From: Thiobacillus sp.
GTDB taxonomy: Bacteria; Pseudomonadota; Gammaproteobacteria; Burkholderiales; Thiobacillaceae
Assembly (NCBI GenBank): GCA_024708885.1
Contig: JANJXT010000034.1
Coordinates: 1-64,000 of the forward strand
Direction: 5' to 3'
DNA: 64,000 nt
Within the stretch, counting starts at the first letter, position 1, and every line of letters begins with the position of its first letter. Below, piece by piece: positions 1-64,000 of this stretch. Made by a program: the position numbers and the translations under genes. The notes beneath the pieces are model-generated. The model was not told the DNA's origin and did no database searches. It was given only the letters and a program-made list of their open reading frames with translations.

Positions 1-108
1 TTCATCGCGATCGCCTACCTGCGCATGTCCAGGCTCAAGCATCTGCCGAAGAACCCTCTGCTGCCGGCCATTCCCCGAGATTACGGCTGCTACCGTCATG
101 TCTGTTGA
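1..108 (+). CDS. C-terminal end of an unidentified protein, cut by the window edge
   Basis: An open frame runs in from the left edge and stops at TGA 106-108. Only 35 residues are visible; they are basic and end in DYGCYRHVC. The tail resembles the end of some insertion-sequence transposases, and an IS remnant lies 1.1 kb away, but nothing here proves that. The frame could also be chance. The next 211 bases, up to the TetR gene, show no convincing gene. Confidence 0.25.
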   Translation, partial: FIAIAYLRMSRLKHLPKNPLLPAIPRDYGCYRHVC

Positions 109-319
109 CTTGTCAATTTCCACACGAAACGGCATAGAGCCAAATATTGGCGATGCTCGCTGCTTGGTTTCCATAGTTCAAGGGCATACCAACCGGTGTG
201 AATGTGTCAAGAGGTTTTACCTAGAAACAGCCGTTGACCACAGAGCAGCTGCGTTGCAAATCGAGCATTCTGGGTTGATTCCCAGGATTTGACTGACTTG
301 AGCATGGTATTGAGGATAT

Positions 320-934
320 TCACCAGTCCAAAGCCGGCAACTCGATTCCACGGAGGAAATTGTTCAAAACGCCTTTGACGTAATACTCCACTCCCAGGCC
401 TTCATTCTTGGCTCGCTCGTCCAGGCTCAGGGTAATGATTACTTGCCGTACCAGTGCGATATAACTTAGCACCGCGAGGCGGGCGTCCATTGACTTGATC
501 GTTCCGGCTTCCTTCATTTCCTGGAGGCTCAATTCAATGTACTCGGTCAGGCCTTTCCAGTGATTCGAGAAAAATTTTTCTTGAATCTCGTCACCGTCGA
601 TCAATGACCGCAACTCGATTCTGACCGAGTCGGCATCCCCGATTCGGCCCTTCACGAATATGACGGTCATCCGGTAGAGGACATTCGCAAAGTCCGATGG
701 GCCAGCCAGGACAGCATCAACGTAGTCCTCGCGTTCGCATGCCAAATCGTTGATCACCTCTTCATACAACGCTTCCTTGGATCGAAAGTGTTGATAGAGG
801 ACAGCGGGACTCACATTGCACGCCTCTGCGATCTCGTGGACGGACACGCCATGCAAGCCAAGGCGCGCGAACAGCCCCTTTGATTGCTCCATGATGTCTG
901 CCCGGCGCTGACCTGCCTTCAGTTTCGGCTTCAT
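320..934 (-). CDS. TetR/AcrR-family transcriptional regulator
   Basis: A 204-residue TetR-type repressor, the usual size for the family. The N-terminal helix-turn-helix is clear at about residues 31-60 (VHEIAEACNVSPAVLYQHF, then SKEALYEEV). The rest is the variable helical ligand-binding domain, so the effector cannot be read from sequence. The ATG at 934 is preceded by GGAGA about 8-10 bases upstream. An imperfect dyad, ATGAACGTTTAT (953-964), lies just upstream of the start. It differs by one base from the core of the perfect dyad in the nitroreductase promoter at 1868-1881. I infer that this protein controls both itself and the nitroreductase. Confidence 0.88.
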   Translation of the reverse strand: MKPKLKAGQRRADIMEQSKGLFARLGLHGVSVHEIAEACNVSPAVLYQHFRSKEALYEEVINDLACEREDYVDAVLAGPSDFANVLYRMTVIFVKGRIGDADSVRIELRSLIDGDEIQEKFFSNHWKGLTEYIELSLQEMKEAGTIKSMDARLAVLSYIALVRQVIITLSLDERAKNEGLGVEYYVKGVLNNFLRGIELPALDW

Positions 935-952
935 TTATTGAATTCTCCGCGC

Positions 953-964
953 ATGAACGTTTAT
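953..964. promoter_or_regulatory. Probable TetR operator upstream of the regulator gene (imperfect dyad)
   Basis: ATGAACGTTTAT is a near-palindrome 18 bases upstream of the TetR start. It matches the core of the perfect palindrome at 1868-1881 except at one base. On the reverse strand a TATAAT hexamer (982-977) sits a few bases before it, so the site would lie just downstream of a -10 element, as expected for autorepression. No good -35 is visible. Confidence 0.5.
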
Positions 965-1222
965 TTATCAATAATCATTATACAACCCTGAATCCGTGTC
1001 CCCCTCCGCCGACACCTTCCCTACGGGCCTGAACGCATGAATTTCACGTGTTCACCCCGTGGTTTTGCCTCCGCAATCCCCAGTCCCGGGAAGCTTCGAC
1101 CTGGATTTCGGGGCAAATCTGCCTTGTTCGTGCCTGCCGTCAGCGCATTTTCTGCTCCATACGCGAGTTCGTCCCTTCCAGGGGGCCGGAATCCACATTT
1201 CGTGGGCCGTAGCCGCTTGCCA

Positions 1223-1717
1223 TCATCCCGAGGATACCGCGGCCATCAGCCGGTTCTGCAGCATCACGAACACCGCCGCGTTCGCCGCCCGGTACATGAT
1301 TTCCTGCGGCACCGTGCGGATGCGGCGGCGCCTGGCCGGATGGCGGATCGGCGCAATCTCGCCCGTCAGGCCGACCTGTCCCAGCAAACGCAGGCAGCTG
1401 TAGGCGAAAGCCGCCAGATGCAGGATCACGTCGTTGGTGTCGAGCCTGCCCGAGGGCACCTTCGACAGCCCGAGTGCTTCTTTGAAGAAGCGGTCTTCCC
1501 GAAACGGCTCGATGGCCTCGAAGTCGCTCTTGCCCAGGCTCGACAGCCCGACCACGCTCTTGACGATGTCCGCGGTGCGCATGCCCTGGGAGACCGGGAG
1601 CTTCGGGTCGATCACCGCTTCGACCTGGGCCGCCTGGCAGCACTGACCGATCAGCGCCAACCCGGAATACGAGGCCAGTTGCAGCTTGCTGGATTGCTTG
1701 ACTTCAAAGCGCGGCAT
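1223..1717 (-). pseudogene. IS1380-family transposase, internally deleted
   Basis: The first ~92 residues (starting MPRFEVKQSSKLQLASYSG) read like the N-terminus of IS1380-family transposases. They join directly, at TNDVILHLAAF, to a segment like the family's C-terminal end (RTVPQEIMYRAANAAVFVML). Family members are roughly 430-460 residues; this frame has 164, so the catalytic middle is missing and the product cannot be active. It lies between the TetR gene and the nitroreductase promoter. Terminal inverted repeats could not be defined with confidence. This is an old insertion reduced by deletion, not a working element. Confidence 0.75.
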
Positions 1718-1838
1718 GGTCGGATGGGCGAAGCGGGGAATGCGCTAATTATTCAATACAATCAATGTATTATGGATTGTTTTGTGGCCTGGAACACGGA
1801 TTCGGGTTTGCGAATCCACCATATCGGCAATTATTTGG

Positions 1839-1866
1839 TTGACATTCCAAGTCGCACATATAATAT
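1839..1866 (+). promoter_or_regulatory. Sigma-70-type promoter of the nitroreductase gene
   Basis: A consensus -35 TTGACA (1839-1844) is followed by TAATAT (1861-1866, 16-base spacer). TATAAT (1859-1864) overlaps the latter at a shorter spacing. This is one of the best -35/-10 matches in the window and points at the gene starting at 1923. Confidence 0.7.
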
Positions 1867-1867
1867 G

Positions 1868-1881
1868 AATGAACGTTCATT
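1868..1881. promoter_or_regulatory. Perfect 14-bp palindromic operator in the nitroreductase promoter
   Basis: AATGAACGTTCATT is its own reverse complement and begins two bases after the -10 element, so it should cover the transcription start. Bound protein would block initiation. The core recurs in front of the TetR gene (953-964), which makes that regulator the likely ligand. Confidence 0.65.
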
Positions 1882-1922
1882 AACTTATAATGGACTTCCA
1901 CCCAACCTTGGAGGATTTAGAA

Positions 1923-2612
1923 ATGGAAGCAGTCCAGCGTAAGCCCGTACAAGTCGATCTCAGCCTTGAAGATGCCATCAGGGGCCGACGTTCCGTTCAC
2001 TATTTTGCCCCTGGGGCCAGGGTGAGGGACGACCAGTGGGCGAAGCTCTTCGAGCTCACAGCGTTAAGCCCATCCTCGTTCAACTTTCAGCCTTGGGATT
2101 TTGTCGTGGTGGACGACCAGGCCCGGAAGGAACAACTCCTTCCCCTCTGCTGGGGACAGAAGCAGGTCGTGGACAGCGCAGCCGTTGTGGCTGTGCTGGG
2201 CGACAAGAACCCCCATCGCCGCGACGCGCAGGTCCTGCAGCAGTTTCAGGACAACGGGTATATCGATGAGCAAACCAGGAACGCCTACATGGGCGCAGTC
2301 GATGTCGTTTACCCGGACGAAGCTCGAAAGATCGAGCATGCCGTCGGTGGCGCATCACTCGCGGCGATGACCTTCATGCTGGCCGCACACGGGATGGGCC
2401 TCGCGACACTCCCGATGATTGGATTCGACCCCGTTGGCGTGCGGGCACTGCTCAAGGTTCCCGATGAATACCTCATCACCATGCTTATTGCGGTCGGTGA
2501 ATCGGCAGACCGAGACCTGCCGCGCCAACAGCGCCGGCCGTACGACGACATCGTCCACTGGGAAGTTTTCGGTGGAAGCCGCAAGACGGTGTATTTGGAA
2601 TCGGCCAGCTGA
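1923..2612 (+). CDS. Nitroreductase-family FMN oxidoreductase
   Basis: A 229-residue nitroreductase-fold protein. Such enzymes are homodimers that use FMN and NAD(P)H to reduce nitroaromatics, quinones or related electrophiles. The family's FMN-binding start (RRSVHYF) and the SPSSFNFQPW segment lie near residues 20-55. A glycine/alanine-rich helix (MTFMLAAHGMGLATLP) lies in the second half. The start at 1923 is preferred over the in-frame ATG at 1890 because GGAGG (1910-1914) sits 8 bases before it. A repressor-type palindrome over the promoter suggests induction by the substrate or a related toxic compound. The natural substrate is unknown. Confidence 0.85.
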   Translation: MEAVQRKPVQVDLSLEDAIRGRRSVHYFAPGARVRDDQWAKLFELTALSPSSFNFQPWDFVVVDDQARKEQLLPLCWGQKQVVDSAAVVAVLGDKNPHRRDAQVLQQFQDNGYIDEQTRNAYMGAVDVVYPDEARKIEHAVGGASLAAMTFMLAAHGMGLATLPMIGFDPVGVRALLKVPDEYLITMLIAVGESADRDLPRQQRRPYDDIVHWEVFGGSRKTVYLESAS

Positions 2613-2779
2613 GCAACCGAATCGTAACGGGATACGTTCCGAAGGATTGTGGCGCCCTCAGCAATGCTCGGCATGTCGAAGGCGTGGCAATGCTTTGGTT
2701 CCAGCTTGCGTTCTGGGAGGACAAGGGAACGGACTGGGGAATCAAGATCATCGACAACGCCAGTGCAACAGCGGGGTGA
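2613..2779 (+). other. Intergenic stretch with a short open frame resembling a gene fragment
   Basis: In the frame offset from the nitroreductase stop, an open stretch runs through to TGA 2777-2779 and contains pieces such as ALSNARHVEGVAMLWFQLAF. Its composition looks protein-like, but there is no ribosome site and no clear start codon. It may be a frame-shifted remnant or chance. I do not recognise it. Confidence 0.2.
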
Positions 2780-2830
2780 GGCGCCGCTTTCCAAATCGTC
2801 TCTGATTCATTTTAACGAAGGAGCAACTCC

Positions 2831-3058
2831 ATGAAATTTGACAAGGAACTTGATGCGCGCGGTTTGAACTGCCCCCTGCCGATTCTGAGGACCAAAAAGG
2901 CGCTCTCTGATATGACCGGAGCGCAAATTTTGCGGGTCGTCACGACGGATCCTGGATCGGTAAAGGACTTCGATGCATTTGCCCGGCAGACAGGCAACAA
3001 GCTTCTCGCAAGTGCCCAAGCGAACAACGAATTCGAGTTCTTTATCGAACGTGTCTAG
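2831..3058 (+). CDS. TusA-family sulfurtransferase-like protein
   Basis: A 75-residue protein with the TusA/SirA signature: GLNCPLPILRTKKAL near residues 13-27 contains the CPxP motif with its single reactive cysteine. TusA-like proteins carry persulfide sulfur for tRNA thiolation, cofactor synthesis or sulfur oxidation. AAGGAG (2818-2823) gives a good ribosome site. The gene stands alone after the nitroreductase, so neither sulfur-relay partners nor the acceptor are evident. Calling it the true tRNA-thiolation TusA is not justified; a paralogue is as likely. Confidence 0.85.
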   Translation: MKFDKELDARGLNCPLPILRTKKALSDMTGAQILRVVTTDPGSVKDFDAFARQTGNKLLASAQANNEFEFFIERV

Positions 3059-3407
3059 CAGACGCCGCGTGGCCACACGATCTGCGGCGGCTATCCGCTT
3101 CCTGTTCGTCAGGCCAGCGCTTTGCCTTCGGCTTCCTCCAGATTCGCAGTCGCCCGCGACACCCTTGCCGTTCGGCTAACTCTTCCCCTCGTCGGGCGAG
3201 TAGAGGACTTTCACCTCCAGGTAAGTGCACCCCACCGGGCGCACCAAAAAAAAGCCGGATTCTTTCGAATCCGGCGAAAAAGAGGGACAGGCCCCTCGTT
3301 GCGGAGAACTTCCTGCCTGCAGCCCAAGCAGCAAGCAAGTGCATCGTACAAGGGGGTTTCGGACCTGCGTATACAACTTTAGTTGTAGGACACGCGCAAG
3401 CTATTGA
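3059..3407. other. 349-base region without a gene
   Basis: No credible gene lies here. Around 3120-3245 there is an orderly GC-rich block whose forward translation contains [21 protein letters not shown] have the impression of seeing this peptide in short spurious reading frames of other proteobacteria, which would make it a dispersed repeat, but I cannot confirm that. The strong hairpin at 3254-3275 is listed separately. Confidence 0.4.
3246..3275 (-). terminator. Intrinsic terminator for the LytTR regulator gene
   Basis: GCCGGATTC (3254-3262) pairs perfectly with GAATCCGGC (3267-3275) across a four-base loop. Read on the reverse strand the hairpin is followed by eight U residues (A run 3246-3253). 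It lies about 130 bases past the regulator's stop codon. Confidence 0.75.
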
Positions 3408-4172
3408 TTAAATTGATTTATATTTTTCGCGCAGGCCGGCATACTGACGCCGGCTGACCACCAGCCGCGCGTCGAGGCCGTCCAGACGCACGAAATGGCC
3501 ATCGTCCTCGCCCGGCATCTTGCCGATTTCACGCATACGTCCGGCGGCGACCAGGCAGTTGCGGTGGATGCGCACGAAGACCTCGCCGAACTCGCTTTCC
3601 AGACGCGCGAGCGATTCCTCGATCAGGAATTCGCGCGCGGCGGTGCGCACCGTGACGTACTTCAGTTCGGCCTTGAGATAAAGGATGTCGGCCACCGGAA
3701 TCAGCACCATGCGGCCCTTTTCCGTCAGCGACAGGTGGGTGCGCGCCTTCGGATGCGCCTCGCGCAGATGGTCGATGGTGACCGGGCTGAGGCGGTGGGC
3801 GCGCGCGAGTGCCCGCGTCAGCCGTTCGGCGCGCACCGGCTTCACCAGATAATCGACCGCGTTCAGGTCGAAGGCCTGACAGGCATAGGCGTCGTAGGCG
3901 GTGGTGAAAACAATGGCCGGCGGCGCTGTCAGCCGGTTGAGGTGGGTGGCGCACTCGAGGCCGTCCATGCCCGGCATGCGGATATCGAGCAGTACGGCGT
4001 CAACCGCCTGCCCTTGCACCAGTTCCAGCGCTTCCATGCCGCTCGCCGCCTCGCCGATCACGCTCGTCGCGAGTTGCCCGGCACAGTCGGCGAGCACGTC
4101 GCGCAGGCGATGGCGGGCGGGCGCCTCGTCATCGACGATCAGGACGCGCAGGGGGGGATGAGGGTCGTTCAC
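3408..4172 (-). CDS. LytTR-family response regulator (AlgR-like)
   Basis: The protein has an N-terminal receiver domain ([16 protein letters not shown]; phosphoacceptor in AVLLDIRMPGMDG; later TTAYDAYA and DYLVKPV) and a C-terminal LytTR DNA-binding domain from about residue 150 (VADILYLKAELKYVTVRT, FVRIHRNCLVA). About 254 residues from the GTG at 4172; another GTG at 4217 would add 15 residues. It overlaps the 3' end of the upstream histidine kinase gene, so the two are translationally coupled and form one two-component system. In related organisms such pairs govern pili, alginate or surface traits. The target here is unknown. Confidence 0.88.
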   Translation of the reverse strand: MNDPHPPLRVLIVDDEAPARHRLRDVLADCAGQLATSVIGEAASGMEALELVQGQAVDAVLLDIRMPGMDGLECATHLNRLTAPPAIVFTTAYDAYACQAFDLNAVDYLVKPVRAERLTRALARAHRLSPVTIDHLREAHPKARTHLSLTEKGRMVLIPVADILYLKAELKYVTVRTAAREFLIEESLARLESEFGEVFVRIHRNCLVAAGRMREIGKMPGEDDGHFVRLDGLDARLVVSRRQYAGLREKYKSI

Positions 4173-5181
4173 GGCCGGAAGCGTAGGGAATGACGATATG
4201 CACCTGATAAACGGCACCCAGCTGCTCGGACTTGAGCTGGGCGTCGAGATCGAAATGCAGCAGCAGGCGTTCGCGGATGTTGTCGAGTGCGATGCGGTTG
4301 CCCGTGTGGTGGCCCGGGTCGGCGGCGATCGGGTTGCGCACCACGATGTGCACCTTGTCCCCGCTGCGGTAGAGATTGATGTTGACCTCGCCGCCTTCGG
4401 CCTGCGGCTCGATGCCGTGGTACACGGCGTTTTCCGCGAGCGGCTGGATCACCAGCGGCGGAATCAGCGCGTCCGCGGGCATCTTGTGGTCGTGCCAGAC
4501 GATCCGCAGGCGGTCGCCCATACGCAGCGCTTCCAGCTCCAGATAGGCGCGGGTGAGGGCGACTTCGTCTTCCAGCGGCACCAGCTGGTTGGCCTGGCTC
4601 ATCAGCGCGCGGAAGAGATCCGCCATGTTCTCCAGCGCATGTTCGGCGCGACGCGGGTCGCTGCGCACCAGTGAGAGCACCGCGTTGAGCGTGTTGAACA
4701 GGAAATGCGGACGGATGCGCGCCTGCAACGCCTGCAGGCGCGCCTCGGTGATGGCCGGCGACAGCGCCCGCGCGCGCAGGTTGAAATAGGCGAGCAGACC
4801 CGCGCCAACCACACCCGCAAAGACCGCCACGCCGACCGGCGTCAGCCGCTGTCCGGCGACCAGCAGCGGCCCCATCGCCGCCGCCGTCAGCGCCGGCACG
4901 CCCGCCGCCAGCGCGAGCGTGGCCGCCACGCCCGTCCGGTACGTCAGGCGACCCAGCCAGCGCCCTGCCCCGCACAGCGCGAGCAGGGTCAGGAGCAGCG
5001 CCGGCTGCGCCAGCGCCGACACATCGACGAACCCCTCGAAAAAAGCGGCGAGGTCGGGGGCGCGCGCCACCACTCCCGCCGCCAGCACCGCTTCCACCGC
5101 CACGACGATGCGCAGCATCACGCCGAGGTGGCAGAAGTTCGGCAATTCCACCGGCCGGTTGTTATGATTCCCTTTTTTCAT
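4129..5181 (-). CDS. Sensor histidine kinase of the LytS/AlgZ type
   Basis: The N-terminal half has several hydrophobic segments (about residues 20-140). The kinase core follows, with the family's phosphoacceptor motif [20 protein letters not shown] near residue 170 and the ATP-binding part [15 protein letters not shown]. This is the His_kinase (PF06580) type that pairs with LytTR regulators, and the gene indeed overlaps such a regulator by 44 bases. The ATG at 5181 is only 17 bases from divergent argH; an internal ATG at about 5118 is an alternative start. A TATGAT sequence at 5163-5168 could be the argH -10. Confidence 0.85.
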
Positions 5182-5198
5182 CCCCTTTTCCTGCCCCC

Positions 5199-6590
5199 AT
5201 GAGCACGTCCACGACGCCGCCCGCTGGCGCCTGGTCCGGCCGCTTCGCCGAGCCGGTTTCCGAAATCGTCAAACGCTACACGGCGTCGATTCCCTTCGAT
5301 TATCGGCTGGCCGAGTTCGATATTCAGGGTTCGTTGGCGCACGCCGCGATGTTGCACCACGTCGGCGTGCTCGCCAAGGACGATCTCGACGCGATCCGCC
5401 GCGGCATGGCCGAGCTGCTGGACGAGATCCGCGCCGGGCAATTCGCCTGGTCGCTCGACCGGGAAGACGTCCACCTCAACATCGAAGCCGCGCTGACCGC
5501 GAAAATCGGCGACGCCGGCAAGCGCCTGCACACCGGCCGCTCGCGCAACGACCAGGTGGCAACCGACGTGCGCCTCTACCTGCGCGACGCCATCGACCGC
5601 ATCCGCGCCAGCATCCGCGCCTGCCAGACCGCGCTCGTGGATCTGGCCGAACGCCACGCCGACACCGTGATGCCCGGCTTCACCCATCTGCAGGTGGCGC
5701 AGCCGGTCACCTTCGGCCACCATCTGCTCGCCTACTTCGAGATGCTCGCGCGCGACGCCGAGCGCATGGCCGACTGCCGCCACCGCGTCAACCGCCTGCC
5801 GCTGGGCGCGGCGGCACTCGCCGGCACCAGCTTTCCGATCGACCGGGAATACGTCGCGCGCGAACTCGGCTTCGAGGCCGTGTGCGAGAACTCGCTCGAC
5901 GCGGTATCGGATCGCGACTTTGCCATCGAATTCACCGCCGCCGCGGCGCTGGTGATGACGCACCTCTCGCGCCTGTCGGAAGAGCTGATCCTGTGGATGA
6001 GCCCGCGCTTCGGCTTCATCGACCTCGCCGACCGCTTCTGCACCGGTTCCTCGATCATGCCGCAGAAGAAGAACCCCGACGTGCCCGAGCTGGTGCGCGG
6101 CAAGACCGGCCGCGTCAACGGCCACCTGGTCGCGCTTTTGACCCTGATGAAGGGCCAGCCGCTGGCGTACAACAAGGACAACCAGGAAGACAAGGAGCCG
6201 CTGTTCGACACCGTCGACACGCTCACCGACACGCTCGCGATCTACGCCGACATGCTCGGCGGCGTGACGGTCAAGCCGGAAGCGATGCGCGCGGCGGTGA
6301 TGCAGGGCTTCGCCACCGCCACCGATCTGGCCGATTATCTGGTGAAGAAGGGCGTGCCCTTCCGCGATGCCCACGAAGTGGTGGCGCGCGCGGTGCGCGC
6401 GGCGGAGGCGTCGGGGCGCGATCTGGCCGAGCTGCCGCTGGCCGAACTACAGGCTTTCAGCGCGGTGATCGGCGATGACGTCCACGCCGTGCTGACGCTG
6501 GAAGGTTCGCTCGCCGCCCGCGACCATCTCGGCGGCACCGCGCCGGCACAGGTGCGCGCGGCGATCGCGCGCGCGCGCCAACGCATCTGA
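5199..6590 (+). CDS. argH: Argininosuccinate lyase
   Basis: This enzyme makes the last step of arginine synthesis, splitting argininosuccinate to arginine and fumarate in the cytoplasm. The 463-residue length is normal. The fumarase/aspartase superfamily signature [12 protein letters not shown] is at about residue 283. [20 protein letters not shown] near residue 110 and TTFGHH-like substrate-loop residues ([12 protein letters not shown]) are also intact. It is a single gene divergent from the LytS-type kinase and convergent with the MarR-like gene. Confidence 0.97.
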
Positions 6591-6597
6591 GATTTCC

Positions 6598-7188
6598 CTA
6601 CGGCGACTCCGCCAGCGCCACCGGCGGCGCGTGCTCGCGGCAGATGCGCCGCACCTCCGGGCTCGACAGCTTCTCCTGCATCAGCGCACAGAAATAGCTG
6701 CGCGGCCCCAGCCGCTGGTTGTGGCGGCAGGTGGCGCACACGCCGAAGCTGCGCTTGCCGCTCTGCACCTGCACCTGCGCCAGCACCTGGCGCAGCACCA
6801 CCACCGCCGAGGTCACCCGCGCCGGGCTCGCCGTCTGCACGATGTCGCGCCAGGCGCCGCCGGCGGAGAGCGTCTTCAGCAGCGTGGTGCCGCCTTCGGT
6901 GAGGATCAGGCGCACCACCCGGCCGTCGCGCGGATCGGCATAGCGCGAGATCAGGCGCCGCCGCGCCAGCACCAGCACGGTCTGCGATACCGTGCCCTTG
7001 GTGAGGCCGAGATACTCGGTCAGCGCCTGCGGCGTGTTGGAAAACCGGTTGGCCTGGTTGAGGTAGAACAGCACCTGCAGGTGCACCGGCTGCAGGTGCT
7101 GTGCGGCGCCGGCCTGGCGCAGGTCGGCGCGGGTCAGCAGCGAGAGCCGCTCCACCAGGTCGAACAGGGTGAGCGCCTGGCTTTTCAC
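6598..7188 (-). CDS. MarR-like winged-helix regulator with a C-terminal cysteine cluster
   Basis: A 196-residue protein. Residues ~25-105 form a MarR-type winged helix (LTEYLGLTKGTVSQTVLVLA, then the wing RYADPRDGRVVRLILTEGG). The C-terminal ~50 residues carry an unusual set of putative metal ligands: CATCRHN, then FCALMQ, then CREH. That is four cysteines and two histidines in a compact tail, suggesting zinc or an iron-sulfur cluster and hence redox or metal sensing. It starts next to cyaY (iron-sulfur assembly), with only 9 bases between this start and the cyaY stop. The two could share a transcript, and a link to iron metabolism is possible but unproven. Confidence 0.75.
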   Translation of the reverse strand: MKSQALTLFDLVERLSLLTRADLRQAGAAQHLQPVHLQVLFYLNQANRFSNTPQALTEYLGLTKGTVSQTVLVLARRRLISRYADPRDGRVVRLILTEGGTTLLKTLSAGGAWRDIVQTASPARVTSAVVVLRQVLAQVQVQSGKRSFGVCATCRHNQRLGPRSYFCALMQEKLSSPEVRRICREHAPPVALAESP

Positions 7189-7197
7189 AGGCGGGGG

Positions 7198-7506
7198 CTA
7201 GAAGTGGACCGTAGCGCCGCCCTGTACGGCGATCAGTTGGGCAAGCCTGGCGAACAGCGGCGTGCCGTCGCGGGTGTCCACCCAGTCGCCGTCCTGCGGC
7301 CGGAAATGGAAGCCGCCGGAGCGCGCGGCCACCCAGAGCTCGCGCGCCACGCCGTGGCGGTTGACGACGATCTTGCTGCCGTCGTCGAACTCGATCTCGA
7401 TGATGCCGTCGGCCGGCGTCTCGAAATCCAGATCCGCAGCCTCCAGCGCCCGTTCGATATGGGCCAGTGTCGCGCCGGCCGCCTGGTTGAAGTCGATGTC
7501 GCTCAT
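7198..7506 (-). CDS. cyaY: Iron-sulfur cluster assembly protein CyaY (bacterial frataxin)
   Basis: 102 residues from MSDIDFNQAAG, the normal frataxin length. The acidic first helix and the sheet signature (IEIEFDDGSKIVVNRH, then ELWVAARSGGFHF) are intact. CyaY binds iron and modulates cysteine desulfurase IscS. The ATG at 7506 is chosen because the frame upstream is not protein-like. The gene is divergent from lptM-lysA, a common betaproteobacterial order, with only 24 bases between the starts. Confidence 0.93.
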   Translation of the reverse strand: MSDIDFNQAAGATLAHIERALEAADLDFETPADGIIEIEFDDGSKIVVNRHGVARELWVAARSGGFHFRPQDGDWVDTRDGTPLFARLAQLIAVQGGATVHF

Positions 7507-7530
7507 GGTGTCCGTGCTAAGATTTCGCGC

Positions 7531-7656
7531 ATGAATGTGCGTGTCATATATATAGTATCCCTGTTGCTGTGCGGCCTTGCGCTTTCTGCCTGCGGCTCCA
7601 AGGGCGACCTGTATCTTCCCGAAAAACCTCCCGCCCCGCAACGGACCCCCCAGTGA
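7531..7656 (+). CDS. lptM: Small lipoprotein LptM (YifL-like)
   Basis: A 41-residue lipoprotein: a short hydrophobic signal ending in LSAC (lipobox, Cys ~21) and then GSKGDLYLPEKPP. This C-GxKGxLYxP pattern marks the LptM/YifL family, which helps mature the LptD/E lipopolysaccharide translocon at the outer membrane. The stop codon overlaps the GTG start of lysA by four bases (GTGA), so the two genes are translationally coupled, as is common in proteobacteria. Confidence 0.88.
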   Translation: MNVRVIYIVSLLLCGLALSACGSKGDLYLPEKPPAPQRTPQ

Positions 7657-8897
7657 ATACCCTGCACCGCATCGACGGCCGCCTCCATCTCGAGGACGTG
7701 GCGCTGGATTCTCTCGCCGAACGCTTCGGCACCCCGCTCTATGCCTACTCGCGCGCCGCCCTCGAAGCCGCCTACCGCGCCTATGCCGACGCCTTCGCCG
7801 CCATCCCGCATCTCGTCTGCTACGCGGTGAAGGCCAATTCCAGTCTCGCCGTTCTCAACCTGTTCGCGCGCCTGGGCGCCGGCTTCGACATCGTCTCCGG
7901 CGGGGAACTCGCCCGCGTGCAGGCCGCCGGCGCCGACCCCGCCAAGGTGGTGTTTTCCGGCGTCGGCAAGTCCGCCGCCGAGATGCGCGCGGCGCTGGAG
8001 GCCGGCATCCTCTGCTTCAACGTCGAGTCCGAGAGTGAACTGCACCGCCTCAACCGCGTCGCCGGCGAGCTCGGCCGGACCGCGCCGATCTCGTTTCGCG
8101 TCAATCCGGACGTCGACGCACGGACCCACCCCTACATCTCCACCGGCCTCAAGCAGAACAAGTTCGGTGTGCCGATCGCCCAGGCGCATGCGCTCTACCG
8201 GCAGGCGGCGATGCTGCCGCAGCTTGAGATCGTCGGCATCGACTGCCACATCGGATCGCAGCTCACCGACCTGTCGCCCCTGGCGGATGCCGCCGACCGC
8301 GTGCTCGCGCTGGTCGACGCGCTGGCCGCAGACGGCATCGTCCTTCGCCACATCGACCTCGGCGGCGGTGTCGGCATCCGCTACCGCGACGAAATCCCGC
8401 CCGATCTCGCCGCCTACGGTCGCGTGCTGGCGCAGAAATTCGCGGGACGGCGCGAGACCCTGCTGCTCGAACCCGGGCGATCGCTGGTCGGCAACGCCGG
8501 CCTGCTGCTCACCCGTGTCGAGTACCTGAAGCCCGGGGAAGAGAAAAATTTCGCCATCGTCGACGCGGCGATGAACGATCTGATGCGCCCGGCGCTGTAT
8601 GAAGCCTTCCACGAGATCGTCGCCGTCGACGAAAGAAGCGTGCCCGCCCGGCGCTACGACGTCGTCGGCCCGATCTGCGAGACCGGCGATTTCATTGGCT
8701 TTGCGCGCGATCTCGCGATCGAGGAAGGCGATCTTCTCGCCGTTCTTTCGGCCGGCGCCTACGGCATGAGCATGGCTTCCAACTACAATTCGCGCCCGCG
8801 GGCGGCCGAAGCGCTCGTCGACAAGAACAAAATTCATTTGATCCGAGAACGCGAGACGCTCACCAGCATGATGGCCGGAGAACGGCTTCCTGATTGA
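7653..8897 (+). CDS. lysA: Diaminopimelate decarboxylase
   Basis: A PLP enzyme that makes L-lysine from meso-diaminopimelate. 414 residues from the GTG at 7653, which overlaps the lptM stop. The PLP lysine is in CYAVKANSS (Lys ~60). The glycine-rich phosphate loop HIDLGGGVGIRY and the subunit-shared active-site segment GPICETGDFIG are present. No terminator was found directly after it. Confidence 0.96.
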   Translation: MNTLHRIDGRLHLEDVALDSLAERFGTPLYAYSRAALEAAYRAYADAFAAIPHLVCYAVKANSSLAVLNLFARLGAGFDIVSGGELARVQAAGADPAKVVFSGVGKSAAEMRAALEAGILCFNVESESELHRLNRVAGELGRTAPISFRVNPDVDARTHPYISTGLKQNKFGVPIAQAHALYRQAAMLPQLEIVGIDCHIGSQLTDLSPLADAADRVLALVDALAADGIVLRHIDLGGGVGIRYRDEIPPDLAAYGRVLAQKFAGRRETLLLEPGRSLVGNAGLLLTRVEYLKPGEEKNFAIVDAAMNDLMRPALYEAFHEIVAVDERSVPARRYDVVGPICETGDFIGFARDLAIEEGDLLAVLSAGAYGMSMASNYNSRPRAAEALVDKNKIHLIRERETLTSMMAGERLPD

Positions 8898-9201
8898 CTT
8901 TTCGCCACAAGAGCCAGATGGCCAAGAGGCTTCCATTTGGTATCGTCCCGATACATTTTGTTTCACTGCTACATTTTTTCGCCGCTGCCCCACGCTTCGC
9001 ATTGACTATTCGTTGAACACTCCGCAAAACGCTCTAGAATGGAATTCACCAAGCGGAGCCTCGGTATCGCCCGTCTCCATGCGGGTTTCGGGCAATCGGT
9101 TGCCTGTCGGTACCACGCTTTGGAAGTGCATGTCTGACTGCACGTTGCTTCAAAAATGTAGTGACTGGTAAGTACGTTCAACTTCTGAAGGAGTGTTAAA
9201 G
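8898..9201. other. 304-base non-coding region holding the promoter of the lysine/alanine-rich protein
   Basis: No gene is visible. A promoter-like pair, TTGAAC (9013-9018) and TAGAAT (9035-9040, 16-base spacer), lies in the middle. That would leave a leader of about 155 bases before the start at 9202. Confidence 0.5.
9013..9040 (+). promoter_or_regulatory. Probable sigma-70 promoter of the histone-like gene
   Basis: TTGAAC and TAGAAT, each one or two mismatches from consensus, are separated by 16 bases and point towards the gene at 9202. Confidence 0.45.
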
Positions 9202-9882
9202 ATGGCAACAGCGAAGAAACCTGCCGCCAAACCGGCGGCCAAGAAAGCAGCAGCCAAGCCGGCTGCGAAGAAGGCCGCTCCGGCAAAGAAGGCCGCCGCC
9301 AAACCTGCAGTGAAGAAGGCCGCCGCCAAGCCGGCTGCGAAGAAGGCCGCTCCGGCCAAGAAACCCGCCGTCAAGAAGGCAGCCCCCGCCAAGAAGGCCG
9401 CTCCAGCCAAGAAGCCCGCCGCCAAGCCCGCAGTGAAGAAGGCCGCCGCCAAGCCGGCTGCGAAGAAAGCCGCTCCGGCAAAGAAACCCGCCGTCAAGAA
9501 AGCAGCACCCGCCAAGAAGGCAGCACCGGCCAAGAAGCCCGCAGTGAAAAAAGCGGCACCGGCGAAGAAGGCAGCACCGGCCAAGAAGCCCGCAGTGAAG
9601 AAGGCCGCTGCCAAGCCGGCTGCAAAGAAGGCCGCCCCGGCGAAGAAACCCGCCGCCAAGAAAGCCGCTCCGGCCAAGAAGCCTGCCGCAAAGCCGGCTG
9701 CGAAGAAGGCCGCTCCGGCGAAGAAGCCCGCCGCCAAGCCGGCTGCAAAGAAGGCCGCCCCGGCGAAGAAACCCGCCGCCAAGAAAGCCGCTCCCGCCAA
9801 ACCTGCATCCACCTCCGCACCTGCGGCGGCACCGGCTGCACCCGCACCGGCGGTACCGGTCATCAAGCCTTTCGGGCTCTAA
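9202..9882 (+). CDS. Lysine/alanine/proline-repeat histone H1-like protein
   Basis: 226 residues made almost wholly of Lys, Ala and Pro in imperfect repeats such as KKAAPAKKPAAK, ending in an uncharged Ala/Pro tail and IKPFGL. Similar low-complexity tails occur in histone H1-like proteins, AlgP and the PhaF phasin, and bind DNA non-specifically. Here there is no separate N-terminal domain, so a nucleoid or polyhydroxybutyrate-granule role cannot be told apart. GAAGGAG (9187-9193) fixes the ATG at 9202 rather than the one nine bases earlier. A strong terminator follows. Repeat number is likely to vary between strains. Confidence 0.85.
   Translation: MATAKKPAAKPAAKKAAAKPAAKKAAPAKKAAAKPAVKKAAAKPAAKKAAPAKKPAVKKAAPAKKAAPAKKPAAKPAVKKAAAKPAAKKAAPAKKPAVKKAAPAKKAAPAKKPAVKKAAPAKKAAPAKKPAVKKAAAKPAAKKAAPAKKPAAKKAAPAKKPAAKPAAKKAAPAKKPAAKPAAKKAAPAKKPAAKKAAPAKPASTSAPAAAPAAPAPAVPVIKPFGL
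9205..9795 (+). repeat. Imperfect tandem repeats inside the lysine/alanine-rich gene
   Basis: Units built on AAGAAGGCCGCTCCGGCC-like blocks, with third-position changes, recur throughout. Near-identical longer segments (for example around 9253-9300, 9325-9370 and 9451-9490) recur as well. These are slippage- and recombination-prone. Confidence 0.8.
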
Positions 9883-10231
9883 CAGGTCGGGCGCTGCCCA
9901 ATCTGAAACGGGGGCCTGGCCCCCGTTTTTTATCCCCCACGCGCACGTACCAGAAATCGCCGCCCCCAGGGCAGGCGCACCACGCCAGCAACAGGCCGAG
10001 CATGCGGCGGCAACGCGCAGGGCGGGCGCGACCGGCAAGCCACCGCAGCGGATCCATTGACGAAACCGCTGACGGGCTGTCGACGCTTCATCAGGCCGGG
10101 TCGCATCAAACGATCGTCACCCTGTCATCCGAACTCCAAACAATGCACTTTTTCATGAACTTATCGGAACAGGCGCCGCTGGCATGAACACTGCAACAGC
10201 CCTTGCAAAGACAACGCAAGGAGACCCCAAC
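9883..10231. other. 349-base region between the histone-like gene and a small gene
   Basis: Apart from the terminator at 9908-9931 I see no gene, repeat or clear promoter. The frames are open by GC bias only. Confidence 0.4.
9908..9931 (+). terminator. Intrinsic terminator after the histone-like gene
   Basis: The hairpin ACGGGGGC / GCCCCCGT with a short CTG loop is followed by six T. It sits 26 bases after the stop codon. Confidence 0.85.
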
Positions 10232-10495
10232 ATGATCGAAATGGAAAACGGCGGCGCGCTCGACATCAACCTGCGGGAAGACAGCCACGGACGCGACCGC
10301 GTCGCGCTGACACTCGGACAGGATTGCACGCTCGAACTCAGCCCGCACCAGGCCCGTGTGCTGGCGACCGAGCTCATCATGGCGGTGAACCGTGCCGAGG
10401 TGCGCAGCAACCTCAAGCACAGCCACAACATGACCCGCGGCGGCGACGCCGGCTCGCAGCAGCGCAGCCCGTTCCACCAGGCGTTTGCTAAATAA
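10232..10495 (+). CDS. Small conserved-looking hypothetical protein
   Basis: 87 residues, mixed charge, no signal peptide and no membrane segment. The core reads VALTLGQDCTLELSPHQARV, followed by a helix ending in AEVRSNLKHSHN. AAGGAG (10218-10223) supports the ATG at 10232 rather than the one at 10184. I do not recognise the family. The gene ends directly in front of the structured leader at 10500. Confidence 0.6.
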   Translation: MIEMENGGALDINLREDSHGRDRVALTLGQDCTLELSPHQARVLATELIMAVNRAEVRSNLKHSHNMTRGGDAGSQQRSPFHQAFAK

Positions 10496-10499
10496 ATTC

Positions 10500-10776
10500 A
10501 ACCTGGAAACCGCAGTTGGACGCACCCTTGGGTGTGTAGCGGACTCACCCGCCAGGTGAACGGCATCGAAGGCACAAAACCTTGTGTTCATACGGTTTTC
10601 ATGAAAGCGAGGAGAGGTCAACTGCGGTTTTCAGGTTAGAGGCCGGCCGGTTTCGGCTGGACCGGGGCAACGGGCGCGTAGGCCTGACTTGCCCGATAAG
10701 ACGCCCCTGCATTGTCGGGGGGCCGCCATCCGTGTTAGGGTGGCACTAGGCGCGAGCTTCGTCCTCGCGCCTTTTT
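10500..10776 (+). ncRNA. Highly structured RNA element ending in a terminator just before thioredoxin
   Basis: A 19-bp near-perfect helix closes the first part: CCTGGAAACCGCAGTTG (10502-10518) pairs with 10619-10635 (one G-U), extended by two A-U pairs. Smaller hairpins lie inside it (10521-10536, 10573-10586). Further hairpins follow at 10692-10719 (CCCGATAA/TTGTCGGG) and 10725-10744 (GCCATCC/GGGTGGC), then the terminator at 10749-10776. A TAAATA -10-like element lies at 10489-10494. The element is either a stand-alone small RNA (6S RNA-like size, but I could not match its conserved bulge) or a cis-acting leader of the thioredoxin gene. Identity is unresolved. Confidence 0.5.
10749..10776 (+). 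terminator. Intrinsic terminator or attenuator 26 bases before thioredoxin
   Basis: GGCGCGAG (10749-10756) pairs perfectly with CTCGCGCC (10764-10771) and is followed by TTTTT. Only 26 bases separate the T run from the thioredoxin ATG, leaving no room for an ordinary promoter in between. Confidence 0.8.
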
Positions 10777-10802
10777 ATTTAGTCAACACTTCGGGAATCA
10801 GC

Positions 10803-11177
10803 ATGGCCGTCATCGAACTCACCAAGGACAATTTCGAATCCACCATCAACGGCAGCGACGTCGTCATCGTCGACTTCTGGGCACCGTGGTGCGGCCCCTG
10901 CCGTGGTTTCGCCCCGGTTTTCGAAGCGGCTGCCGAGAAGCACGCCGGCATCGTGTTCGCCAAGGTCAACACCGAAGTGGAGCAGGAGCTGGCTGGTTTC
11001 TTCCAGATTCGTTCGATTCCCACGCTGATGGTGTTCCGCGAGCAGGTCATCCTGTATTCGGAAGCCGGCTCCCTGCCCGCCAACGCACTCGACGCGCTGA
11101 TCGAACAGGTGATGGGTCTGGACATGGCGCAGGTCCACAAGGACATCGCCGAACAGCAGGCCCAGGGCGAGGCCTGA
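10803..11177 (+). CDS. Thioredoxin-family protein
   Basis: 124 residues with the canonical redox site FWAPWCGPC (Cys ~33 and ~36) and the cis-proline loop RSIPTLMVF. It has no signal peptide, so it acts in the cytoplasm. The C-terminal ~20 residues (AQVHKDIAEQQAQGEA) extend past the core thioredoxin fold. The start MAVIELTKDNF at 10803 fits the family; the ribosome site is weak. A terminator sits 26 bases upstream, so expression may depend on read-through or antitermination. It ends one base before the convergent hda. Confidence 0.9.
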   Translation: MAVIELTKDNFESTINGSDVVIVDFWAPWCGPCRGFAPVFEAAAEKHAGIVFAKVNTEVEQELAGFFQIRSIPTLMVFREQVILYSEAGSLPANALDALIEQVMGLDMAQVHKDIAEQQAQGEA

Positions 11178-11831
11178 TCAGGACCGCTCGCCACCCGCCA
11201 GCAGCTGCCGCACGAGCGGCAGGGTGATCGGCCGCCGCGTTTCCAGGCTGAAACGGTCGAGCGCCTCCAGCATCCCCAGCAGGCTCTGCATGTCCCGCGC
11301 GGTGTAGTTGAGCAGATAATCGGCGACCTGCGGGTCGAGGCGGAACCCCAGCGTTTCCGCATGATGCGCCAGCGCGGCGCGCTTCTCCGCATCGTTCAGG
11401 CCCTGGATCTGGAACACCAGCCCCCAGCCCAGGCGGGTGGCCAGCTCCGGCCGCACCGGCAACTCGGCGGGCGCCATGCTGCCCGCCGCCAGCCACAACC
11501 CGCCCGCCTCGCGCACGCGGTTGAAGCTGGCGAAGGCGGCGCGCTGCTGCGCCTCGCTCCAGGTCTCCACCGCATCCGCCACCACCGCCTCGGCGACGTC
11601 GACCCCGCCGATACCCACCGTCAGGCCGCGCGCCGCGCACGCACGCGCCCACGCGGCGAGCAGATAGCTCTTGCCGCTGCCCGGCGCACCCCACACGTAG
11701 ACCATGTGCTCGGCCGCCTCGCCCTCGAGCATGGCGTGCAATTGCGCCATCAGTTCGACGTTGCGCCCGACGATGAAACGGGCGAGATCGGGCGTGGCCG
11801 GGGGGCGGATATCGAGGACGAGCTGCTGCAT
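11178..11831 (-). CDS. hda: DnaA-related regulator Hda
   Basis: 217 residues from MQQLVLDIRPP. This AAA+ protein is related to DnaA domain III and lacks the DnaA DNA-binding domain. The Walker A motif GAPGSGKSYLL is near residue 46. The N-terminal QLVLDI resembles the clamp-binding QL(S/D)LF motif through which Hda meets the DNA polymerase clamp and switches off DnaA-ATP. The start at 11831 is chosen because it places this motif at the N-terminus; the ATG at 11867 would bury it. Confidence 0.88.
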   Translation of the reverse strand: MQQLVLDIRPPATPDLARFIVGRNVELMAQLHAMLEGEAAEHMVYVWGAPGSGKSYLLAAWARACAARGLTVGIGGVDVAEAVVADAVETWSEAQQRAAFASFNRVREAGGLWLAAGSMAPAELPVRPELATRLGWGLVFQIQGLNDAEKRAALAHHAETLGFRLDPQVADYLLNYTARDMQSLLGMLEALDRFSLETRRPITLPLVRQLLAGGERS

Positions 11832-11956
11832 GGCGGCGTTAGTGTACTGCCTCGCGACGATCCGCACGTGTCCCCGCGACGGCCGTCGTCGAAAGCGATG
11901 CCCCCGCGCCTTCCTGGCGCTATACTTTTCGGCTTCCGCCGCACCCGAGTCCAGAC

Positions 11957-13021
11957 ATGTCCACCGTTTTTCCCGTTCCGGTGAAACCCGTCATCCAGGC
12001 GCCGCCCCTGGTGGAGGAAACACTCGATCCCGCCGAACGCGAGGCGCTGAAGACGCGCATCAAGGCGCTGATGAAGGCGCAGGACGCGGTGCTGGTGGCG
12101 CACTACTATACCTCGGGCGACCTGCAGGATCTCGCCGAGGAAACCGGCGGCTGCGTCTCCGACAGCCTGGAAATGGCGCGCTTCGGCCACGCCCACCCGG
12201 CGAAGACGCTGATCGTCGCCGGGGTGAAGTTCATGGGCGAGACGGCAAAAATTCTCAACCCGGAAAAGCGCGTGTTGATGCCCGACCTCGCCGCCGAATG
12301 CTCGCTCGATCTTGCCTGCCCGGCGGACGAGTTCGCCGCCTTCTGCGACGCACATCCCGATCGTCTTTCGGTCGTCTATGCGAACACCAGCGCTGCGGTG
12401 AAGGCACGCGCCGACTGGGTCGTGACCTCGGGGATCGCCGCCAGGATCGTCAAATACCTGCATCGCCAGGGCCACAAGCTCGTATGGGCGCCGGACCGCC
12501 ATCTGGGCGAATACGTGCGCCAGGTGACCGGTGCCGACATGGTCCTGTGGCAGGGCTCGTGCGTGGTGCACGAGGCATTCAAGGCGGAGGCGCTGAAGAC
12601 GCTGCGCGCCGCGCATCCGGACGCGGCGGTGCTGGTGCATCCGGAGTCGCCAGAGGCCGTCATCGCCCTTGCCGACGTGGTCGGCTCGACGACACAGCTG
12701 ATCGAAGCGGTGCGTACCCTGCCCAACCCGGAATTCATCGTCGCCACCGACAACGGCATCTTCCACAGGATGCACGCCGTCGCGCCCGACAAGCGCCTGA
12801 TCGAGGCGCCGACGGCGGGCGTCGGCGCGACCTGCACCTCGTGTGCGCACTGCCCTTGGATGGCGATGAACGGCCTGCGCAGCCTCGCCGCGGTGCTCGA
12901 GCACGGCAGCAACGAAATCCACATCGAGGAATCGATCCGCACCCGCGCCGCCGTGTCGATCCAGCGCATGCTGGACTTCGCCGCAGCGGAGAAGGCCGGC
13001 CGCATCCAGCTCGGCGACTGA
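11957..13021 (+). CDS. nadA: Quinolinate synthase
   Basis: 354 residues. NadA condenses iminoaspartate with dihydroxyacetone phosphate to quinolinate in NAD synthesis and needs a [4Fe-4S] cluster held by three cysteines. Candidates are in [19 protein letters not shown] and [33 protein letters not shown] near the N-terminus and [13 protein letters not shown]-like residues ([14 protein letters not shown]) are family hallmarks. A TATACT (11921-11926) upstream could be its -10. nadB and nadC are not adjacent. Confidence 0.96.
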
Positions 13022-13032
13022 GGCGCGGCGCC

Positions 13033-13935
13033 ATGGCCGGTGGCAGCCTGCTCGCGCTCCTCGACGACATCGCCAGCGTGCTCGACGACGTGTCGGCAAT
13101 GACCCAGCTCGCCGCAAAAAAGACCTCCGGCGTGCTGGGCGACGATCTCGCATTGAACGCCCAGCAGGTCTCCGGCGTACGCGCCGCGCGCGAGCTGCCG
13201 GTGGTGTGGGCGGTCGCCAAGGGCTCGATGCGCAACAAGCTGATCCTCGTTCCCGCGGCGCTCGCCATCAGCGCAGTCGCACCCTGGGCGATCCTGCCGC
13301 TGCTCATGCTGGGCGGCGCCTTCCTCTGCTACGAAGGCGCGGAAAAACTGGCCCACAAATACCTGCACCGCGCGGAAGCGGCCACGCACGAGGCGGCTCT
13401 CGCCCAGGCGCTGGCCGATCCGGCGGCGGACCTGGTCACGCTGGAGCGCAACAAGATCCGGGGTGCAGTGCGCACCGACTTCGTCCTTTCGGCCGAAATC
13501 ATCGTCATCACCCTGGGTACGGTCGCCGGAGCGCCGTTCGGCGTGCAGCTCGCCGTGCTGGCGGGTATCGCCGTGCTGATGACGGTCGGTGTCTACGGGC
13601 TGGTCGCCGGCATCGTCAAGCTCGACGACGCCGGGCTGTATCTCGCTGCACGCCCCGGGCCGGTCGCGCGCGCGACCGGCCGCGCCCTGCTCGGCGCCGC
13701 ACCCTGGCTGATGAAAACACTCGCAGTCGTCGGTACCGCGGCGATGTTCCTGGTCGGCGGCGGTATTCTCACGCACGGCATCCCGTCCGTGCACCATGCC
13801 GTCTCAATGATCACGCCGCAACATGGCGCCGCCAGCGTGTTGCTGCCCTTGCTCATCAACGCCGGGGTCGGCATCGTCGCGGGTGCGGGCTTGCTTGCCG
13901 GCATCACGCTGGTCCGCCGTCTTGTCCACCGCTGA
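13033..13935 (+). CDS. DUF808-family inner-membrane protein (YedI-like)
   Basis: 300 residues. The N-terminus MAGGSLLALLDDIASVLDDV and the following KKTSGVLGDDLALNAQQV are the DUF808 signature. At least five hydrophobic segments follow between residues ~70 and 300. The function of the family is unknown. It begins 11 bases after nadA and may be cotranscribed with it. Confidence 0.88.
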   Translation: MAGGSLLALLDDIASVLDDVSAMTQLAAKKTSGVLGDDLALNAQQVSGVRAARELPVVWAVAKGSMRNKLILVPAALAISAVAPWAILPLLMLGGAFLCYEGAEKLAHKYLHRAEAATHEAALAQALADPAADLVTLERNKIRGAVRTDFVLSAEIIVITLGTVAGAPFGVQLAVLAGIAVLMTVGVYGLVAGIVKLDDAGLYLAARPGPVARATGRALLGAAPWLMKTLAVVGTAAMFLVGGGILTHGIPSVHHAVSMITPQHGAASVLLPLLINAGVGIVAGAGLLAGITLVRRLVHR

Positions 13936-13970
13936 ACGAAACGCGGGCGGCTGTTTGCACCGTTGCGGCA

Positions 13971-14075
13971 TCAATCGATGACGCCAAGCCACGACTGCTG
14001 ACCATGCTCGCGCGCCAACATGCCGTCGATGGTGTTGAGCGCCACGCGCAGCCGCAGGAAGCCCGGCCACCCTCC
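13971..14075 (-). pseudogene. Fragment of a CDP-alcohol phosphatidyltransferase gene
   Basis: The reverse-strand frame ending at TGA 13973-13971 contains RVALNTIDGMLAREHGQQS followed by WLG. This matches the start of the CDP-alcohol phosphatidyltransferase motif (DGxxAR, then G after eight residues). Only about 35 residues of similarity remain, with no start codon, no membrane helices and no second half of the motif. I read it as a decayed remnant. Confidence 0.5.
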
Positions 14076-14174
14076 CCGCGTCGTGGTTTCGCGCGATTTG
14101 TAGCCGCTATCCCTTAAAATACATGCTTTGCAGATGATGGCCGCGGCACTGCTCCGTGGCGTCCGCCTTCCAGC

Positions 14175-17100
14175 ATGACTGCACGCCTGCGCGAGATCCC
14201 CTACAACTACACGTCCTTCTCCGACCGCGAGATCGTCATCCGCCTGCTCGGTGCGGACGCGTGGGAGGTGCTCAACACCCTGCGCGCCGAGCGCAGGACC
14301 GGCCGCTCCGCGCGCATGCTGTTCGAGGTGCTGGGCGACATCTGGGTGGTGCGGCGCAACCCCTACCTGGAAGACGATCTGCTCGACAACCCCAAGCGCC
14401 GTGCGCAGCTCGTCGAGGCACTGCGTCATCGCCTGCACGAGATCGAGGCGCGCCGCCAGGGCAACGAGCTGGTCGGTCAGCTCTTGACCGTGGCCGGGCG
14501 CGCGGTACGCGAGTTCGAAACCTGGTTCGCCGACACGGCAAGCCTGCGCGCCCGCATCCGGCAGCGGCTCGCCGGACTCACCCGCCGCGACAACATCGCC
14601 TTCGACGGACTCGCCCGCGTCAGCCACGTCACCGACGCCACCGACTGGCGCGTCGAATATCCCTTCGTCGTGCTGACCCCGGACAGCGAGGCGGAAATGG
14701 CACCGCTGGTGGCCGGGCTCACCGCGCTCGGTCTCACCGTCATCCCGCGCGGCGGCGGTACCGGCTACACCGGCGGCGCGATACCGCTCACCGACCGCGC
14801 GGCGGTGATCAACACCGAGAAGCTCGAAGCGCTGGGCGCGGTCGAGATGCTGCACCTGCCCGGCTGCGAGTTCGCCGTGCCGACCATCCACTGCGGCGCC
14901 GGCGTCGTCACCAAGCGCGTGATGGAAGCCGCCGACGACGCCGGCCTGGTATTCGCGGTCGATCCCACCTCGGCCGACGCCTCGACCATCGGCGGCAACG
15001 TGTCAATGAACGCCGGCGGCAAGAAGGCCGTGCTGTGGGGCACCGCGCTCGACAACCTGGTGTCGTGGCGCATGGTCACGCCGGATGCCGACTGGATCGA
15101 GGTGACGCGCCTCGACCACAACCGCGGCAAGATCCACGACGCCCCCTCGGCAAGCTTCGAAATCCGCCGCTACGCCACCGACGGCCGCACGCCGAAGGGC
15201 TCGCCGGACATCCTCACCATTCCCGGGCGCCACTTCCGCAAGATCGGCCTGGGCAAGGACGTCACCGACAAGTTCCTCGCCGGCCTGCCCGGCATCCAGA
15301 AGGAGGGCTGCGACGGGCTCATCACCTCGGCGCGCTTCATCCTGCATCGCCTGCCGGCGCACACCCGCACGGTGTGCCTGGAATTCTTCGGCAGCGCGCG
15401 CGAGGCCACCCCCGCCATCGTCGAGATCAAGACCCGCTGCGACGCCCACCCCGAGGTGCAGCTCGCCGGTCTTGAACACCTCGACGCGCGCTACCTCAAG
15501 GCGGTCGGCTACGCCACCAAGGCGCCGCGTGCCGGGCGCCCGAACATGGTGCTGCTGATCGACGTCGTCTCGGACAACGAAACCGCGCTCGGCGAAGCCG
15601 CCTCGAAAATCGTCCAGCTCGCCAATCTGCGCGGCGGCGAAGGCTTCATCGCGGTATCGCCCGAGAAACGCAAAATCTTCTGGCTCGACCGCGCCCGTAC
15701 CGCTGCCATCGCGGCGCACACCAACGCCTTCAAGATCAACGAGGACGTGGTCATCCCGCTCGAGCGCCTGGGTGACTACACCGACGGCGTGGAGCGCATC
15801 AACATCGAGCTGTCGATCGGCAACAAGCTGAAGATCGCCGATGCGCTGGCGGAGTTTTTCGCCGGCGATCTTCCCTTGCTGGAAGACGACGACACCGTCG
15901 CCGACCCCGCGCAGGTGGCCGAAAAGCAGGCCCAGGCCCAAGCCCTCATCGCCACGGTGCGCCAACGCTGGGCCGGTCATCTTGCCGACCTCGATGCGCC
16001 CCTCTCCCTTGATGGGAGCGAGGCCGGGGAAGCGCGCACGCCCCTCACCGTCTTCACCGCCCTGCGCGACAAGCACATCCGCGTGTCCTGGAAGCGCGAG
16101 CTGCGCCGCGCGCTGCACCAGCTCTTCGTCGGTCGCGAGTACACGCCCATCCTCGAGGCCTGCGACCGCATCCATGGGGAGATACTCAAGAGCCGGGTGT
16201 TCGTCGCGCTGCACATGCATGCCGGCGACGGCAACGTGCACACCAACATCCCGGTCAATTCCGACGATTACGCCATGCTGCAGGCGGCCAATGCCGCGGT
16301 CGTGCGCATCATGAAGCTCGCCACCGAGCTTGGCGGCGTGATCTCCGGCGAGCACGGCATCGGGCTCACCAAGCTCGAATTCCTCGACGACACGACGCTG
16401 GCGACGTTCGGTGAATACAAGAAGAAAGTCGACCCCAAGGGCTGCTTCAACAAGGGCAAGCTCATGCGCGGCGCCGACCTGCACAATGCCTACACGCCGT
16501 CGTTCAGCCTGCTCGAAGCCGAGTCCATCATCCTCGAATCGACCGAGATCGGCGCCATCGCCGACTCCATCAAGGACTGCCTGCGCTGCGGCAAGTGCAA
16601 GCCGGTGTGCAACACCCACATCCCGCGCGCCAACCTGCTCTACTCGCCGCGCAACAAGATCCTCGCGACTTCGCTGCTGATCGAAGCGTTCCTGTATGAA
16701 GAGCAGACCCGGCGCGGCGTGTCGCTCAGGCACTTCGACGAATTTTCCGACGTCGCCGACCACTGCACCATCTGCCACAAGTGCAAGAACCCCTGCCCGG
16801 TCGACATCGACTTCGGCGACGTCTCGATCGCCATGCGCAACCTGCTGCGTCGCCAGGGCAAGAAGAAGTTCAACCCCGGCAGCTGGGCGTCGATGGCCTT
16901 CCTCAACGCCACCGATCCGGCGACGATCAAGGCCATCCGCAAGCCGCTCATCGAGTGGGGCTATGCCAGCCAGCGCCTCGGCCACCAGCTGTTCAAGCGC
17001 CTCGGCCTGATCCAGGCGCAGACGCAGCACCCGCCCGCCTCGCTGGGCCGGCCCAAACCCGTCGCGCAGGTGATCCATCTGGTCAACAAGCCGATGCCGG

Positions 17101-17996
17101 GCGGTTTGCCGAAGAAGACCTCGCGCGCGCTGATGGGTCTGGAAGATCCGTCCATCGTGCCCATTCTGCGCAACCCGGCAAAGCTCTCGGACGACGCCGA
17201 GGCGGTGTTCTATTTCCCCGGTTGCGGCTCCGAGCGCCTGTTTTCCCAGATCGGCCTCGCCACCCAGGCCATGCTGTTCGAATTGGGCGTGCAGACCGTG
17301 CTGCCGCCCGGCTATCTGTGCTGCGGCTACCCGCAGATCGCCGGCGGCCAGGCCGACCGCGGCGAGGCCATCACCGCACAGAACCGCGTGCTGTTCCACC
17401 GCGTCGCCAACACGCTCAACTACCTCGACATCAAGACGGTGATCGTGTCCTGCGGCACCTGCATGGACCAGCTGCTGAAGTACGAATTCGGCAAGATCTT
17501 CCCCGGCTGCCGCCTGCTCGACATCCACGAGTATCTGATGGAGAAGGGTGTGAAGCTCGACGGCGCGAACGGCGAGAAATACCTCTACCACGACCCCTGC
17601 CACACCCCGATCAAGACCTATGCAGCGCTGAAGGTCGCCAACGCGCTGCTCGGTGGCGCGCCCGACAGCGGGGTGGTCACGCTGTCCGACCGCTGCTGCG
17701 GCGAGTCCGGCACGCTCGCCGTCGCCCGCCCCGACATCTCCACCCAGATCCGCTTCCGCAAGGAGGAGGAAATCCGCACCGGTGTTGCGGCGATCGGCGC
17801 AGACGGCAGCCAGCCGGTCAAGCTTCTCACCAGTTGTCCGGCCTGCCTGCAAGGTCTTGCACGCTACAGCGACGACACCGGCACCACGCCCGACTACATC
17901 GTCATCGAGCTGGCGAAACAGATTCTCGGCGAAAACTGGATGGCGAACTACCTCGCCCAGGTCGGCAACGGCGGCATCGAACGCGTGCTGCTGTGA
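14175..17996 (+). CDS. Large FAD-linked oxidase / Fe-S oxidoreductase fusion (DUF3683 type, D-lactate dehydrogenase-like)
   Basis: 1273 residues in several modules: an N-terminal DUF3683-like region ([19 protein letters not shown]); an FAD-binding type-4 domain at ~170-320 ([37 protein letters not shown]); and an FAD-oxidase C-terminal domain to ~780 ending in [14 protein letters not shown]. Two [4Fe-4S] sites follow ([11 protein letters not shown] ~802, [14 protein letters not shown] ~864), then two CCG cysteine-rich domains ([25 protein letters not shown]). This is the architecture of membrane-associated 2-hydroxyacid dehydrogenases such as D-lactate or glycolate oxidase, all on one chain. 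The exact substrate is not readable. The stop overlaps the GTG of the HIT gene. Confidence 0.9.
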
Positions 17997-18418
17997 CGTG
18001 TCCCCTGTGCGCCACCGCCGGCGGAACCGTGCTGTGGCAGGATGATTTCTGTCGCGTCGTGCTGGCCGACGAGCCGGATTATCCCGGCTTTTTGCGGGTG
18101 ATCCTTGCCGCGCACGTGAAGGAGATGAGCGACCTGCCGGCCGCCGTGCAACAGCGGCTGTTCGAGGCGATGCTTGCGGCGGAGGCGGCGCTGCGCGAGG
18201 TGCTGGCGCCGGACAAGGTGAATCTCGCCTCGCTCGGCAACGTCGTGCCGCATCTGCACTGGCACGTGATTCCGCGTTTCGCCGACGACCCGCATTTCCC
18301 GAATCCAGTGTGGGGCGCGCGCAAGCGCGACACCCCGCATGCCGTGCCGGCCGACGCCAGCGAGCGGCTCGCGGCGGCGCTTACGCGACGGCTTGGCCGC
18401 GCCCTGGAAACGGGATGA
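17993..18418 (+). CDS. HIT-family nucleotide-binding protein
   Basis: 141 residues. The histidine triad is in [13 protein letters not shown] (H-x-H-x-H) near residue 85, preceded by the NLASLGN segment. HIT proteins hydrolyse or transfer nucleotides such as AMP-lysine or diadenosine polyphosphates. The N-terminal CPLCATAGG could bind zinc. The GTG start at 17993 overlaps the preceding stop codon (GTGA), so translation is coupled. The 3' end overlaps convergent phoR by 38 bases. Confidence 0.88.
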
Positions 18419-19727
18419 CGGCGGCGCCCTGCGCCGTGTGCAGCAGGCGCTGCGCGGGAAAGAGGGCGGAGAAGGTGCTGCCCTTGCCGGGCGCGGACTG
18501 GACATCGAGCCGCGCGCCGTGGCGGGTGAGGACGTGCTTGACGATGGCGAGACCAAGGCCCGTGCCGCCGGTCTCGCGCGAACGGCTGCGATCGACGCGG
18601 TAGAAGCGCTCGGTGAGGCGGGGGATGTGTTCGGCGGCGATGCCGTCGCCGGTATCGGTCACGGAGAACACGCCTTCGCCGTCACGCTCGCGCCAGGCGA
18701 GGGTGATCACGCCGCCCTCCGGGGTGTAGCGAACGGCATTGGATACGAGGTTGCCGAGCGCGCTGCGGATTTCCTGCAGATTTCCTTTCAGCCCGGCATC
18801 GCTCTCGATCTGCAGCGCGATGCGATGGCGACCACGGCTCAACGATTCGGCTTCGGTTTGCAGCGCCTGCGCGAGTTCTTCCATGTTGACGGACTCGTCC
18901 TTGAGCGCGTGCTCGGCGCTTTCCAGCTGCGACAGGGTAAGCAGATCGTCGAGCAGGCGCTGCATGCGCCGGGTGTGGTCGAGCATGAGATTGAAATAAC
19001 CGCGGTTGTCGGCGGGTGACAGATCCGGGGCATCGACCAGGGTTTCGACGAAACCGCCAACCACGGTGAGCGGGGTGCGCAACTCGTGCGAGACGTTGGC
19101 GATGAAGTCGCGCCGCATGGCGTCGACGCGCTCGAGGTCGGTGATGTCACGGCCGATCAAGAGCTTCTTGCCCTCCCCGAACGGCACGAGTTGCACCGAC
19201 AGGGCGATTTCCCGGTTCGCGGGCGAACGGCAGGTGAGGCGCTGCGAAAAGTCGGCGGCATCGAGGAATTCGAGGAAGTGTGCCTGCCGCATCAGGTAGC
19301 GCAGGAACTGGCCGCGGTCGCGCTCGCAATCCAGTCCCAGGTACCTGCGCGAGGCGGAGTTGCACCATTCGATCTGCTCGTTGCCATTGAGGATGACCAT
19401 GGCGTCCGGCACGGCCTCGGCGGCGTGTTCGAATTGTTCGAGGGCGGTGGACAGTTCGCTGCGGCTTGCCTTCTGGCGGCGCTGGAGTTTCTGCAGGCGG
19501 TAGAAGATGTCGCCCCAGGTGCCGGTGGCATCCGGCGGGTCGACTTCGTCGGGGTTTTCCAGCCAGCGCGACAGGCGGAATTCCTGCCACAGGCGACGCA
19601 GCATGACGATGGCCTGGATGCCCGCGAGAAAAGCGAGCGCCGCCACCCAGCCGGAGGCTGCCCACAGGATCAACGCCGCCCACAGCGCCCCGGCCAGCAC
19701 ACCGAGCGGCCGCCACCAGAATCCCAT
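18381..19727 (-). CDS. phoR: Phosphate regulon sensor histidine kinase PhoR
   Basis: 448 residues: two N-terminal membrane helices (~10-45), a linker, a PAS domain (~110-200, PDAMVILNGNEQIEWCN), then HisKA with DFIANVSHELRTPLTVVGGF near residue 220 and an HATPase (TDTGDGIAAEHIPRL, GGTGLGLAIVKH). This is the standard PhoR layout. It lies 31 bases downstream of phoB on the same strand, so both respond to phosphate starvation through the Pst system, which is not in the window. The PAS cysteine EWCN is unremarkable. Confidence 0.94.
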   Translation of the reverse strand: MGFWWRPLGVLAGALWAALILWAASGWVAALAFLAGIQAIVMLRRLWQEFRLSRWLENPDEVDPPDATGTWGDIFYRLQKLQRRQKASRSELSTALEQFEHAAEAVPDAMVILNGNEQIEWCNSASRRYLGLDCERDRGQFLRYLMRQAHFLEFLDAADFSQRLTCRSPANREIALSVQLVPFGEGKKLLIGRDITDLERVDAMRRDFIANVSHELRTPLTVVGGFVETLVDAPDLSPADNRGYFNLMLDHTRRMQRLLDDLLTLSQLESAEHALKDESVNMEELAQALQTEAESLSRGRHRIALQIESDAGLKGNLQEIRSALGNLVSNAVRYTPEGGVITLAWRERDGEGVFSVTDTGDGIAAEHIPRLTERFYRVDRSRSRETGGTGLGLAIVKHVLTRHGARLDVQSAPGKGSTFSALFPAQRLLHTAQGAAVIPFPGRGQAVA

Positions 19728-19758
19728 CGTCTTCCCGTCGCTTACAAACCGGGCCCCA

Positions 19759-20454
19759 TTATCGGCCGACTTCGGCAGAAAAGCGATAACCCGCGCCGCG
19801 CACGGTCTGGATCAGGCCGGCGTGCCCGGATGGCTCGAGCGCCCGGCGCAGGCGGCGGATATGAACGTCGACGGTGCGCTCCTCGACGAACACATCGTCG
19901 CCCCATACCTGGTCGAGCAGCTGGGTGCGCGCGTACACCCGCTCGGGGTGGGTCATGAAGAAATGCAGCAGGCGGAATTCGGTCGGCCCGAGTTCGAGCG
20001 GCTGCCCGCCGCCCTGCACGCGGTGACTGGCCGGATCGAGCCGCAGACCGCCGATCTCCACCGCTTCGCCGGTCCGCTGCGGCGCTCGCCGGCGCAGCAC
20101 GGCCTTGATGCGCGACACCAGCTCGCGCGGGGAGAACGGCTTGGTGATATAGTCGTCCGCCCCGCTGTCGAGCCCCAGCACCTTGTCGCGTTCCTCGCCG
20201 CGCGCGGTCAGCAGGATGATGGGGATCGGCTGGTAGCGTTCGTCGCTGCGCAGCCGGCGGCACAGGTCGATGCCCGACATGCCGGGCAGCATCCAGTCGA
20301 GCAGGATGACGTCGGGAAGGGTGTCGCGGAGGAAGTGGAGTGCGTGTTCGGCATCGCCGACAACCGTGACCTGATGACCGGCCTGGCTGAGGTTGAGCTT
20401 CAGCAGCGCCTGGATGCCCGGCTCGTCCTCGACCAGCAGGATGTTCGCAGCCAT
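19759..20454 (-). CDS. phoB: Phosphate regulon response regulator PhoB
   Basis: 231 residues. OmpR-type regulator: receiver ([16 protein letters not shown]; phosphoacceptor in [37 protein letters not shown]) followed by a winged helix ([20 protein letters not shown], then [14 protein letters not shown] and GAGYRFS). The ATG at 20454 begins [11 protein letters not shown], the usual PhoB N-terminus. Three Pho-box repeats lie 34-62 bases upstream, implying autoregulation. Confidence 0.95.
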
Positions 20455-20487
20455 GATGACTCCCCGTATTGAGACCGCGACCATAGT

Positions 20488-20516
20488 ATGACGCCAGCAT
20501 GACCGATTTGTGACGC
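20488..20516 (-). promoter_or_regulatory. Pho box with three direct repeats upstream of phoB
   Basis: Read on the phoB strand: GCGTCAC (20516-20510), CGGTCAT (20505-20499), GCGTCAT (20494-20488), each separated by exactly four bases. This is the 7-4-7 pattern of PhoB sites (consensus CTGTCAT repeats) with one extra unit. The site lies between divergent phoB and ubiE and most likely autoregulates phoB-phoR. Confidence 0.7.
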
Positions 20517-20579
20517 CGCAATCCCCCCGCGACGGCCGTGCTGGTAGAATTTCCGGCTTGCCAGCTCACTCCGTCCATC

Positions 20580-21314
20580 ATGGATAAAACCACCCATTTC
20601 GGCTACCAGGAAGTCGCCGAGTCCGAAAAGGCCGCCAAGGTGGCCGAGGTCTTCCATTCGGTCGCCACCAGATACGACCTCATGAACGACCTCATGTCGG
20701 CCGGCCTGCATCGTCTCTGGAAACGCTTCGCCGTGGCGCAGGCCGGTTTGCGGCCAGGCATGAAGGTGCTCGACGTCGCCGGCGGCACCGCCGACCTGAC
20801 GCGGCTCTTCCTGAAGGAAGTCGGCGACAGCGGCACGGTGTTGCTCACCGACATCAATTTCTCCATGCTGCGCGAAGGCCGCGACCGCATGCTGAACGAG
20901 GGCCGCACGCCGCCCGCGGTGCAGTGCGACGGCGAACGCCTGCCCTTCCCGGACAACCATTTCGACTGCGTATCGGTGGCGTTCGGACTCAGGAACATGA
21001 CCCACAAGGATCAGGCGCTTGCCGAGATGCGCCGCGTGCTCAAGCCCGGCGGCCGGCTTCTCGTCCTCGAATTCTCCAGGGTGTGGAAGCCGCTGGAGCC
21101 GGCCTACGACCTGTATTCCTTCAAGCTGCTGCCTCTGATCGGCGAAGTCGTCGCGCAGGACCGCGACAGCTACCAGTATCTGGCCGAATCGATCCGCATG
21201 CACCCCGGCCAGGAGGAACTCAAGGCGATGATGGAAGCGGCCGGTTTCGTCCGCGTGCGCTACCACAACCTCACCGCCGGCGTGGTGGCCCTGCACAAGG
21301 GCTTCAAGATTTGA
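20580..21314 (+). CDS. ubiE: Ubiquinone/menaquinone C-methyltransferase UbiE
   Basis: 244 residues. An SAM-dependent methyltransferase that C-methylates the quinone ring. SAM motif I is [11 protein letters not shown] near residue 63. [20 protein letters not shown] and [14 protein letters not shown] are UbiE hallmarks. It is the first gene of an overlapping ubiE-ubiJ-ubiB operon. The ATG at 20580 starts [12 protein letters not shown]. Confidence 0.96.
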
Positions 21315-21889
21315 TCGCTGCGGGGCTCATCGAGCGCGGCCTCAACCACCTGGTGCAGCAGACACCCGGGGCGGCCGCGACGCTCAGGCGCCACACCGGC
21401 ATGAGCGTGCGCTTCGACCTTGCACTCGCGCAGGTCGATTTGCGCATCGCCGACGACGGCTGTTTCTCCGAAGCAGCGATCGACACCCCCGACGCCACCA
21501 TCCGCCCGACGCCGGCACTGCTCGCGCGCCTGCCGTTCCTTGGCCGCGAAGCCTTGCGCGACGCCGACTATCAGGGTGACGCCGCGCTGCTCGCCACGCT
21601 CGATCGCGTGTTCCGCCAGCTCGACTGGGACGTCGAGGCGGACCTCGCGCCGCTCGTCGGCGACGCCGCGGCGCACCGCCTGCACCGGCTCGGCCGCGAC
21701 GCGCGCGACGGCCTCGCCCGCGCGCTCTCCGGCATGGGCCACAGCGCCGGCGAATACCTGGTCGAGGAAGTCGAGCTGATGGCACGCGAGATCGACGTCG
21801 CACGCTTCAACCACGGTGTCGACGAACTCGCCGATGCCGTGGCGCGGCTGGAAGCCCGCGTGCACCGGCTGGAGCAGCCCGCCGCATGA
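21311..21889 (+). CDS. ubiJ: Ubiquinone biosynthesis accessory factor UbiJ (SCP2-like)
   Basis: 192 residues. The gene starts at TTG 21311, whose last bases overlap the ubiE stop (TTGA). UbiJ binds hydrophobic quinone intermediates in an SCP2-type lipid domain and, with UbiK, scaffolds the Ubi metabolon. Sequence support is the SCP2-like N-terminal half and the C-terminal helical [18 protein letters not shown]. The strongest evidence is the fixed position between ubiE and ubiB. No ATG start exists near the proper N-terminus. Confidence 0.85.
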
Positions 21890-23409
21890 AGCTGCTGCGC
21901 CTCATCCGCATCGTCAGCATCGGCCTGCGCTTCGGCCTGGAGGAGTTCTTTCTCGGCCACGAGCGGGTGCGGCCGCTGCGCTGGCTGGTGCGCGTGCTGC
22001 TGTTCTGGCGCCCGCTCACCGAGCCGCGCGGGGTGCGCCTGCGCCGCGCACTGGAAGCCCTGGGGCCGATCTTCGTCAAGTTCGGCCAGATGCTCTCGAC
22101 CCGCCGCGACCTGGTGCCGCTCGACATCGCCGACGAGCTGGCGCTGCTGCAGGACCGCGTGCCGCCCTTCCCCTCGCGCGAGGCGATCGCCACGCTGGAA
22201 GCCACCTACGCCAAGCCGCTTGCCGAGGTGTTCGCCGAATTCGATGCCACCCCCGTCGCCTCGGCGTCGGTGGCGCAGGTGCACTTCGCGCGCCTGATGG
22301 ACGGCACCGCCGTCGCCGTCAAGGTGCTGCGCCCCGGCATCGCGCCGGTGATCGCGCACGACGTCTCGCTGCTGTACGCGGCCGCCGGGCTGGTGGAAAA
22401 GCTGTTCACCGACGGCCGCCGCCTGCGCCCGCACGAAGTCGTCGCCGAGTTCGAGAAGCATCTGGAGGACGAGCTCGACCTCCTGCGCGAGGCCGCCAAC
22501 TGCTCGCAGCTGCGGCGCAATTTCAAGGACTCCCCGCTGCTCGCGGTACCCGGCGTGTACTGGGACTACTGTGGCCGCGACGTCATGGTGATGGACCGCA
22601 TGGACGGCATCCCCATCAGCCAGATCGGGCGTCTGCGCGAAGCCGGCATCGACATTCCCAGGCTGGCCGCCGCGGGGGTGGAAATTTTCTTCACCCAGGT
22701 GTTTCGCGACGGTTTTTTCCACGCCGACATGCATCCGGGCAACATCCTGGTCAGACCGGGCGGCCAGTACGTCGCGCTCGATTTCGGCATCATGGGCACG
22801 CTCACCGAAGTCGACAAGCAATACCTCGCGCGCAACTTCCTCGCCTTCTTCCGCCGCGACTACAAGGGGGTGGCGCAGGCGCACCTGGAATCCGGCTGGG
22901 TGCCGCCCGACACCCGCATCGACGAACTGGAAGCGGCGGTGCGCGCGGTGTGCGAGCCGGTGTTCGATCGCCCGCTGAAGGAAATCTCCTTCGGTCGCGT
23001 GCTGTTGCAGCTGTTCCAGACCTCGCGCCGTTTCAACGTCGAGATCCAGCCGCAGCTCGTCCTGTTGCAGAAGACCCTGCTCAACATCGAAGGTCTGGGG
23101 CGCCAGCTCGACCCGGATCTCGACCTGTGGAAGACCGCCAAACCCTTTCTCGAGCGCTGGATGAACGAGCAGGTCGGCTGGCGCGCGCTCATGAAGAACC
23201 TGCGCGACGAGGCGCCGAAATGGGCGGCGCTGCTGCCGCAACTGCCGCGCCTGGCCCATCACGCGCTGAATGAAAACCGGCTGGCCCGGCTGGAGAGCGG
23301 CGTCGTCCTGCTGCTGCGCCAGCAGCAGACCCGCAACCGCTGGCTCGGCACCATCGCCGCGCTGCTCGCCCTTCTATCGGCGGCCGCCCTGTACTCCATT
23401 CTGTCCTGA
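21886..23409 (+). CDS. ubiB: Ubiquinone biosynthesis protein kinase-like UbiB
   Basis: 507 residues. This is an ADCK/ABC1 atypical kinase needed for aerobic ubiquinone synthesis. Hallmarks are [14 protein letters not shown] (KxGQ motif, ~66), [11 protein letters not shown], the ATP lysine in VAVKVLRPG and [12 protein letters not shown]. Two C-terminal membrane helices end the chain ([18 protein letters not shown]). It overlaps ubiJ by four bases (ATGA). Confidence 0.96.
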
Positions 23410-23418
23410 GACACCACC

Positions 23419-24870
23419 ATGCTGATCGGCTTCGTCATGCTCTATCTGGTGCTGTCCATCGGCATCGGCCTGTATGCCGCGACCAAGGTCCACACCGCCA
23501 GCGACTACATCACCGCCGGCCGCTCGCTGCCGATGATCGTGGTGGTGGCCATGGTGTTCGCCACCTGGTTCGGCGCCGAGACGGTGCTCGGCATTCCGGC
23601 GACCTTCCTCGACGAGAATCTCGGCGGCACGATCTCCGACCCGTTCGGCGCCTCGCTCGCACTGATCCTGTTCGGCCTCTTCTTCGCCCGCCCGCTGTAC
23701 CGCATGAAACTCGTGACGCTGGGCGACTTCTTTCGCGAGCGCTACAACCGCCCGGTCGAGGTGGTCATCTCGCTGGCGATCGCCGCCTCGTATCTGGGCT
23801 GGGTCTCGGCGCAGGTGGTGGCGCTCGGTCTGGTGTTCAAGGTGCTCTCCGCCGGCATCATCACCCAGCAGGAAGGCATCCTCATCGGCGCCGCGGTGGT
23901 CGCGCTGTACACCCTGTTCGGCGGCATGTGGTCGGTGGCGCTGACCACCCTGGTACAGATGACGGTGATCGTCGCCGGCCTGTTGTGGATCGCGCTGCTG
24001 GTCGGCGAAATGCCCGAGGTGAACGGCATCGCCCCGGTGGTCGAGCACGCCGCGGCGGCCGGCAAGTTCGAGTTCTGGCCGCCCATGGAATGGGCCGCGA
24101 TCGTCACCTTCGTCGCCGGGCTGCTCACCATGGGACTCGGCTCGATTCCCCAGCAGGACGTGTTCCAGCGCTCGAATTCGTCGAAGAACGAGCGCATCGC
24201 CGTATGGAGCACGGTGATCGGCGGCACGCTGTATTTCGTCTTCGCCGCGGTGCCGATCTACCTCACCTACGCCGCCACACTGGTCGACCCGGCGACCACC
24301 GCGACGCTCCTCGAACAGGACGCGCAACTGGTGCTGCCGACCTTCGTCAAGGACCACCTCCCCTTCTACGCGCAGATCATCTTCTACGGCGCGCTGCTGT
24401 CGGTCATCATGTCGACGGCGTCCGGCACCCTGCTCGCGCCCGCCGTCACCATCTCGGAAAACATCATCAAGGAATTCCTGCCGCACCACCGCATGAGCCA
24501 GAAAACGCTGCTCAACGTCACGCGCGGCGTGGTGGTCGCCTTCGCCCTGCTGGTCGTGGCGTATTCGCTGTGGTCGCTGGAATCCGCAACCAGCATCCAC
24601 AGCATGGTCGCCAACGCCTACAAGGTGACGCTCGCCTGCGCCTTCGTGCCGCTCGCCGCCGGCATCTACTGGAAGCGCGCCACCAACACCGGCGCCGGGC
24701 TGTCCATCATTCTCGGTTTCGGCGTCTGGATTGCCATGGAATTCATCGCACCGGACGCTGCCCTGCCGCCGCAGTTCGCCGGCCTCATCGCCAGCGCGAT
24801 CGGCATGGTCGCCGGATCGCTGGGGCCGCAGGTCCGCCTGATCGCACCGCCGCGCGCCGCGCGCCGCTGA
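23419..24870 (+). CDS. Sodium:solute symporter family transporter
   Basis: 483 residues with about 13 membrane segments. SSS-family features include the ASDYITAGRSLP loop near residue 30, FATWFGAETVLGIPATFLDE, and GLGSIPQQDVFQRSNSSKNE in the middle. The solute cannot be predicted. The gene starts 9 bases after ubiB and may be cotranscribed, though it has no obvious link to quinone synthesis. Confidence 0.88.
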   Translation: MLIGFVMLYLVLSIGIGLYAATKVHTASDYITAGRSLPMIVVVAMVFATWFGAETVLGIPATFLDENLGGTISDPFGASLALILFGLFFARPLYRMKLVTLGDFFRERYNRPVEVVISLAIAASYLGWVSAQVVALGLVFKVLSAGIITQQEGILIGAAVVALYTLFGGMWSVALTTLVQMTVIVAGLLWIALLVGEMPEVNGIAPVVEHAAAAGKFEFWPPMEWAAIVTFVAGLLTMGLGSIPQQDVFQRSNSSKNERIAVWSTVIGGTLYFVFAAVPIYLTYAATLVDPATTATLLEQDAQLVLPTFVKDHLPFYAQIIFYGALLSVIMSTASGTLLAPAVTISENIIKEFLPHHRMSQKTLLNVTRGVVVAFALLVVAYSLWSLESATSIHSMVANAYKVTLACAFVPLAAGIYWKRATNTGAGLSIILGFGVWIAMEFIAPDAALPPQFAGLIASAIGMVAGSLGPQVRLIAPPRAARR

Positions 24871-24924
24871 CTTCCCCGCGTCCCCCTGAATCTGTCGGCG
24901 CCACGTTGCCGGACCGGTTTTGCG

Positions 24925-24944
24925 TGTCGGAATTTTTTACACCC
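24925..24944 (+). promoter_or_regulatory. PEP-CTERM upstream box 1 (candidate PrsR site)
   Basis: TGTCGGAATTTTTTACACCC matches the box at 58673-58692 in 19 of 20 bases. Its ends form a GTGT/ACAC dyad. It lies 83 bases upstream of the -24 GG of the sigma-54 promoter of the PEP-CTERM gene at 25167. I take it as the enhancer site of PrsR, which is encoded in this window. Confidence 0.7.
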
Positions 24945-25026
24945 GGCCTGAAAGAAAAAACCAGACATACAGACAATCAGATTTATCTTGTTGATAAATC
25001 ACGCATTAAATTTGTCAAGGACGACC

Positions 25027-25043
25027 TGGCACAGCTCATGCTT
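25027..25043 (+). promoter_or_regulatory. Sigma-54 promoter of PEP-CTERM gene 1
   Basis: TGGCACAGCTCATGCTT has GG (25028-25029) and GC (25040-25041) exactly 10 bases apart, the invariant sigma-54 spacing, with TGGCAC at -24. The start codon is 126 bases downstream. Confidence 0.7.
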
Positions 25044-25166
25044 TAACTCCTTTAAACACACTCGGGCAGGTCTTCGGAGAAATTTGAAGCCCGGTTTGCT
25101 CCTGAGTCTGAGTGCGTTGCTCTTTATCGTGGGCTCCGATAACGTCAATCAAAAGGAATCGTCATC

Positions 25167-25931
25167 ATGAAAAAAACCCTCCTGGCCAGCACACTTGCAG
25201 CCTCGGCCCTGTTCGCTGCAGGGAGCGCGAACGCCACCATTCTCACGGTCTACAACGATTTCACCACCGGTCTTGCCAACTTCAACAGCACCGTGAGCGG
25301 TGCCGGCGGCACGGCCAGCCATGACACCTGGACGAACCTTCCCAGTTCCGCCACCAGCATCAACCGCGGTGATTACGTCGTCACCAAGACCGGCGGCGGC
25401 ACCATGTACAACGAAGGCGTCTATCAGCTGTGGGGCTCTTCTCCGATTGCCTACACGAGCGGTCAAACCATCGGCATCAATCCCGCTGGCTCGCCTGCCC
25501 ATGGCCTCGACGACGGCACCGGCACCAAGAACAGCGGCCTCACCCTGACCTTCGCCAGTGCCATCAACAGCATCGGCTTCGAGGTCGGCGACTGGGCTAC
25601 CTGCTGTCAGATTTCCAACCTCTATATCTCGTTCGACAACAACACCCCCATCATGGTCGGCAACTCCACTGACTATGGTGACGGCTTCCTGACCAACGGC
25701 GGAGCCGGCGTATTCGTCGCCGCCTTCGACGACACCGGTGATTTCCACACGGTGCAGTTCTGGGGCGACGGTATCGGCGAGTACCTGGTCATGGGCGGCA
25801 CGATCCACTACGCCCTGCTGGAGCAGGGCAGCCTGCCGCCCGACAACGGTGTTCCCGAGCCGGCGTCGCTGGCCTTGCTGGGAATTGGCCTGATGGGGCT
25901 GGGTGCCATGCGCCGCCGCAAAACGGCCTGA
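25167..25931 (+). CDS. PEP-CTERM sorting-domain exported protein
   Basis: 254 residues. A signal peptide (MKKTLLASTLAASALFAAGS, cut near ANA) is followed by a Gly/Thr/Asn-rich, probably beta-sheet secreted domain of unknown function with adjacent cysteines at DWATCCQIS. The C-terminal PEP-CTERM tail starts at VPEP (~229): a hydrophobic helix, then RRRK. An exosortase (XrtA) should cut this tail at the membrane and deliver the protein to the surface or matrix. Transcription should come from the sigma-54 promoter upstream, and a strong terminator follows. Confidence 0.92.
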   Translation: MKKTLLASTLAASALFAAGSANATILTVYNDFTTGLANFNSTVSGAGGTASHDTWTNLPSSATSINRGDYVVTKTGGGTMYNEGVYQLWGSSPIAYTSGQTIGINPAGSPAHGLDDGTGTKNSGLTLTFASAINSIGFEVGDWATCCQISNLYISFDNNTPIMVGNSTDYGDGFLTNGGAGVFVAAFDDTGDFHTVQFWGDGIGEYLVMGGTIHYALLEQGSLPPDNGVPEPASLALLGIGLMGLGAMRRRKTA

Positions 25932-25947
25932 TCGGGTACCCCTCGAC

Positions 25948-25979
25948 AAAAAAGCCGACGCCCTGCGTCGGCTTTTTTT
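25948..25979. terminator. Bidirectional intrinsic terminator after PEP-CTERM gene 1
   Basis: AAAAAAGCCGACGC / GCGTCGGCTTTTTTT around a short loop is 17 bases after the stop. A-runs and T-runs on both sides allow termination in either direction. Its stem resembles that of the terminator at 27957-27985. Confidence 0.88.
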
Positions 25980-25980
25980 A

Positions 25981-26100
25981 CACCTGCCGTTTCCGTTCAG
26001 CGCAAACAGCCTTCGTGCTCCGCTTGAACAACACCTGCTGCGCCGCCGCCTCGATGCCGAGACCGCTGGTGTCGATTGCGGGCCGCGGTTCCTGGTGGTT
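25981..26100 (-). pseudogene. Duplicated remnant of the 3' end of an APS-kinase gene
   Basis: The reverse-strand frame reads AIDTSGLGIEAAAQQVLFKR, which aligns with AIDTTDLGIEEAVQQVLLKL at the C-terminus of the sulfurylase/APS-kinase gene at 28005-29636. The DNA is also alike (for example CACCTGCTGC, then CGCC(G/T)CCTCGATGCCGAG), and each copy is preceded by a similar terminator. No start codon or kinase domain remains. It seems to be the leftover of a duplication that now flanks the lipoprotein gene at 26361. Confidence 0.65.
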
Positions 26101-26186
26101 TCCGAGGCGGCGAAGCCGGTGCAGCGCATACTGTTGCGCGGCTGAACGCATGGTTAAAGTTTCCTCCCGCAAGAACCGTAATCCCG

Positions 26187-26215
26187 TTGAGCAACTTGTT
26201 TTTATCCTTTATCCT
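26187..26215 (+). promoter_or_regulatory. Possible sigma-70 promoter of the lipoprotein gene
   Basis: TTGAGC (26187-26192) and TATCCT (26210-26215) are 17 bases apart in a locally AT-rich stretch, about 145 bases before the start. Confidence 0.3.
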
Positions 26216-26360
26216 TCGGCGATACAAAAAATTGAGAACACTCGTACCGTCAGGGCAAGCAGATCGAATCTTTGGCGAATCCGCCCGGCCTGAAACCCGG
26301 GACACGCAAAGAATCAACCCGGCAACATCACACCAGCTCGCAAAAATGGGGAATACAGCA

Positions 26361-27884
26361 ATGTACAACGTGAAGACAATCAAAGGCCTGCTCCTTGCCG
26401 GACTGATTGGAACAAGTGGAATCCTGACCGGATGCGGCGGGGGGGGCGGCGCCAGTACACCGTCCTATTGGTCGATCGACGTGCGTGCAGACGCTCAGAC
26501 GCTGCCGATCAATATCGCGGGCGAAGCGCCGTACATTGGCGGCCGCTACACCACCACGCTGTACGTCGAAGTGAAGGATTCCGGCGGCCGGCCCATCCCG
26601 GGCGGCGATATCGGCTGTTCTTACATGGGTGGACTCGATACGGGGGCGCTCTACTATCTGGATGGCGACCCGGACCACGAAACGAAGAAAACCATCGATG
26701 GCGTTGAATACACCATCCCCAATGCGTACCGCGCCGTAACCCTGTCGACCAACGCGGGCCTGGCGACTTTCCATTTCCACGCCTCCGAGGTAGCGGGCCC
26801 GGCGACCGTGCGCTGCAGCGTGACCGACGCCGGGAATGCCGTTCGCTCGGACGAGGTCACGATCCAGGTGGGCGGCGCGCCCAGCGGCAAGGTGTCCCAG
26901 GTCGTGTTCGACGCGTCCAGCCCCAACTATCTGTTTGTGCAGGGCTACAACGGCCCGACCCAAATCCAGTTGCAGGCCAGCGTGGTGGACGAGGCCGGGC
27001 AGCCCATCGTCAATATCCCTGCCGGGGCCAACAACGTGCAGTTGCGCATCGTTCCCGACCCGGCATCACTGGCCGATGACGGCGCAAGCCTGCGTGGCGT
27101 CAACGCAAGCGGCCAGCCCGTTGCCGGCACGTCGATCCATGTCCGGAGCATCAATGGTCAAGCCCAGTTCACCCTGGTGAGCGGCAACGCGGCCGGCACG
27201 ATCCTGGTCGAAGCCTTGAGCGACCGCGCGGACAATGACGTCGGCAATGGCGTCACGGAAGGCATTTACAACCATGTGGCCATCTCGGCGGTCACGTCGG
27301 CGCCGTCGCAAACGTCGACCGGGACACCGCTGGCCATCGACACCACCAGCCTGCCGGCGGCTGTGGCGAACATCCCCTATGCCACGCTGCTCGAAGCCAC
27401 CGGTGGCGCGGCACCGTACACCTGGTCGCTGGTTGCTTCGAGCACGCTTCCGACCGGACTCTCGTTGAGCCCGAGCGGGGTCATTTCCGGGCTGCCGTTT
27501 GGAGGCACGAGCGGGACCTACAACTTTGTCGTTCAAGTGAGGGACGCCCAGGGCACGACGCTGCAGAAGGGGATCCCGATGTCCTACACGGCGCCAGGGC
27601 CGGTATCGACAGCCCCGAGCGTGGTCACGTCTTCCCTCGCAAAAGCCAAGGTAGGGGTGTCCTACATCACCGTGGTGGCAGCGACGGGGGGAACGCCGCC
27701 TTATGGCTGGACTCAAACGGGATTGCCTGCCGGACTGACGATGAATAGTTCCGGCGTGATCAGCGGCACACCGACGGCAGCGTGTGTCCCCGTGGCTCCA
27801 TTGCCCACTTGCGAGGTTGCCCTGACGGTTACCAGTGGCGGTTTGTATACGACCCGACTGGTTGTCCTGCAAGTCGATCCGTAA
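26361..27884 (+). CDS. Lipoprotein with putative Ig-like repeats
   Basis: 507 residues. A lipoprotein signal ends at LTGC (Cys ~21) and is followed by a Gly linker. Two or three N-terminal beta-sandwich-like stretches (residues ~30-320) come next. The C-terminal part has two He_PIG/putative-Ig repeats, each with a GGxxPYxW core and a GLPxGLxxxxSGVISG ending (APYTWSLVAS ~360-415; PPYGWTQTGL ~450-490). Such repeats bind carbohydrate or proteins on cell surfaces. GGGGA 8 bases before 26361 supports this start over 26346. Set between surface-protein and polysaccharide genes, it may be a matrix component. It has its own terminator. Confidence 0.8.
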   Translation: MYNVKTIKGLLLAGLIGTSGILTGCGGGGGASTPSYWSIDVRADAQTLPINIAGEAPYIGGRYTTTLYVEVKDSGGRPIPGGDIGCSYMGGLDTGALYYLDGDPDHETKKTIDGVEYTIPNAYRAVTLSTNAGLATFHFHASEVAGPATVRCSVTDAGNAVRSDEVTIQVGGAPSGKVSQVVFDASSPNYLFVQGYNGPTQIQLQASVVDEAGQPIVNIPAGANNVQLRIVPDPASLADDGASLRGVNASGQPVAGTSIHVRSINGQAQFTLVSGNAAGTILVEALSDRADNDVGNGVTEGIYNHVAISAVTSAPSQTSTGTPLAIDTTSLPAAVANIPYATLLEATGGAAPYTWSLVASSTLPTGLSLSPSGVISGLPFGGTSGTYNFVVQVRDAQGTTLQKGIPMSYTAPGPVSTAPSVVTSSLAKAKVGVSYITVVAATGGTPPYGWTQTGLPAGLTMNSSGVISGTPTAACVPVAPLPTCEVALTVTSGGLYTTRLVVLQVDP

Positions 27885-27907
27885 AACATCAAGCAGCACA
27901 AAGACCC

Positions 27908-27937
27908 GCCCGCCACACCTTGTGGCGGGCTTTTTTT
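27908..27937 (+). terminator. Intrinsic terminator after the lipoprotein gene
   Basis: GCCCGCCACA pairs perfectly with TGTGGCGGGC around a three-base loop and is followed by seven T. Confidence 0.9.
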
Positions 27938-27956
27938 GGCGGTTCTTTCCGCGACG

Positions 27957-27985
27957 AAAAAGCCGGCGCAGTGCGCCGGCTTTTT
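27957..27985. terminator. Bidirectional terminator serving the sulfurylase/APS-kinase gene
   Basis: AAAAAGCCGGCGCA, a one-base loop, then TGCGCCGGCTTTTT. On the reverse strand it lies 20 bases past the stop codon at 28005. Confidence 0.85.
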
Positions 27986-28004
27986 CAGGACGCGGCGCAG
28001 AAGC

Positions 28005-29636
28005 TCAGCGCAGGTAGCCCTCGTGCTCCAGCTTCAGCAGCACCTGCTGCACCGCCTCCTCGATGCCGAGGTCGGTGGTGTCGATCGCGAGTTCCGGGGT
28101 TTCCGGCACCTCGTAGGGATCGGACACGCCGGTGAATTCCGGAATCAGGCCGGCGCGCGCCTTGGCGTACAGGCCCTTGCGGTCGCGCGCCTCGCAGGTG
28201 GCAATCGGCGTGGCGACGTGGATTTCGATGAAGCCGCCGACCGCCTCGATCATCGCGCGCACGTCGCGGCGCGTCTGCCGGTACGGAGCGATCGGCGCGC
28301 AGATGGCGATGCCGCGGTTCTTGGTGATTTCGGACGCGACGAAGCCGATGCGGCGCACGTTGACGTCACGGTGCGCCTTGGAAAAACCGAGTTCGGACGA
28401 CAGGTGGCGGCGCACAATGTCGCCGTCCAGCAGCGTGACCGAGCGGCCGCCCATTTCCATCAGGCGCGCGGCGACTGCACGCGCGATGGTGGACTTGCCC
28501 GCACCCGACAGACCGGTGAAGAACACGGTGAAGCCCTGCTGCTCGCGCGGCGGGTTCTGCCGCTCTAGTTCGGCGAGCACTTCGGGAAAGCTGTACCACT
28601 CGGGAATTTTCAGCCCTGCCTGCATGCGGCGGCGGAATTCCTCGCCCGGCAGGCTGAGGATGCGCGAGCCGGGCGGCACCTCGGCTTCCGCCACGTATTC
28701 GGCGCGGTCCTCGGCGTAGACCATGCGCGGGTAGGGAATCAGCGTCACGCCGATTTTTTCGGCCTGCGCGGCGACCGGCAGCTCGGCCTGGTGCTGCATG
28801 AGATCCGCGCCACGCCGCAAGCCGCCATCGGGCTGGTGCTCGCCGCCGACGATGAGGAGCGCGCAGCCAAAATTGCGCGCGACGATGGCGCGCAGCAGCA
28901 GCTCGCGCGCCGTGCAGCCGCGCGGCGGCGCCGGCAGCAGCGCCAGCTGCGTGGTCGCGGACGGGAAGCGGTCGCGCAGTGCGATGAAGCTGCGCGCGAG
29001 GCCGAAGTAGGCCGGCGCATCGGTCAAATCGCCGCCGGCCTGCGGATGCAGCAGCAGGTTGGCCTCATGCTCGATCGCGCTTTTCAGGCAGAACGCGTAC
29101 TGTGCGCGATGCATGGGCTGGCGCGCCTGCCAGGCGAGCACGCGGCGCCAGCCGCGCTTGGCGAACAGGGCGCGCAGTTCGGCCGGCGTGGCGCGCAGGC
29201 TGGCGAAGTCGGGATGCGGCGGCAGCGCAACGCCCTCGGCCGCGCCGCCCAGATGCCAGACGCCCGCATCGTCCCACACATCGCTCACCGTGAGCACCGC
29301 GAGCATGAAGCCCTCGCCGTCGCGCAGCGCGACACGGTCGCCCGGCTTCAACTCGCCGGCGGCCTTCTGGCGGCTGCGCAGCGTCACCGGCTGCGGCCAG
29401 AACGTGCCGTCGTCGAGCGTCATGTCGCTTTCGACGCGACGGCACTGCGCCCGCGTCATGAAGCCGGCGAGCGGCGAATACGCGCCGCTCATGAGCATTT
29501 CCAGCTCGCACTGCGCCTGCCAGTCGAGGTCGAGCGAAGGCAGGCCGAACGCTTCCTGCTTCAGCGCGTCCGCGCGTGCGGGGTCGATGAGGTTGACGAG
29601 GGCGCCGCCGTAGGGCGCGATCAGTTGATGGTCCAT
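28005..29636 (-). CDS. ATP-sulfurylase-like / adenylylsulfate kinase fusion
   Basis: 543 residues. The N-terminal ~350 residues have the ATP-sulfurylase fold (PUA-like start GGALVNLIDP; SGAYSPLAGFMTRAQ), but both catalytic motifs are altered. The usual QxRNPxHRAH is QARQPMHRAQ (~170), and GRDHAG is GGEHQP (~262). The C-terminal ~180 residues are an apparently intact APS kinase: Walker A GLSGAGKST (~372), LLDGDIVRRHLSSELGFSK, and FTGVSDPYE. The kinase should make PAPS, the sulfate donor for sulfotransferases. The sulfurylase half may be inactive or use another substrate. It is followed on the same strand of the cluster by a DHH phosphoesterase (upstream) and lies next to a heparinase gene. Confidence 0.85.
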   Translation of the reverse strand: MDHQLIAPYGGALVNLIDPARADALKQEAFGLPSLDLDWQAQCELEMLMSGAYSPLAGFMTRAQCRRVESDMTLDDGTFWPQPVTLRSRQKAAGELKPGDRVALRDGEGFMLAVLTVSDVWDDAGVWHLGGAAEGVALPPHPDFASLRATPAELRALFAKRGWRRVLAWQARQPMHRAQYAFCLKSAIEHEANLLLHPQAGGDLTDAPAYFGLARSFIALRDRFPSATTQLALLPAPPRGCTARELLLRAIVARNFGCALLIVGGEHQPDGGLRRGADLMQHQAELPVAAQAEKIGVTLIPYPRMVYAEDRAEYVAEAEVPPGSRILSLPGEEFRRRMQAGLKIPEWYSFPEVLAELERQNPPREQQGFTVFFTGLSGAGKSTIARAVAARLMEMGGRSVTLLDGDIVRRHLSSELGFSKAHRDVNVRRIGFVASEITKNRGIAICAPIAPYRQTRRDVRAMIEAVGGFIEIHVATPIATCEARDRKGLYAKARAGLIPEFTGVSDPYEVPETPELAIDTTDLGIEEAVQQVLLKLEHEGYLR

Positions 29637-29651
29637 GTTGCGGTCCGGAAA

Positions 29652-30617
29652 TCAGGCAAAGGTCTGGTAAAACGAAGCAAGAAATCGGCCAAACTCGCTA
29701 TCGGGAAGGTGATTGATACCCGCCGCCGCCTTGCGTCCGCCGCCGGTGTCGAACTGGCTGCACAGCACGTCCGCGCCGGATCGCGTCGCCAGCGGCGCGC
29801 GCACGCTGACGACATAGCCACCGCCGGGTTTCGCCGTGAGGACCGCGTGGGCCTGCGCCGGCGATTCGACCGCCAGCTGGTTGCCGAACACGCCGGAAAT
29901 CCGCCGCGCCCATTTCTCTGCCGGCAGCACGAACACGCGCCCGCTGGCGCGGTTCTCCGCCGGCGCCAGCGCGACCGCGCGCGCCATGTCCTCCGCGTAG
30001 CCCGCCTGCAGGGTGCGGTAGGCGGGCGACTCGGCGATGAAGGCGAAGGGGTCGGCATAGGGCCGCACCTGGCGATACAACTCGGCCGGATCGTAGAACA
30101 GGTCGTCGAGCGTCTCGCCGTAGCCGTTGTAGTTGAGGCATTCGCCGAGCGACTGCAACGCCGCATGCTGCGCGTCCGACAAGCCCAGCGGCGCGGCCGC
30201 TGCGCGCGCGGAATCGGCGAGGTTGTCGCCAAATGCCGCCGCGACCGCCCAGGGCAGATGGCGCCCCTGGAGATGGCGGTTCACCAGCAGACTGGTGCAC
30301 ACCGCGGCATCGGTGTCGATGTGCGCCTCGAAGTGCGGATGCTCGGGAATGTCGCCCGGCTGGTGGTGGTCGAAATAGCGCACCTGCGCCCCTGCTGCGA
30401 GCAGGCGGTCGAGGTCCGCGCGGTTCTTCGACAGCGCCACGTCGAGCACGGTGACGCGGTCGCCCGTGCCCGCTTGGACGCGCTTCAGAAGACCGATGTC
30501 GCGCTTCGGCCCGGTGACGAGTTCCGCGTCCGCCGGATCGGCCAGGCGCAACTGGTGGAGCGCGCAGATGCCGTCGGCATCACCGTTGAAAACATCGATG
30601 GTCCTGCGTCCGTTCAT
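29652..30617 (-). CDS. DHH-family phosphoesterase
   Basis: 321 residues from MNGRRTIDVFNGDADG; the longer frame upstream is not protein-like. The metal-binding motifs are NGDADG (11-16) and DHH (83-85), with a C-terminal DHHA1-like GGGRKAAAGINHLPD. Relatives (NrnA type) cleave short oligonucleotides and 3'-phosphoadenosine 5'-phosphate (PAP). It is 15 bases upstream of, and transcribed with, the APS-kinase fusion. Removing PAP, the by-product of PAPS-dependent sulfation, would be a sensible role, but that is inferred from context only. Confidence 0.8.
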   Translation of the reverse strand: MNGRRTIDVFNGDADGICALHQLRLADPADAELVTGPKRDIGLLKRVQAGTGDRVTVLDVALSKNRADLDRLLAAGAQVRYFDHHQPGDIPEHPHFEAHIDTDAAVCTSLLVNRHLQGRHLPWAVAAAFGDNLADSARAAAAPLGLSDAQHAALQSLGECLNYNGYGETLDDLFYDPAELYRQVRPYADPFAFIAESPAYRTLQAGYAEDMARAVALAPAENRASGRVFVLPAEKWARRISGVFGNQLAVESPAQAHAVLTAKPGGGYVVSVRAPLATRSGADVLCSQFDTGGGRKAAAGINHLPDSEFGRFLASFYQTFA

Positions 30618-30629
30618 CCTGCATTCCGC

Positions 30630-30765
30630 ACCACAGAGACACGGGGGCACAGAGAAACCCAAAAAACAGGGGTTCTCCGCGCTTTTCCCCACTCACCCAT
30701 CAGGTAAGCCCCGGAAAGAATGCAAGTACATTTTTTTACTCGCTTTTCTCTGTGTCTCTGTGGTT
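30630..30765. repeat. Inverted-repeat element with CCACAGAGACAC ends
   Basis: ACCACAGAGACAC (30630-30642) and its exact reverse complement GTGTCTCTGTGGT (30752-30764) bound a ~136-base AT-richer block. AGAGAAA (30651-30657) is also mirrored at the other side. This looks like a small palindromic or MITE-like intergenic repeat. It fills the gap between the DHH gene and the VanZ-heparinase gene. Confidence 0.6.
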
Positions 30766-30809
30766 CAACTGCTTTTTCCAGGTTCATGCTTGTTCGTTAG
30801 AATTCGTGA

Positions 30810-33800
30810 ATGTCTCCCCCACAGCGCGCCCACGCTTCAGCCCGGCCCGGGTCGGCGATGCTCTGGCTCGCCCTGGCCTACGGCGCGCTGGTCGTTTACG
30901 GCACGCTGTTCCCCCTCGACGAATGGAGATCCCCCGTCGCCGGCTGGATCAATCCTATCACGGCCGCGTGGCCGCGCACCGTGCCGCGCGCGGATCTCTT
31001 CGTCAACCTGCTCGCCTACGTACCGCTCGGCCTGTTTCTGGCGCTGGGACTGCGCGTCCGATTGGGGACCGCCGCGGCCGTCCTGCTCGCCGCCGCGACC
31101 GGCTGCCTGCTGAGCCTGACGCTCGAGACGCTGCAATCCGCCCTGCCCAGCCGCGTGACCTCCCCCATCGACTGGCTCGCCAACAGCGCCGGCAGTCTGG
31201 GCGGCGCCCTTCTCGCGGCCGTGCTCGACCCGCGTCTCATGCCCGGCCGCGCGCTGTCGCAGTGGCGCCGCGCCTGGTTCGTGGAAGGCACGCTCGCCAG
31301 CCTCGCGCTGGCCATCATCGGCATGTGGATGCTCACCGAGGCGGCGCCCTTCGTTCCCTCGCTCGACTGGGGCAATCTGAAGGCCGGATTGCGCCCTCTG
31401 GGCAACACCCTGCGTCACCCCGCGACCTTCGAACCGGTCAAGGCGTTCACCATCGGCTTGCAGATCTTCGCCCTGGGCGCGCTGGCCGGCTGCGCGGCCC
31501 GGCGCGCGCTGGTCTGGCCTTTCATCGCCTTCAGCCTGGCTGTGCTGCTGCTGAAGGTGCCCGTCGTCGGCCGCCAACTGAGTCTGGAAGCCCTCGCAGG
31601 CTGGCTCGGCGCGAGCGTCGTGCTCGCCGCGCTTCCGCTGCGCGGCCTGGCGGCGCGCGCCCTGCCCGCCATCCTGGCACTGCTGACCGCGCATGCGCTT
31701 GCGCAGTTCGTGCCTGGTCAGGACGCCGCGACCGTGCGCATGAACTGGATTCCCTTCCGGGGTCAGATCGGCACCCTGGCGGGGATGCTCGACATCCTGG
31801 AAACGCTGTGGCCATTCATGACGATGGGCTTGCTGGCGCGCTGGCTGACGGCATGGCGCTGGCGCGCGCCAGTCATGTTCGGCAGCGCGCTGCTGGTGGC
31901 CGCGTTCGCCTTTATGCTGGAATGGATGCAGCAGTCGATCCCGGGACGTTTCGCGGATGTGACCGACGTGCTGCTGGCGCTGCTGGGCTGGTTCATGCCG
32001 TGGCTGTTTGCCGACACCCGTATCGGGCGACCGCGTCCCGAAACGGAGTCCACCGCGCGGGGGTTGCGCTGGGCACTGCCGGGCCTGGTCGCGCTCATGG
32101 TCTCGCTCGGCGTCGCGGCCTGGCATGCGGGCAGCGGCGTGCGCGTCGCCACCGACGACCGCGGCCGCACCATGCTGCCGGCGCCGGAACACCTCACGCC
32201 GATCGTCCTGCCTGGTTTCCGCCACGAACACCCGCGCCTGCCCCATCCCAGCGCACAGGACATCGAGCGCCTGAAGCTGGAGAATCCGGCCTGGGTCGCG
32301 CTGACCCGCACACTCGCCGACGGCGGCCAGGGCGACATTCAGGCCAGTATCGTCATGGCGTATATCGAGCCCGGCAGCCAGGACCTGGCGCGCCTCCACG
32401 CGCGTCTGCTGGCCATGCGCTTCAGCTTCCGCGGCCACGCGGAGGCGAAACCCATCGCCCAGGCCTACGACTGGCTCTACCGCCAATGGACACCCACACA
32501 GCGCGAGGCGCTGCGCGACAAGCTCGCCGAGGGCGTGGGCTACCTCGTCAAGCTCATCCGCAAGGATCGTCTGTCGCCCTACAACGTCTATCTCTACAAC
32601 AGCCCGTTCCAGGCACTCATTGCATCCAATCTCGCCCTGTACGGCGACGACCCGCGCGGCGAGCTCTACATGCGCTTCACCTACGACCTGTGGAAGCACC
32701 GCGTGCTTCCGGTGTGGCGCCAGATCATGGGCAAAAACGGCGGCTGGCACGAAGGCGGCGAATACGTCGGCATCGGCATCGGCCAGGCCATCTACCAGGT
32801 TCCGGCGATGTGGCGCAGCGCCACCGGCGAGGACCTGCTGCAAGGCGAACCCGGCCTGCGCGGCTTCCTCGATTTCGCGGTCTATCGCAAGCGGCCGGAC
32901 GGCACCGATTTCCGTTGGGGCGATGCCGGCTTCTTCGGCAACATCATTCCCGACCTCGTGCCGCTTGCGCTGGAGCACCGCCACGCCGCGGCCTACACCC
33001 TGCGCCCGCCGCCCCCCCGGCCAACACCAAGCAGCTGGCCGTGGGGCCCGCTCACCGACAGCACCCTGCGGCAAGCGGACGCGCGCGCGTCGCTGCCGCT
33101 CACCCGCCATTTCGACGGCATCGGTCTCGTCGTCGCACGCAGCGACTGGAGCCCCGACGCCACCTATCTCACCTTCAAGGCCGGCGACAACTACTGGTCG
33201 CACAGCCACCTCGACCAGGGCGCCTTCACGCTTTACAAGGGCGGCGGGCTCGCGCTCGACAGCGGCTTCTACGGACCGAAGTACGGCTCCGACCATCACA
33301 TGAATTATGCCTACCAGAGCATCGCCCACAATCTGGTCACCGTCACCGATCCCGCCGACACGGCGCTGGCGAGCGGCAAGACCGCGCGCGCCATCGCCAA
33401 CGACGGCGGACAGCGCCGCATCGGCTCGGGCTGGGGCGTCGAATCCGCACCGATCGACCTGAAGGAATGGCTGGACAAGCGCGACATCTATCACACCGGC
33501 GTCATGCGCCAGGTCCGCGACGGCGACGACAGCGTGGTCATGATTGCCGATCTCACCCCCGCCTATACCAACAGTCATTCCGCGCCCGGAGAATTTTCCC
33601 ACCGCACGCGGCGCGTCGAGCGCATGTGGCGCACGCTGGTCTACGACCGCCGCGCCGACGTGGTGATCGTGCGTGACCTCGTGGACGCGACGCGCCCCGA
33701 GTTCCGCAAACGCTGGCTGTTGCACACCCAGAACGCCCCGCACATCGCAGGCTCGCGATTCACCGTGCAGGTGCCGCCCGATCCGGGCCGCCAGGCGCGC

Positions 33801-34256
33801 GGCGGCCAGTTGCACGGCGTGGTGCTGCTGCCCGCGCACGCCGTGCTGCGCGCCGTGGGCGGCCCCGGCTTCGAGTTCTGGGCCGACGGCAAGAACTACG
33901 ATGAAAACGGCAGCCTCGCCGCCGCCATCGCGCGCAAAGGCCAGCCCACCGAAGCGGGTGCCTGGCGCATCGAACTGTCGCCGCCAGCGCCCGCGCGCGA
34001 AGACGAATTCCTCGTCGTGCTGGTCCCGCGCCTCGCCGGCGAGTCCGCGCTGCCGGGCATCCGCGGCGTGTCCGACGGCGCCGCCTCGGGCGTCGAAATC
34101 CGCAGTCAGGGCGTCACCCGCACCTGGTGGTTCGAGCGCGGCGCCCAGGGCGTCCATCTGGAAAGCGACGGCCGGCGCGTGACGATCGGCGCCGAACCCG
34201 CGCCCGCCGCGCCCGGCGTCTGGGAACGCCTCAAGGCCTGGTGGCAGACGCGGTGA
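30810..34256 (+). CDS. VanZ-VanZ-heparinase II/III fusion protein
   Basis: 1148 residues. The N-terminal ~430 are membrane-embedded and hold two VanZ-like units. The first, ~20-145, has [20 protein letters not shown], then [11 protein letters not shown] and [12 protein letters not shown]. The second, ~310-405, has NWIPFRGQ, then [21 protein letters not shown] further helix near 430-450 leads into a C-terminal domain of about 690 residues that resembles heparinase II/III lyases: an alpha/alpha barrel, then a beta-sandwich with [13 protein letters not shown] (~796) and [13 protein letters not shown]. The lyase part should act outside the cytoplasm on an acidic, possibly sulfated or uronate glycan. 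It is convergent with aroK (26-base overlap). Confidence 0.8.
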
Positions 34257-34800
34257 GCGCCGTATCCGGCGGCAAGCCGGCACGCAACGGCTCGAGCTTG
34301 CCGCACAATGCACGCATCATTCCCGTCACGCTCTGGCGTCCCGTGTCGACGACGATGTCGGCCACCTCGCGATACAGCGGATCGCGCACCTCGAAGAGTT
34401 CCCGTAGCTTCTGCAGGGGATCGTCCGTTTGCAGCAACGGACGGTTGCGATCGTGCCGCGTGCGCTCGTACAGGTGCTCCGGCGTGCCGCGCAGGTAGAC
34501 GACGACGCCGTTCTGGCGGAGCCGCTCACGGTTCGCCGCCGACAGCACCGCCCCGCCACCGGTCGCCAGCACGACCCCCGGCAACGCCGTCAGATCGGCG
34601 ATCGCCGCTTCCTCGCGCTTGCGGAAACCCGCCTCGCCCTCGATCTCGAAAATCACCGGAATCTTCACCCCGGTGCGCGCCTCGATCTCGTGGTCGGAAT
34701 CGCGAAACGCGCAGCCATAGTGCTTCGCCAGCATGCGCCCGACCGTGGTCTTGCCCGCGCCCATGAGGCCGACGAGGAAAATGTTGTCCTGCTTGCTCAT
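34231..34800 (-). CDS. aroK: Shikimate kinase
   Basis: 189 residues. It phosphorylates shikimate in aromatic amino acid synthesis. Walker A is GLMGAGKTT (11-19), followed by the shikimate-binding DSDHEIE and FRKREE, and the Walker B-like loop LATGGGAVL. It lies downstream of pilQ as in many betaproteobacteria, though aroB does not follow here because the VanZ-heparinase gene meets it tail to tail. Confidence 0.95.
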
Positions 34801-34865
34801 GCCGGCATTTTAACGCCTCGCGCGTTTCGCATTAAGGCCACAAGCAACCGCGGGCGCGTACAGAC

Positions 34866-34896
34866 AAAAAACGCGGGACATGCCCGCGTTTTTTGT
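34866..34896. terminator. Terminator between pilQ and aroK
   Basis: AAAAAACGCGGG, loop ACATG, CCCGCGTTTTTT. On the reverse strand it follows the pilQ stop by 12 bases, so it should end the pil transcript before aroK. Confidence 0.88.
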
Positions 34897-34908
34897 GACT
34901 GGCTGCGT

Positions 34909-37113
34909 TCAGCGGAGCGACAGGCGCTCGTCGATGATGCGTGGCGTGATGAAGATGATCAGCTCCGTCTTGCTGTTGTCCTTGGTCGTGCTTTTGAACA
35001 GGTTGCCCAACAGCGGCACATCACCCAGCATCGGCACCTTGCTCGTGGTCGCGATTTCGCTGCCGTCGAAAATGCCGCCCAGCACGAGGGTTTCGCCGTT
35101 ATTGACACGCACCTGGGTCTTGATGCGTTTGGTATCGATGGCAGGATTGTCGCCGACGTTCGCAATATCGCGCACGGCGTCCTTCTGCACCTCGACCGTC
35201 AGGACGATTGCATCGTTGTTGAGAATCTGCGGGTCGACCAGCAGGCACAGGAAAGCGTCCTTGAACGTGACGGTTGCAGGGTTGTTGGCCGTGCCGGGCG
35301 TAATGTACGGAATCTGTGTGCCATTGAGAATGACCGCCGGCTTCTGGTTGGACGTCATCACCCGCGGATTGGAAATCACCTTGCCCTTGTTGTCCGCTTC
35401 AAGCGCACGCAGCTCCAGGCTCAAGAGATTGCCATTGGCAAGGTTCAGCAGGGACATGGCGACGTTCGCAGCGCCGATGGCATCCGGCAACGCCTGGCCG
35501 GAGCCGATGGCGGGTGCGCCGAGGGTCGCGCCACCCACCTGAACGGGATCGGCAAATGCGGTGTTCATGACTGTGGACGCCGAAAAGCCCAGACGCGCAC
35601 CCAGATCCCGGCTCCAGCCGTCGGTCGCGACCACGACGCGCGCCTCGATCATGACCTGGCGCGCCGGAATGTCCAGGCGCGCCAGCAGTTCGCGGACTTC
35701 CTGGATCTTGCGTACCGTGTCGGTCACGATGAGCGTATTGGTCTTGAGCTCGTAGGTGGCGCGGCCGCGCTTGGTCAGGATCTTCTCGTCGGCGTCCTTG
35801 CCCTGCTGCGAGCTCTGAGCGACTGCCGCGCCGCCGATTCCCTGCGCCTGCGCCGAACAATCGACCTTGTTGCTCGTTGCGGAGCGCGAGGAGGAACCAC
35901 CGGCAAAGCCATACAGCATGGTCTGCGCCTCGTCCGCGCGCATGTAGTTGAGCGGAATGTATTCGGTCACCATCGGTTCGAGATCGACTACTGCGGCCTT
36001 GGCCTCGAGTTCCAGCTTTTCCTTGGCGAACAGTTCATCCTTCGGTGCGATCCAGATGACGTTGCCGTTCTGCCGCTTGTCGAGACCCTTGGTCTGCATG
36101 ATGAGGTCGAGCGCCTGATCCCAGGGCACGTCCTTCAGGCGCAGGGTGAGGCTGCCGGTCACGGTGTCGCTGGCGACGATGTTCAGGCCGGTGAAGTCGG
36201 CGACGACCTGCAGCACCGAGCGCACCTCGACGTTCTGGAAGTTGAGCGAGAGCTTCTCGCCGACATACTGGACCTTGCCGTCGGCGGTGCGCTTCTGTCC
36301 GTCGACGCCAGGCTTCACCTCGACGATGAAGCTGTTCTCGGTCTGGTAGGCCGAATATTCCCACGCCCCCTTCGGCGTGATCACCATGCGGGTGTTGTCG
36401 CCCAATGCATAGGCTTCGACGGTCTGCACCGGCGTGCCGAAGTCGGCCACGTCGAGGCGGCGCTGCAGCGCCTTCGGCAAGTCGGTTCCAATGAAATCCA
36501 CCACCACGCCGTTGGCCTGCTGGCGGATGTTGATGCCGGTCTGGGCATCGGCAAGCGTGGTGACGATCCGTCCCTCACCCGCAACGCCACGACGGAAATC
36601 GACGTCGCGGATTCCGTGACGCGCAACACTCGGCCCTGCTTCGGCAAAGCGCGGCGTGGCGTTCACCGGTGCCAGGCCCGCGCCGGCGTCGCCGAGCGAG
36701 ACGTACAGCGCCGTGCCCTCGACGCGCGCTTCGTATTCGGCTGCCTTGTTGAGATTCAGCACCACGCGCGTGCGCGTGCCGGCCTGCACCACGTTGACGC
36801 TGGTCAGCGGACCCAGATTGGCCTCGACGACGTTGCGCCCCATCGCATTGCCGGTCTCGGGCAGGTCGAGTGCGATGCGCGGCGGGTTGCCCACGGTGAA
36901 ACCGGCGGGTGTGGCGGCGAGCGGCTGCTTGAGGTTGATGCGCACCACGACCTTGCCGCCGGGCAGCGTGGTCGTGTCGACGCTCTGCACGGCATTTGCG
37001 GTCGGCGGCGTGTCGGCGGCGTGCGCCACCGGCAGCAGGGTCACACCTGCAAGCGCGATGGCGCCCAGCACGCGGCGGGCGAATTGATAGGCAAGTTTCG
37101 GCAATGCGTTCAT
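34909..37113 (-). CDS. pilQ: Type IV pilus secretin PilQ
   Basis: 734 residues. The outer-membrane secretin ring through which the pilus passes. A signal peptide ending ...PVAHAADTPP is followed by AMIN peptidoglycan-binding regions (~40-290), the secretin/TonB short N-terminal domain (LSLNFQNVEVRSVLQVVADF ~315), N1 (NolW) with the RPATY-like loop, and the C-terminal secretin core ending near LGNLFKSTTKDNSKTELIIF. The ATG at 37113 is preceded by AGAGG. Last gene of pilMNOPQ; the start is 36 bases after the pilP stop. Confidence 0.96.
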   Translation of the reverse strand: MNALPKLAYQFARRVLGAIALAGVTLLPVAHAADTPPTANAVQSVDTTTLPGGKVVVRINLKQPLAATPAGFTVGNPPRIALDLPETGNAMGRNVVEANLGPLTSVNVVQAGTRTRVVLNLNKAAEYEARVEGTALYVSLGDAGAGLAPVNATPRFAEAGPSVARHGIRDVDFRRGVAGEGRIVTTLADAQTGINIRQQANGVVVDFIGTDLPKALQRRLDVADFGTPVQTVEAYALGDNTRMVITPKGAWEYSAYQTENSFIVEVKPGVDGQKRTADGKVQYVGEKLSLNFQNVEVRSVLQVVADFTGLNIVASDTVTGSLTLRLKDVPWDQALDLIMQTKGLDKRQNGNVIWIAPKDELFAKEKLELEAKAAVVDLEPMVTEYIPLNYMRADEAQTMLYGFAGGSSSRSATSNKVDCSAQAQGIGGAAVAQSSQQGKDADEKILTKRGRATYELKTNTLIVTDTVRKIQEVRELLARLDIPARQVMIEARVVVATDGWSRDLGARLGFSASTVMNTAFADPVQVGGATLGAPAIGSGQALPDAIGAANVAMSLLNLANGNLLSLELRALEADNKGKVISNPRVMTSNQKPAVILNGTQIPYITPGTANNPATVTFKDAFLCLLVDPQILNNDAIVLTVEVQKDAVRDIANVGDNPAIDTKRIKTQVRVNNGETLVLGGIFDGSEIATTSKVPMLGDVPLLGNLFKSTTKDNSKTELIIFITPRIIDERLSLR

Positions 37114-37148
37114 ATCAGCCTCTTTGTAATCAGCACTTCTCATCAGAA

Positions 37149-37646
37149 TCATTCCTGCAGCATCAGCGAACTGGTGCGCTCCGACCAGTCGCCCGCGCTG
37201 TCCTGCACGATTTCGCGCAGCGTGACTTCGGTGTCGCCGATGTGCGTGATGCGACCGAAGTTCTGGCCCACATAGTTGCCCGTTCGCACATGGTAGATCG
37301 CGTTCTCGGGTGTCTTGATCACGGCATGCATGACGCCCTTCTTCGCCAGCACCCCCACCATTTTCAGCGTCTCCAGCGAATATGCCTCGAGCGGTTCCCT
37401 CGGCCTCGAGAAATCAGGCTGCGCGCCGCCCCCCCCACCCGAAGAGAGCTTTCGCGGCTTGAACGGGTCGGGAAGATCGAAGGCGCCGTAGGTGAACGGT
37501 TCGTAGACCTTCACTTCCGGCAATGGCTCGATTTTCCCCTGCACGTCCTTGCCGGTCTCGGTGACGAACTGCTGCAGATCGTCCAGGTCGCCGCCGCCGC
37601 ACCCGCTCAGGCCCAGCGCGACAAGAAGAAACGTAAGGCGCCTCAT
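37149..37646 (-). CDS. pilP: Type IV pilus lipoprotein PilP
   Basis: 165 residues. The lipoprotein signal ends at LSGC (Cys ~16). PilP links the PilN/PilO inner-membrane complex to the secretin PilQ. The C-terminal beta-domain includes YHVRTGNYVGQNFGRI and VTLREIVQDSAGDW. It overlaps pilO by four bases. Confidence 0.94.
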   Translation of the reverse strand: MRRLTFLLVALGLSGCGGGDLDDLQQFVTETGKDVQGKIEPLPEVKVYEPFTYGAFDLPDPFKPRKLSSGGGGGAQPDFSRPREPLEAYSLETLKMVGVLAKKGVMHAVIKTPENAIYHVRTGNYVGQNFGRITHIGDTEVTLREIVQDSAGDWSERTSSLMLQE

Positions 37647-38266
37647 TTCTTGTTCTCCTTGCTGCTCGCCTGCTTGTGGGCAATGGCTTCCTCGTCGTCG
37701 AGATAGCGATAGGTCTTGACCGTGGCATCCATATTCAGGGTGCCATCCTTTGCCGGTTCCATGGAAATGTCGTGCAGCGTGACGATACGCGACAGCTTGG
37801 CGACGTCGCTGACGAAGGCGGCAATGTCGTGGTAGCCGCCGGTGACCTTCACCTTGATGGGTGTCGAAGCGTAGAACTCCGATACGCTCTCGCCCTCGGG
37901 CTTGAACAGTTCGAACTGCAGGCCGCGCCCGAGGCCGGCCTGGTTGACGTCGGTGATGAGCGCATCCATCTCCTGCTTGTTCGGCAACTGCTTCAGCAGG
38001 GCGCCGAATGCCTGCTCGATGTCGGCACGCTGCTTGGTGTAGGCCTCCAGATTGACCGCCTGGTTCTTCTTGGTGGTAAAGGTACCCCGCAGCTCGGTTT
38101 CCTTGTGCTTCGCCGCGCCGAGCGCATCCATGCCGCCACGCCAGTCGAACCACCATCCGGCCACCACAATGGCCGCGCACAGCAGCGCCAGCGCCGCCAG
38201 TTTGCTCGGCAGCGGCCAGTCGGCGAGCGTCTTGAGGTCGAGCTTGTTCAGTTCGTCGAGCGTCAT
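37643..38266 (-). CDS. pilO: Type IV pilus alignment protein PilO
   Basis: 207 residues: a short cytoplasmic start, one membrane helix (~22-40, AALALLCAAIVVAGWWF), a coiled-coil (~50-95) and a periplasmic ferredoxin-like domain with VKVTGGYHDIAAFVSDVAKL. It forms heterodimers with PilN. Overlaps pilN by four bases. Confidence 0.94.
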   Translation of the reverse strand: MTLDELNKLDLKTLADWPLPSKLAALALLCAAIVVAGWWFDWRGGMDALGAAKHKETELRGTFTTKKNQAVNLEAYTKQRADIEQAFGALLKQLPNKQEMDALITDVNQAGLGRGLQFELFKPEGESVSEFYASTPIKVKVTGGYHDIAAFVSDVAKLSRIVTLHDISMEPAKDGTLNMDATVKTYRYLDDEEAIAHKQASSKENKK

Positions 38267-38868
38267 GCCTTGCCCCCCTTGCGTTTCGCACCGGCCGGAC
38301 GGTCCGCATCCGCGTCGTCGTCCGCCTTCTGGCGCGTCTGCTTGACTGCCAGCACGAACTCGTTGGCGCGCAGGTTGTTCACGGTTGCAGCCTTGATTTC
38401 CACCAGGCTGGCCGACTCGAACCAGGGAGAATCGTCCAGATTACGCATCAATGTCGACACGCGCGCGCTCGACTGCGTGTAACCGCTGAGGGTGACGGAA
38501 CCGCCGACCTGCTTGAACGATTTGAGATAGAGGCCGTCGGGCAGCAAGCGGATCAACTGGTCGAACAGGTGAACCACCTCGGTGCGGTTGGCCTGCAGGG
38601 TTTCCACCACCTGCTTGCGGTCCAGCAGCGCCCGCGTCTGCTCGCGGATTTTCTTGATTTCGCCGATCTGTTCGTCGAGCTTGACGATTTCCTTCTCGAG
38701 GAAGGCATTGCGCCCGTCCTGTGCCGATTGTTGCGTTGCAATGACCGTGTGGCCGGCGATGACGACGACGACACCGACGGCGACCGCGACACCGAGCATG
38801 GCGGTGAACTGGCGCCGCCGCGCGGCGCGCGCCAGCTCACGGTGGGGGAGTAGATTGATGCGGATCAT
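38263..38868 (-). CDS. pilN: Type IV pilus assembly protein PilN
   Basis: 201 residues. The N-terminus MIRINLLPHRE is the conserved peptide that docks into PilM. It is followed by a membrane helix (~25-45), a coiled-coil and a periplasmic domain (SGYTQSSARVSTLMRNLDDS). The Lys/Asp-rich C-terminal tail is unusual only in composition. Overlaps pilM by four bases. Confidence 0.94.
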   Translation of the reverse strand: MIRINLLPHRELARAARRRQFTAMLGVAVAVGVVVVIAGHTVIATQQSAQDGRNAFLEKEIVKLDEQIGEIKKIREQTRALLDRKQVVETLQANRTEVVHLFDQLIRLLPDGLYLKSFKQVGGSVTLSGYTQSSARVSTLMRNLDDSPWFESASLVEIKAATVNNLRANEFVLAVKQTRQKADDDADADRPAGAKRKGGKA

Positions 38869-39953
38869 TGGGGATCGAACCTCCGCATGGCGAGGCCACA
38901 GGCAACGAAGAGGGACGGCGCGTCTGCGGTCAGCGCCTGCGGGCGCACCTTGGAGCCGACGGCCATGTTGGCGAAGGGATTGACCACCTGCGTCGGGGTG
39001 CCGGTACGCTGGGCCACCACTTCATCGATACCGGGGATCATCGCACCGCCGCCGGCGAGCAGAACCTGGTCGACCTTGCGGTACTGGGTCGAGGTGGTGA
39101 AAAGCTGCAAGGCGCGGCCGATCTCCATCGCCAGCGTCTCGCTGTAGGGTTGCAGCACTTCGACTTCGTAGCTTTCCGGCAGGGTGCCCTTGCGCTTGGC
39201 GTTTTCCGCCTCCTCGCCGGACATGCCATAGCGGCGCGAAATCTCGTTGTTGAGCTGGTTGCCGCCAAAGCCATGTTCACGCAGATAGACCGACTCGTTA
39301 TCGTGCAGGACGTTGATGTGCATGTTCTGCGCGCCGATGTCGATGATCGCGACAGTCAGCCCGGCCCCTCCGTTGGGCAGCAAGTGGGCGATCTGCTCGT
39401 ATGCCGTCTGGGTCGCAAAGGTTTCGACATCCAGCACCAGCGCCTTGAGGCCGGCCGCCTCCACCGCGGCGACCCGCTCCTCGACCTTTTCCTTGCGTGC
39501 CGCGGCAAGCAGGATCTGGACATCGTCCGGGCTGCCGGGCGAAGGACCGAGAACCTGGAAGTCGAGGTTCACCTCGTCGAGCGAGAACGGAATGACCTGA
39601 TTGGCTTCCGTCTCGACCTGGCGTTCCAGATCGAGCCCCTTGAGGCTGGCCGGCGCCAGGATCTTCTTGGTGATGACCGCGGAAGACGGCAGCGCGATCG
39701 CCACGTTCCTGACGCGACTGCCCAGATTTTTCCAGGCCGTGTGCACCGTCTCGCCGACCTGGTCGAGGTTGGCGATGTTGCCGTCCGTGACCGCATCCCT
39801 GGGCAAGGGTTCGATGACGTAGCGCTCCACCCGCAGCATGCCCTTGCCCGCGTCGGACAATTCGACCAGCTTGACCGCGGTCGTGCTGATGTCGAGCCCG
39901 AGGATGGGCAGCCTGTTGGCTGACAGCCAGTCCAGATTGATATTCAGATGCAA
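38865..39953 (-). CDS. pilM: Type IV pilus assembly ATPase-like protein PilM
   Basis: 362 residues. Actin/FtsA-like cytoplasmic protein: LGLDISTTAVKLVEL (phosphate 1), TVAIIDIGAQNMHINV (phosphate 2) and VLLAGGGAMIPGIDEVV (adenosine). It binds the PilN N-terminus and anchors the alignment complex. First gene of the pilMNOPQ operon, divergent from mrcA as usual in betaproteobacteria. Confidence 0.95.
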   Translation of the reverse strand: MHLNINLDWLSANRLPILGLDISTTAVKLVELSDAGKGMLRVERYVIEPLPRDAVTDGNIANLDQVGETVHTAWKNLGSRVRNVAIALPSSAVITKKILAPASLKGLDLERQVETEANQVIPFSLDEVNLDFQVLGPSPGSPDDVQILLAAARKEKVEERVAAVEAAGLKALVLDVETFATQTAYEQIAHLLPNGGAGLTVAIIDIGAQNMHINVLHDNESVYLREHGFGGNQLNNEISRRYGMSGEEAENAKRKGTLPESYEVEVLQPYSETLAMEIGRALQLFTTSTQYRKVDQVLLAGGGAMIPGIDEVVAQRTGTPTQVVNPFANMAVGSKVRPQALTADAPSLFVACGLAMRRFDPQ

Positions 39954-40344
39954 GTTTTTTCCTTTACGCTTCTGTGAGTTGGCGCTTTTTTTTGTTTTTG
40001 TTTCTAAATCCTAGCAACAACACACGGTTTTTAACAGAAATTTTCTTGCTGCGCCCCGATAGTTGAACACCTGTGTCCAATTTCCAACATCACTAACGCC
40101 TATAATCGGCGAAAACTTTAGGCGCTTAATGTTCCTGGCGAGTCGCCGCCCCGGAGAATCACTCGGCCGCTCACCATGAACGTGCCACGCTCTCCAGCAA
40201 GCGGGATAAGCGGCGACCTGCTCGCTTGCGGGCTTAGCCGATCGCTTGGCGGCTTCATCAGAGGGATGGGGAGAGGGAAACGGGCAGCGCCAGTTTCATG
40301 GTCTGGGGTGGCAACATGCCACGCCCGTTAAACGAAGGAAGCGG
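39954..40344. other. 391-base region between divergent pilM and mrcA
   Basis: No gene. A TATAAT at 40101-40106 points towards mrcA but lacks a good -35. The pilM side is AT-rich (39955-40060) without a clear promoter. A small hairpin (GTGGC/GCCAC with an AACAT loop) lies about 20 bases before the mrcA ribosome site. Both operons must start here. Confidence 0.5.
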
Positions 40345-42705
40345 ATGTTTTCGAAATGGTGGCATTACGCGCTGGCGGCGGTCGTCAGTCTCGGCGTGGT
40401 CGGCACCGCGCTGGCCGGCCTCGCGGCCGCGCTGATCTACCCCAACCTGCCGCCGCTCGAGGCCCTCACCGATTACAGGCCCAAGCAGCCCTTGCGCGTG
40501 TATACCGCGGATGGCGCGCTGATCGCCGAATTCGGCGAGGAGCGCCGCGCCTTCATCCCGATCGCACAGGTCCCCGCGTACATGAAGCAGGCAATCGTCG
40601 CCGCGGAAGACGAGCGCTTCTACACGCACGGCGGGGTCGACACCCTGGGGATTCTGCGCGCCGCCAGCGCGAATCTGATGTCGGGCGGCGCCAAGGAAGG
40701 GGCGTCGACCATCACCATGCAGGTGGCGCGCAATTTCTTCCTGTCGAACGAGAAGACGCTCACGCGCAAGCTGTCCGAGGCCATGCTGGCGATGAAGATC
40801 GAGCACACCCTGTCCAAGGACAAGATTCTCGAGCTCTACATCAACCAGATCTATCTGGGACAGCGTGCCTACGGGTTCGAAGCAGCCGCGCGCACCTATT
40901 TCGGCAAGCCGATGAAGGCGCTGTCGCTGGCCGAGTTCGCCATGCTGGCGGGGCTGCCCAAGGCGCCCTCGCGCTACAATCCGGTGGTGAATTTCCCCCG
41001 CGCCAAGATCCGCCAGGAATACGTGCTGGGACGCATGCGCACGCTGAAATTCATCGACGAGCCGACCTGGCGCGCCGCGGTCGCCCAGAAGCTCGTGATC
41101 CGCCAGGCGCGCCAGCAGACGGATGTCACCGCGGACTATGCAGCGGAAATGGTGCGCCAGGCCCTGTTCGAAAAATACGGCGAGACGATCTACAGTTCGG
41201 GGCTCAAGGCCGTCACGACGCTCAGGCGCACGCAGCAGGAAGCTGCCAACCGTTCCGTCTGGCAGGGGATTGCCGATTATGACCAGCGCCACGGCTACCG
41301 TGGCCCGGAAAGGCAGGTGAGTCTGCCCGCCGAGAAAGCGGCGCGCGCGGCCGCGATCACCGCAGCCCTTGAGGATCTGGCGCCCGTCAGCGAGATGCTT
41401 CCGGCCGTGGTGTTGAGCGCCGACGCCAAACTCATCCGTGCCCAACTCGCCGACGAGCAGGAGATCGCGATCACCGGCAGTTCGTTGAAATGGGTGGCGC
41501 AGTGGGCCGCGGCCAAGAAGGGCCGCGCGCTTCTGCCCGGCGCAGTGGTGCGGGTGCAGGCGGTCGGCGCCAAGCCGCAGTGGCGGCTGGTGCAGCTGCC
41601 CGAGGTGGAGGCGGCGCTGGTTGCGCTGAACCCGAACGACGGCGCCATCACCGCACTGGTCGGCGGTTTCGATTTCAACCGCAACAAATTCAACCGCGTC
41701 ACCCAGGCATGGCGCCAGCCCGGCTCGAGTTTCAAGCCCTTCATTTATTCGGCGGCGCTGGAAAAGGGCTATACGCCGGCCACCCTCGTCGAAAACGCAC
41801 CCATCGCGCTGAGTGCGGAGGAAGCCGGCGGCACCGCCTGGGAACCGAAGAACTACGATGGCAGCACCGGCGCTCCGGTACGCATGCGGGTGGCCCTGAC
41901 CAAGTCGCTCAACCTGGTGTCGGTGCGCATTCTGCAGGGCATCGGCCCCTACTATGCGCGTGATTACATCCGTCGCTTCGGCTTCGACCCCACGCGCCAT
42001 CCGCCGTATCTCACCATGGCCCTGGGCGCCGGCGGCGTCACGCCCTTGCAGCTGGCCGCAGGCTACGGCGTGTTCGCCAACGGCGGCTTCGGCATCCGCC
42101 CCTACCTCATCGACAAGGTGTATGACAAGGACGGCCGGCTCCTCATGCAGGCGAGTCCGCAGCAGGCCAACGGCAACGCGCCGCGCGTGATCGACCCGCG
42201 CAACGCCTGGCTGATGACGAGCATGATGCAGGACGTCACGCGCTACGGCACCGCGGCGCGCGCCGCGCAGCTGGGACGCAGCGACATCGCCGGCAAGACC
42301 GGCACCACCAACGACTCGCGCGACACCTGGTTCGCCGGCTACACGCCCGATATGGTGGCGGTGAGCTGGATGGGCTTCGACCAGCCGCACCCGCTGGGAC
42401 GGGGGGAAACCGGCGGCCAGACCGCACTGCCGATCTGGATCAACTTCATGGGCACGGCCTTGCGCGATCAGCCACAAAAGGGCTGGCCAATGCCAGACGG
42501 CCTCGTCAGCGTCAGGATCGATCCTGAAACAGGCACGCAGATGCCCGAATCGGGGCTCGGCGAACTCATCGGGGACCTGCTCGGCAAGCTCGAGAGCGGC
42601 ATGATCGAACACTTCTATGAAGAGTTTCCACCGCCCGAATCACGCGCGCCCGACTGGAACGCCGACCCCGACGCGGTGCCGGTCTTCCCGGGAATGCCGC
42701 TGTGA
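40345..42705 (+). CDS. mrcA: Penicillin-binding protein 1A
   Basis: 786 residues. Bifunctional peptidoglycan synthase of the inner membrane: an N-terminal anchor (~10-33), a glycosyltransferase with its catalytic glutamate in VAAEDERFYTHGG (~86), an OB-like insert, and a transpeptidase with SSFK (Ser ~462), SLN and KTGT (~651). GAAGGA (40334-40339) fixes the ATG at 40345. Its stop overlaps the next gene's GTG by four bases. Confidence 0.96.
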   Translation: MFSKWWHYALAAVVSLGVVGTALAGLAAALIYPNLPPLEALTDYRPKQPLRVYTADGALIAEFGEERRAFIPIAQVPAYMKQAIVAAEDERFYTHGGVDTLGILRAASANLMSGGAKEGASTITMQVARNFFLSNEKTLTRKLSEAMLAMKIEHTLSKDKILELYINQIYLGQRAYGFEAAARTYFGKPMKALSLAEFAMLAGLPKAPSRYNPVVNFPRAKIRQEYVLGRMRTLKFIDEPTWRAAVAQKLVIRQARQQTDVTADYAAEMVRQALFEKYGETIYSSGLKAVTTLRRTQQEAANRSVWQGIADYDQRHGYRGPERQVSLPAEKAARAAAITAALEDLAPVSEMLPAVVLSADAKLIRAQLADEQEIAITGSSLKWVAQWAAAKKGRALLPGAVVRVQAVGAKPQWRLVQLPEVEAALVALNPNDGAITALVGGFDFNRNKFNRVTQAWRQPGSSFKPFIYSAALEKGYTPATLVENAPIALSAEEAGGTAWEPKNYDGSTGAPVRMRVALTKSLNLVSVRILQGIGPYYARDYIRRFGFDPTRHPPYLTMALGAGGVTPLQLAAGYGVFANGGFGIRPYLIDKVYDKDGRLLMQASPQQANGNAPRVIDPRNAWLMTSMMQDVTRYGTAARAAQLGRSDIAGKTGTTNDSRDTWFAGYTPDMVAVSWMGFDQPHPLGRGETGGQTALPIWINFMGTALRDQPQKGWPMPDGLVSVRIDPETGTQMPESGLGELIGDLLGKLESGMIEHFYEEFPPPESRAPDWNADPDAVPVFPGMPL

Positions 42706-43277
42706 AGCACCAGGAGATGCGCTGGCGCATCGCGCACGCCGCCGCACGCCTGCTGGCGGAGGACGGCAGCCTCGATTACGGCAGCGCCAAGCGCAAGGCG
42801 GCGCGCCAGCTCGGCGCGCCCGACAGCCGCAATCTGCCCGACAATCTCGAGATCGAAGACGCGCTGCGCAGCTACCGCGCGCTCTATCAGGCGGACGAGA
42901 CACGCACGCAGCTGGCGCTGCTGCGCCAGGTGGCGGTCGAGTACATGGAGCGGCTCGCCGATTTCGATCCGCACCTCACTGGGCCGGTCCTCAACGGCAC
43001 GGCGGGGCGTCACGCCGGCGTGCATCTACAGCTTTTCACCGAGCAGCCGAAGGAGCTGGAATTCCTGCTGATGCGCCTGCCGGTCTCTTACGAAGCCGGC
43101 GAATTTCGCCCCCCTGATGCATCCGGGCGCGTTTTCCCGCGCTTCGTCCTGGACGACCCGCGCGCGCCGGTCGAACTCATCGTGTATCCTGCCGCGGAAC
43201 TGCGCAGCATGAAGCGTCTGCAGGCCGACGGCAGCCCGCGTCGCGTGCGCCTGCCACAGGCGAAGACGCTGAGTTGA
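42702..43277 (+). CDS. Uncharacterised protein translationally coupled to mrcA
   Basis: 191 residues starting at GTG 42702 (GTGA overlap with mrcA). The first ~60 residues are helical and basic and resemble a nucleotidyltransferase-like helper region (WRIAHAAARLLAEDGSLDYG). The second half is a mixed beta domain with ELEFLLMRLPVSYEAGEF. No signal peptide is seen. I do not recognise a characterised family. Coupling to PBP1A hints at a cell-envelope link but does not prove it. Confidence 0.7.
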   Translation: MKHQEMRWRIAHAAARLLAEDGSLDYGSAKRKAARQLGAPDSRNLPDNLEIEDALRSYRALYQADETRTQLALLRQVAVEYMERLADFDPHLTGPVLNGTAGRHAGVHLQLFTEQPKELEFLLMRLPVSYEAGEFRPPDASGRVFPRFVLDDPRAPVELIVYPAAELRSMKRLQADGSPRRVRLPQAKTLS

Positions 43278-43295
43278 GTTTCCTTGCCGAACGGC

Positions 43296-43312
43296 TGGCA
43301 TGGAAGATGCTC
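43296..43312 (+). promoter_or_regulatory. Candidate sigma-54 promoter of the EpsB-type sugar transferase
   Basis: TGGCATGGAAGATGCTC has GG (43297-43298) and GC (43309-43310) 10 bases apart, 38 bases before the start at 43348. Unlike the two PEP-CTERM promoters it has no TGTCGG...ACACCC box ~100 bases upstream, so a chance match is possible. Confidence 0.4.
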
Positions 43313-43347
43313 GCTTTCTGCCGTAGCGATAACGACAAACAGCAACC

Positions 43348-44742
43348 GTGATTCGATTCTTCCGGCACTACGTGCCGCTCAACCTGCTGCTGCTGGTGCT
43401 GGTCGAGGCATGCATCCTTGGTGGCGCCATCTATGCCGGCGTCGGCGCGCGCTTCTTCGATGCCAATTCGGTCCCCAGCGGCCTGCAACCGCTGTTGCCC
43501 AAGGCGATCAGCTTTTCGCTGGTCATGATGGGATTGATGACCGCCAGCGGGCTGTACGATCCCGACTGGCAGGGCAGCGTGCGCGCCTTGTTGCAACGCC
43601 TCGGGCTGAGTTTCGGCCTCGGCCTGGTGGCGATGAGCCTGCTGTTCTATTTCTTTCCCGTGCTGCTGGTCGGGCGCGGCGCCTTCGTGCTGGCGTTCGG
43701 GATCGCGCTGGTCGGCATTCTCGCCAGCCGCATCCTGTTCACCCGCTGGGCGCGCACCGCCGCGCTGAAGACGCGCGTGCTGGTGATCGGTACGGGCAGC
43801 CGCGCCGCGCACATCGAGTCGATGCTCGCCCAACGCGGACCCGCCAGCAACATCCAGGTGGTCGGCTACCTGCCGATGGGAGGCAGTCATCATTTCGTCG
43901 ACCATGCGCGCATTCTCGACAGCAACGAATCCCTGCCGGCACTCGCCGCCCGTCTCAACATCGGCGAGATCGTCATCGCCGTGCGCGACCGCCGCGGCGG
44001 CGGCATGCCGGTGCAGCAATTGCTGGAGTGCCGGCTGCGCGGCGTCAACATACTGGAACTGTCGAGCTTTTTCGAGCGCGAGAACGGCCATTTGCAGCTC
44101 GACTCGATGAACGCCAGCTGGATGATCCTGGCCGAGGGCTTCCGCCAGGGCATGCTGCGTGAAACGTTCAAGCGCCTGTTCGACCTGCTCGCCAGCACGA
44201 CGCTGCTCGTGGTCGCCCTGCCCGTCATGACCCTCACGGCGCTCCTCATCAAACTGGAAAGCCCCGGTCCCGTGCTGTACCGGCAGGAACGCGTCGGCCA
44301 GGGCGGCCGCAGCTTCATCATCCTCAAGTTCCGCAGCATGTGCGTCGACGCCGAAAAGGACGGTCGGCCGCGCTGGGCGCACCAGAACGACAGCCGCGTG
44401 ACCCTGGTCGGCCGCTTCATCCGGCGCACGCGCATCGACGAATTGCCGCAGGTGTTCAATGTTTTCTTCGGCGACATGAGCTTCGTCGGCCCACGTCCGG
44501 AACGCCCCTATTTCGTCCAGGACCTGACCCAGAAGATCCCCTATTACGGCGTGCGCCACACCGTCAAACCCGGCATCACCGGCTGGGCGCAGGTGCGCTA
44601 CCCTTACGGTGCGTCCGACGAGGACGCCACGCACAAGCTGCAATACGACCTCTATTACGTAAAGAACCACAGCCTGTTCCTTGATCTCATGATTCTGTTC
44701 CAGACGGTGCAGGTCGTGGTATGGGGCAAGGGCGCCCGTTAG
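43348..44742 (+). CDS. Undecaprenyl-phosphate sugar transferase, PEP-CTERM-associated (EpsB type)
   Basis: 464 residues. Four or five N-terminal membrane helices (~10-135) are followed by a Rossmann-like CoA-binding region (RVLVIGTGSRAAHIESML) and a C-terminal bacterial sugar-transferase domain from ~275: KRLFDLLASTTLLVVALPVM, then LKFRSM and FGDMSFVGPRPERP. This enzyme loads the first sugar-phosphate onto the lipid carrier for exopolysaccharide synthesis. It belongs to the type found next to PEP-CTERM/exosortase genes. prsK follows 62 bases later. Confidence 0.88.
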   Translation: MIRFFRHYVPLNLLLLVLVEACILGGAIYAGVGARFFDANSVPSGLQPLLPKAISFSLVMMGLMTASGLYDPDWQGSVRALLQRLGLSFGLGLVAMSLLFYFFPVLLVGRGAFVLAFGIALVGILASRILFTRWARTAALKTRVLVIGTGSRAAHIESMLAQRGPASNIQVVGYLPMGGSHHFVDHARILDSNESLPALAARLNIGEIVIAVRDRRGGGMPVQQLLECRLRGVNILELSSFFERENGHLQLDSMNASWMILAEGFRQGMLRETFKRLFDLLASTTLLVVALPVMTLTALLIKLESPGPVLYRQERVGQGGRSFIILKFRSMCVDAEKDGRPRWAHQNDSRVTLVGRFIRRTRIDELPQVFNVFFGDMSFVGPRPERPYFVQDLTQKIPYYGVRHTVKPGITGWAQVRYPYGASDEDATHKLQYDLYYVKNHSLFLDLMILFQTVQVVVWGKGAR

Positions 44743-44804
44743 CGTGAAACTTGCAAAGCGAGACTTTGTCCCCGCTCTCCCCCAAGCGGGAGTGGTAAAT
44801 CGCC

Positions 44805-46910
44805 ATGAGCGTTAGCGCCGCACCCGTCATGGCCAGCATGCTGCTCCTGCTCGCCGGCGCGGGATATGGGCTGGCAGCGCTTGCCTATCTTGGCCTGTCC
44901 GGACTGATCCTCGCGAGTTGGCGGCGGCGGCCACACGGCCGCCTGCTGCTGGTTGCCAGTCTTTTGTCGGTGGCATGGGGAACGCTCTCCATGCTCACTG
45001 CCTGGGGGCTGCTGCCGGGACGACACGAACTGGTGGTGGAAGTGATGCGCAACGGCGCCTGGCTGGCACTGCTGTTTCACATCGTGCGCCTGCGCCGCCC
45101 CGCCGGCACGCCGTTGCCGGCGCCGCTGCGCACGATCCGCCTCGCGAGCGGCCTGCTCGTCGGCGGACTCCTGCTCGCCGGGCTGCAGCCGTTCCTGCTG
45201 CCCGGCACGCCGGGTCTGCCGCGCAGCCTTGGCCATCTCGGGCTGGTGCTGCTCACCGTGATGGGCCTGGTGCTGGTCGAGCAAGTTTACCGCGGCGCCC
45301 GGCCGGAAGACCGCTGGGCGATCAAGTTCCTCTGCCTCGGCGTCGGCGGCCTGTTCGTCTACGACTTCTATCTGTACGCCAACGCCACCCTGTTCGGCGC
45401 ATTCGACGCCCAGGTGTGGGCGGCGCGCGGCTATGTCGCCGCCCTGGTGGCGCCGCTTGTCGCCGTGTCCGCCGCGCGCAACCCGGACTGGGCGGCACCG
45501 GTCGGCCTGTCGCGCAGCATGGTCTTCCACACCGCAAGCCTGCTCGCCGCCGGCATCTACCTGCTGTTCATGGCCGCTGCCGGCTACTACCTGCGCCTGT
45601 TCGGCGGCGAATGGGGTGACGTGCTGCAAAGCGTGTTCGTGTTCGCCGCCGCACTGCTTCTCGTCCTGCTGATGTTTTCCGGCACGCTGCGCGCGCGCCT
45701 GCGGGTGTTCCTGTCCAAGCATTTTTTCAGCTATCGCTACGACTACCGCGAGGAATGGCTGAAGTTCACCCGCACGCTCGCCGAGGGGCCGTCGGGCGCG
45801 CAATTATGCGAACGCGCCGCCGAGGCGCTGGCGCGGCTGGTCGACAGCCCCGGCGGCGCGCTGTGGCTGCGCGAGGGCAACGCCGGTTACCAGCGTGCCA
45901 GTCACTGGAACTGGAGCGACCTCACCGGCACCGAACCCGTCGACTCGCCCTTCGCGCGCTGGCTCGCCAGCCGCCAGTGGGTGATCGACCTCGACGAACT
46001 GAAGCGGCGTCCGGAATTGTATGGCGAGCTCGCCCCACCCGCCTGGATCCGCGCGGCCGACGCCGCCTGGCTGGTGGTGCCGCTCATGCTGCATGACGAA
46101 CTGCTCGGCTTCGTCGTCCTCAAGCACTCGCTCGGCAAGGTGGCCTACAACTGGGAGGTCGGCGACCTGCTCAAGGTGGCTGCACGCCAGGCGTCGGCCC
46201 ACCTGGCGCAGATGCGCGCCGCCAACCAGCTCATCGTGGCGCGCCAGTTCGAGTCGTTCAACCGCACCACCACCTTCGTCATCCACGACCTGAAGAATCT
46301 CGTCGCCCAGCTCTCGCTCTTGCTCGCCAACGCCGAGAAGCACAAGCACAACCCGGAATTCCAGGCCGACATGCTGGAGACCGTGGCCAATGCAGTGGCG
46401 CGCATGAACAAGGTGCTGGCACAGTTGCGCCGCGACAGCGATACCGCACCGATGCAATCGGTGGCGCTCGCCGAGCTGCTGACCGAGGCCGCTGCCAGCA
46501 AGCAGGCGTTCAAGCTGCGCCCGACGCTGGAACGCCCTCCCGCCACGCTGCACGTGCGCGCCGACCGCGAGCGTCTGGTACGCGCCATCGGCCACCTGCT
46601 GCAGAATGCGCTGGAAGCCACGCCGCCAGGCGGCAGCGTCAGCATGCGTGGTTTCGAACACGACGGCCAGGCGATCGTCGAAATTACCGATACGGGCATC
46701 GGCATGGACGACACCTTCATCCGCACCCGCCTGTTCCAGCCGTTCGATTCGACCAAGGGTGCGGGCATGGGCATCGGTGCCTACGAATGTCGCGAAACCG
46801 TCCGCGCGCTGGGCGGCACGCTCGACGTCGACAGCGCGCCAGGGCGCGGCACCCGCTTTCTCATCAGCCTGCCGCTGGACCATAATGACGTCGGAGGACA
46901 CGCCGCATGA
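44805..46910 (+). CDS. prsK: PEP-CTERM system histidine kinase PrsK
   Basis: 701 residues. About eight membrane helices (residues 10-300) lead into a GAF-like domain (~330-460, SPGGALWLREGNAGYQRASH). The kinase core follows, with FVIHDLKNLVAQLSLLLANA (His ~493), TDTGIGMDD and GAGMGIGAYECRE. This architecture is typical of PrsK, the sensor partnered with PrsR in PEP-CTERM organisms. It overlaps prsR by four bases (ATGA). The signal it senses is unknown. Confidence 0.93.
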   Translation: MSVSAAPVMASMLLLLAGAGYGLAALAYLGLSGLILASWRRRPHGRLLLVASLLSVAWGTLSMLTAWGLLPGRHELVVEVMRNGAWLALLFHIVRLRRPAGTPLPAPLRTIRLASGLLVGGLLLAGLQPFLLPGTPGLPRSLGHLGLVLLTVMGLVLVEQVYRGARPEDRWAIKFLCLGVGGLFVYDFYLYANATLFGAFDAQVWAARGYVAALVAPLVAVSAARNPDWAAPVGLSRSMVFHTASLLAAGIYLLFMAAAGYYLRLFGGEWGDVLQSVFVFAAALLLVLLMFSGTLRARLRVFLSKHFFSYRYDYREEWLKFTRTLAEGPSGAQLCERAAEALARLVDSPGGALWLREGNAGYQRASHWNWSDLTGTEPVDSPFARWLASRQWVIDLDELKRRPELYGELAPPAWIRAADAAWLVVPLMLHDELLGFVVLKHSLGKVAYNWEVGDLLKVAARQASAHLAQMRAANQLIVARQFESFNRTTTFVIHDLKNLVAQLSLLLANAEKHKHNPEFQADMLETVANAVARMNKVLAQLRRDSDTAPMQSVALAELLTEAAASKQAFKLRPTLERPPATLHVRADRERLVRAIGHLLQNALEATPPGGSVSMRGFEHDGQAIVEITDTGIGMDDTFIRTRLFQPFDSTKGAGMGIGAYECRETVRALGGTLDVDSAPGRGTRFLISLPLDHNDVGGHAA

Positions 46911-48259
46911 GCGACGCCAAAGAGAAAATACTGCTGGTCGAGGACGATCCCGGGTTGCAAAAGCAGCTCAAATGGAGCCTCGCCGACTATGAGCTGCTGA
47001 TCGCCGCCGACCGTGACACGGCCATCGCTCAGCTGCGCCGCCACGAACCGTCCGTGGTGCTGCTCGATCTCGGCCTGCCGCCCGACCCCGATGGCGCCAC
47101 CGAAGGCCTCGCCACGCTGCAGCAGATCCTCTCGCTCGCCCCAGCGACGAAGATCATCGTCGTCACCGGCAACCTCGACCGCGCCAACGCGGTGAAGGCG
47201 ATCCACCATGGCGCCTACGATTTCTTTCAGAAACCCTTCGATCCCGACGTGCTCGCGCTGATGATCTCACGCGCCCTGCACGTCCATGCGCTCGAACTGG
47301 AGAACCGGCAGCTCGCGGCGCGTCAGCAGCAATCCCCGCTGTCCGGCGTCATCACCAACAGCGAAGCGATGCTGAAGGCATGCCGTACCGTGGAGAAGGT
47401 CGCGCCAGTCAACGCCACCGTGCTGCTGCTGGGTGAATCCGGCACCGGCAAGGAAGTGCTGGCACGCGGCCTCCACGAACTCTCGCCGCGCGCCGGCAAG
47501 CGTTTCGTCGCCATCAACTGCGCAGCGATCCCCGACACCCTGCTCGAATCCGAGCTGTTCGGCTACGAAAAGGGCGCCTTCACCGGGGCCACCAAGCAGA
47601 CCATCGGCCGCATCGAATATGCCAACGAAGGCACACTGCTTCTCGACGAGATCGGCGATCTGCCGATGCCGTTGCAGGCCAAGCTGCTGCGCTTCCTGCA
47701 GGAGCGCGTGATCGAGCGCCTGGGCGGACGCGGCGAGATTCCGGTCGATGTGCGCGTGGTTTGCGCCACGCACCGCGACCTCGGCGCGATGATCCACAGC
47801 GGCAGTTTCCGCGAGGATCTGTACTACCGTCTGTCGGAAATTACCGTCACCCTCCCGCCGTTGCGCGTGCGCAACGGCGACGCCGTGCTGCTGGCGCGCA
47901 CCTTCCTCGAAACCCAGGCGCGCGCGCTCGGCCGCAAGCTCAAGGGCTTCACGCCCGATGCCTTGAGCGCACTCGAAGCGCATACCTGGCCTGGCAACGT
48001 GCGCGAACTGGAGAACCTCGTCAAGCGCGCCGCCATCATGGCCGACGGCAGCCTGGTCACCGCCGCCGACCTCGGTCTCACCGCGCCGCACACCGAACCG
48101 GCGCCGTTCAATCTCAAACTGGTGCGCGAGGACGCCGAGCGTGCCGCGGTCAGCCGTGCCCTGTCGCACAGCGACGGCAACGTGGCACAAGCCGCGGAGC
48201 TGCTCGGGGTGAGCCGGCCCACGCTGTATGATCTGATGACGAAAATCGGGCTGAAGTGA
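46907..48259 (+). CDS. prsR: PEP-CTERM box sigma-54 response regulator PrsR
   Basis: 450 residues. Receiver (EKILLVEDDPGLQKQL; phosphoacceptor in VVLLDLGLPPDPDG), then an AAA+ activator domain with Walker A GESGTGKE (~175), the sigma-54 contact loop GAFTGA (~223) and LLLDEIGDLP. The C-terminal Fis-type helix-turn-helix is NVAQAAELLGVSRPTLYDLM. An intact GAFTGA means it should activate sigma-54 promoters, two of which precede the PEP-CTERM genes in this window. It pairs with PrsK. Confidence 0.95.
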   Translation: MSDAKEKILLVEDDPGLQKQLKWSLADYELLIAADRDTAIAQLRRHEPSVVLLDLGLPPDPDGATEGLATLQQILSLAPATKIIVVTGNLDRANAVKAIHHGAYDFFQKPFDPDVLALMISRALHVHALELENRQLAARQQQSPLSGVITNSEAMLKACRTVEKVAPVNATVLLLGESGTGKEVLARGLHELSPRAGKRFVAINCAAIPDTLLESELFGYEKGAFTGATKQTIGRIEYANEGTLLLDEIGDLPMPLQAKLLRFLQERVIERLGGRGEIPVDVRVVCATHRDLGAMIHSGSFREDLYYRLSEITVTLPPLRVRNGDAVLLARTFLETQARALGRKLKGFTPDALSALEAHTWPGNVRELENLVKRAAIMADGSLVTAADLGLTAPHTEPAPFNLKLVREDAERAAVSRALSHSDGNVAQAAELLGVSRPTLYDLMTKIGLK

Positions 48260-48286
48260 ACCCTCGCCCGTGTCAGGGGGTTCAAT

Positions 48287-50605
48287 CTAGGCTGAATGCG
48301 CGCCGCCCGCAAGCATGCGGCCGCGCCGACCGTCCTTGATGAGCAGAAGCGCCGGCAGCAGCAGCAGCTCGAACACCTGACCGGCAAGCAATCCGACTGC
48401 CGTCAGCAGACCGAAATTCGCAGTCGGGATGAACGCCGACGTGGCGAGCAGCCCGAACTGCGCCACCAGCAAAAGCGAAATCGCCAGCACTGCGCGCCCC
48501 GAGGACTGGAAGCTGCGCGCGATGGCAAATATCGGCGAGCAGCCTTTCTTGAGCCGTTCGAGATAGCCATGGTACAGGTGGATGGTGTCGTCGACCGTGA
48601 TGCCTAGAACCACGCCGGCAATCATGACCGTCGCGAGGTCGAGATGGATGCTCGCAATCCCCATCAGTACGAAGATGAAGTACAGCGGCGCGAGGTTGGG
48701 AATCATGCCCAATCCCGCTGCCGTCGGCGAGCGCCACAGAATCGCCATGAAAAGAAAAATCTGCCCGAATGCGCCAAGAAAGCTGTCGAGCTGGCCGCTC
48801 ACCAGGAGGTCCACCTGATCGGCGAACAGGCGGCCGAAGCCACCGATATCGACCTCGATGCCGGGAAGCGGATGATCCGCCAGGTGCGCGCGGATCGTGT
48901 CGATCACACCTCCGACCTGCTGCGCCCCATGCACATGGAGGTTGACCACGATGCGCGCATGGGCGTAGTCGCGGTTGACCAGTTCATACAGGTCGCGGCC
49001 GTCGTAAACCAGCAGATACTGGCGCAACAGCTTGTCGCTGGGCGGCAGGGTGCGGAACGCCGGATCCTCCCCGTTCATTGCCCAGTGCATCTCCTCGACG
49101 AGATCGGCCATCGACAGGGTGCGGTCGACCTGCGGAAGCTTTTCCAGCCACAGCTGGAACTCGCGCACGGTACGCAATGCGTCGACGTGCGCAAGGCTGT
49201 CACGGCCGTTTCCGCGCAGCGAAATTTCGAGCGTCGTCACCCCGGACAGCTCCGATTCGATCAGCCGGGTGCTCTTGCTTACCGGGTGATCGGGCGCAAA
49301 AAACTCGAGAAGATCTGATTCGACCTCAACGCGCTGCGTGAATGGGAACGCCAGCACGACCAGGGTAATCGCACCAAGAATGATGCCTTTCGGGTGCCGC
49401 AGGCTGAAGCGCACCACGCGCGAAGCAATCCGCCCGGTCAGGCCAAGCCCTGATCGGTGCCGCGGCCAACGGTGGATGTCCCAGTGCAACAGAAACGGCG
49501 GCGCCAGAAAAAAGACCGTCAGGAACACCAGAAACGTGCCGAATGCGCCGGCAATGCCGAATATCTGAATGGGCGGAATCGGCACCAGCGCCAGGCTCAG
49601 CAGGCCGGCACCCGTCGTCAGGACGTTGAACGCGCCCGGCTTGAGCGTCTCCGCCAGCGCCCGGTCGATACGCGCCGGCCGGCTCAGCCGCGCCACGCGG
49701 CCGCGCTGGATGCCGGCATAAAGATGCAGTATGGTGGCCAGCGTATACGCGGCGAGCAAGCTTGGCAGAATTGCTGTCGCCATGGTGTATGGCTGCTTGA
49801 AAAAGGCGACACCCGCGATCATCGGCAGAACCACGGTGGACATGGCGACAGCGCCGATGGCCACGGGCCTGAGTCGGCCGACCACCCAGGCGAGGAGAGC
49901 AAGGCCGATCACCGTCGTAAGCGGAATGAACACGGCACTGTCGCGCAGGACGGAATCGAGCTGCGCGACATCGAGCGTGACGGGGCCGGCATCCCCCGCG
50001 TACTGCGCGCGCAGCCCCGCCTCGTCGATGGCGGCAAGCACTGTATTGCGAAGCGCCTTGCGTTGCAGACTTTCGCCCAGGGGCACCGGGCGCACCGCCA
50101 TGGCCACATAGCGGCCGTCCTTCGAGGACAGGAGCCCCGGCGCGAAACGGTCGTCCAGCACACGCTGGCGCACGGCATCGGTCCCGCTGCTGTCGAGCGC
50201 GCGGGGATCGACCAGCGGCGCCACCTCGAAACCGTCCTCGGTTGCCGAGATTTTCTCGATCGTTGTAAGCGTCAGGACGCGGTCGACCAGCGGTTCACGC
50301 TCCAGTCGAACCGTCAGGTGGTCGAGCCGTTGCAGAAAGTCCTTTGCAAAGGGCTGTTCGACACGGAACAGCACGGTGAGCACTTCGTCGCTGGGAAAAT
50401 CCTTGCGCAACTCATTGCGCAGCAGAACGGCTGCCGCATCCTTTGGATAGTAAACCTCCGGCGCGTTGTTGAACTTCAACGTGAGCAGCACCACCGCGGA
50501 GACGACATGGAGCAGCACCACCACCGCCAGCGCCAGCGGCCATGCCAGCACCCTGTGCCGCATGCCCTTGGGCCGCGGAAAAGCACGGGCAATCAGGTTG
50601 CGCAT
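48287..50605 (-). CDS. RND/MMPL-family exporter
   Basis: 772 residues with two sets of membrane helices. Each set of about six follows a large periplasmic loop, the half-sized RND layout seen in MMPL and HpnN-type exporters. Conserved elements include LTVLFRVEQPF in loop 1, GLALLAWVVGRLRPV, and the helix-4 segment ATVMIAGVVLGITVDDTIHL. It is the last gene of a three-gene reverse operon with a beta-barrel and a LolA-like protein, so it probably moves a lipid or lipid-linked product from the inner to the outer membrane. Its cargo is unknown. Confidence 0.85.
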   Translation of the reverse strand: MRNLIARAFPRPKGMRHRVLAWPLALAVVVLLHVVSAVVLLTLKFNNAPEVYYPKDAAAVLLRNELRKDFPSDEVLTVLFRVEQPFAKDFLQRLDHLTVRLEREPLVDRVLTLTTIEKISATEDGFEVAPLVDPRALDSSGTDAVRQRVLDDRFAPGLLSSKDGRYVAMAVRPVPLGESLQRKALRNTVLAAIDEAGLRAQYAGDAGPVTLDVAQLDSVLRDSAVFIPLTTVIGLALLAWVVGRLRPVAIGAVAMSTVVLPMIAGVAFFKQPYTMATAILPSLLAAYTLATILHLYAGIQRGRVARLSRPARIDRALAETLKPGAFNVLTTGAGLLSLALVPIPPIQIFGIAGAFGTFLVFLTVFFLAPPFLLHWDIHRWPRHRSGLGLTGRIASRVVRFSLRHPKGIILGAITLVVLAFPFTQRVEVESDLLEFFAPDHPVSKSTRLIESELSGVTTLEISLRGNGRDSLAHVDALRTVREFQLWLEKLPQVDRTLSMADLVEEMHWAMNGEDPAFRTLPPSDKLLRQYLLVYDGRDLYELVNRDYAHARIVVNLHVHGAQQVGGVIDTIRAHLADHPLPGIEVDIGGFGRLFADQVDLLVSGQLDSFLGAFGQIFLFMAILWRSPTAAGLGMIPNLAPLYFIFVLMGIASIHLDLATVMIAGVVLGITVDDTIHLYHGYLERLKKGCSPIFAIARSFQSSGRAVLAISLLLVAQFGLLATSAFIPTANFGLLTAVGLLAGQVFELLLLPALLLIKDGRRGRMLAGGAHSA

Positions 50606-50612
50606 GACGTGT

Positions 50613-52040
50613 TCAGAACCGCGTGCGCAGCCCCAGGGTGATCAGCGAATGATCCTGATGGAAGCCGCCCAGCGTGCGCGCCTCGCCATCGAAGTAGTGC
50701 GCGGCGACATAGAGCTCGTGAGGTTCCCAGCCGACATAGCTCAGACGCGGACTCAGGTAAACGTCGTCGACGTTGAAGCCGGTGGCAAAACGCAATGCAG
50801 CCTTCCAGCGCCCCTGCCCGAAGGTGGTCTCGATTTCACCGTTCGCACCGTAGTATTCCTTCAACTCGAGAATATCGCGGTCGGTCTGCAGCGCGTGTGC
50901 CGCCAGTTGCAGGTTGACACGCGTATCGCGCCCACCTGGAAAGAACTCCAGCGCCCCGACCCAGTCGAGCGACGCGGTCTTGTCCAGCGCCGTCGTCGCC
51001 AGCGTCACCGGCACGTCGTCGGTGTGGCCGACTTCCATGCGCCACGTCAGGCCGCCGCGCACCAGCTCGAAATCTGCGCCGACGAAGGTATTGAAGGGAT
51101 GGATCGCGGTCAGGGCCAGCGCCGGCAAGTCGACCCGATAATAGGGCAGCGACTGACGCGTGCGCGCCAGTGTCACGCCGAAATCGAGCGGAGTGCCGGC
51201 ATGGGTGAAGCGCAATGCGCCGCCGCCGCTGCCGTGCTCGTCATGTTCGACGTTTGCGGCGCCCACCCAGCCCGTCAACGCGGGATCGATGCCGAACACC
51301 TGTGCCGTGGCGCGGTTCACCGGGCTCCACACGCTGGCGACATCCGGCAGTTGCGCACCGCGAAACAGCGGCAGCCACACCGCATCCAGCTTGAAATCGC
51401 CCAATGTCCGTTCCCAGCGGGCCGCCAGCTGTGCGCGGCGGCGATCGGCCAGATCGTCCAGCATGAAGCGGGCAAGGTCCGCGCGGCTGACGCGATCCGC
51501 CAGCGGAACCTCGTCGGCCCGGCCCCACACGATGGTCTGTGCGCCCAACGTCAGGCGGGTGTCGCCGCTGCGATAGCGCACGTAGGTATCGGTGTAGTCG
51601 GCCAGGACCTCGTCGTGATCGACCGCACCACCGGCCTGGCGCATCGCGTCCACCCGTGCGCCGGCACGGAATTCCCAATTGCGACTCGGCTGCCACAATA
51701 CGTAGGCGCTGGCGCGCGCAGTGGAATACGTATCGGCTTCCGGGGCGTCGGGCAGCGCCCCCGCTTCCAGCAGCAGATCGTCGATGCCATATTTCAGCAC
51801 CGGCTGGAAACCACGCGCGGCCGGCTTGCCGGAACGCGCCCGGGGTGGCGGCAAGTCATCCTGGACCGCATCCGCCGTCACGGAAGGCGTCGCGACGCGC
51901 GGTTTGCGCGTCGTGGTGCGCGGCGGCGGCAGGTCGTCGCCAGCCTCGACGGTCGCCTCTCGCGGCGGCGGCAGTTCGGCCGCAACCGTGCCATGCAGGA
52001 ACGCGAACGACAAACTCAGGGGCAGCAGCAATTTTTTCAT
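50613..52040 (-). CDS. DUF1302-like outer-membrane beta-barrel protein with LPPPR repeats
   Basis: 475 residues. A signal peptide (to ~20) is followed by a proline-rich linker with three ELPPPR/DLPPPR units (~22-67). From ~80 the chain has the alternating pattern of a beta-barrel and ends in the aromatic residue of LGLRTRF, the usual outer-membrane insertion signal. LGAQTIVWGRADEVP resembles DUF1302-type proteins. The LPPPR linker is a notable addition and could thread through peptidoglycan or bind a partner. The start overlaps the upstream LolA-like gene by four bases. Confidence 0.8.
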   Translation of the reverse strand: MKKLLLPLSLSFAFLHGTVAAELPPPREATVEAGDDLPPPRTTTRKPRVATPSVTADAVQDDLPPPRARSGKPAARGFQPVLKYGIDDLLLEAGALPDAPEADTYSTARASAYVLWQPSRNWEFRAGARVDAMRQAGGAVDHDEVLADYTDTYVRYRSGDTRLTLGAQTIVWGRADEVPLADRVSRADLARFMLDDLADRRRAQLAARWERTLGDFKLDAVWLPLFRGAQLPDVASVWSPVNRATAQVFGIDPALTGWVGAANVEHDEHGSGGGALRFTHAGTPLDFGVTLARTRQSLPYYRVDLPALALTAIHPFNTFVGADFELVRGGLTWRMEVGHTDDVPVTLATTALDKTASLDWVGALEFFPGGRDTRVNLQLAAHALQTDRDILELKEYYGANGEIETTFGQGRWKAALRFATGFNVDDVYLSPRLSYVGWEPHELYVAAHYFDGEARTLGGFHQDHSLITLGLRTRF

Positions 52041-52843
52041 GGTCGATATTCCGATTCCAGACTTTCGTCGGCAAGTACCTGGGGAGTAAAAAGCCTGTCG
52101 GGCAGTTTCTGGTCGTACAGCGCGCTGTCGACCACCATGCGCGTCTCATGTCCGGTGACCAGATCGATCATCCGGCTGTCGGTGAACGTCCAGTAGCCCT
52201 GGTTGCGTTTTTTCGCGCGCAGCAGCCAGCGCTTGCTGGGGACGCCCGCATCCTTCTCGAAATAATCGACACGCAGCGGGATCGCAGTGGCCGGATCGAT
52301 CCAGCTGATGCGCTTGATGTAAACCGAATCACGGGCTTCCTTCGGTATGCTCTCCAGCACATCGCACAGAATACCGTTTTCCATCTGTTTGCCGAGCACG
52401 CGATGCTGGTCGCGTGACGGCTTGCGCGTTTGCAGATCCTCGAAATACAGGTCGGAGCCAACGAAGCGCCCGCCCTTCCGGTCGCTGGAGATGCGCCGCA
52501 CCCGTTCGAGCGCAGGCAGATACAGCCACTGGTCGGCGCTGCCATCGGCCTTGTCGATACTGAGCAGACCCGTGCCGGCGATGTCTTCCGGGTCGAGAAA
52601 GCGCATCAGGTTCGCAGTTTCCCCGCGCTGCCTGTCGAGGCGGTACGTCACCAGTTCCCGGATGCGCGGCGGCCGCGCCTTTTCGGTCAAGACCATGCGG
52701 CCGAGCGTGGTGAGATCGCGTCCACTGGGGCGGTCGAACACCTTCTGCGCCAGCGCAAGCCCCTCGTCCGCATGCGCGGACAAGGCGGCCAGCAGAATGC
52801 CGCAGGCCAGGCCGAAAGCTCTCATTGCTGAAGGGATATGCAT
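52037..52843 (-). CDS. Outer-membrane lipoprotein-sorting (LolA-like) protein
   Basis: 268 residues from ATG 52843 (an internal ATG at 52825 is an equally good start). A signal peptide ends near AHADEG. The mature part has the LolA/LolB-type sheet typical of lipoprotein-sorting proteins associated with RND exporters: MRFLDPEDIAGTGLLSID, WLYLPALERVRRISS, and FVGSDLYFEDLQ. In related clusters it passes lipid from an MMPL pump across the periplasm. First gene of the three-gene operon, divergent from prsT. Confidence 0.85.
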   Translation of the reverse strand: MHIPSAMRAFGLACGILLAALSAHADEGLALAQKVFDRPSGRDLTTLGRMVLTEKARPPRIRELVTYRLDRQRGETANLMRFLDPEDIAGTGLLSIDKADGSADQWLYLPALERVRRISSDRKGGRFVGSDLYFEDLQTRKPSRDQHRVLGKQMENGILCDVLESIPKEARDSVYIKRISWIDPATAIPLRVDYFEKDAGVPSKRWLLRAKKRNQGYWTFTDSRMIDLVTGHETRMVVDSALYDQKLPDRLFTPQVLADESLESEYRP

Positions 52844-53034
52844 CGGGCTCGAATCTTGCTGAAAATCTTGTGGAGACAAAAAACGAACTGTACTGGAAAC
52901 GACAAAACAAGCCCATAAGCGGAGAAATATCGAGGAACTTGACGAATTTCCGCCAGACTTCAACCATGATGGTCAAAAATACCGCGCCGCACTCCATTAC
53001 AATCGATTCCCGACGATCAGGAGACCGCACTACG

Positions 53035-55830
53035 ATGCCCCGTGTTTCGCTGTTTTCCCCGGCCCGGCCCAGGCGACTGCTCGCCGCCCTGCTTCTGGGC
53101 GCAGGACTCACCGCCTGCGGAGCGGGCGAATCGGCCGACACCCTGCTCGCAAAGGCCCGCCAGAGCCTCGACGCCGGAGACGCGAAGGCCGCCATGATCC
53201 ACCTCAAGAGCGCGGTCCAGGCGGACGACAGCAATGCCGAAGCACGCTTCCAGCTCGGCAGACTCCAGTTCGAGGCAGGCAATCTTGCCAGCGCCGAAAA
53301 GGAACTGAAGCGCGCACGCCAGGCCGGTTACGCCGCCGACAAGGTGAATCCGTTGCTGGCCAAGGCCATGCTCGGCCAGGGTGAATTCCAGCGCGTTCTC
53401 GACGAATTGCCGCAACCGACGGCCGACAGCGCGGCGGACGTGCCCCTGCTGGTGGCGCGGGCCACCGCCCAGCTCGGCGCCGATGCGCGCAGCGAAGCCC
53501 GCCAGAGCATCGAACGGGCGTTCGCCCTCGCGCCGCAGGACGTCGAGGTCCTGCTCGCCCAGGCCCGCCTCGCGCTCGCCGAGAAGAATCCCGAGGCGGC
53601 GATGCGCCATGTCGACCAGGCCTTGCAGAACGCGCCGCGCGACCGCGACGCCTCGCTGTTCAAGGCCGATCTGCTGCGCGCCACCGGCAAGCCGACCGAG
53701 GCCGCCAAGGCGTATCAGGCCACCCTGGAAATCGACCCCGGGCACGCCGGCGCGCGCCTGGCGCGGGCCAGCCTCGCCATCGGCGAAAACCGCTTCGACG
53801 ACGCGCGCCGCGACATCGACACCGTGCTCAAGGACGCGCGCGACCACCTGCAGGCCCATTATCTTCTGGCGCTGATCGAATTCCGCGAAGACAAGGTCGA
53901 GGCCGCGCGCGACCGCCTGGCCGGCATCCTCAAATCGGCGCCGGGCTTCACGCCTGCCGTCTCGCTCGCCGCAACGGTCGAGTTCGCGCTGGGCAACCTG
54001 CAAACCGCCGAGGCCTACCTCAACCAGATCGTCAAGGCCGCGCCGCACAACGTCCAGGCACTGCGCCTGCTTGCCGCGACCCAGCTGCGCCTGAATCGCG
54101 TCGACGATGCCGCGCGTACCCTCGCCGGCATTCCCGCGGCGGCCGAGGATGCGGGCTACCACCTCATCGCCGGCGAAGTCGCCCTTGCCAAAAAGAACTT
54201 CGACAAGGCGGCCGGACATTTCGAAACCGCCACGCGCTTGAGCCCCGACAGCGCCGCGCTGCGCACCGAACTGGGCATCGCGCGCCTCGCGCAGGGTGAC
54301 GCGCGCGCCATGGATGACCTGCAGGCTGCCGCCGCGATGGAAGGCAGCGGCGGCCGCGCCGACACCGTCATCATCCTCAAGCAGCTGCAAGCGGAACAAT
54401 TCGACGCCGCGCTCGCCAGCATCACCGCGCTGGAAAAGAAGCAGGGCGCCGACCCGCTCGTCTGGAACTACCGTGGCGCCGCCTACCTGGGCAAGAAGGA
54501 CCGGGCGAAGGCACGCGCGAGCTTCGCGCAGGCGCTCAAGCTCGACCCGAAATTCTTCCCCGCCGCCACCAACCTCGCCCAGCTCGACCTCGCCGACAAG
54601 CAGCCCGACACCGCACGTCAGCGCTTCGAAGCCATTCTCAAGGCCGAGCCCAGGCATCTCAATGCCATGCTCGCGCTGGCCGATCTCGCGCTGCGCGACA
54701 AGGATGAGAAGAACCACGTCGCCTGGCTGGAAAAGGCGATCAAGGCCCAGCCGCAGGCGCTCGAACCCCGGGTCGCCCTCGCCCGCTGGCAGCTCGCCCG
54801 TGGCGACGCCGCCCAGGCGCTGGCGACCGCGCGCGACGCCGCCAACGCCCACCCCGACCATCCCGCCGCCCTGGAAACGCTCGCCACCGCGCAGTTCGCC
54901 ACGGGCGACGCCACCAACGCACAGGGCACCTACCGCAAGCTGGTGGAACGCTCGCCCAGGCCGGCGCTGCCGCTGACCCGCCTGGCAGCGGTGCAGGCGA
55001 GCACCCAGCAGTTCACCGAAGCGCGCAAATCGCTGCAGGACGCCCTGCGTGCGCAGCCCGACCTGCTGGAAGCACAGATGCTGCTCGGCCGCCTCGAACT
55101 CCAGGCCAAGCGCCACGACGACGCCTTCAAGCTCGCCCAACAGATCCAGCAGCAAAAACCCAAATCCTCCGCCGGCCCCCTGCTGGAAGGCGACACCGCC
55201 ATGGCGCAGCAACGCTTCGACGCCGCGCTTGCAGCCTACGAGCGTGCGCACGCCCTCGAACCTTCCGGCGCCTTGCTGTTGCGCCAGCATCAGGCACTCG
55301 CCCGCCTGGGACGCGCCGCAGAAGGCGACAAACGCGTCGTCGCGTGGCTCGCGAATCACCCGCAGGACGCCGAAACCCGCCTCGCGCTCGCCAGCCAGCT
55401 GCTGAACCGCAAGCAATACAAGGCCGCCGCCGAACACTATCTCGTGGTCAACCAGAGCCACCCAGGCAACCTCGTCGTCCTCAACAACCTCGCCTGGGCA
55501 CTCCACGAGACAGGCGACGCCCGCGCCGTCGACTTTGCCGAGCAGGCGCACACACTCAAGCCCGACAATCCCTCGGTGATGGACACGCTGGGCTGGATCC
55601 TGGTGCAACAGGGACAGGCCGATCGCGGTCTCAAGCTCCTGCAACAGGCGCTGTCGAAGCAGCCCGACGCGGCCGAGATCCAGTGGCACCTGGCCGCCGC
55701 CTACGCCAAGAACGGCGACCGCGCACGCGCGAAGAGCGAGCTGGAACGGCTGCTCGCCAGCGGCCTCGCCTTCCCGCAGGAAGCCGAAGCCCGCACGCTG
55801 CTGAGGCAATTGCAGGGTTCGGCACGCTGA
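53035..55830 (+). CDS. prsT: PEP-CTERM system TPR-repeat lipoprotein PrsT
   Basis: 931 residues. The lipoprotein signal ends at LTAC (Cys ~24), followed by some twenty TPR-like helical repeats. The PrsT pattern is clear: an ADTLLAKARQSLDAGDAKAA start, then long Ala-rich repeats, ending in NPSVMDTLGWILVQQGQADR. AGGAG (53019-53023) supports the ATG at 53035; the longer upstream frame is not protein-like. PrsT proteins accompany exosortase systems and probably scaffold export or assembly of matrix proteins or polysaccharide. Confidence 0.9.
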   Translation: MPRVSLFSPARPRRLLAALLLGAGLTACGAGESADTLLAKARQSLDAGDAKAAMIHLKSAVQADDSNAEARFQLGRLQFEAGNLASAEKELKRARQAGYAADKVNPLLAKAMLGQGEFQRVLDELPQPTADSAADVPLLVARATAQLGADARSEARQSIERAFALAPQDVEVLLAQARLALAEKNPEAAMRHVDQALQNAPRDRDASLFKADLLRATGKPTEAAKAYQATLEIDPGHAGARLARASLAIGENRFDDARRDIDTVLKDARDHLQAHYLLALIEFREDKVEAARDRLAGILKSAPGFTPAVSLAATVEFALGNLQTAEAYLNQIVKAAPHNVQALRLLAATQLRLNRVDDAARTLAGIPAAAEDAGYHLIAGEVALAKKNFDKAAGHFETATRLSPDSAALRTELGIARLAQGDARAMDDLQAAAAMEGSGGRADTVIILKQLQAEQFDAALASITALEKKQGADPLVWNYRGAAYLGKKDRAKARASFAQALKLDPKFFPAATNLAQLDLADKQPDTARQRFEAILKAEPRHLNAMLALADLALRDKDEKNHVAWLEKAIKAQPQALEPRVALARWQLARGDAAQALATARDAANAHPDHPAALETLATAQFATGDATNAQGTYRKLVERSPRPALPLTRLAAVQASTQQFTEARKSLQDALRAQPDLLEAQMLLGRLELQAKRHDDAFKLAQQIQQQKPKSSAGPLLEGDTAMAQQRFDAALAAYERAHALEPSGALLLRQHQALARLGRAAEGDKRVVAWLANHPQDAETRLALASQLLNRKQYKAAAEHYLVVNQSHPGNLVVLNNLAWALHETGDARAVDFAEQAHTLKPDNPSVMDTLGWILVQQGQADRGLKLLQQALSKQPDAAEIQWHLAAAYAKNGDRARAKSELERLLASGLAFPQEAEARTLLRQLQGSAR

Positions 55831-55865
55831 CCCGCCCCCCATCGCCCCATCCGGAGCCCGCACTC

Positions 55866-58643
55866 ATGATCAAACCCCCTGTCGTCCTGGCCCTGGCCCT
55901 CGCCCTGGCCACCGCGCCGGCACTCACTGGATGCGACCGCAGCGCCCGGCTGACGGAGCAGGAACACATCCAGCGTGCCAAGGATTTCGAGGACAAGGGC
56001 GACGTGAGGGGCAGCATCATCGAACTCAAAAACGCCATCCAGAAGAACCCCGACAGCCCCCAAGCCCGCATGTTGCTGGGCCAGGTGTATCTCAAGGCCG
56101 GTTCCGGCGCCGAGGCGGAAAAGGAGTTGCTACGGGCGCAGCAGCTGGGCATCAGTCGCGACAGCCTCGCCCCTCAGCTTGGCGAGGCACTCCTGCTCAT
56201 GGGCGAGTATCAGCGCCTGCTCGACGAGATCCAGACCACTGACAAGCTCTCGCCCGTCAATCAGGCGCGCATCCTTGCCCTGCGCGCGAATGCCATGCTC
56301 GCGCAGGGCAAGGTACGCGAGGCCTGCGATCTGTTCCAGAATGCGCAGGCTGTCGACTCCAGCCACCCGTCCGCCTACTGGGGGCTCGCAATGTGCGCAA
56401 TCGGCGAACGGGATATCGCCCAAGCCAGATCGCTGCTCGATGACGCCCTGAAGCTTCCGCAGCAGCAAAGCCAGACCTGGGTGTACATCGGAGACCTGGA
56501 GCAGTTGAATGGATCGGACGAGGCTGCGCTGAACGCCTACGACAGCGCACTCAAGCTCGATCCCGAAAATCTCCAGGCACGCTATAACCGCGTACCGGCC
56601 CTGCTCCGAACCGGCAAAACCGATGCTGCCGCCAAGGAAATCGCGCACCTGCGCGAGCGCGCGCCCAGCCTCGCCCAGACGCATTACCTCGCAGCCCTGC
56701 TGGCCTTCTCGCAAGGGAAATTTCCCGAATCGCGTGATGCGCTGCAGCAGGCCTTCAAGTTCATGCCCGATCACGCCCCCAGCCTGATGCTCGCTGCCAT
56801 GACGTCGCACGCGCTCGGGTCGTATCAGCAGGCCGAAACCCAGATCGGCCGCTTCCTTGCCCGCTTCCCCGGCAACAAACAGGGGATCAAGGTGCTGGCC
56901 GCCACGCAAATCCACCTGAAACAGCCTGACAAGGCGCTCGACACCCTTGCTCCACTGCTTGCCGCCGATCCCAGGGATGCCGAGGCCCTTGCCCTGGCGG
57001 GCGAAGCCAGCCTGCTTCGAAAAGACCCCAACCGCGCAGTCCCCTATCTGGCCAGTGCGGCGCTACTCGACCCGGGAAATGCCTCGTTGCAGACCCAGTT
57101 GAGCCTCGGCTACCTTGCAGCTGGCAATACGCAGCTCGGCATCAGCGGCCTGCAGGCCGCATCGGCCGGAAATGCCGCCCAAACCGATGCCGACTTGCTG
57201 CTCGTGCGCGCTCATGTGTCCCGCAAGGAGTTCGACCAGGCGCTTGCAGCGATCGACGTCCTGGAAAAGAAACAGCCGAACAGCCCGCAACCCCACCAAC
57301 TTCGAGGCGCCGTCCTGGTCGGCCAGGGGAAATATGGCGCGGCGCGCCAAAGCTTCGAACGCGCACTCGCGATGGACCCGGTCTATTTCCCGGCAGCCAA
57401 CGGCCTCGCCGAACTGGACATGCGCGACAACAAGCCGGAGGCAGCGCGACAGCGCTTTGAGCGGATCCTGGCCAAGGAGAAGACCCACCTGCAGGCGATG
57501 CTCGCCATGGCGCAATGGTCGAGAATCAACAAGCAGGACAAGGCCTATCTCGACTGGCTGGACAAGGCGGCGCGCGCCCACCCCAAGGCCATTGAGCCGC
57601 GTGCGGCGCTTGTCAGCGACCTGCTCTCGAAAGGCGACAGGCACAAGGCGCTCGTGCTCGCCAACGAGGTGGCCAACACCCACCCCGAGGATCCCGTGGC
57701 CCTGAATCTGCTCGGCAACGTGCAAATGTCGCTCCAGGACTTCCCCGGCGCACTCAGCACCTTCACCAAGCTCGTCCGCGCAGCGCCGCAATCCACTGAT
57801 GCCCATATGCGCCTGGCGTTCGCCGAGATCGCCTCGAAACGCAACAAGGACGCCCGCGCGACCCTACAAACGGTGCTCAAGCTCAAGCCCGACCACATCC
57901 AGGCACAGGACGCCATGCTGCGGCTTGCCATTGAGGACAACCGGCTGGACGAGGCCATGCGGATCGCGCGCCAGCTTCAGACGCAGCATCCGGACGCCCC
58001 GATAGGCCATGAGCGCGAAGGCGATGTCCTCATTCTGCAAAAACATCCCGACACCGCCTTGAAGGCATACGAGCAGGCATTGGCCAAAGGCAGCGGGTCG
58101 GCCGGCTTCATCAAGGTCCACCGCGCCCTCGCCCTGTCCGGCAATCCGGCCGCCCAGCAACGTCTCGACAACTGGCTTGCCCAGCACCCGAAGGACAACG
58201 TCGTGCGGCACTACGCGGCGGAGCACTACGCGCGGACCGGCCGCCCCCAGCAAGCCATTGCGGCTTACGAGACCCTGATCCGCGAAGCCCCCGATTCCGC
58301 ACTCATGCTGAACAACCTGGCCGGCCTTTATCAACAGGTGGGAGACAAGCGCGCCCTGGCCACGGCGGAGCGAGCGCACAGGCTCGCCCCCGACAACCCC
58401 GCCGTGCTCGACACCCTGGGCTGGACGCTGGTGGAGCAGGGACAGACCGCACGCGGGATCGACCTGCTGCAGCAGGCCCGCGCCAAGGCGCCCAAAGTCC
58501 CTGAAATCCGCTACCACCTCGCTGCGGCGTGGGCGCGCAATGGCGACAAGGCGCGCGCGCGGCAGGCGCTTCAACAATTGCTGCAGGAGGAACCGGACTT
58601 TTCTCTGGCCCCCGCGGCACGCGCTTTACTCAAGGAACTCTAG
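55866..58643 (+). CDS. Second PrsT-type TPR-repeat lipoprotein
   Basis: 925 residues. The lipoprotein signal ends at LTGC (Cys ~22). The TPR-repeat layout and length closely match the upstream PrsT: EHIQRAKDFEDKGDVRGSII aligns with its start, and NPAVLDTLGWTLVEQGQTAR with its end. The gene starts 35 bases after prsT on the same strand. The pair is a diverged tandem duplication. It precedes PEP-CTERM gene 2. Confidence 0.88.
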   Translation: MIKPPVVLALALALATAPALTGCDRSARLTEQEHIQRAKDFEDKGDVRGSIIELKNAIQKNPDSPQARMLLGQVYLKAGSGAEAEKELLRAQQLGISRDSLAPQLGEALLLMGEYQRLLDEIQTTDKLSPVNQARILALRANAMLAQGKVREACDLFQNAQAVDSSHPSAYWGLAMCAIGERDIAQARSLLDDALKLPQQQSQTWVYIGDLEQLNGSDEAALNAYDSALKLDPENLQARYNRVPALLRTGKTDAAAKEIAHLRERAPSLAQTHYLAALLAFSQGKFPESRDALQQAFKFMPDHAPSLMLAAMTSHALGSYQQAETQIGRFLARFPGNKQGIKVLAATQIHLKQPDKALDTLAPLLAADPRDAEALALAGEASLLRKDPNRAVPYLASAALLDPGNASLQTQLSLGYLAAGNTQLGISGLQAASAGNAAQTDADLLLVRAHVSRKEFDQALAAIDVLEKKQPNSPQPHQLRGAVLVGQGKYGAARQSFERALAMDPVYFPAANGLAELDMRDNKPEAARQRFERILAKEKTHLQAMLAMAQWSRINKQDKAYLDWLDKAARAHPKAIEPRAALVSDLLSKGDRHKALVLANEVANTHPEDPVALNLLGNVQMSLQDFPGALSTFTKLVRAAPQSTDAHMRLAFAEIASKRNKDARATLQTVLKLKPDHIQAQDAMLRLAIEDNRLDEAMRIARQLQTQHPDAPIGHEREGDVLILQKHPDTALKAYEQALAKGSGSAGFIKVHRALALSGNPAAQQRLDNWLAQHPKDNVVRHYAAEHYARTGRPQQAIAAYETLIREAPDSALMLNNLAGLYQQVGDKRALATAERAHRLAPDNPAVLDTLGWTLVEQGQTARGIDLLQQARAKAPKVPEIRYHLAAAWARNGDKARARQALQQLLQEEPDFSLAPAARALLKEL

Positions 58644-58672
58644 CCCGGCGGCACTCACCCCCAGTCAGGCAC

Positions 58673-58692
58673 TGTCGGATTTTTTTACACCC
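58673..58692 (+). promoter_or_regulatory. PEP-CTERM upstream box 2 (candidate PrsR site)
   Basis: TGTCGGATTTTTTTACACCC differs from box 1 (24925-24944) at one base only. It lies 84 bases before the -24 GG of the sigma-54 promoter at 58776, against 83 bases for box 1. Confidence 0.7.
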
Positions 58693-58775
58693 AGGCGAGT
58701 TTTACGTCGGGGCGCCACGCCAACGATCCATGTTTTTCACATTAATTCAACAACATATAAAGCCTGCTTTACCCC

Positions 58776-58793
58776 TGGCATGGCGATTGCTTT
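58776..58793 (+). promoter_or_regulatory. Sigma-54 promoter of PEP-CTERM gene 2
   Basis: TGGCATGGCGATTGCTTT is close to the sigma-54 consensus TGGCACG-N4-TTGCW. GG (58777-58778) and GC (58789-58790) are 10 bases apart. The start codon is 92 bases downstream. Confidence 0.8.
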
Positions 58794-58881
58794 GATTATT
58801 GCATGACCGGAACTTTTGCGAATCACGAGCCATCCCGGTTTGAGAGCTACACGTACATTTAACGAATCAAGGAGTTCAATC

Positions 58882-59622
58882 ATGAAAATGACCACACTGG
58901 CATCCAGCCTGCTCGTCGCAGGTTCGCTGTCCCTGGCTTCGGCTGGCGCGCATGCCTACACGGTTGCCGGCGTCAGCTGGGACCAAAACAGCATTCTTGA
59001 CTTCAGCGCCCAGTCCTCCCTGTGGGAGAGCATCGCGACTACGGCCGGCCAGTCGTTTGGCGGCTATGGTCGCTTCACGACCATGAACGGTGACTTCAAT
59101 TTCTGCTCCGGATGCGAACTGACCTTTGTGTTCGCTGACTACGTCCAGCAGACCAACCTGACCGGAACCGTTGGCGAAGCCTTTAACGCCACGGGCGGCA
59201 CCATCAAGGTCTACGTGGACCACACCCCGAACTTCAATCCGGCCAACCCCGCCACGGCGTCCGACGGTCTGTTGTGGCTCGATCTGGTTGGCTTCGACGC
59301 CCTGGGCACCGGCTACACCCTCACCGGCAACATCACCGGCGTCAGCGTCGCGGGCCTGACCGGCCAGGGCACCGGCTTCCTGAATGTCGTGGACGGTCTT
59401 GCCAAGTCCTACTTCGACACCGACGGCCAGCTCGGAGGCGCAGACTTCCTCTACACCTCCAGCTTCCAGCCGATTATTCAGGGCCAGATTGCCCCCGGCA
59501 TCACCCACCTCGGCACGGCCGAGATCACCGGAACGTCGGTTCCCGAGCCCGCCACCCTGGCGCTTCTGGGCCTGGGTCTGATTGGTCTTGGCTTGGCCCG
59601 CCGTTCCAAGAAAGCTGCCTGA
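58882..59622 (+). CDS. PEP-CTERM sorting-domain exported protein
   Basis: 246 residues. A signal peptide (cut near AHAYT) precedes a beta-rich secreted domain with one cysteine pair (FCSGCELTF). The PEP-CTERM tail begins at VPEP (~220): a hydrophobic helix, then RRSKK. AAGGAG (58869-58874) fixes the ATG at 58882. Like the protein at 25167 it should be sorted by exosortase XrtA and switched on by PrsK-PrsR. The mature function is unknown. Confidence 0.93.
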   Translation: MKMTTLASSLLVAGSLSLASAGAHAYTVAGVSWDQNSILDFSAQSSLWESIATTAGQSFGGYGRFTTMNGDFNFCSGCELTFVFADYVQQTNLTGTVGEAFNATGGTIKVYVDHTPNFNPANPATASDGLLWLDLVGFDALGTGYTLTGNITGVSVAGLTGQGTGFLNVVDGLAKSYFDTDGQLGGADFLYTSSFQPIIQGQIAPGITHLGTAEITGTSVPEPATLALLGLGLIGLGLARRSKKAA

Positions 59623-59640
59623 ACTCAAAACCAGTTTTCA

Positions 59641-59670
59641 AAAAAACCGCGCAGTGATGCGCGGTTTTTT
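59641..59670. terminator. Bidirectional terminator after PEP-CTERM gene 2
   Basis: AAAAAACCGCGC, loop AGTGAT, GCGCGGTTTTTT. It also lies 24 bases beyond the stop of the convergent ThiF-like gene. Confidence 0.9.
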
Positions 59671-59693
59671 ATTGCCTGCCCAACGCGAAAACG

Positions 59694-60554
59694 TCAGGCC
59701 CGATCGAGTTCGAGGCGGGACACGACAATCCGCTCAGCCAGCTTCTGCAAGGGATTGCGATAACCGCCAGGACGCCAGCAGCGGTAATAACGTCCCAGAT
59801 ACGCATCGAACTGGTAACTGTGCGGCGCGCCCTTCACGCCACCACGCTGCAGCAGCAGCTTCATGGAAGTGGTGACCGCCATGCCGGCGGCGAACTGGCA
59901 GGCCATTCCCAGCGACGGCACGCGGTGCTTCACGAAGTCGACAATGTCCGGATAGGCCAGGTAATGCCGCTGCGGCAGACGCGGCGACATGCCGACCATG
60001 AAGCGCACCGCCATGGTGACGTCGTCGCAGCCGGCAAAGCCAAAATAGTCGTCGAAGCTCATGCCGCCCGGTAGAAAGCTGATCAGGGACGCGCCTGCGC
60101 CCAGCGGCGCCGCACAGACGACGGGTATGCCGCGCTCGCGCGCAGCGCGGTAAAGCGCCGGCCGAATGCCGTTTGCAAAGAAGTCGATGCCGTCAATCAG
60201 CAGGTCGACCTCGCCAAGGTAGTCGGCCAGCTTGTGTTCATCGATTCCGTCGGGAAAAACGCGCACATCCGTTTCGGGATTGACGTCCAGGGCAAACTCG
60301 CGCATCACCTCGACCTTGGCGCGGCCGATCGTCGAAGTGGCCGCGCCGGCCTGGCGATTGAAATTGGCCAGTTCAAAACTGTCGAAATCGGTGAGACTGA
60401 GCGCGCCAACGCCCAGCCGTGCCAGCGCCTGGACATGCACCCCACCAACGCCGCCCATGCCCGCCACCGCCACGCGCACGCGCCGCAGACGTTCCTGCTC
60501 CTGCGGCGTCACCCAGCCAAGATTGCGCGAAAACGCTTCACTGTAGTCGTACAC
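59694..60554 (-). CDS. ThiF/E1-like adenylyltransferase
   Basis: 286 residues. The E1/ThiF nucleotide-binding fold is clear: VAVAGMGGVGGVHVQALARL (~28), then SLTDFDSFELANFNRQ, the family's metal and arginine-finger region, and LLIDGIDFF. Canonical ThiF/MoeB proteins adenylate the C-terminus of a ubiquitin-like protein, but no such partner is encoded nearby and the usual CxxC zinc pairs are absent. The gene begins two bases after an exosortase-associated N-acyl amino acid synthase, so the substrate may instead be an N-acyl amino acid. This is inference. Confidence 0.85.
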   Translation of the reverse strand: MYDYSEAFSRNLGWVTPQEQERLRRVRVAVAGMGGVGGVHVQALARLGVGALSLTDFDSFELANFNRQAGAATSTIGRAKVEVMREFALDVNPETDVRVFPDGIDEHKLADYLGEVDLLIDGIDFFANGIRPALYRAARERGIPVVCAAPLGAGASLISFLPGGMSFDDYFGFAGCDDVTMAVRFMVGMSPRLPQRHYLAYPDIVDFVKHRVPSLGMACQFAAGMAVTTSMKLLLQRGGVKGAPHSYQFDAYLGRYYRCWRPGGYRNPLQKLAERIVVSRLELDRA

Positions 60555-60556
60555 GC

Positions 60557-61342
60557 CTAAGCGCTCTCGCCCTGAAGGCGCCGCATGATGCCGCCCTGGT
60601 CCCCCGGGGCGAAAAAGTACGGGTAAATGCTGCGTTCCTTGGTTGCCGCACCCTTCCCGCCCACCGCACGGATACGTTCGGTAATGTGCTCGAGCTTGAT
60701 ATGCATCAGGACGACGTTGGTGCTCGACGCTTCGTAATAACGCTCACCGGCAATCTGCTTGAAGTCAAGCATGCGCTCGTAGAAAGGGCTGTGGCGCGGC
60801 GTCACTTCGATCACGGCGTCGGTGACGCCATGGATCAGCCCATATAGATAGGCAATATTGATCATACCGGCCAGCACCTGCTTGTTGCCCTTGTTTTCGT
60901 CGATGGCAAGCTTGGTGATTTCTCCGACACTGCGCCCCTGCGCGCGCAAGGCATCGATCTCCTCGCGATAGCGCTCATCGGCACAGAGCCCTTCCGCGGA
61001 ATCATAGCCAATATTCAGGCTCCCTACGATCTGGTCGCCCAAGTGGGCGAGAAGGGTGATGCGATTGGGTTCCTTTCTGATCTCACCCGCCTTATACCCG
61101 CGCCAGGCATAGCGCTTTTGCACCAGCATCGTGGCAGCGCTGCGTACCGCATCGGTCTGGGCGAGACGGATCTTGAATTGCTGCTCGCCGAGAGGTTGCT
61201 CCCGCACATTCGCTGCGTCCGACATCGGAGGACACAGGTCCTTCAGGCGGTAAGGACTGAGAATGTTGACGATCGTCTTGTCGAAATCGTCCGCGGCCCT
61301 CCGCTGACGGCCCGCGAACAGATTTTTCAGGCCATGTGCCAT
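60557..61342 (-). CDS. N-acyl amino acid synthase, exosortase/PEP-CTERM-associated acyltransferase
   Basis: 261 residues. GNAT-fold acyltransferase of the FeeM type. Recognisable segments are LVQKRYAWRGYKAGEI, ALRAQGRSVGEITKLAIDEN and INIAYLYGLIHGVTDAVIEV, which fits the family's acyl-ACP-dependent N-acylation of amino acids. This subgroup is known to co-occur with exosortase systems. AGGAGA lies about six bases before the ATG at 61342. It is followed two bases later by the ThiF-like gene, forming a compact two-gene operon. Confidence 0.85.
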   Translation of the reverse strand: MAHGLKNLFAGRQRRAADDFDKTIVNILSPYRLKDLCPPMSDAANVREQPLGEQQFKIRLAQTDAVRSAATMLVQKRYAWRGYKAGEIRKEPNRITLLAHLGDQIVGSLNIGYDSAEGLCADERYREEIDALRAQGRSVGEITKLAIDENKGNKQVLAGMINIAYLYGLIHGVTDAVIEVTPRHSPFYERMLDFKQIAGERYYEASSTNVVLMHIKLEHITERIRAVGGKGAATKERSIYPYFFAPGDQGGIMRRLQGESA

Positions 61343-61417
61343 ATCTGCTCTCCTGGTCCCGCGCTCACGGCGATCCGAGGCGGGCTAATATGAATTACGG
61401 CAATCGGAGAGGCAAAC

Positions 61418-62485
<1,068 letters not shown>

Positions 62486-62494
62486 CTATCTTAC

Positions 62495-62595
62495 AGACGG
62501 TTTGCATCGTCTCCCGCTTTTCCTCCCTGAGCGGGTTGCCTTAATCCCCTTAAGGCACCTTTTGCCCCGATCCCTTCCCTTGATCGGGGCTTTTT
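62495..62595 (+). ncRNA. Four-hairpin element between hemB and engB (candidate small RNA or hemB leader)
   Basis: Four hairpins follow each other: AGACG/CGTCT (62495-62512), CCCGCT/AGCGGG (62513-62535, loop TTTCCTCCCTG), GCCTTAA/TTAAGGC (62538-62556, loop TCCCC) and GCCCCGATC/GATCGGGGC (62564-62590) plus TTTTT. Read forward this is a ~100-base RNA with C-rich loops and an intrinsic terminator. Read on the reverse strand it is the hemB leader with GGA in three loops, as in CsrA/RsmA targets. Which strand is used cannot be told from sequence. Confidence 0.45.
62564..62595 (+). terminator. Forward-strand intrinsic terminator downstream of the hairpin element
   Basis: A nine-pair perfect stem, GCCCCGATC/GATCGGGGC, is followed by five T. 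No forward-strand protein gene precedes it, which is why an untranslated RNA is suspected. On the reverse strand it lacks a T run. Confidence 0.65.
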
Positions 62596-63223
62596 ATTCC
62601 TGCGTACCGGCCACGGCCGGTTGCGCATCCGCCGATGCCGCCGCCGCTTGCAGCCAGGCCTCGATCTGCGCGGCGGCCTCGTCGGCACCCAGCTTCGACA
62701 GACTGGAAAACAACTGCACGCTGACCTGCTGCATGCCGGCGAGTTCCTGGCGCACGCGGCGCAGCGTCTGCACGCGCTCGCTGTTCGACAGCTTGTCGGC
62801 TTTCGACAGCAGGACGTGCACCGGCTTGCCGGTCAGCGCGAACCAGTCGAGCATCTGGCGATCCAGCGCAGTGAGCGGGTGGCGCGCGTCCATGATGAGA
62901 ACCAGCCCGGCAAGCGCCTCGCGCGTCTGCAGGTAGGCCGACAGCAGCGCCTCCCACTGCGCCTTCATCGCCGGCGGCACCTTGGCATACCCGTAGCCCG
63001 GCAGATCGACGAGGTAGACGTCCGGCGCGACGGCGAAATAGTTGATGAGCTGCGTGCGTCCCGGTGTCTTGGAAGTGAACGCGAGCCGGTGCTTGCGCGT
63101 CAGCAGGTTGATGGCGCTGGACTTGCCGGCGTTGGAACGCCCGGCAAAGGCGATCTCGGCCCGGCTGGGCGGCAGGTCGCGCAGGTGCGCGGCCGAGGTG
63201 TGGAAGCGGGCGTGATGAAGCAC
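62594..63223 (-). CDS. engB: Ribosome-biogenesis GTPase EngB (YihA/YsxC)
   Basis: About 209 residues from GTG 63223. Circular G-motifs are intact: [18 protein letters not shown] (G1), [12 protein letters not shown] (G2), [11 protein letters not shown] (G3), LLSKADKL (G4). EngB assists large-subunit assembly. The N-terminus is uncertain: the GTG lacks a ribosome site. An in-frame ATT at 63250, behind AAGG, is an alternative that would add nine residues. Its promoter must lie in the 70 bases before divergent cytochrome c4. Confidence 0.93.
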
Positions 63224-63295
63224 GGACTTGGCAGTAACGGGGCTTGCAATTAAACTACCTTTTTTACCAGGTTTTGCAAGCCTCAGGAGCTTTCG

Positions 63296-63910
63296 ATGAA
63301 ATTCGCCCTTCCCCTGGCCGCCGCGCTGCTCGCTGCCTCCCCCCTCGCCTCGTTTGCCGCAGCCCCGGGCAATGCCAAGGCAGCCGAGCCCATTGTGACC
63401 CAGCTCTGCGCGGCCTGCCACAACATGGACGGCAACAGCGCCATCGCCGCCAACCCCAATCTGGCCGGGATGAATGCGGAGTATCTCTACAAGCAACTGG
63501 GCGAATTCAAGTCGGGCACGCGCACGGGCACCGTCATGCCGGGCATGGTCGCCAGCCTGAGCGACGACGACATGAAGAACCTCGCGGCGTATTTCAGCGG
63601 ACAGAAGGCGAAGCCTGCAACGGCGCAGGACCAGGCGCTGGCGCTGGCAGGACAGAAAATCTTCCGCGGCGGCGTGCAGGGCGCCGGCGTGCCGGCGTGC
63701 GCCTCCTGCCACGGTGCGCAGGGCCAGGGCATCCCGGTGCAGTTCCCGCGCCTGGCCGGGCAGCACAGCGAGTATGTGTACGGGCAGTTGAACGCGTTCC
63801 GCGTCGGTGAGCGCGCCAACGACGCGGCGCGCATGATGCGCACCATCGCCGAAAAGATGACCGACGCCGACATGAAGGCGGTGTCGGCCTACATCCAGGG
63901 CCTGCGTTGA
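63296..63910 (+). CDS. Dihaem cytochrome c4
   Basis: 204 residues. A signal peptide ends near SFAAAP and is followed by two class-I cytochrome domains of ~85 residues. Haem sites are CAACH (38-42) and CASCH (135-139); likely axial methionines are in TVMPGMVA and [13 protein letters not shown]. Cytochrome c4 carries electrons in the periplasm to terminal oxidases. In betaproteobacteria it commonly precedes resB-ccsA, which would lie past the window edge. Placed divergent from engB. Confidence 0.93.
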
Positions 63911-63944
63911 CGCATTCCGCGCCGCCAGGCGCGGGGCCGGCCCC

Positions 63945-63970
63945 GGGGCGGCACGAGTCGCCCCTTTTTT
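63945..63970 (+). terminator. Intrinsic terminator after cytochrome c4
   Basis: GGGGCG (63945-63950) pairs with CGCCCC (63959-63964), followed by six T, 35 bases past the stop codon. Confidence 0.75.
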
Positions 63971-64000
63971 CGTGTGCGAACGACGTGAGCCGGGCAGAAG

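Follow-up and report, generated by a model that had tools for sequence, protein, structure and literature searches.

The window, by which we mean the whole stretch of 64,000 nucleotides of Thiobacillus sp. DNA analysed here, carries two PEP-CTERM genes, each preceded by a short box and a predicted sigma-54 promoter, and between them a group of PEP-CTERM system genes (Table 1). The PrsR protein encoded there comprises a receiver, a sigma-54 AAA+ and a Fis-type HTH domain and contains the GAFTGA motif, and the nearest named PrsR that we found, from a Thiobacillus MAG, is 82% identical to it. Profile searches thus bear out what an earlier note had read from the letters of this DNA, namely prsK, prsR with GAFTGA, and two PEP-CTERM genes. 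PepA-like gene 2 reaches 66.5 bits with NF033554, under the cut-off of 80. Box 2 lies directly downstream of the second prsT gene, and a third prsT paralogue of the host (C20:5263-7951) also ends just before a boxed PEP-CTERM gene, in the same prsT-box-PEP-CTERM order as seen at 55866-59622 of the window. The host rpoN gene lies on contig C42 and two exosortase genes lie on C57 and C66.

Table 1. Boxes, promoters, PEP-CTERM genes and PEP-CTERM system genes of the window
Feature	Coordinates	Strand	Details
Box 1 (Haft motif 1, predicted PrsR site)	24925..24944	+	20-mer TGTCGGAATTTTTTACACCC
Box 1, 17-nt core	24925-24941	+	TGTCGGAATTTTTTACA
Predicted sigma-54 promoter 1	25027..25042	+	TGGCACAGCTCATGCT, score 10/11
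PEP-CTERM gene 1	25167..25931	+	254 aa, tail VPEPASLALLGIGLMGLGAMRRRKTA; over TIGR02595 and PF07589 cut-offs
Gene 1 terminator hairpin	25948..25982	+	z -5.4; 3' side and T-run box-like (CGTCGGCTTTTTTTACA)
epsB2-type XrtA/PEP-CTERM system glycosyltransferase	43348..44742	+	TIGR03013, 560 bits
prsK, PEP-CTERM system histidine kinase	44805..46910	+	TIGR02916, 891 bits, cut-off 300
prsR, PEP-CTERM-box response regulator, NtrC type	46907..48259	+	TIGR02915, 740.3 bits, cut-off 502.6
prsT paralogue, upstream of second prsT	53071..55755 (profile-match extent)	+	TIGR02917, 927 bits
prsT, TPR lipoprotein	55866..58643	+	TIGR02917, 809 bits; ATG 55866, lipobox-like LTGC
Box 2	58673..58692	+	20-mer TGTCGGATTTTTTTACACCC; core 58673-58689 TGTCGGATTTTTTTACA
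Predicted sigma-54 promoter 2	58776..58791	+	TGGCATGGCGATTGCT, score 10/11
PEP-CTERM gene 2	58882..59622	+	246 aa, PepA-like; over TIGR02595 and PF07589 cut-offs

Promoters were scored as matches out of 11 against the sigma-54 consensus TGGCAC-N5-TTGCW. In promoter 1 the GG occupies 25028-25029 and the GC 25040-25041 (25027-25043 reads TGGCACAGCTCATGCTT), at a gap of 83 nt from the 20-mer or, counted from the 17-nt core to TGG, 85 nt, and the start codon of gene 1 follows 125 nt past the GC. Promoter 2, which from 58776 reads TGGCATGGCGATTGCTT with its GG at 58777, has corresponding gaps of 84 and 86 nt and a start codon 91 nt past the GC. The coordinates that the earlier note had given for the first pair are therefore exact, as are the 19/20 box identity and 84-nt gap that it had given for the second. 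At up to 3 mismatches the window contains three matches to the 20-mer, whereas 100 dinucleotide shuffles gave a mean of 0.00. Because bare GG-N10-GC occurs 1384 times on both strands of the window and only 18 of these matches score at least 9, GG-N10-GC alone means little, and it is a box together with a good promoter that counts. The third 20-mer match, at 25966 with 3 mismatches, coincides with the stem and T-run of the gene 1 terminator and has no promoter of score ≥9 within 260 nt; it is unlikely to be a third PrsR site and probably does not serve the next gene as one. This terminator ends in the box-like CGTCGGC-T7-ACA, and the same 17-mer is found 38 nt past the stop codon in the related locus L074. 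Further downstream, a sigma-54-like match at 43296-43311 (TGGCATGGAAGATGCT, 9/11) stands 36 nt ahead of epsB2 and has no box upstream of it; it may belong to another activator or be due to chance. Autoregulation of the epsB2-prsK-prsR cluster is unsupported, the best box-like match upstream of it having 8 mismatches.

The pairs correspond to an element described by Haft et al. in 2006 (PMC1569441), in which a 17-nt motif 1 ending in TTTACA is followed by a sigma-54 motif 2 at a mean spacing of 62.8 nt (SD 10.6, range 32-92), which precedes 99 of 167 proteobacterial PEP-CTERM genes, for which PrsR is the predicted activator, and for which a repeated motif 1 was also noted. Both window boxes have 17-nt cores ending in TTTACA, the non-coding DNA upstream of genes 1 and 2 (296 and 238 nt) exceeds the 200 nt of Haft et al., and the gaps of 85 and 86 nt are within the published range and above the published mean. 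The large intergenic region, the downstream sigma-54 motif, the single-gene PEP-CTERM targets and a host genome carrying PrsK, PrsR and PrsT are likewise common to both, and Table 1 of that paper lists Thiobacillus denitrificans, probably close kin of the host, with two prsT loci numbered beside prsR and prsK. Since the link between motif and PrsR was published in 2006 (PMC1569441), the finding in the window is a correct rediscovery. In Aquincola tertiaricarbonis, pepA has a mapped start with a -24/-12 promoter, RpoN1-dependent transcription and a predicted enhancer upstream (2023, PMC9850573); like window gene 2 it adjoins prsT, but it lies upstream of prsT whereas window gene 2 lies downstream (PMC9850573).

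We then scanned the host assembly (2.56 Mb in 67 contigs, 84% complete), labelling genes from profile matches only, with the 17-nt core (TGT...ACA) at up to 3 mismatches, which gave 13 matches versus 0 for the reversed control. Seven of the 13 precede seven of the ten host PEP-CTERM genes over the TIGR02595 cut-off, each with a GG-N10-GC scoring 9 to 11 of 11, and the association that the earlier note had proposed to look for genome-wide is thus non-random. Two others precede other genes with a promoter scoring 9 or 10 (C36:40683, before a GGDEF protein; C39:43065, before a probably exported protein), two lie just past PEP-CTERM genes (C12:25966, 35 nt after the stop; C1:26565, 6 nt), and two, on C16 and C43, are without a promoter of score ≥9 and look like chance. 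The box-like sequence at C1:26565 is absent from the relative L126. A box after PEP-CTERM genes is not the rule, as only 7 of 125 genes in the site sets A and B described below, labelled by an ad hoc tail pattern, have one at up to 3 mismatches within 250 nt past the stop, one of them on the opposite strand, and some of these may belong to the next gene. Nor does a box precede every PEP-CTERM gene. Three of the ten host genes are without their own, which counts against control by PrsR: those on C22 and C50, upstream of which no box was found (best matches ≥6 mismatches), and C59:12190, which is the second gene of a tandem. The earlier note had also placed prsK, prsR, both sites and both targets in one 35-kb segment. 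These parts are indeed present, but the segment is not a closed regulatory unit, because other contigs carry five boxed PEP-CTERM genes, two boxed genes of other kinds, rpoN and the exosortase genes, and box and good promoter occur together on seven of these contigs (C1, C20, C36, C37, C39, C59 and C67). The window pair belongs to a genome-wide regulon.

The relation between box and regulator was assessed in 399 genomes of the order, with box presence defined as a match at up to 1 mismatch and PrsR presence as TIGR02915 over cut-off. Eighty-one genomes are box-positive and 100 PrsR-positive, and PrsR is present in 58 of the 81 box-positive versus 42 of the 318 box-negative genomes (odds ratio 16.6, Fisher p 3e-24, without correction for phylogeny), so that 144 of 177 box matches fall in PrsR-positive genomes. 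Counting against PrsR are the 23 box-positive genomes without PrsR over cut-off and the 42 PrsR-positive genomes without a box at up to 1 mismatch. By our reading, three of the former (G163, G087 and G117) show truncated high-scoring fragments, and, given 14 chance matches of a reversed-core control in the 399 genomes (our count from the table), chance can explain part of the remainder. Genome G203 (97% complete; set B loci L209-L213) has 7 boxes, several before PEP-CTERM-like genes. Neither PrsR over cut-off nor a truncated high-scoring fragment was found in it, which also counts against PrsR. Co-occurrence across the order and the published work together support the proposal of the earlier note that the box is the predicted PrsR site.

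For the analysis of spacing and orientation we assembled three sets of sites. Set A comprises all 114 sites from 60 genomes including the host; most are from the genus, and 10 come from five genomes that belong to other families. Set B comprises 112 distinct sites of at least 156 outside the genus and set A, from the order-wide search matches listed, including 9 that come from a second genus in the family. Set C comprises 76 of the 121 sites found outside the order, all 76 of them within the class. The sites of sets B and C were chosen with a preference for genomes carrying several boxes, and set C was used without clustering by relatedness. Downstream genes in the locus tables were labelled by an ad hoc PEP-CTERM tail pattern that errs both ways, having missed true tails in L036, L160 and L247 and picked wrong frames in the diguanylate-cyclase loci L058, L076 and L105. 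A promoter of score ≥9 lies downstream of 79 of the 114 boxes in set A (2.5 expected from shuffles) and of 57 of the 112 in set B (1.8 expected). The boxes without such a promoter at 20-140 nt (35/114 in A, 55/112 in B, 50/76 in C) count against a general pairing, with 19, 16 and 22 of them, respectively, standing before PEP-CTERM-like frames by the rough pattern; the explanation is either that the promoter is sometimes weak or far away, or that some of the boxes arose by chance.

The distance between box and promoter varies in steps of about 11.2 bp, and the phase is the same in all three taxon sets. When gaps are counted between the last base of the 17-nt core and the T of TGG, they group around 41, 52, 63, 75, 86, 97, 107 and 118 nt. 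At a promoter score of ≥8 (101 sites) set A has no gap in 54-61, 65-72, 78-82 or 89-92, and sets B and C have a few gaps in these ranges (58, 61, 65, 69, 72, 81 and 82). Periodicity statistics were computed only from sites with promoter score ≥9 (n=79, 57 and 26 for A, B and C), and gaps <35 nt were dropped from the cluster, grid and bootstrap analyses. Over periods of 9.5-12.5 bp the Rayleigh R peaks at 0.85 (A) and 0.79 (B), and it is 0.69 in set C, the phases at a period of 11.2 bp being 7.3, 6.7 and 6.7 for A, B and C; in 20,000 trials with gaps jittered by up to 5.6 bp, R stayed at or below 0.38 in A and 0.45 in B. The best period is 11.18 bp (bootstrap 95% 11.04-11.34, n=104). Set B alone peaks at 11.0 (R 0.79) and still has R 0.72 at 10.5; its period is thus less sharply determined, which counts against the reading favoured below. 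With grid period and phase fixed from set A, which is therefore not independent of its own fit as B and C are, 34 of 35 first cluster members in A (15.6 expected), 39 of 43 in B (19.2 expected) and 24 of 26 unclustered sites in C (11.6 expected) fall within 2.5 bp of the grid, the outliers being 88 (A), 82, 58, 82 and 105 (B) and 81 and 69 (C). All nine host-genome sites are ≤1.7 bp off the grid. Spacings at multiples of a helical repeat, as characterise helically phased sigma-54 enhancers, are thus found here, and a period closer to 11 than to 10.5 fits the value of about 11 bp per turn given for E. coli DNA in loops (PMC8501960).

The two halves of the box, an imperfect dyad (TGT...ACA), differ from each other, which makes polarity physically reasonable, and the orientation of the box is nearly invariant. 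Among 146 boxes from sets A and B, the test being confined to boxes with 160 nt on both sides and thereby leaving out most of the fetched set B, a promoter of score ≥9 lies downstream in the forward sense in 95 and in the reverse sense in 1, this one also having a forward promoter. Set C adds 13 forward and 1 reverse among 37 boxes, which brings all sets together to 108 forward and 2 reversed. Extra boxes up to 260 nt upstream of a promoter are forward in 13 cases (2.0 expected), about half of them in orthologous promoters, and reversed in 0 (0.6 expected). Tandem boxes about 55 to 212 nt apart before one PEP-CTERM gene occur in L084, L101, L212, L363, L366, L367 and L376. A classical enhancer is independent of orientation and distance; in their natural distribution, which is distinct from their function, the boxes do not occur freely in both orientations.

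Targets other than PEP-CTERM genes recur. A diguanylate cyclase gene has the box at up to 1 mismatch in 17 of 36 genomes of the genus, with a promoter score of 9 in 16 of these and 8 in one, while the box of the host copy has 3 mismatches. The 18 diguanylate cyclases, host copy included, share 79-100% identity with the L138 protein across 441-482 residues, and PF00990 is present in those that were scanned (L032 and L138). When their 18 promoters are aligned, box and promoter are kept, with a divergent spacer of near-constant length that is about 11 nt shorter in the host and one relative. Locus L227, of another family, has a 40%-identical diguanylate cyclase with a box and no GG-N10-GC at 20-140 nt downstream of it. 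Short GGDEF-like matches (55-92 residues; 38-51% identity to the diguanylate cyclase of L138) occur in the boxed loci L158, L161, L331 and L342 and are cut by locus ends or derive from other proteins. In L069, L184, L186, L210 and L232 the gene after the box encodes a Sel1-SLT lytic transglycosylase (domains scanned in L184 and L232), the first four proteins being 56-85% identical to that of L232; a promoter of score ≥9 is present in three of the five loci (L184, L210 and L232). In host locus L033 and in L098, L103, L145, L173, L224, L238, L241 and L245, the box is followed by a protein that carries an RR motif close to its start and often also GYWK or GYWG, at 27-53% identity to the L238 protein; 7 of the 9 loci have a promoter score ≥9, L173 and L224 being without. 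Six of these GYWK-type proteins were scanned and gave no Pfam match; their RR motif suggests that they are probably exported. A recurrent frame, MGxALLNFLPGxMTFExYF..., lies about 54-114 nt past good boxes in L167, L244, L347, L348 and L393, none of which has a sigma-54 promoter of score ≥9. In the open-access literature, mostly at the level of title and start of abstract, we found no report of a diguanylate cyclase, transglycosylase or GYWK protein as a PrsR target.

Starting from what is directly observed (the sites and their statistics, their spacing and polarity, the targets and the co-occurrence with PrsR), the reading that we favour, at a probability of roughly nine in ten, is that the box is the PrsR binding site and GG-N10-GC a sigma-54 promoter, together forming a PrsK/PrsR looping switch. 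PrsK would sense a signal and phosphorylate PrsR, which would oligomerise on the box. The short intervening DNA would bend into a loop, bringing the GAFTGA loops of the PrsR AAA+ ring into contact with sigma-54 polymerase at -24/-12, whereupon the promoter would be opened by ATP hydrolysis. Because the loop would be only about 40-120 bp long, a fixed helix face and a one-way, asymmetric box are to be expected. Predicted outputs are exosortase-sorted PEP-CTERM surface proteins and, outside the window, a diguanylate cyclase, through which c-di-GMP may become an output of the switch, and the GYWK-type, probably exported protein.

It is very unlikely, in our estimate, that another NtrC-type activator binds the box and PrsR merely travels along with it. 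The host does have other NtrC-like candidates (41 at first look for G000, only 4 of them scored), and the seven boxes of G203 are found without PrsR over cut-off; the co-occurrence of the box with TIGR02915 over cut-off across 399 genomes points the other way. Desulfovibrio vulgaris belongs to a lineage distant from the host. Its DVUA0057, a PEP-CTERM regulator of PrsR type predicted by Haft et al., enriched its five predicted targets in a DAP-chip experiment, the binding-site motif being given as not validated in the figure legend (Rajeev 2011, PMC3333781), and the published phylogenetic profile also ties PrsR to the element (PMC1569441).

Inheritance of the spacing pattern from a few ancestral promoters, without any constraint from the helix, appears very unlikely. 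Some orthologous groups share one spacing, as do 16 diguanylate-cyclase promoters at 50-53 nt, and spacings within a cluster are not always whole turns apart (76/101, 63/105). They are, however, often about one to two turns apart (63-64/75, 85/63, 97/118, 42/62, 72/82), R remains 0.79 when one site is taken per similarity cluster (135 sites, 78 clusters), and period and phase are the same outside the genus and, in the unclustered set C, outside the order. That box and promoter are unrelated conserved pieces, for instance of a repeat element carrying both, would fit the occasional tandem boxes and the box-like sequences after some PEP-CTERM genes; we consider it scarcely credible, in view of a diguanylate-cyclase box and promoter that are kept in 17 genomes while the spacer diverges at constant length, and of the spacers of the two window promoters, which are unlike each other.

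Helical phasing of natural sigma-54 enhancers has a precedent in 61 LuxO-dependent qrr enhancers of Vibrio, whose loop lengths of about 80-120 bp are clustered about 11 bp apart (PMC4740811). The qrr case concerns one genus, one small-RNA family and tandem LuxO sites (PMC4740811), whereas the PrsR boxes are mostly single sites before many unrelated genes in many bacterial families, at spacings of about 41 to 118 nt and with polarity tested. The phasing reported here is a larger and taxonomically wider case of this known principle. In the accessible text of Haft et al. (PMC1569441) targets other than PEP-CTERM genes are not named and spacing is given only as mean, SD and range; the present analysis adds helical quantisation, polarity and, as targets, the diguanylate cyclase, transglycosylase and GYWK protein. 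Neither polarity nor phasing at PEP-CTERM promoters was found in the open-access literature, mostly title and start of abstract, which is weak evidence of absence.

Taken alone, the window site is an ordinary case of a published system and mainly confirms annotation. More than 150 natural box-promoter pairs show a sigma-54 activator site to be constrained in helix phase as well as in orientation, so that sites can be predicted more sharply, and the targets other than PEP-CTERM genes (diguanylate cyclase, lytic transglycosylase and GYWK-type protein) make the question of control by PrsK/PrsR directly testable. We think it likely, if with some reserve, that PrsR-dependent promoters constitute a polar, helically phase-locked enhancer class, in which throughout the bacterial class the asymmetric box has a single orientation and lies at distances from the -24/-12 that vary in steps of about 11.2 bp, and that the same switch drives the diguanylate cyclase. 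If so, the output of surface proteins would be coupled to c-di-GMP via the diguanylate cyclase, and evolution would have recorded the helical repeat of looped DNA in living cells.
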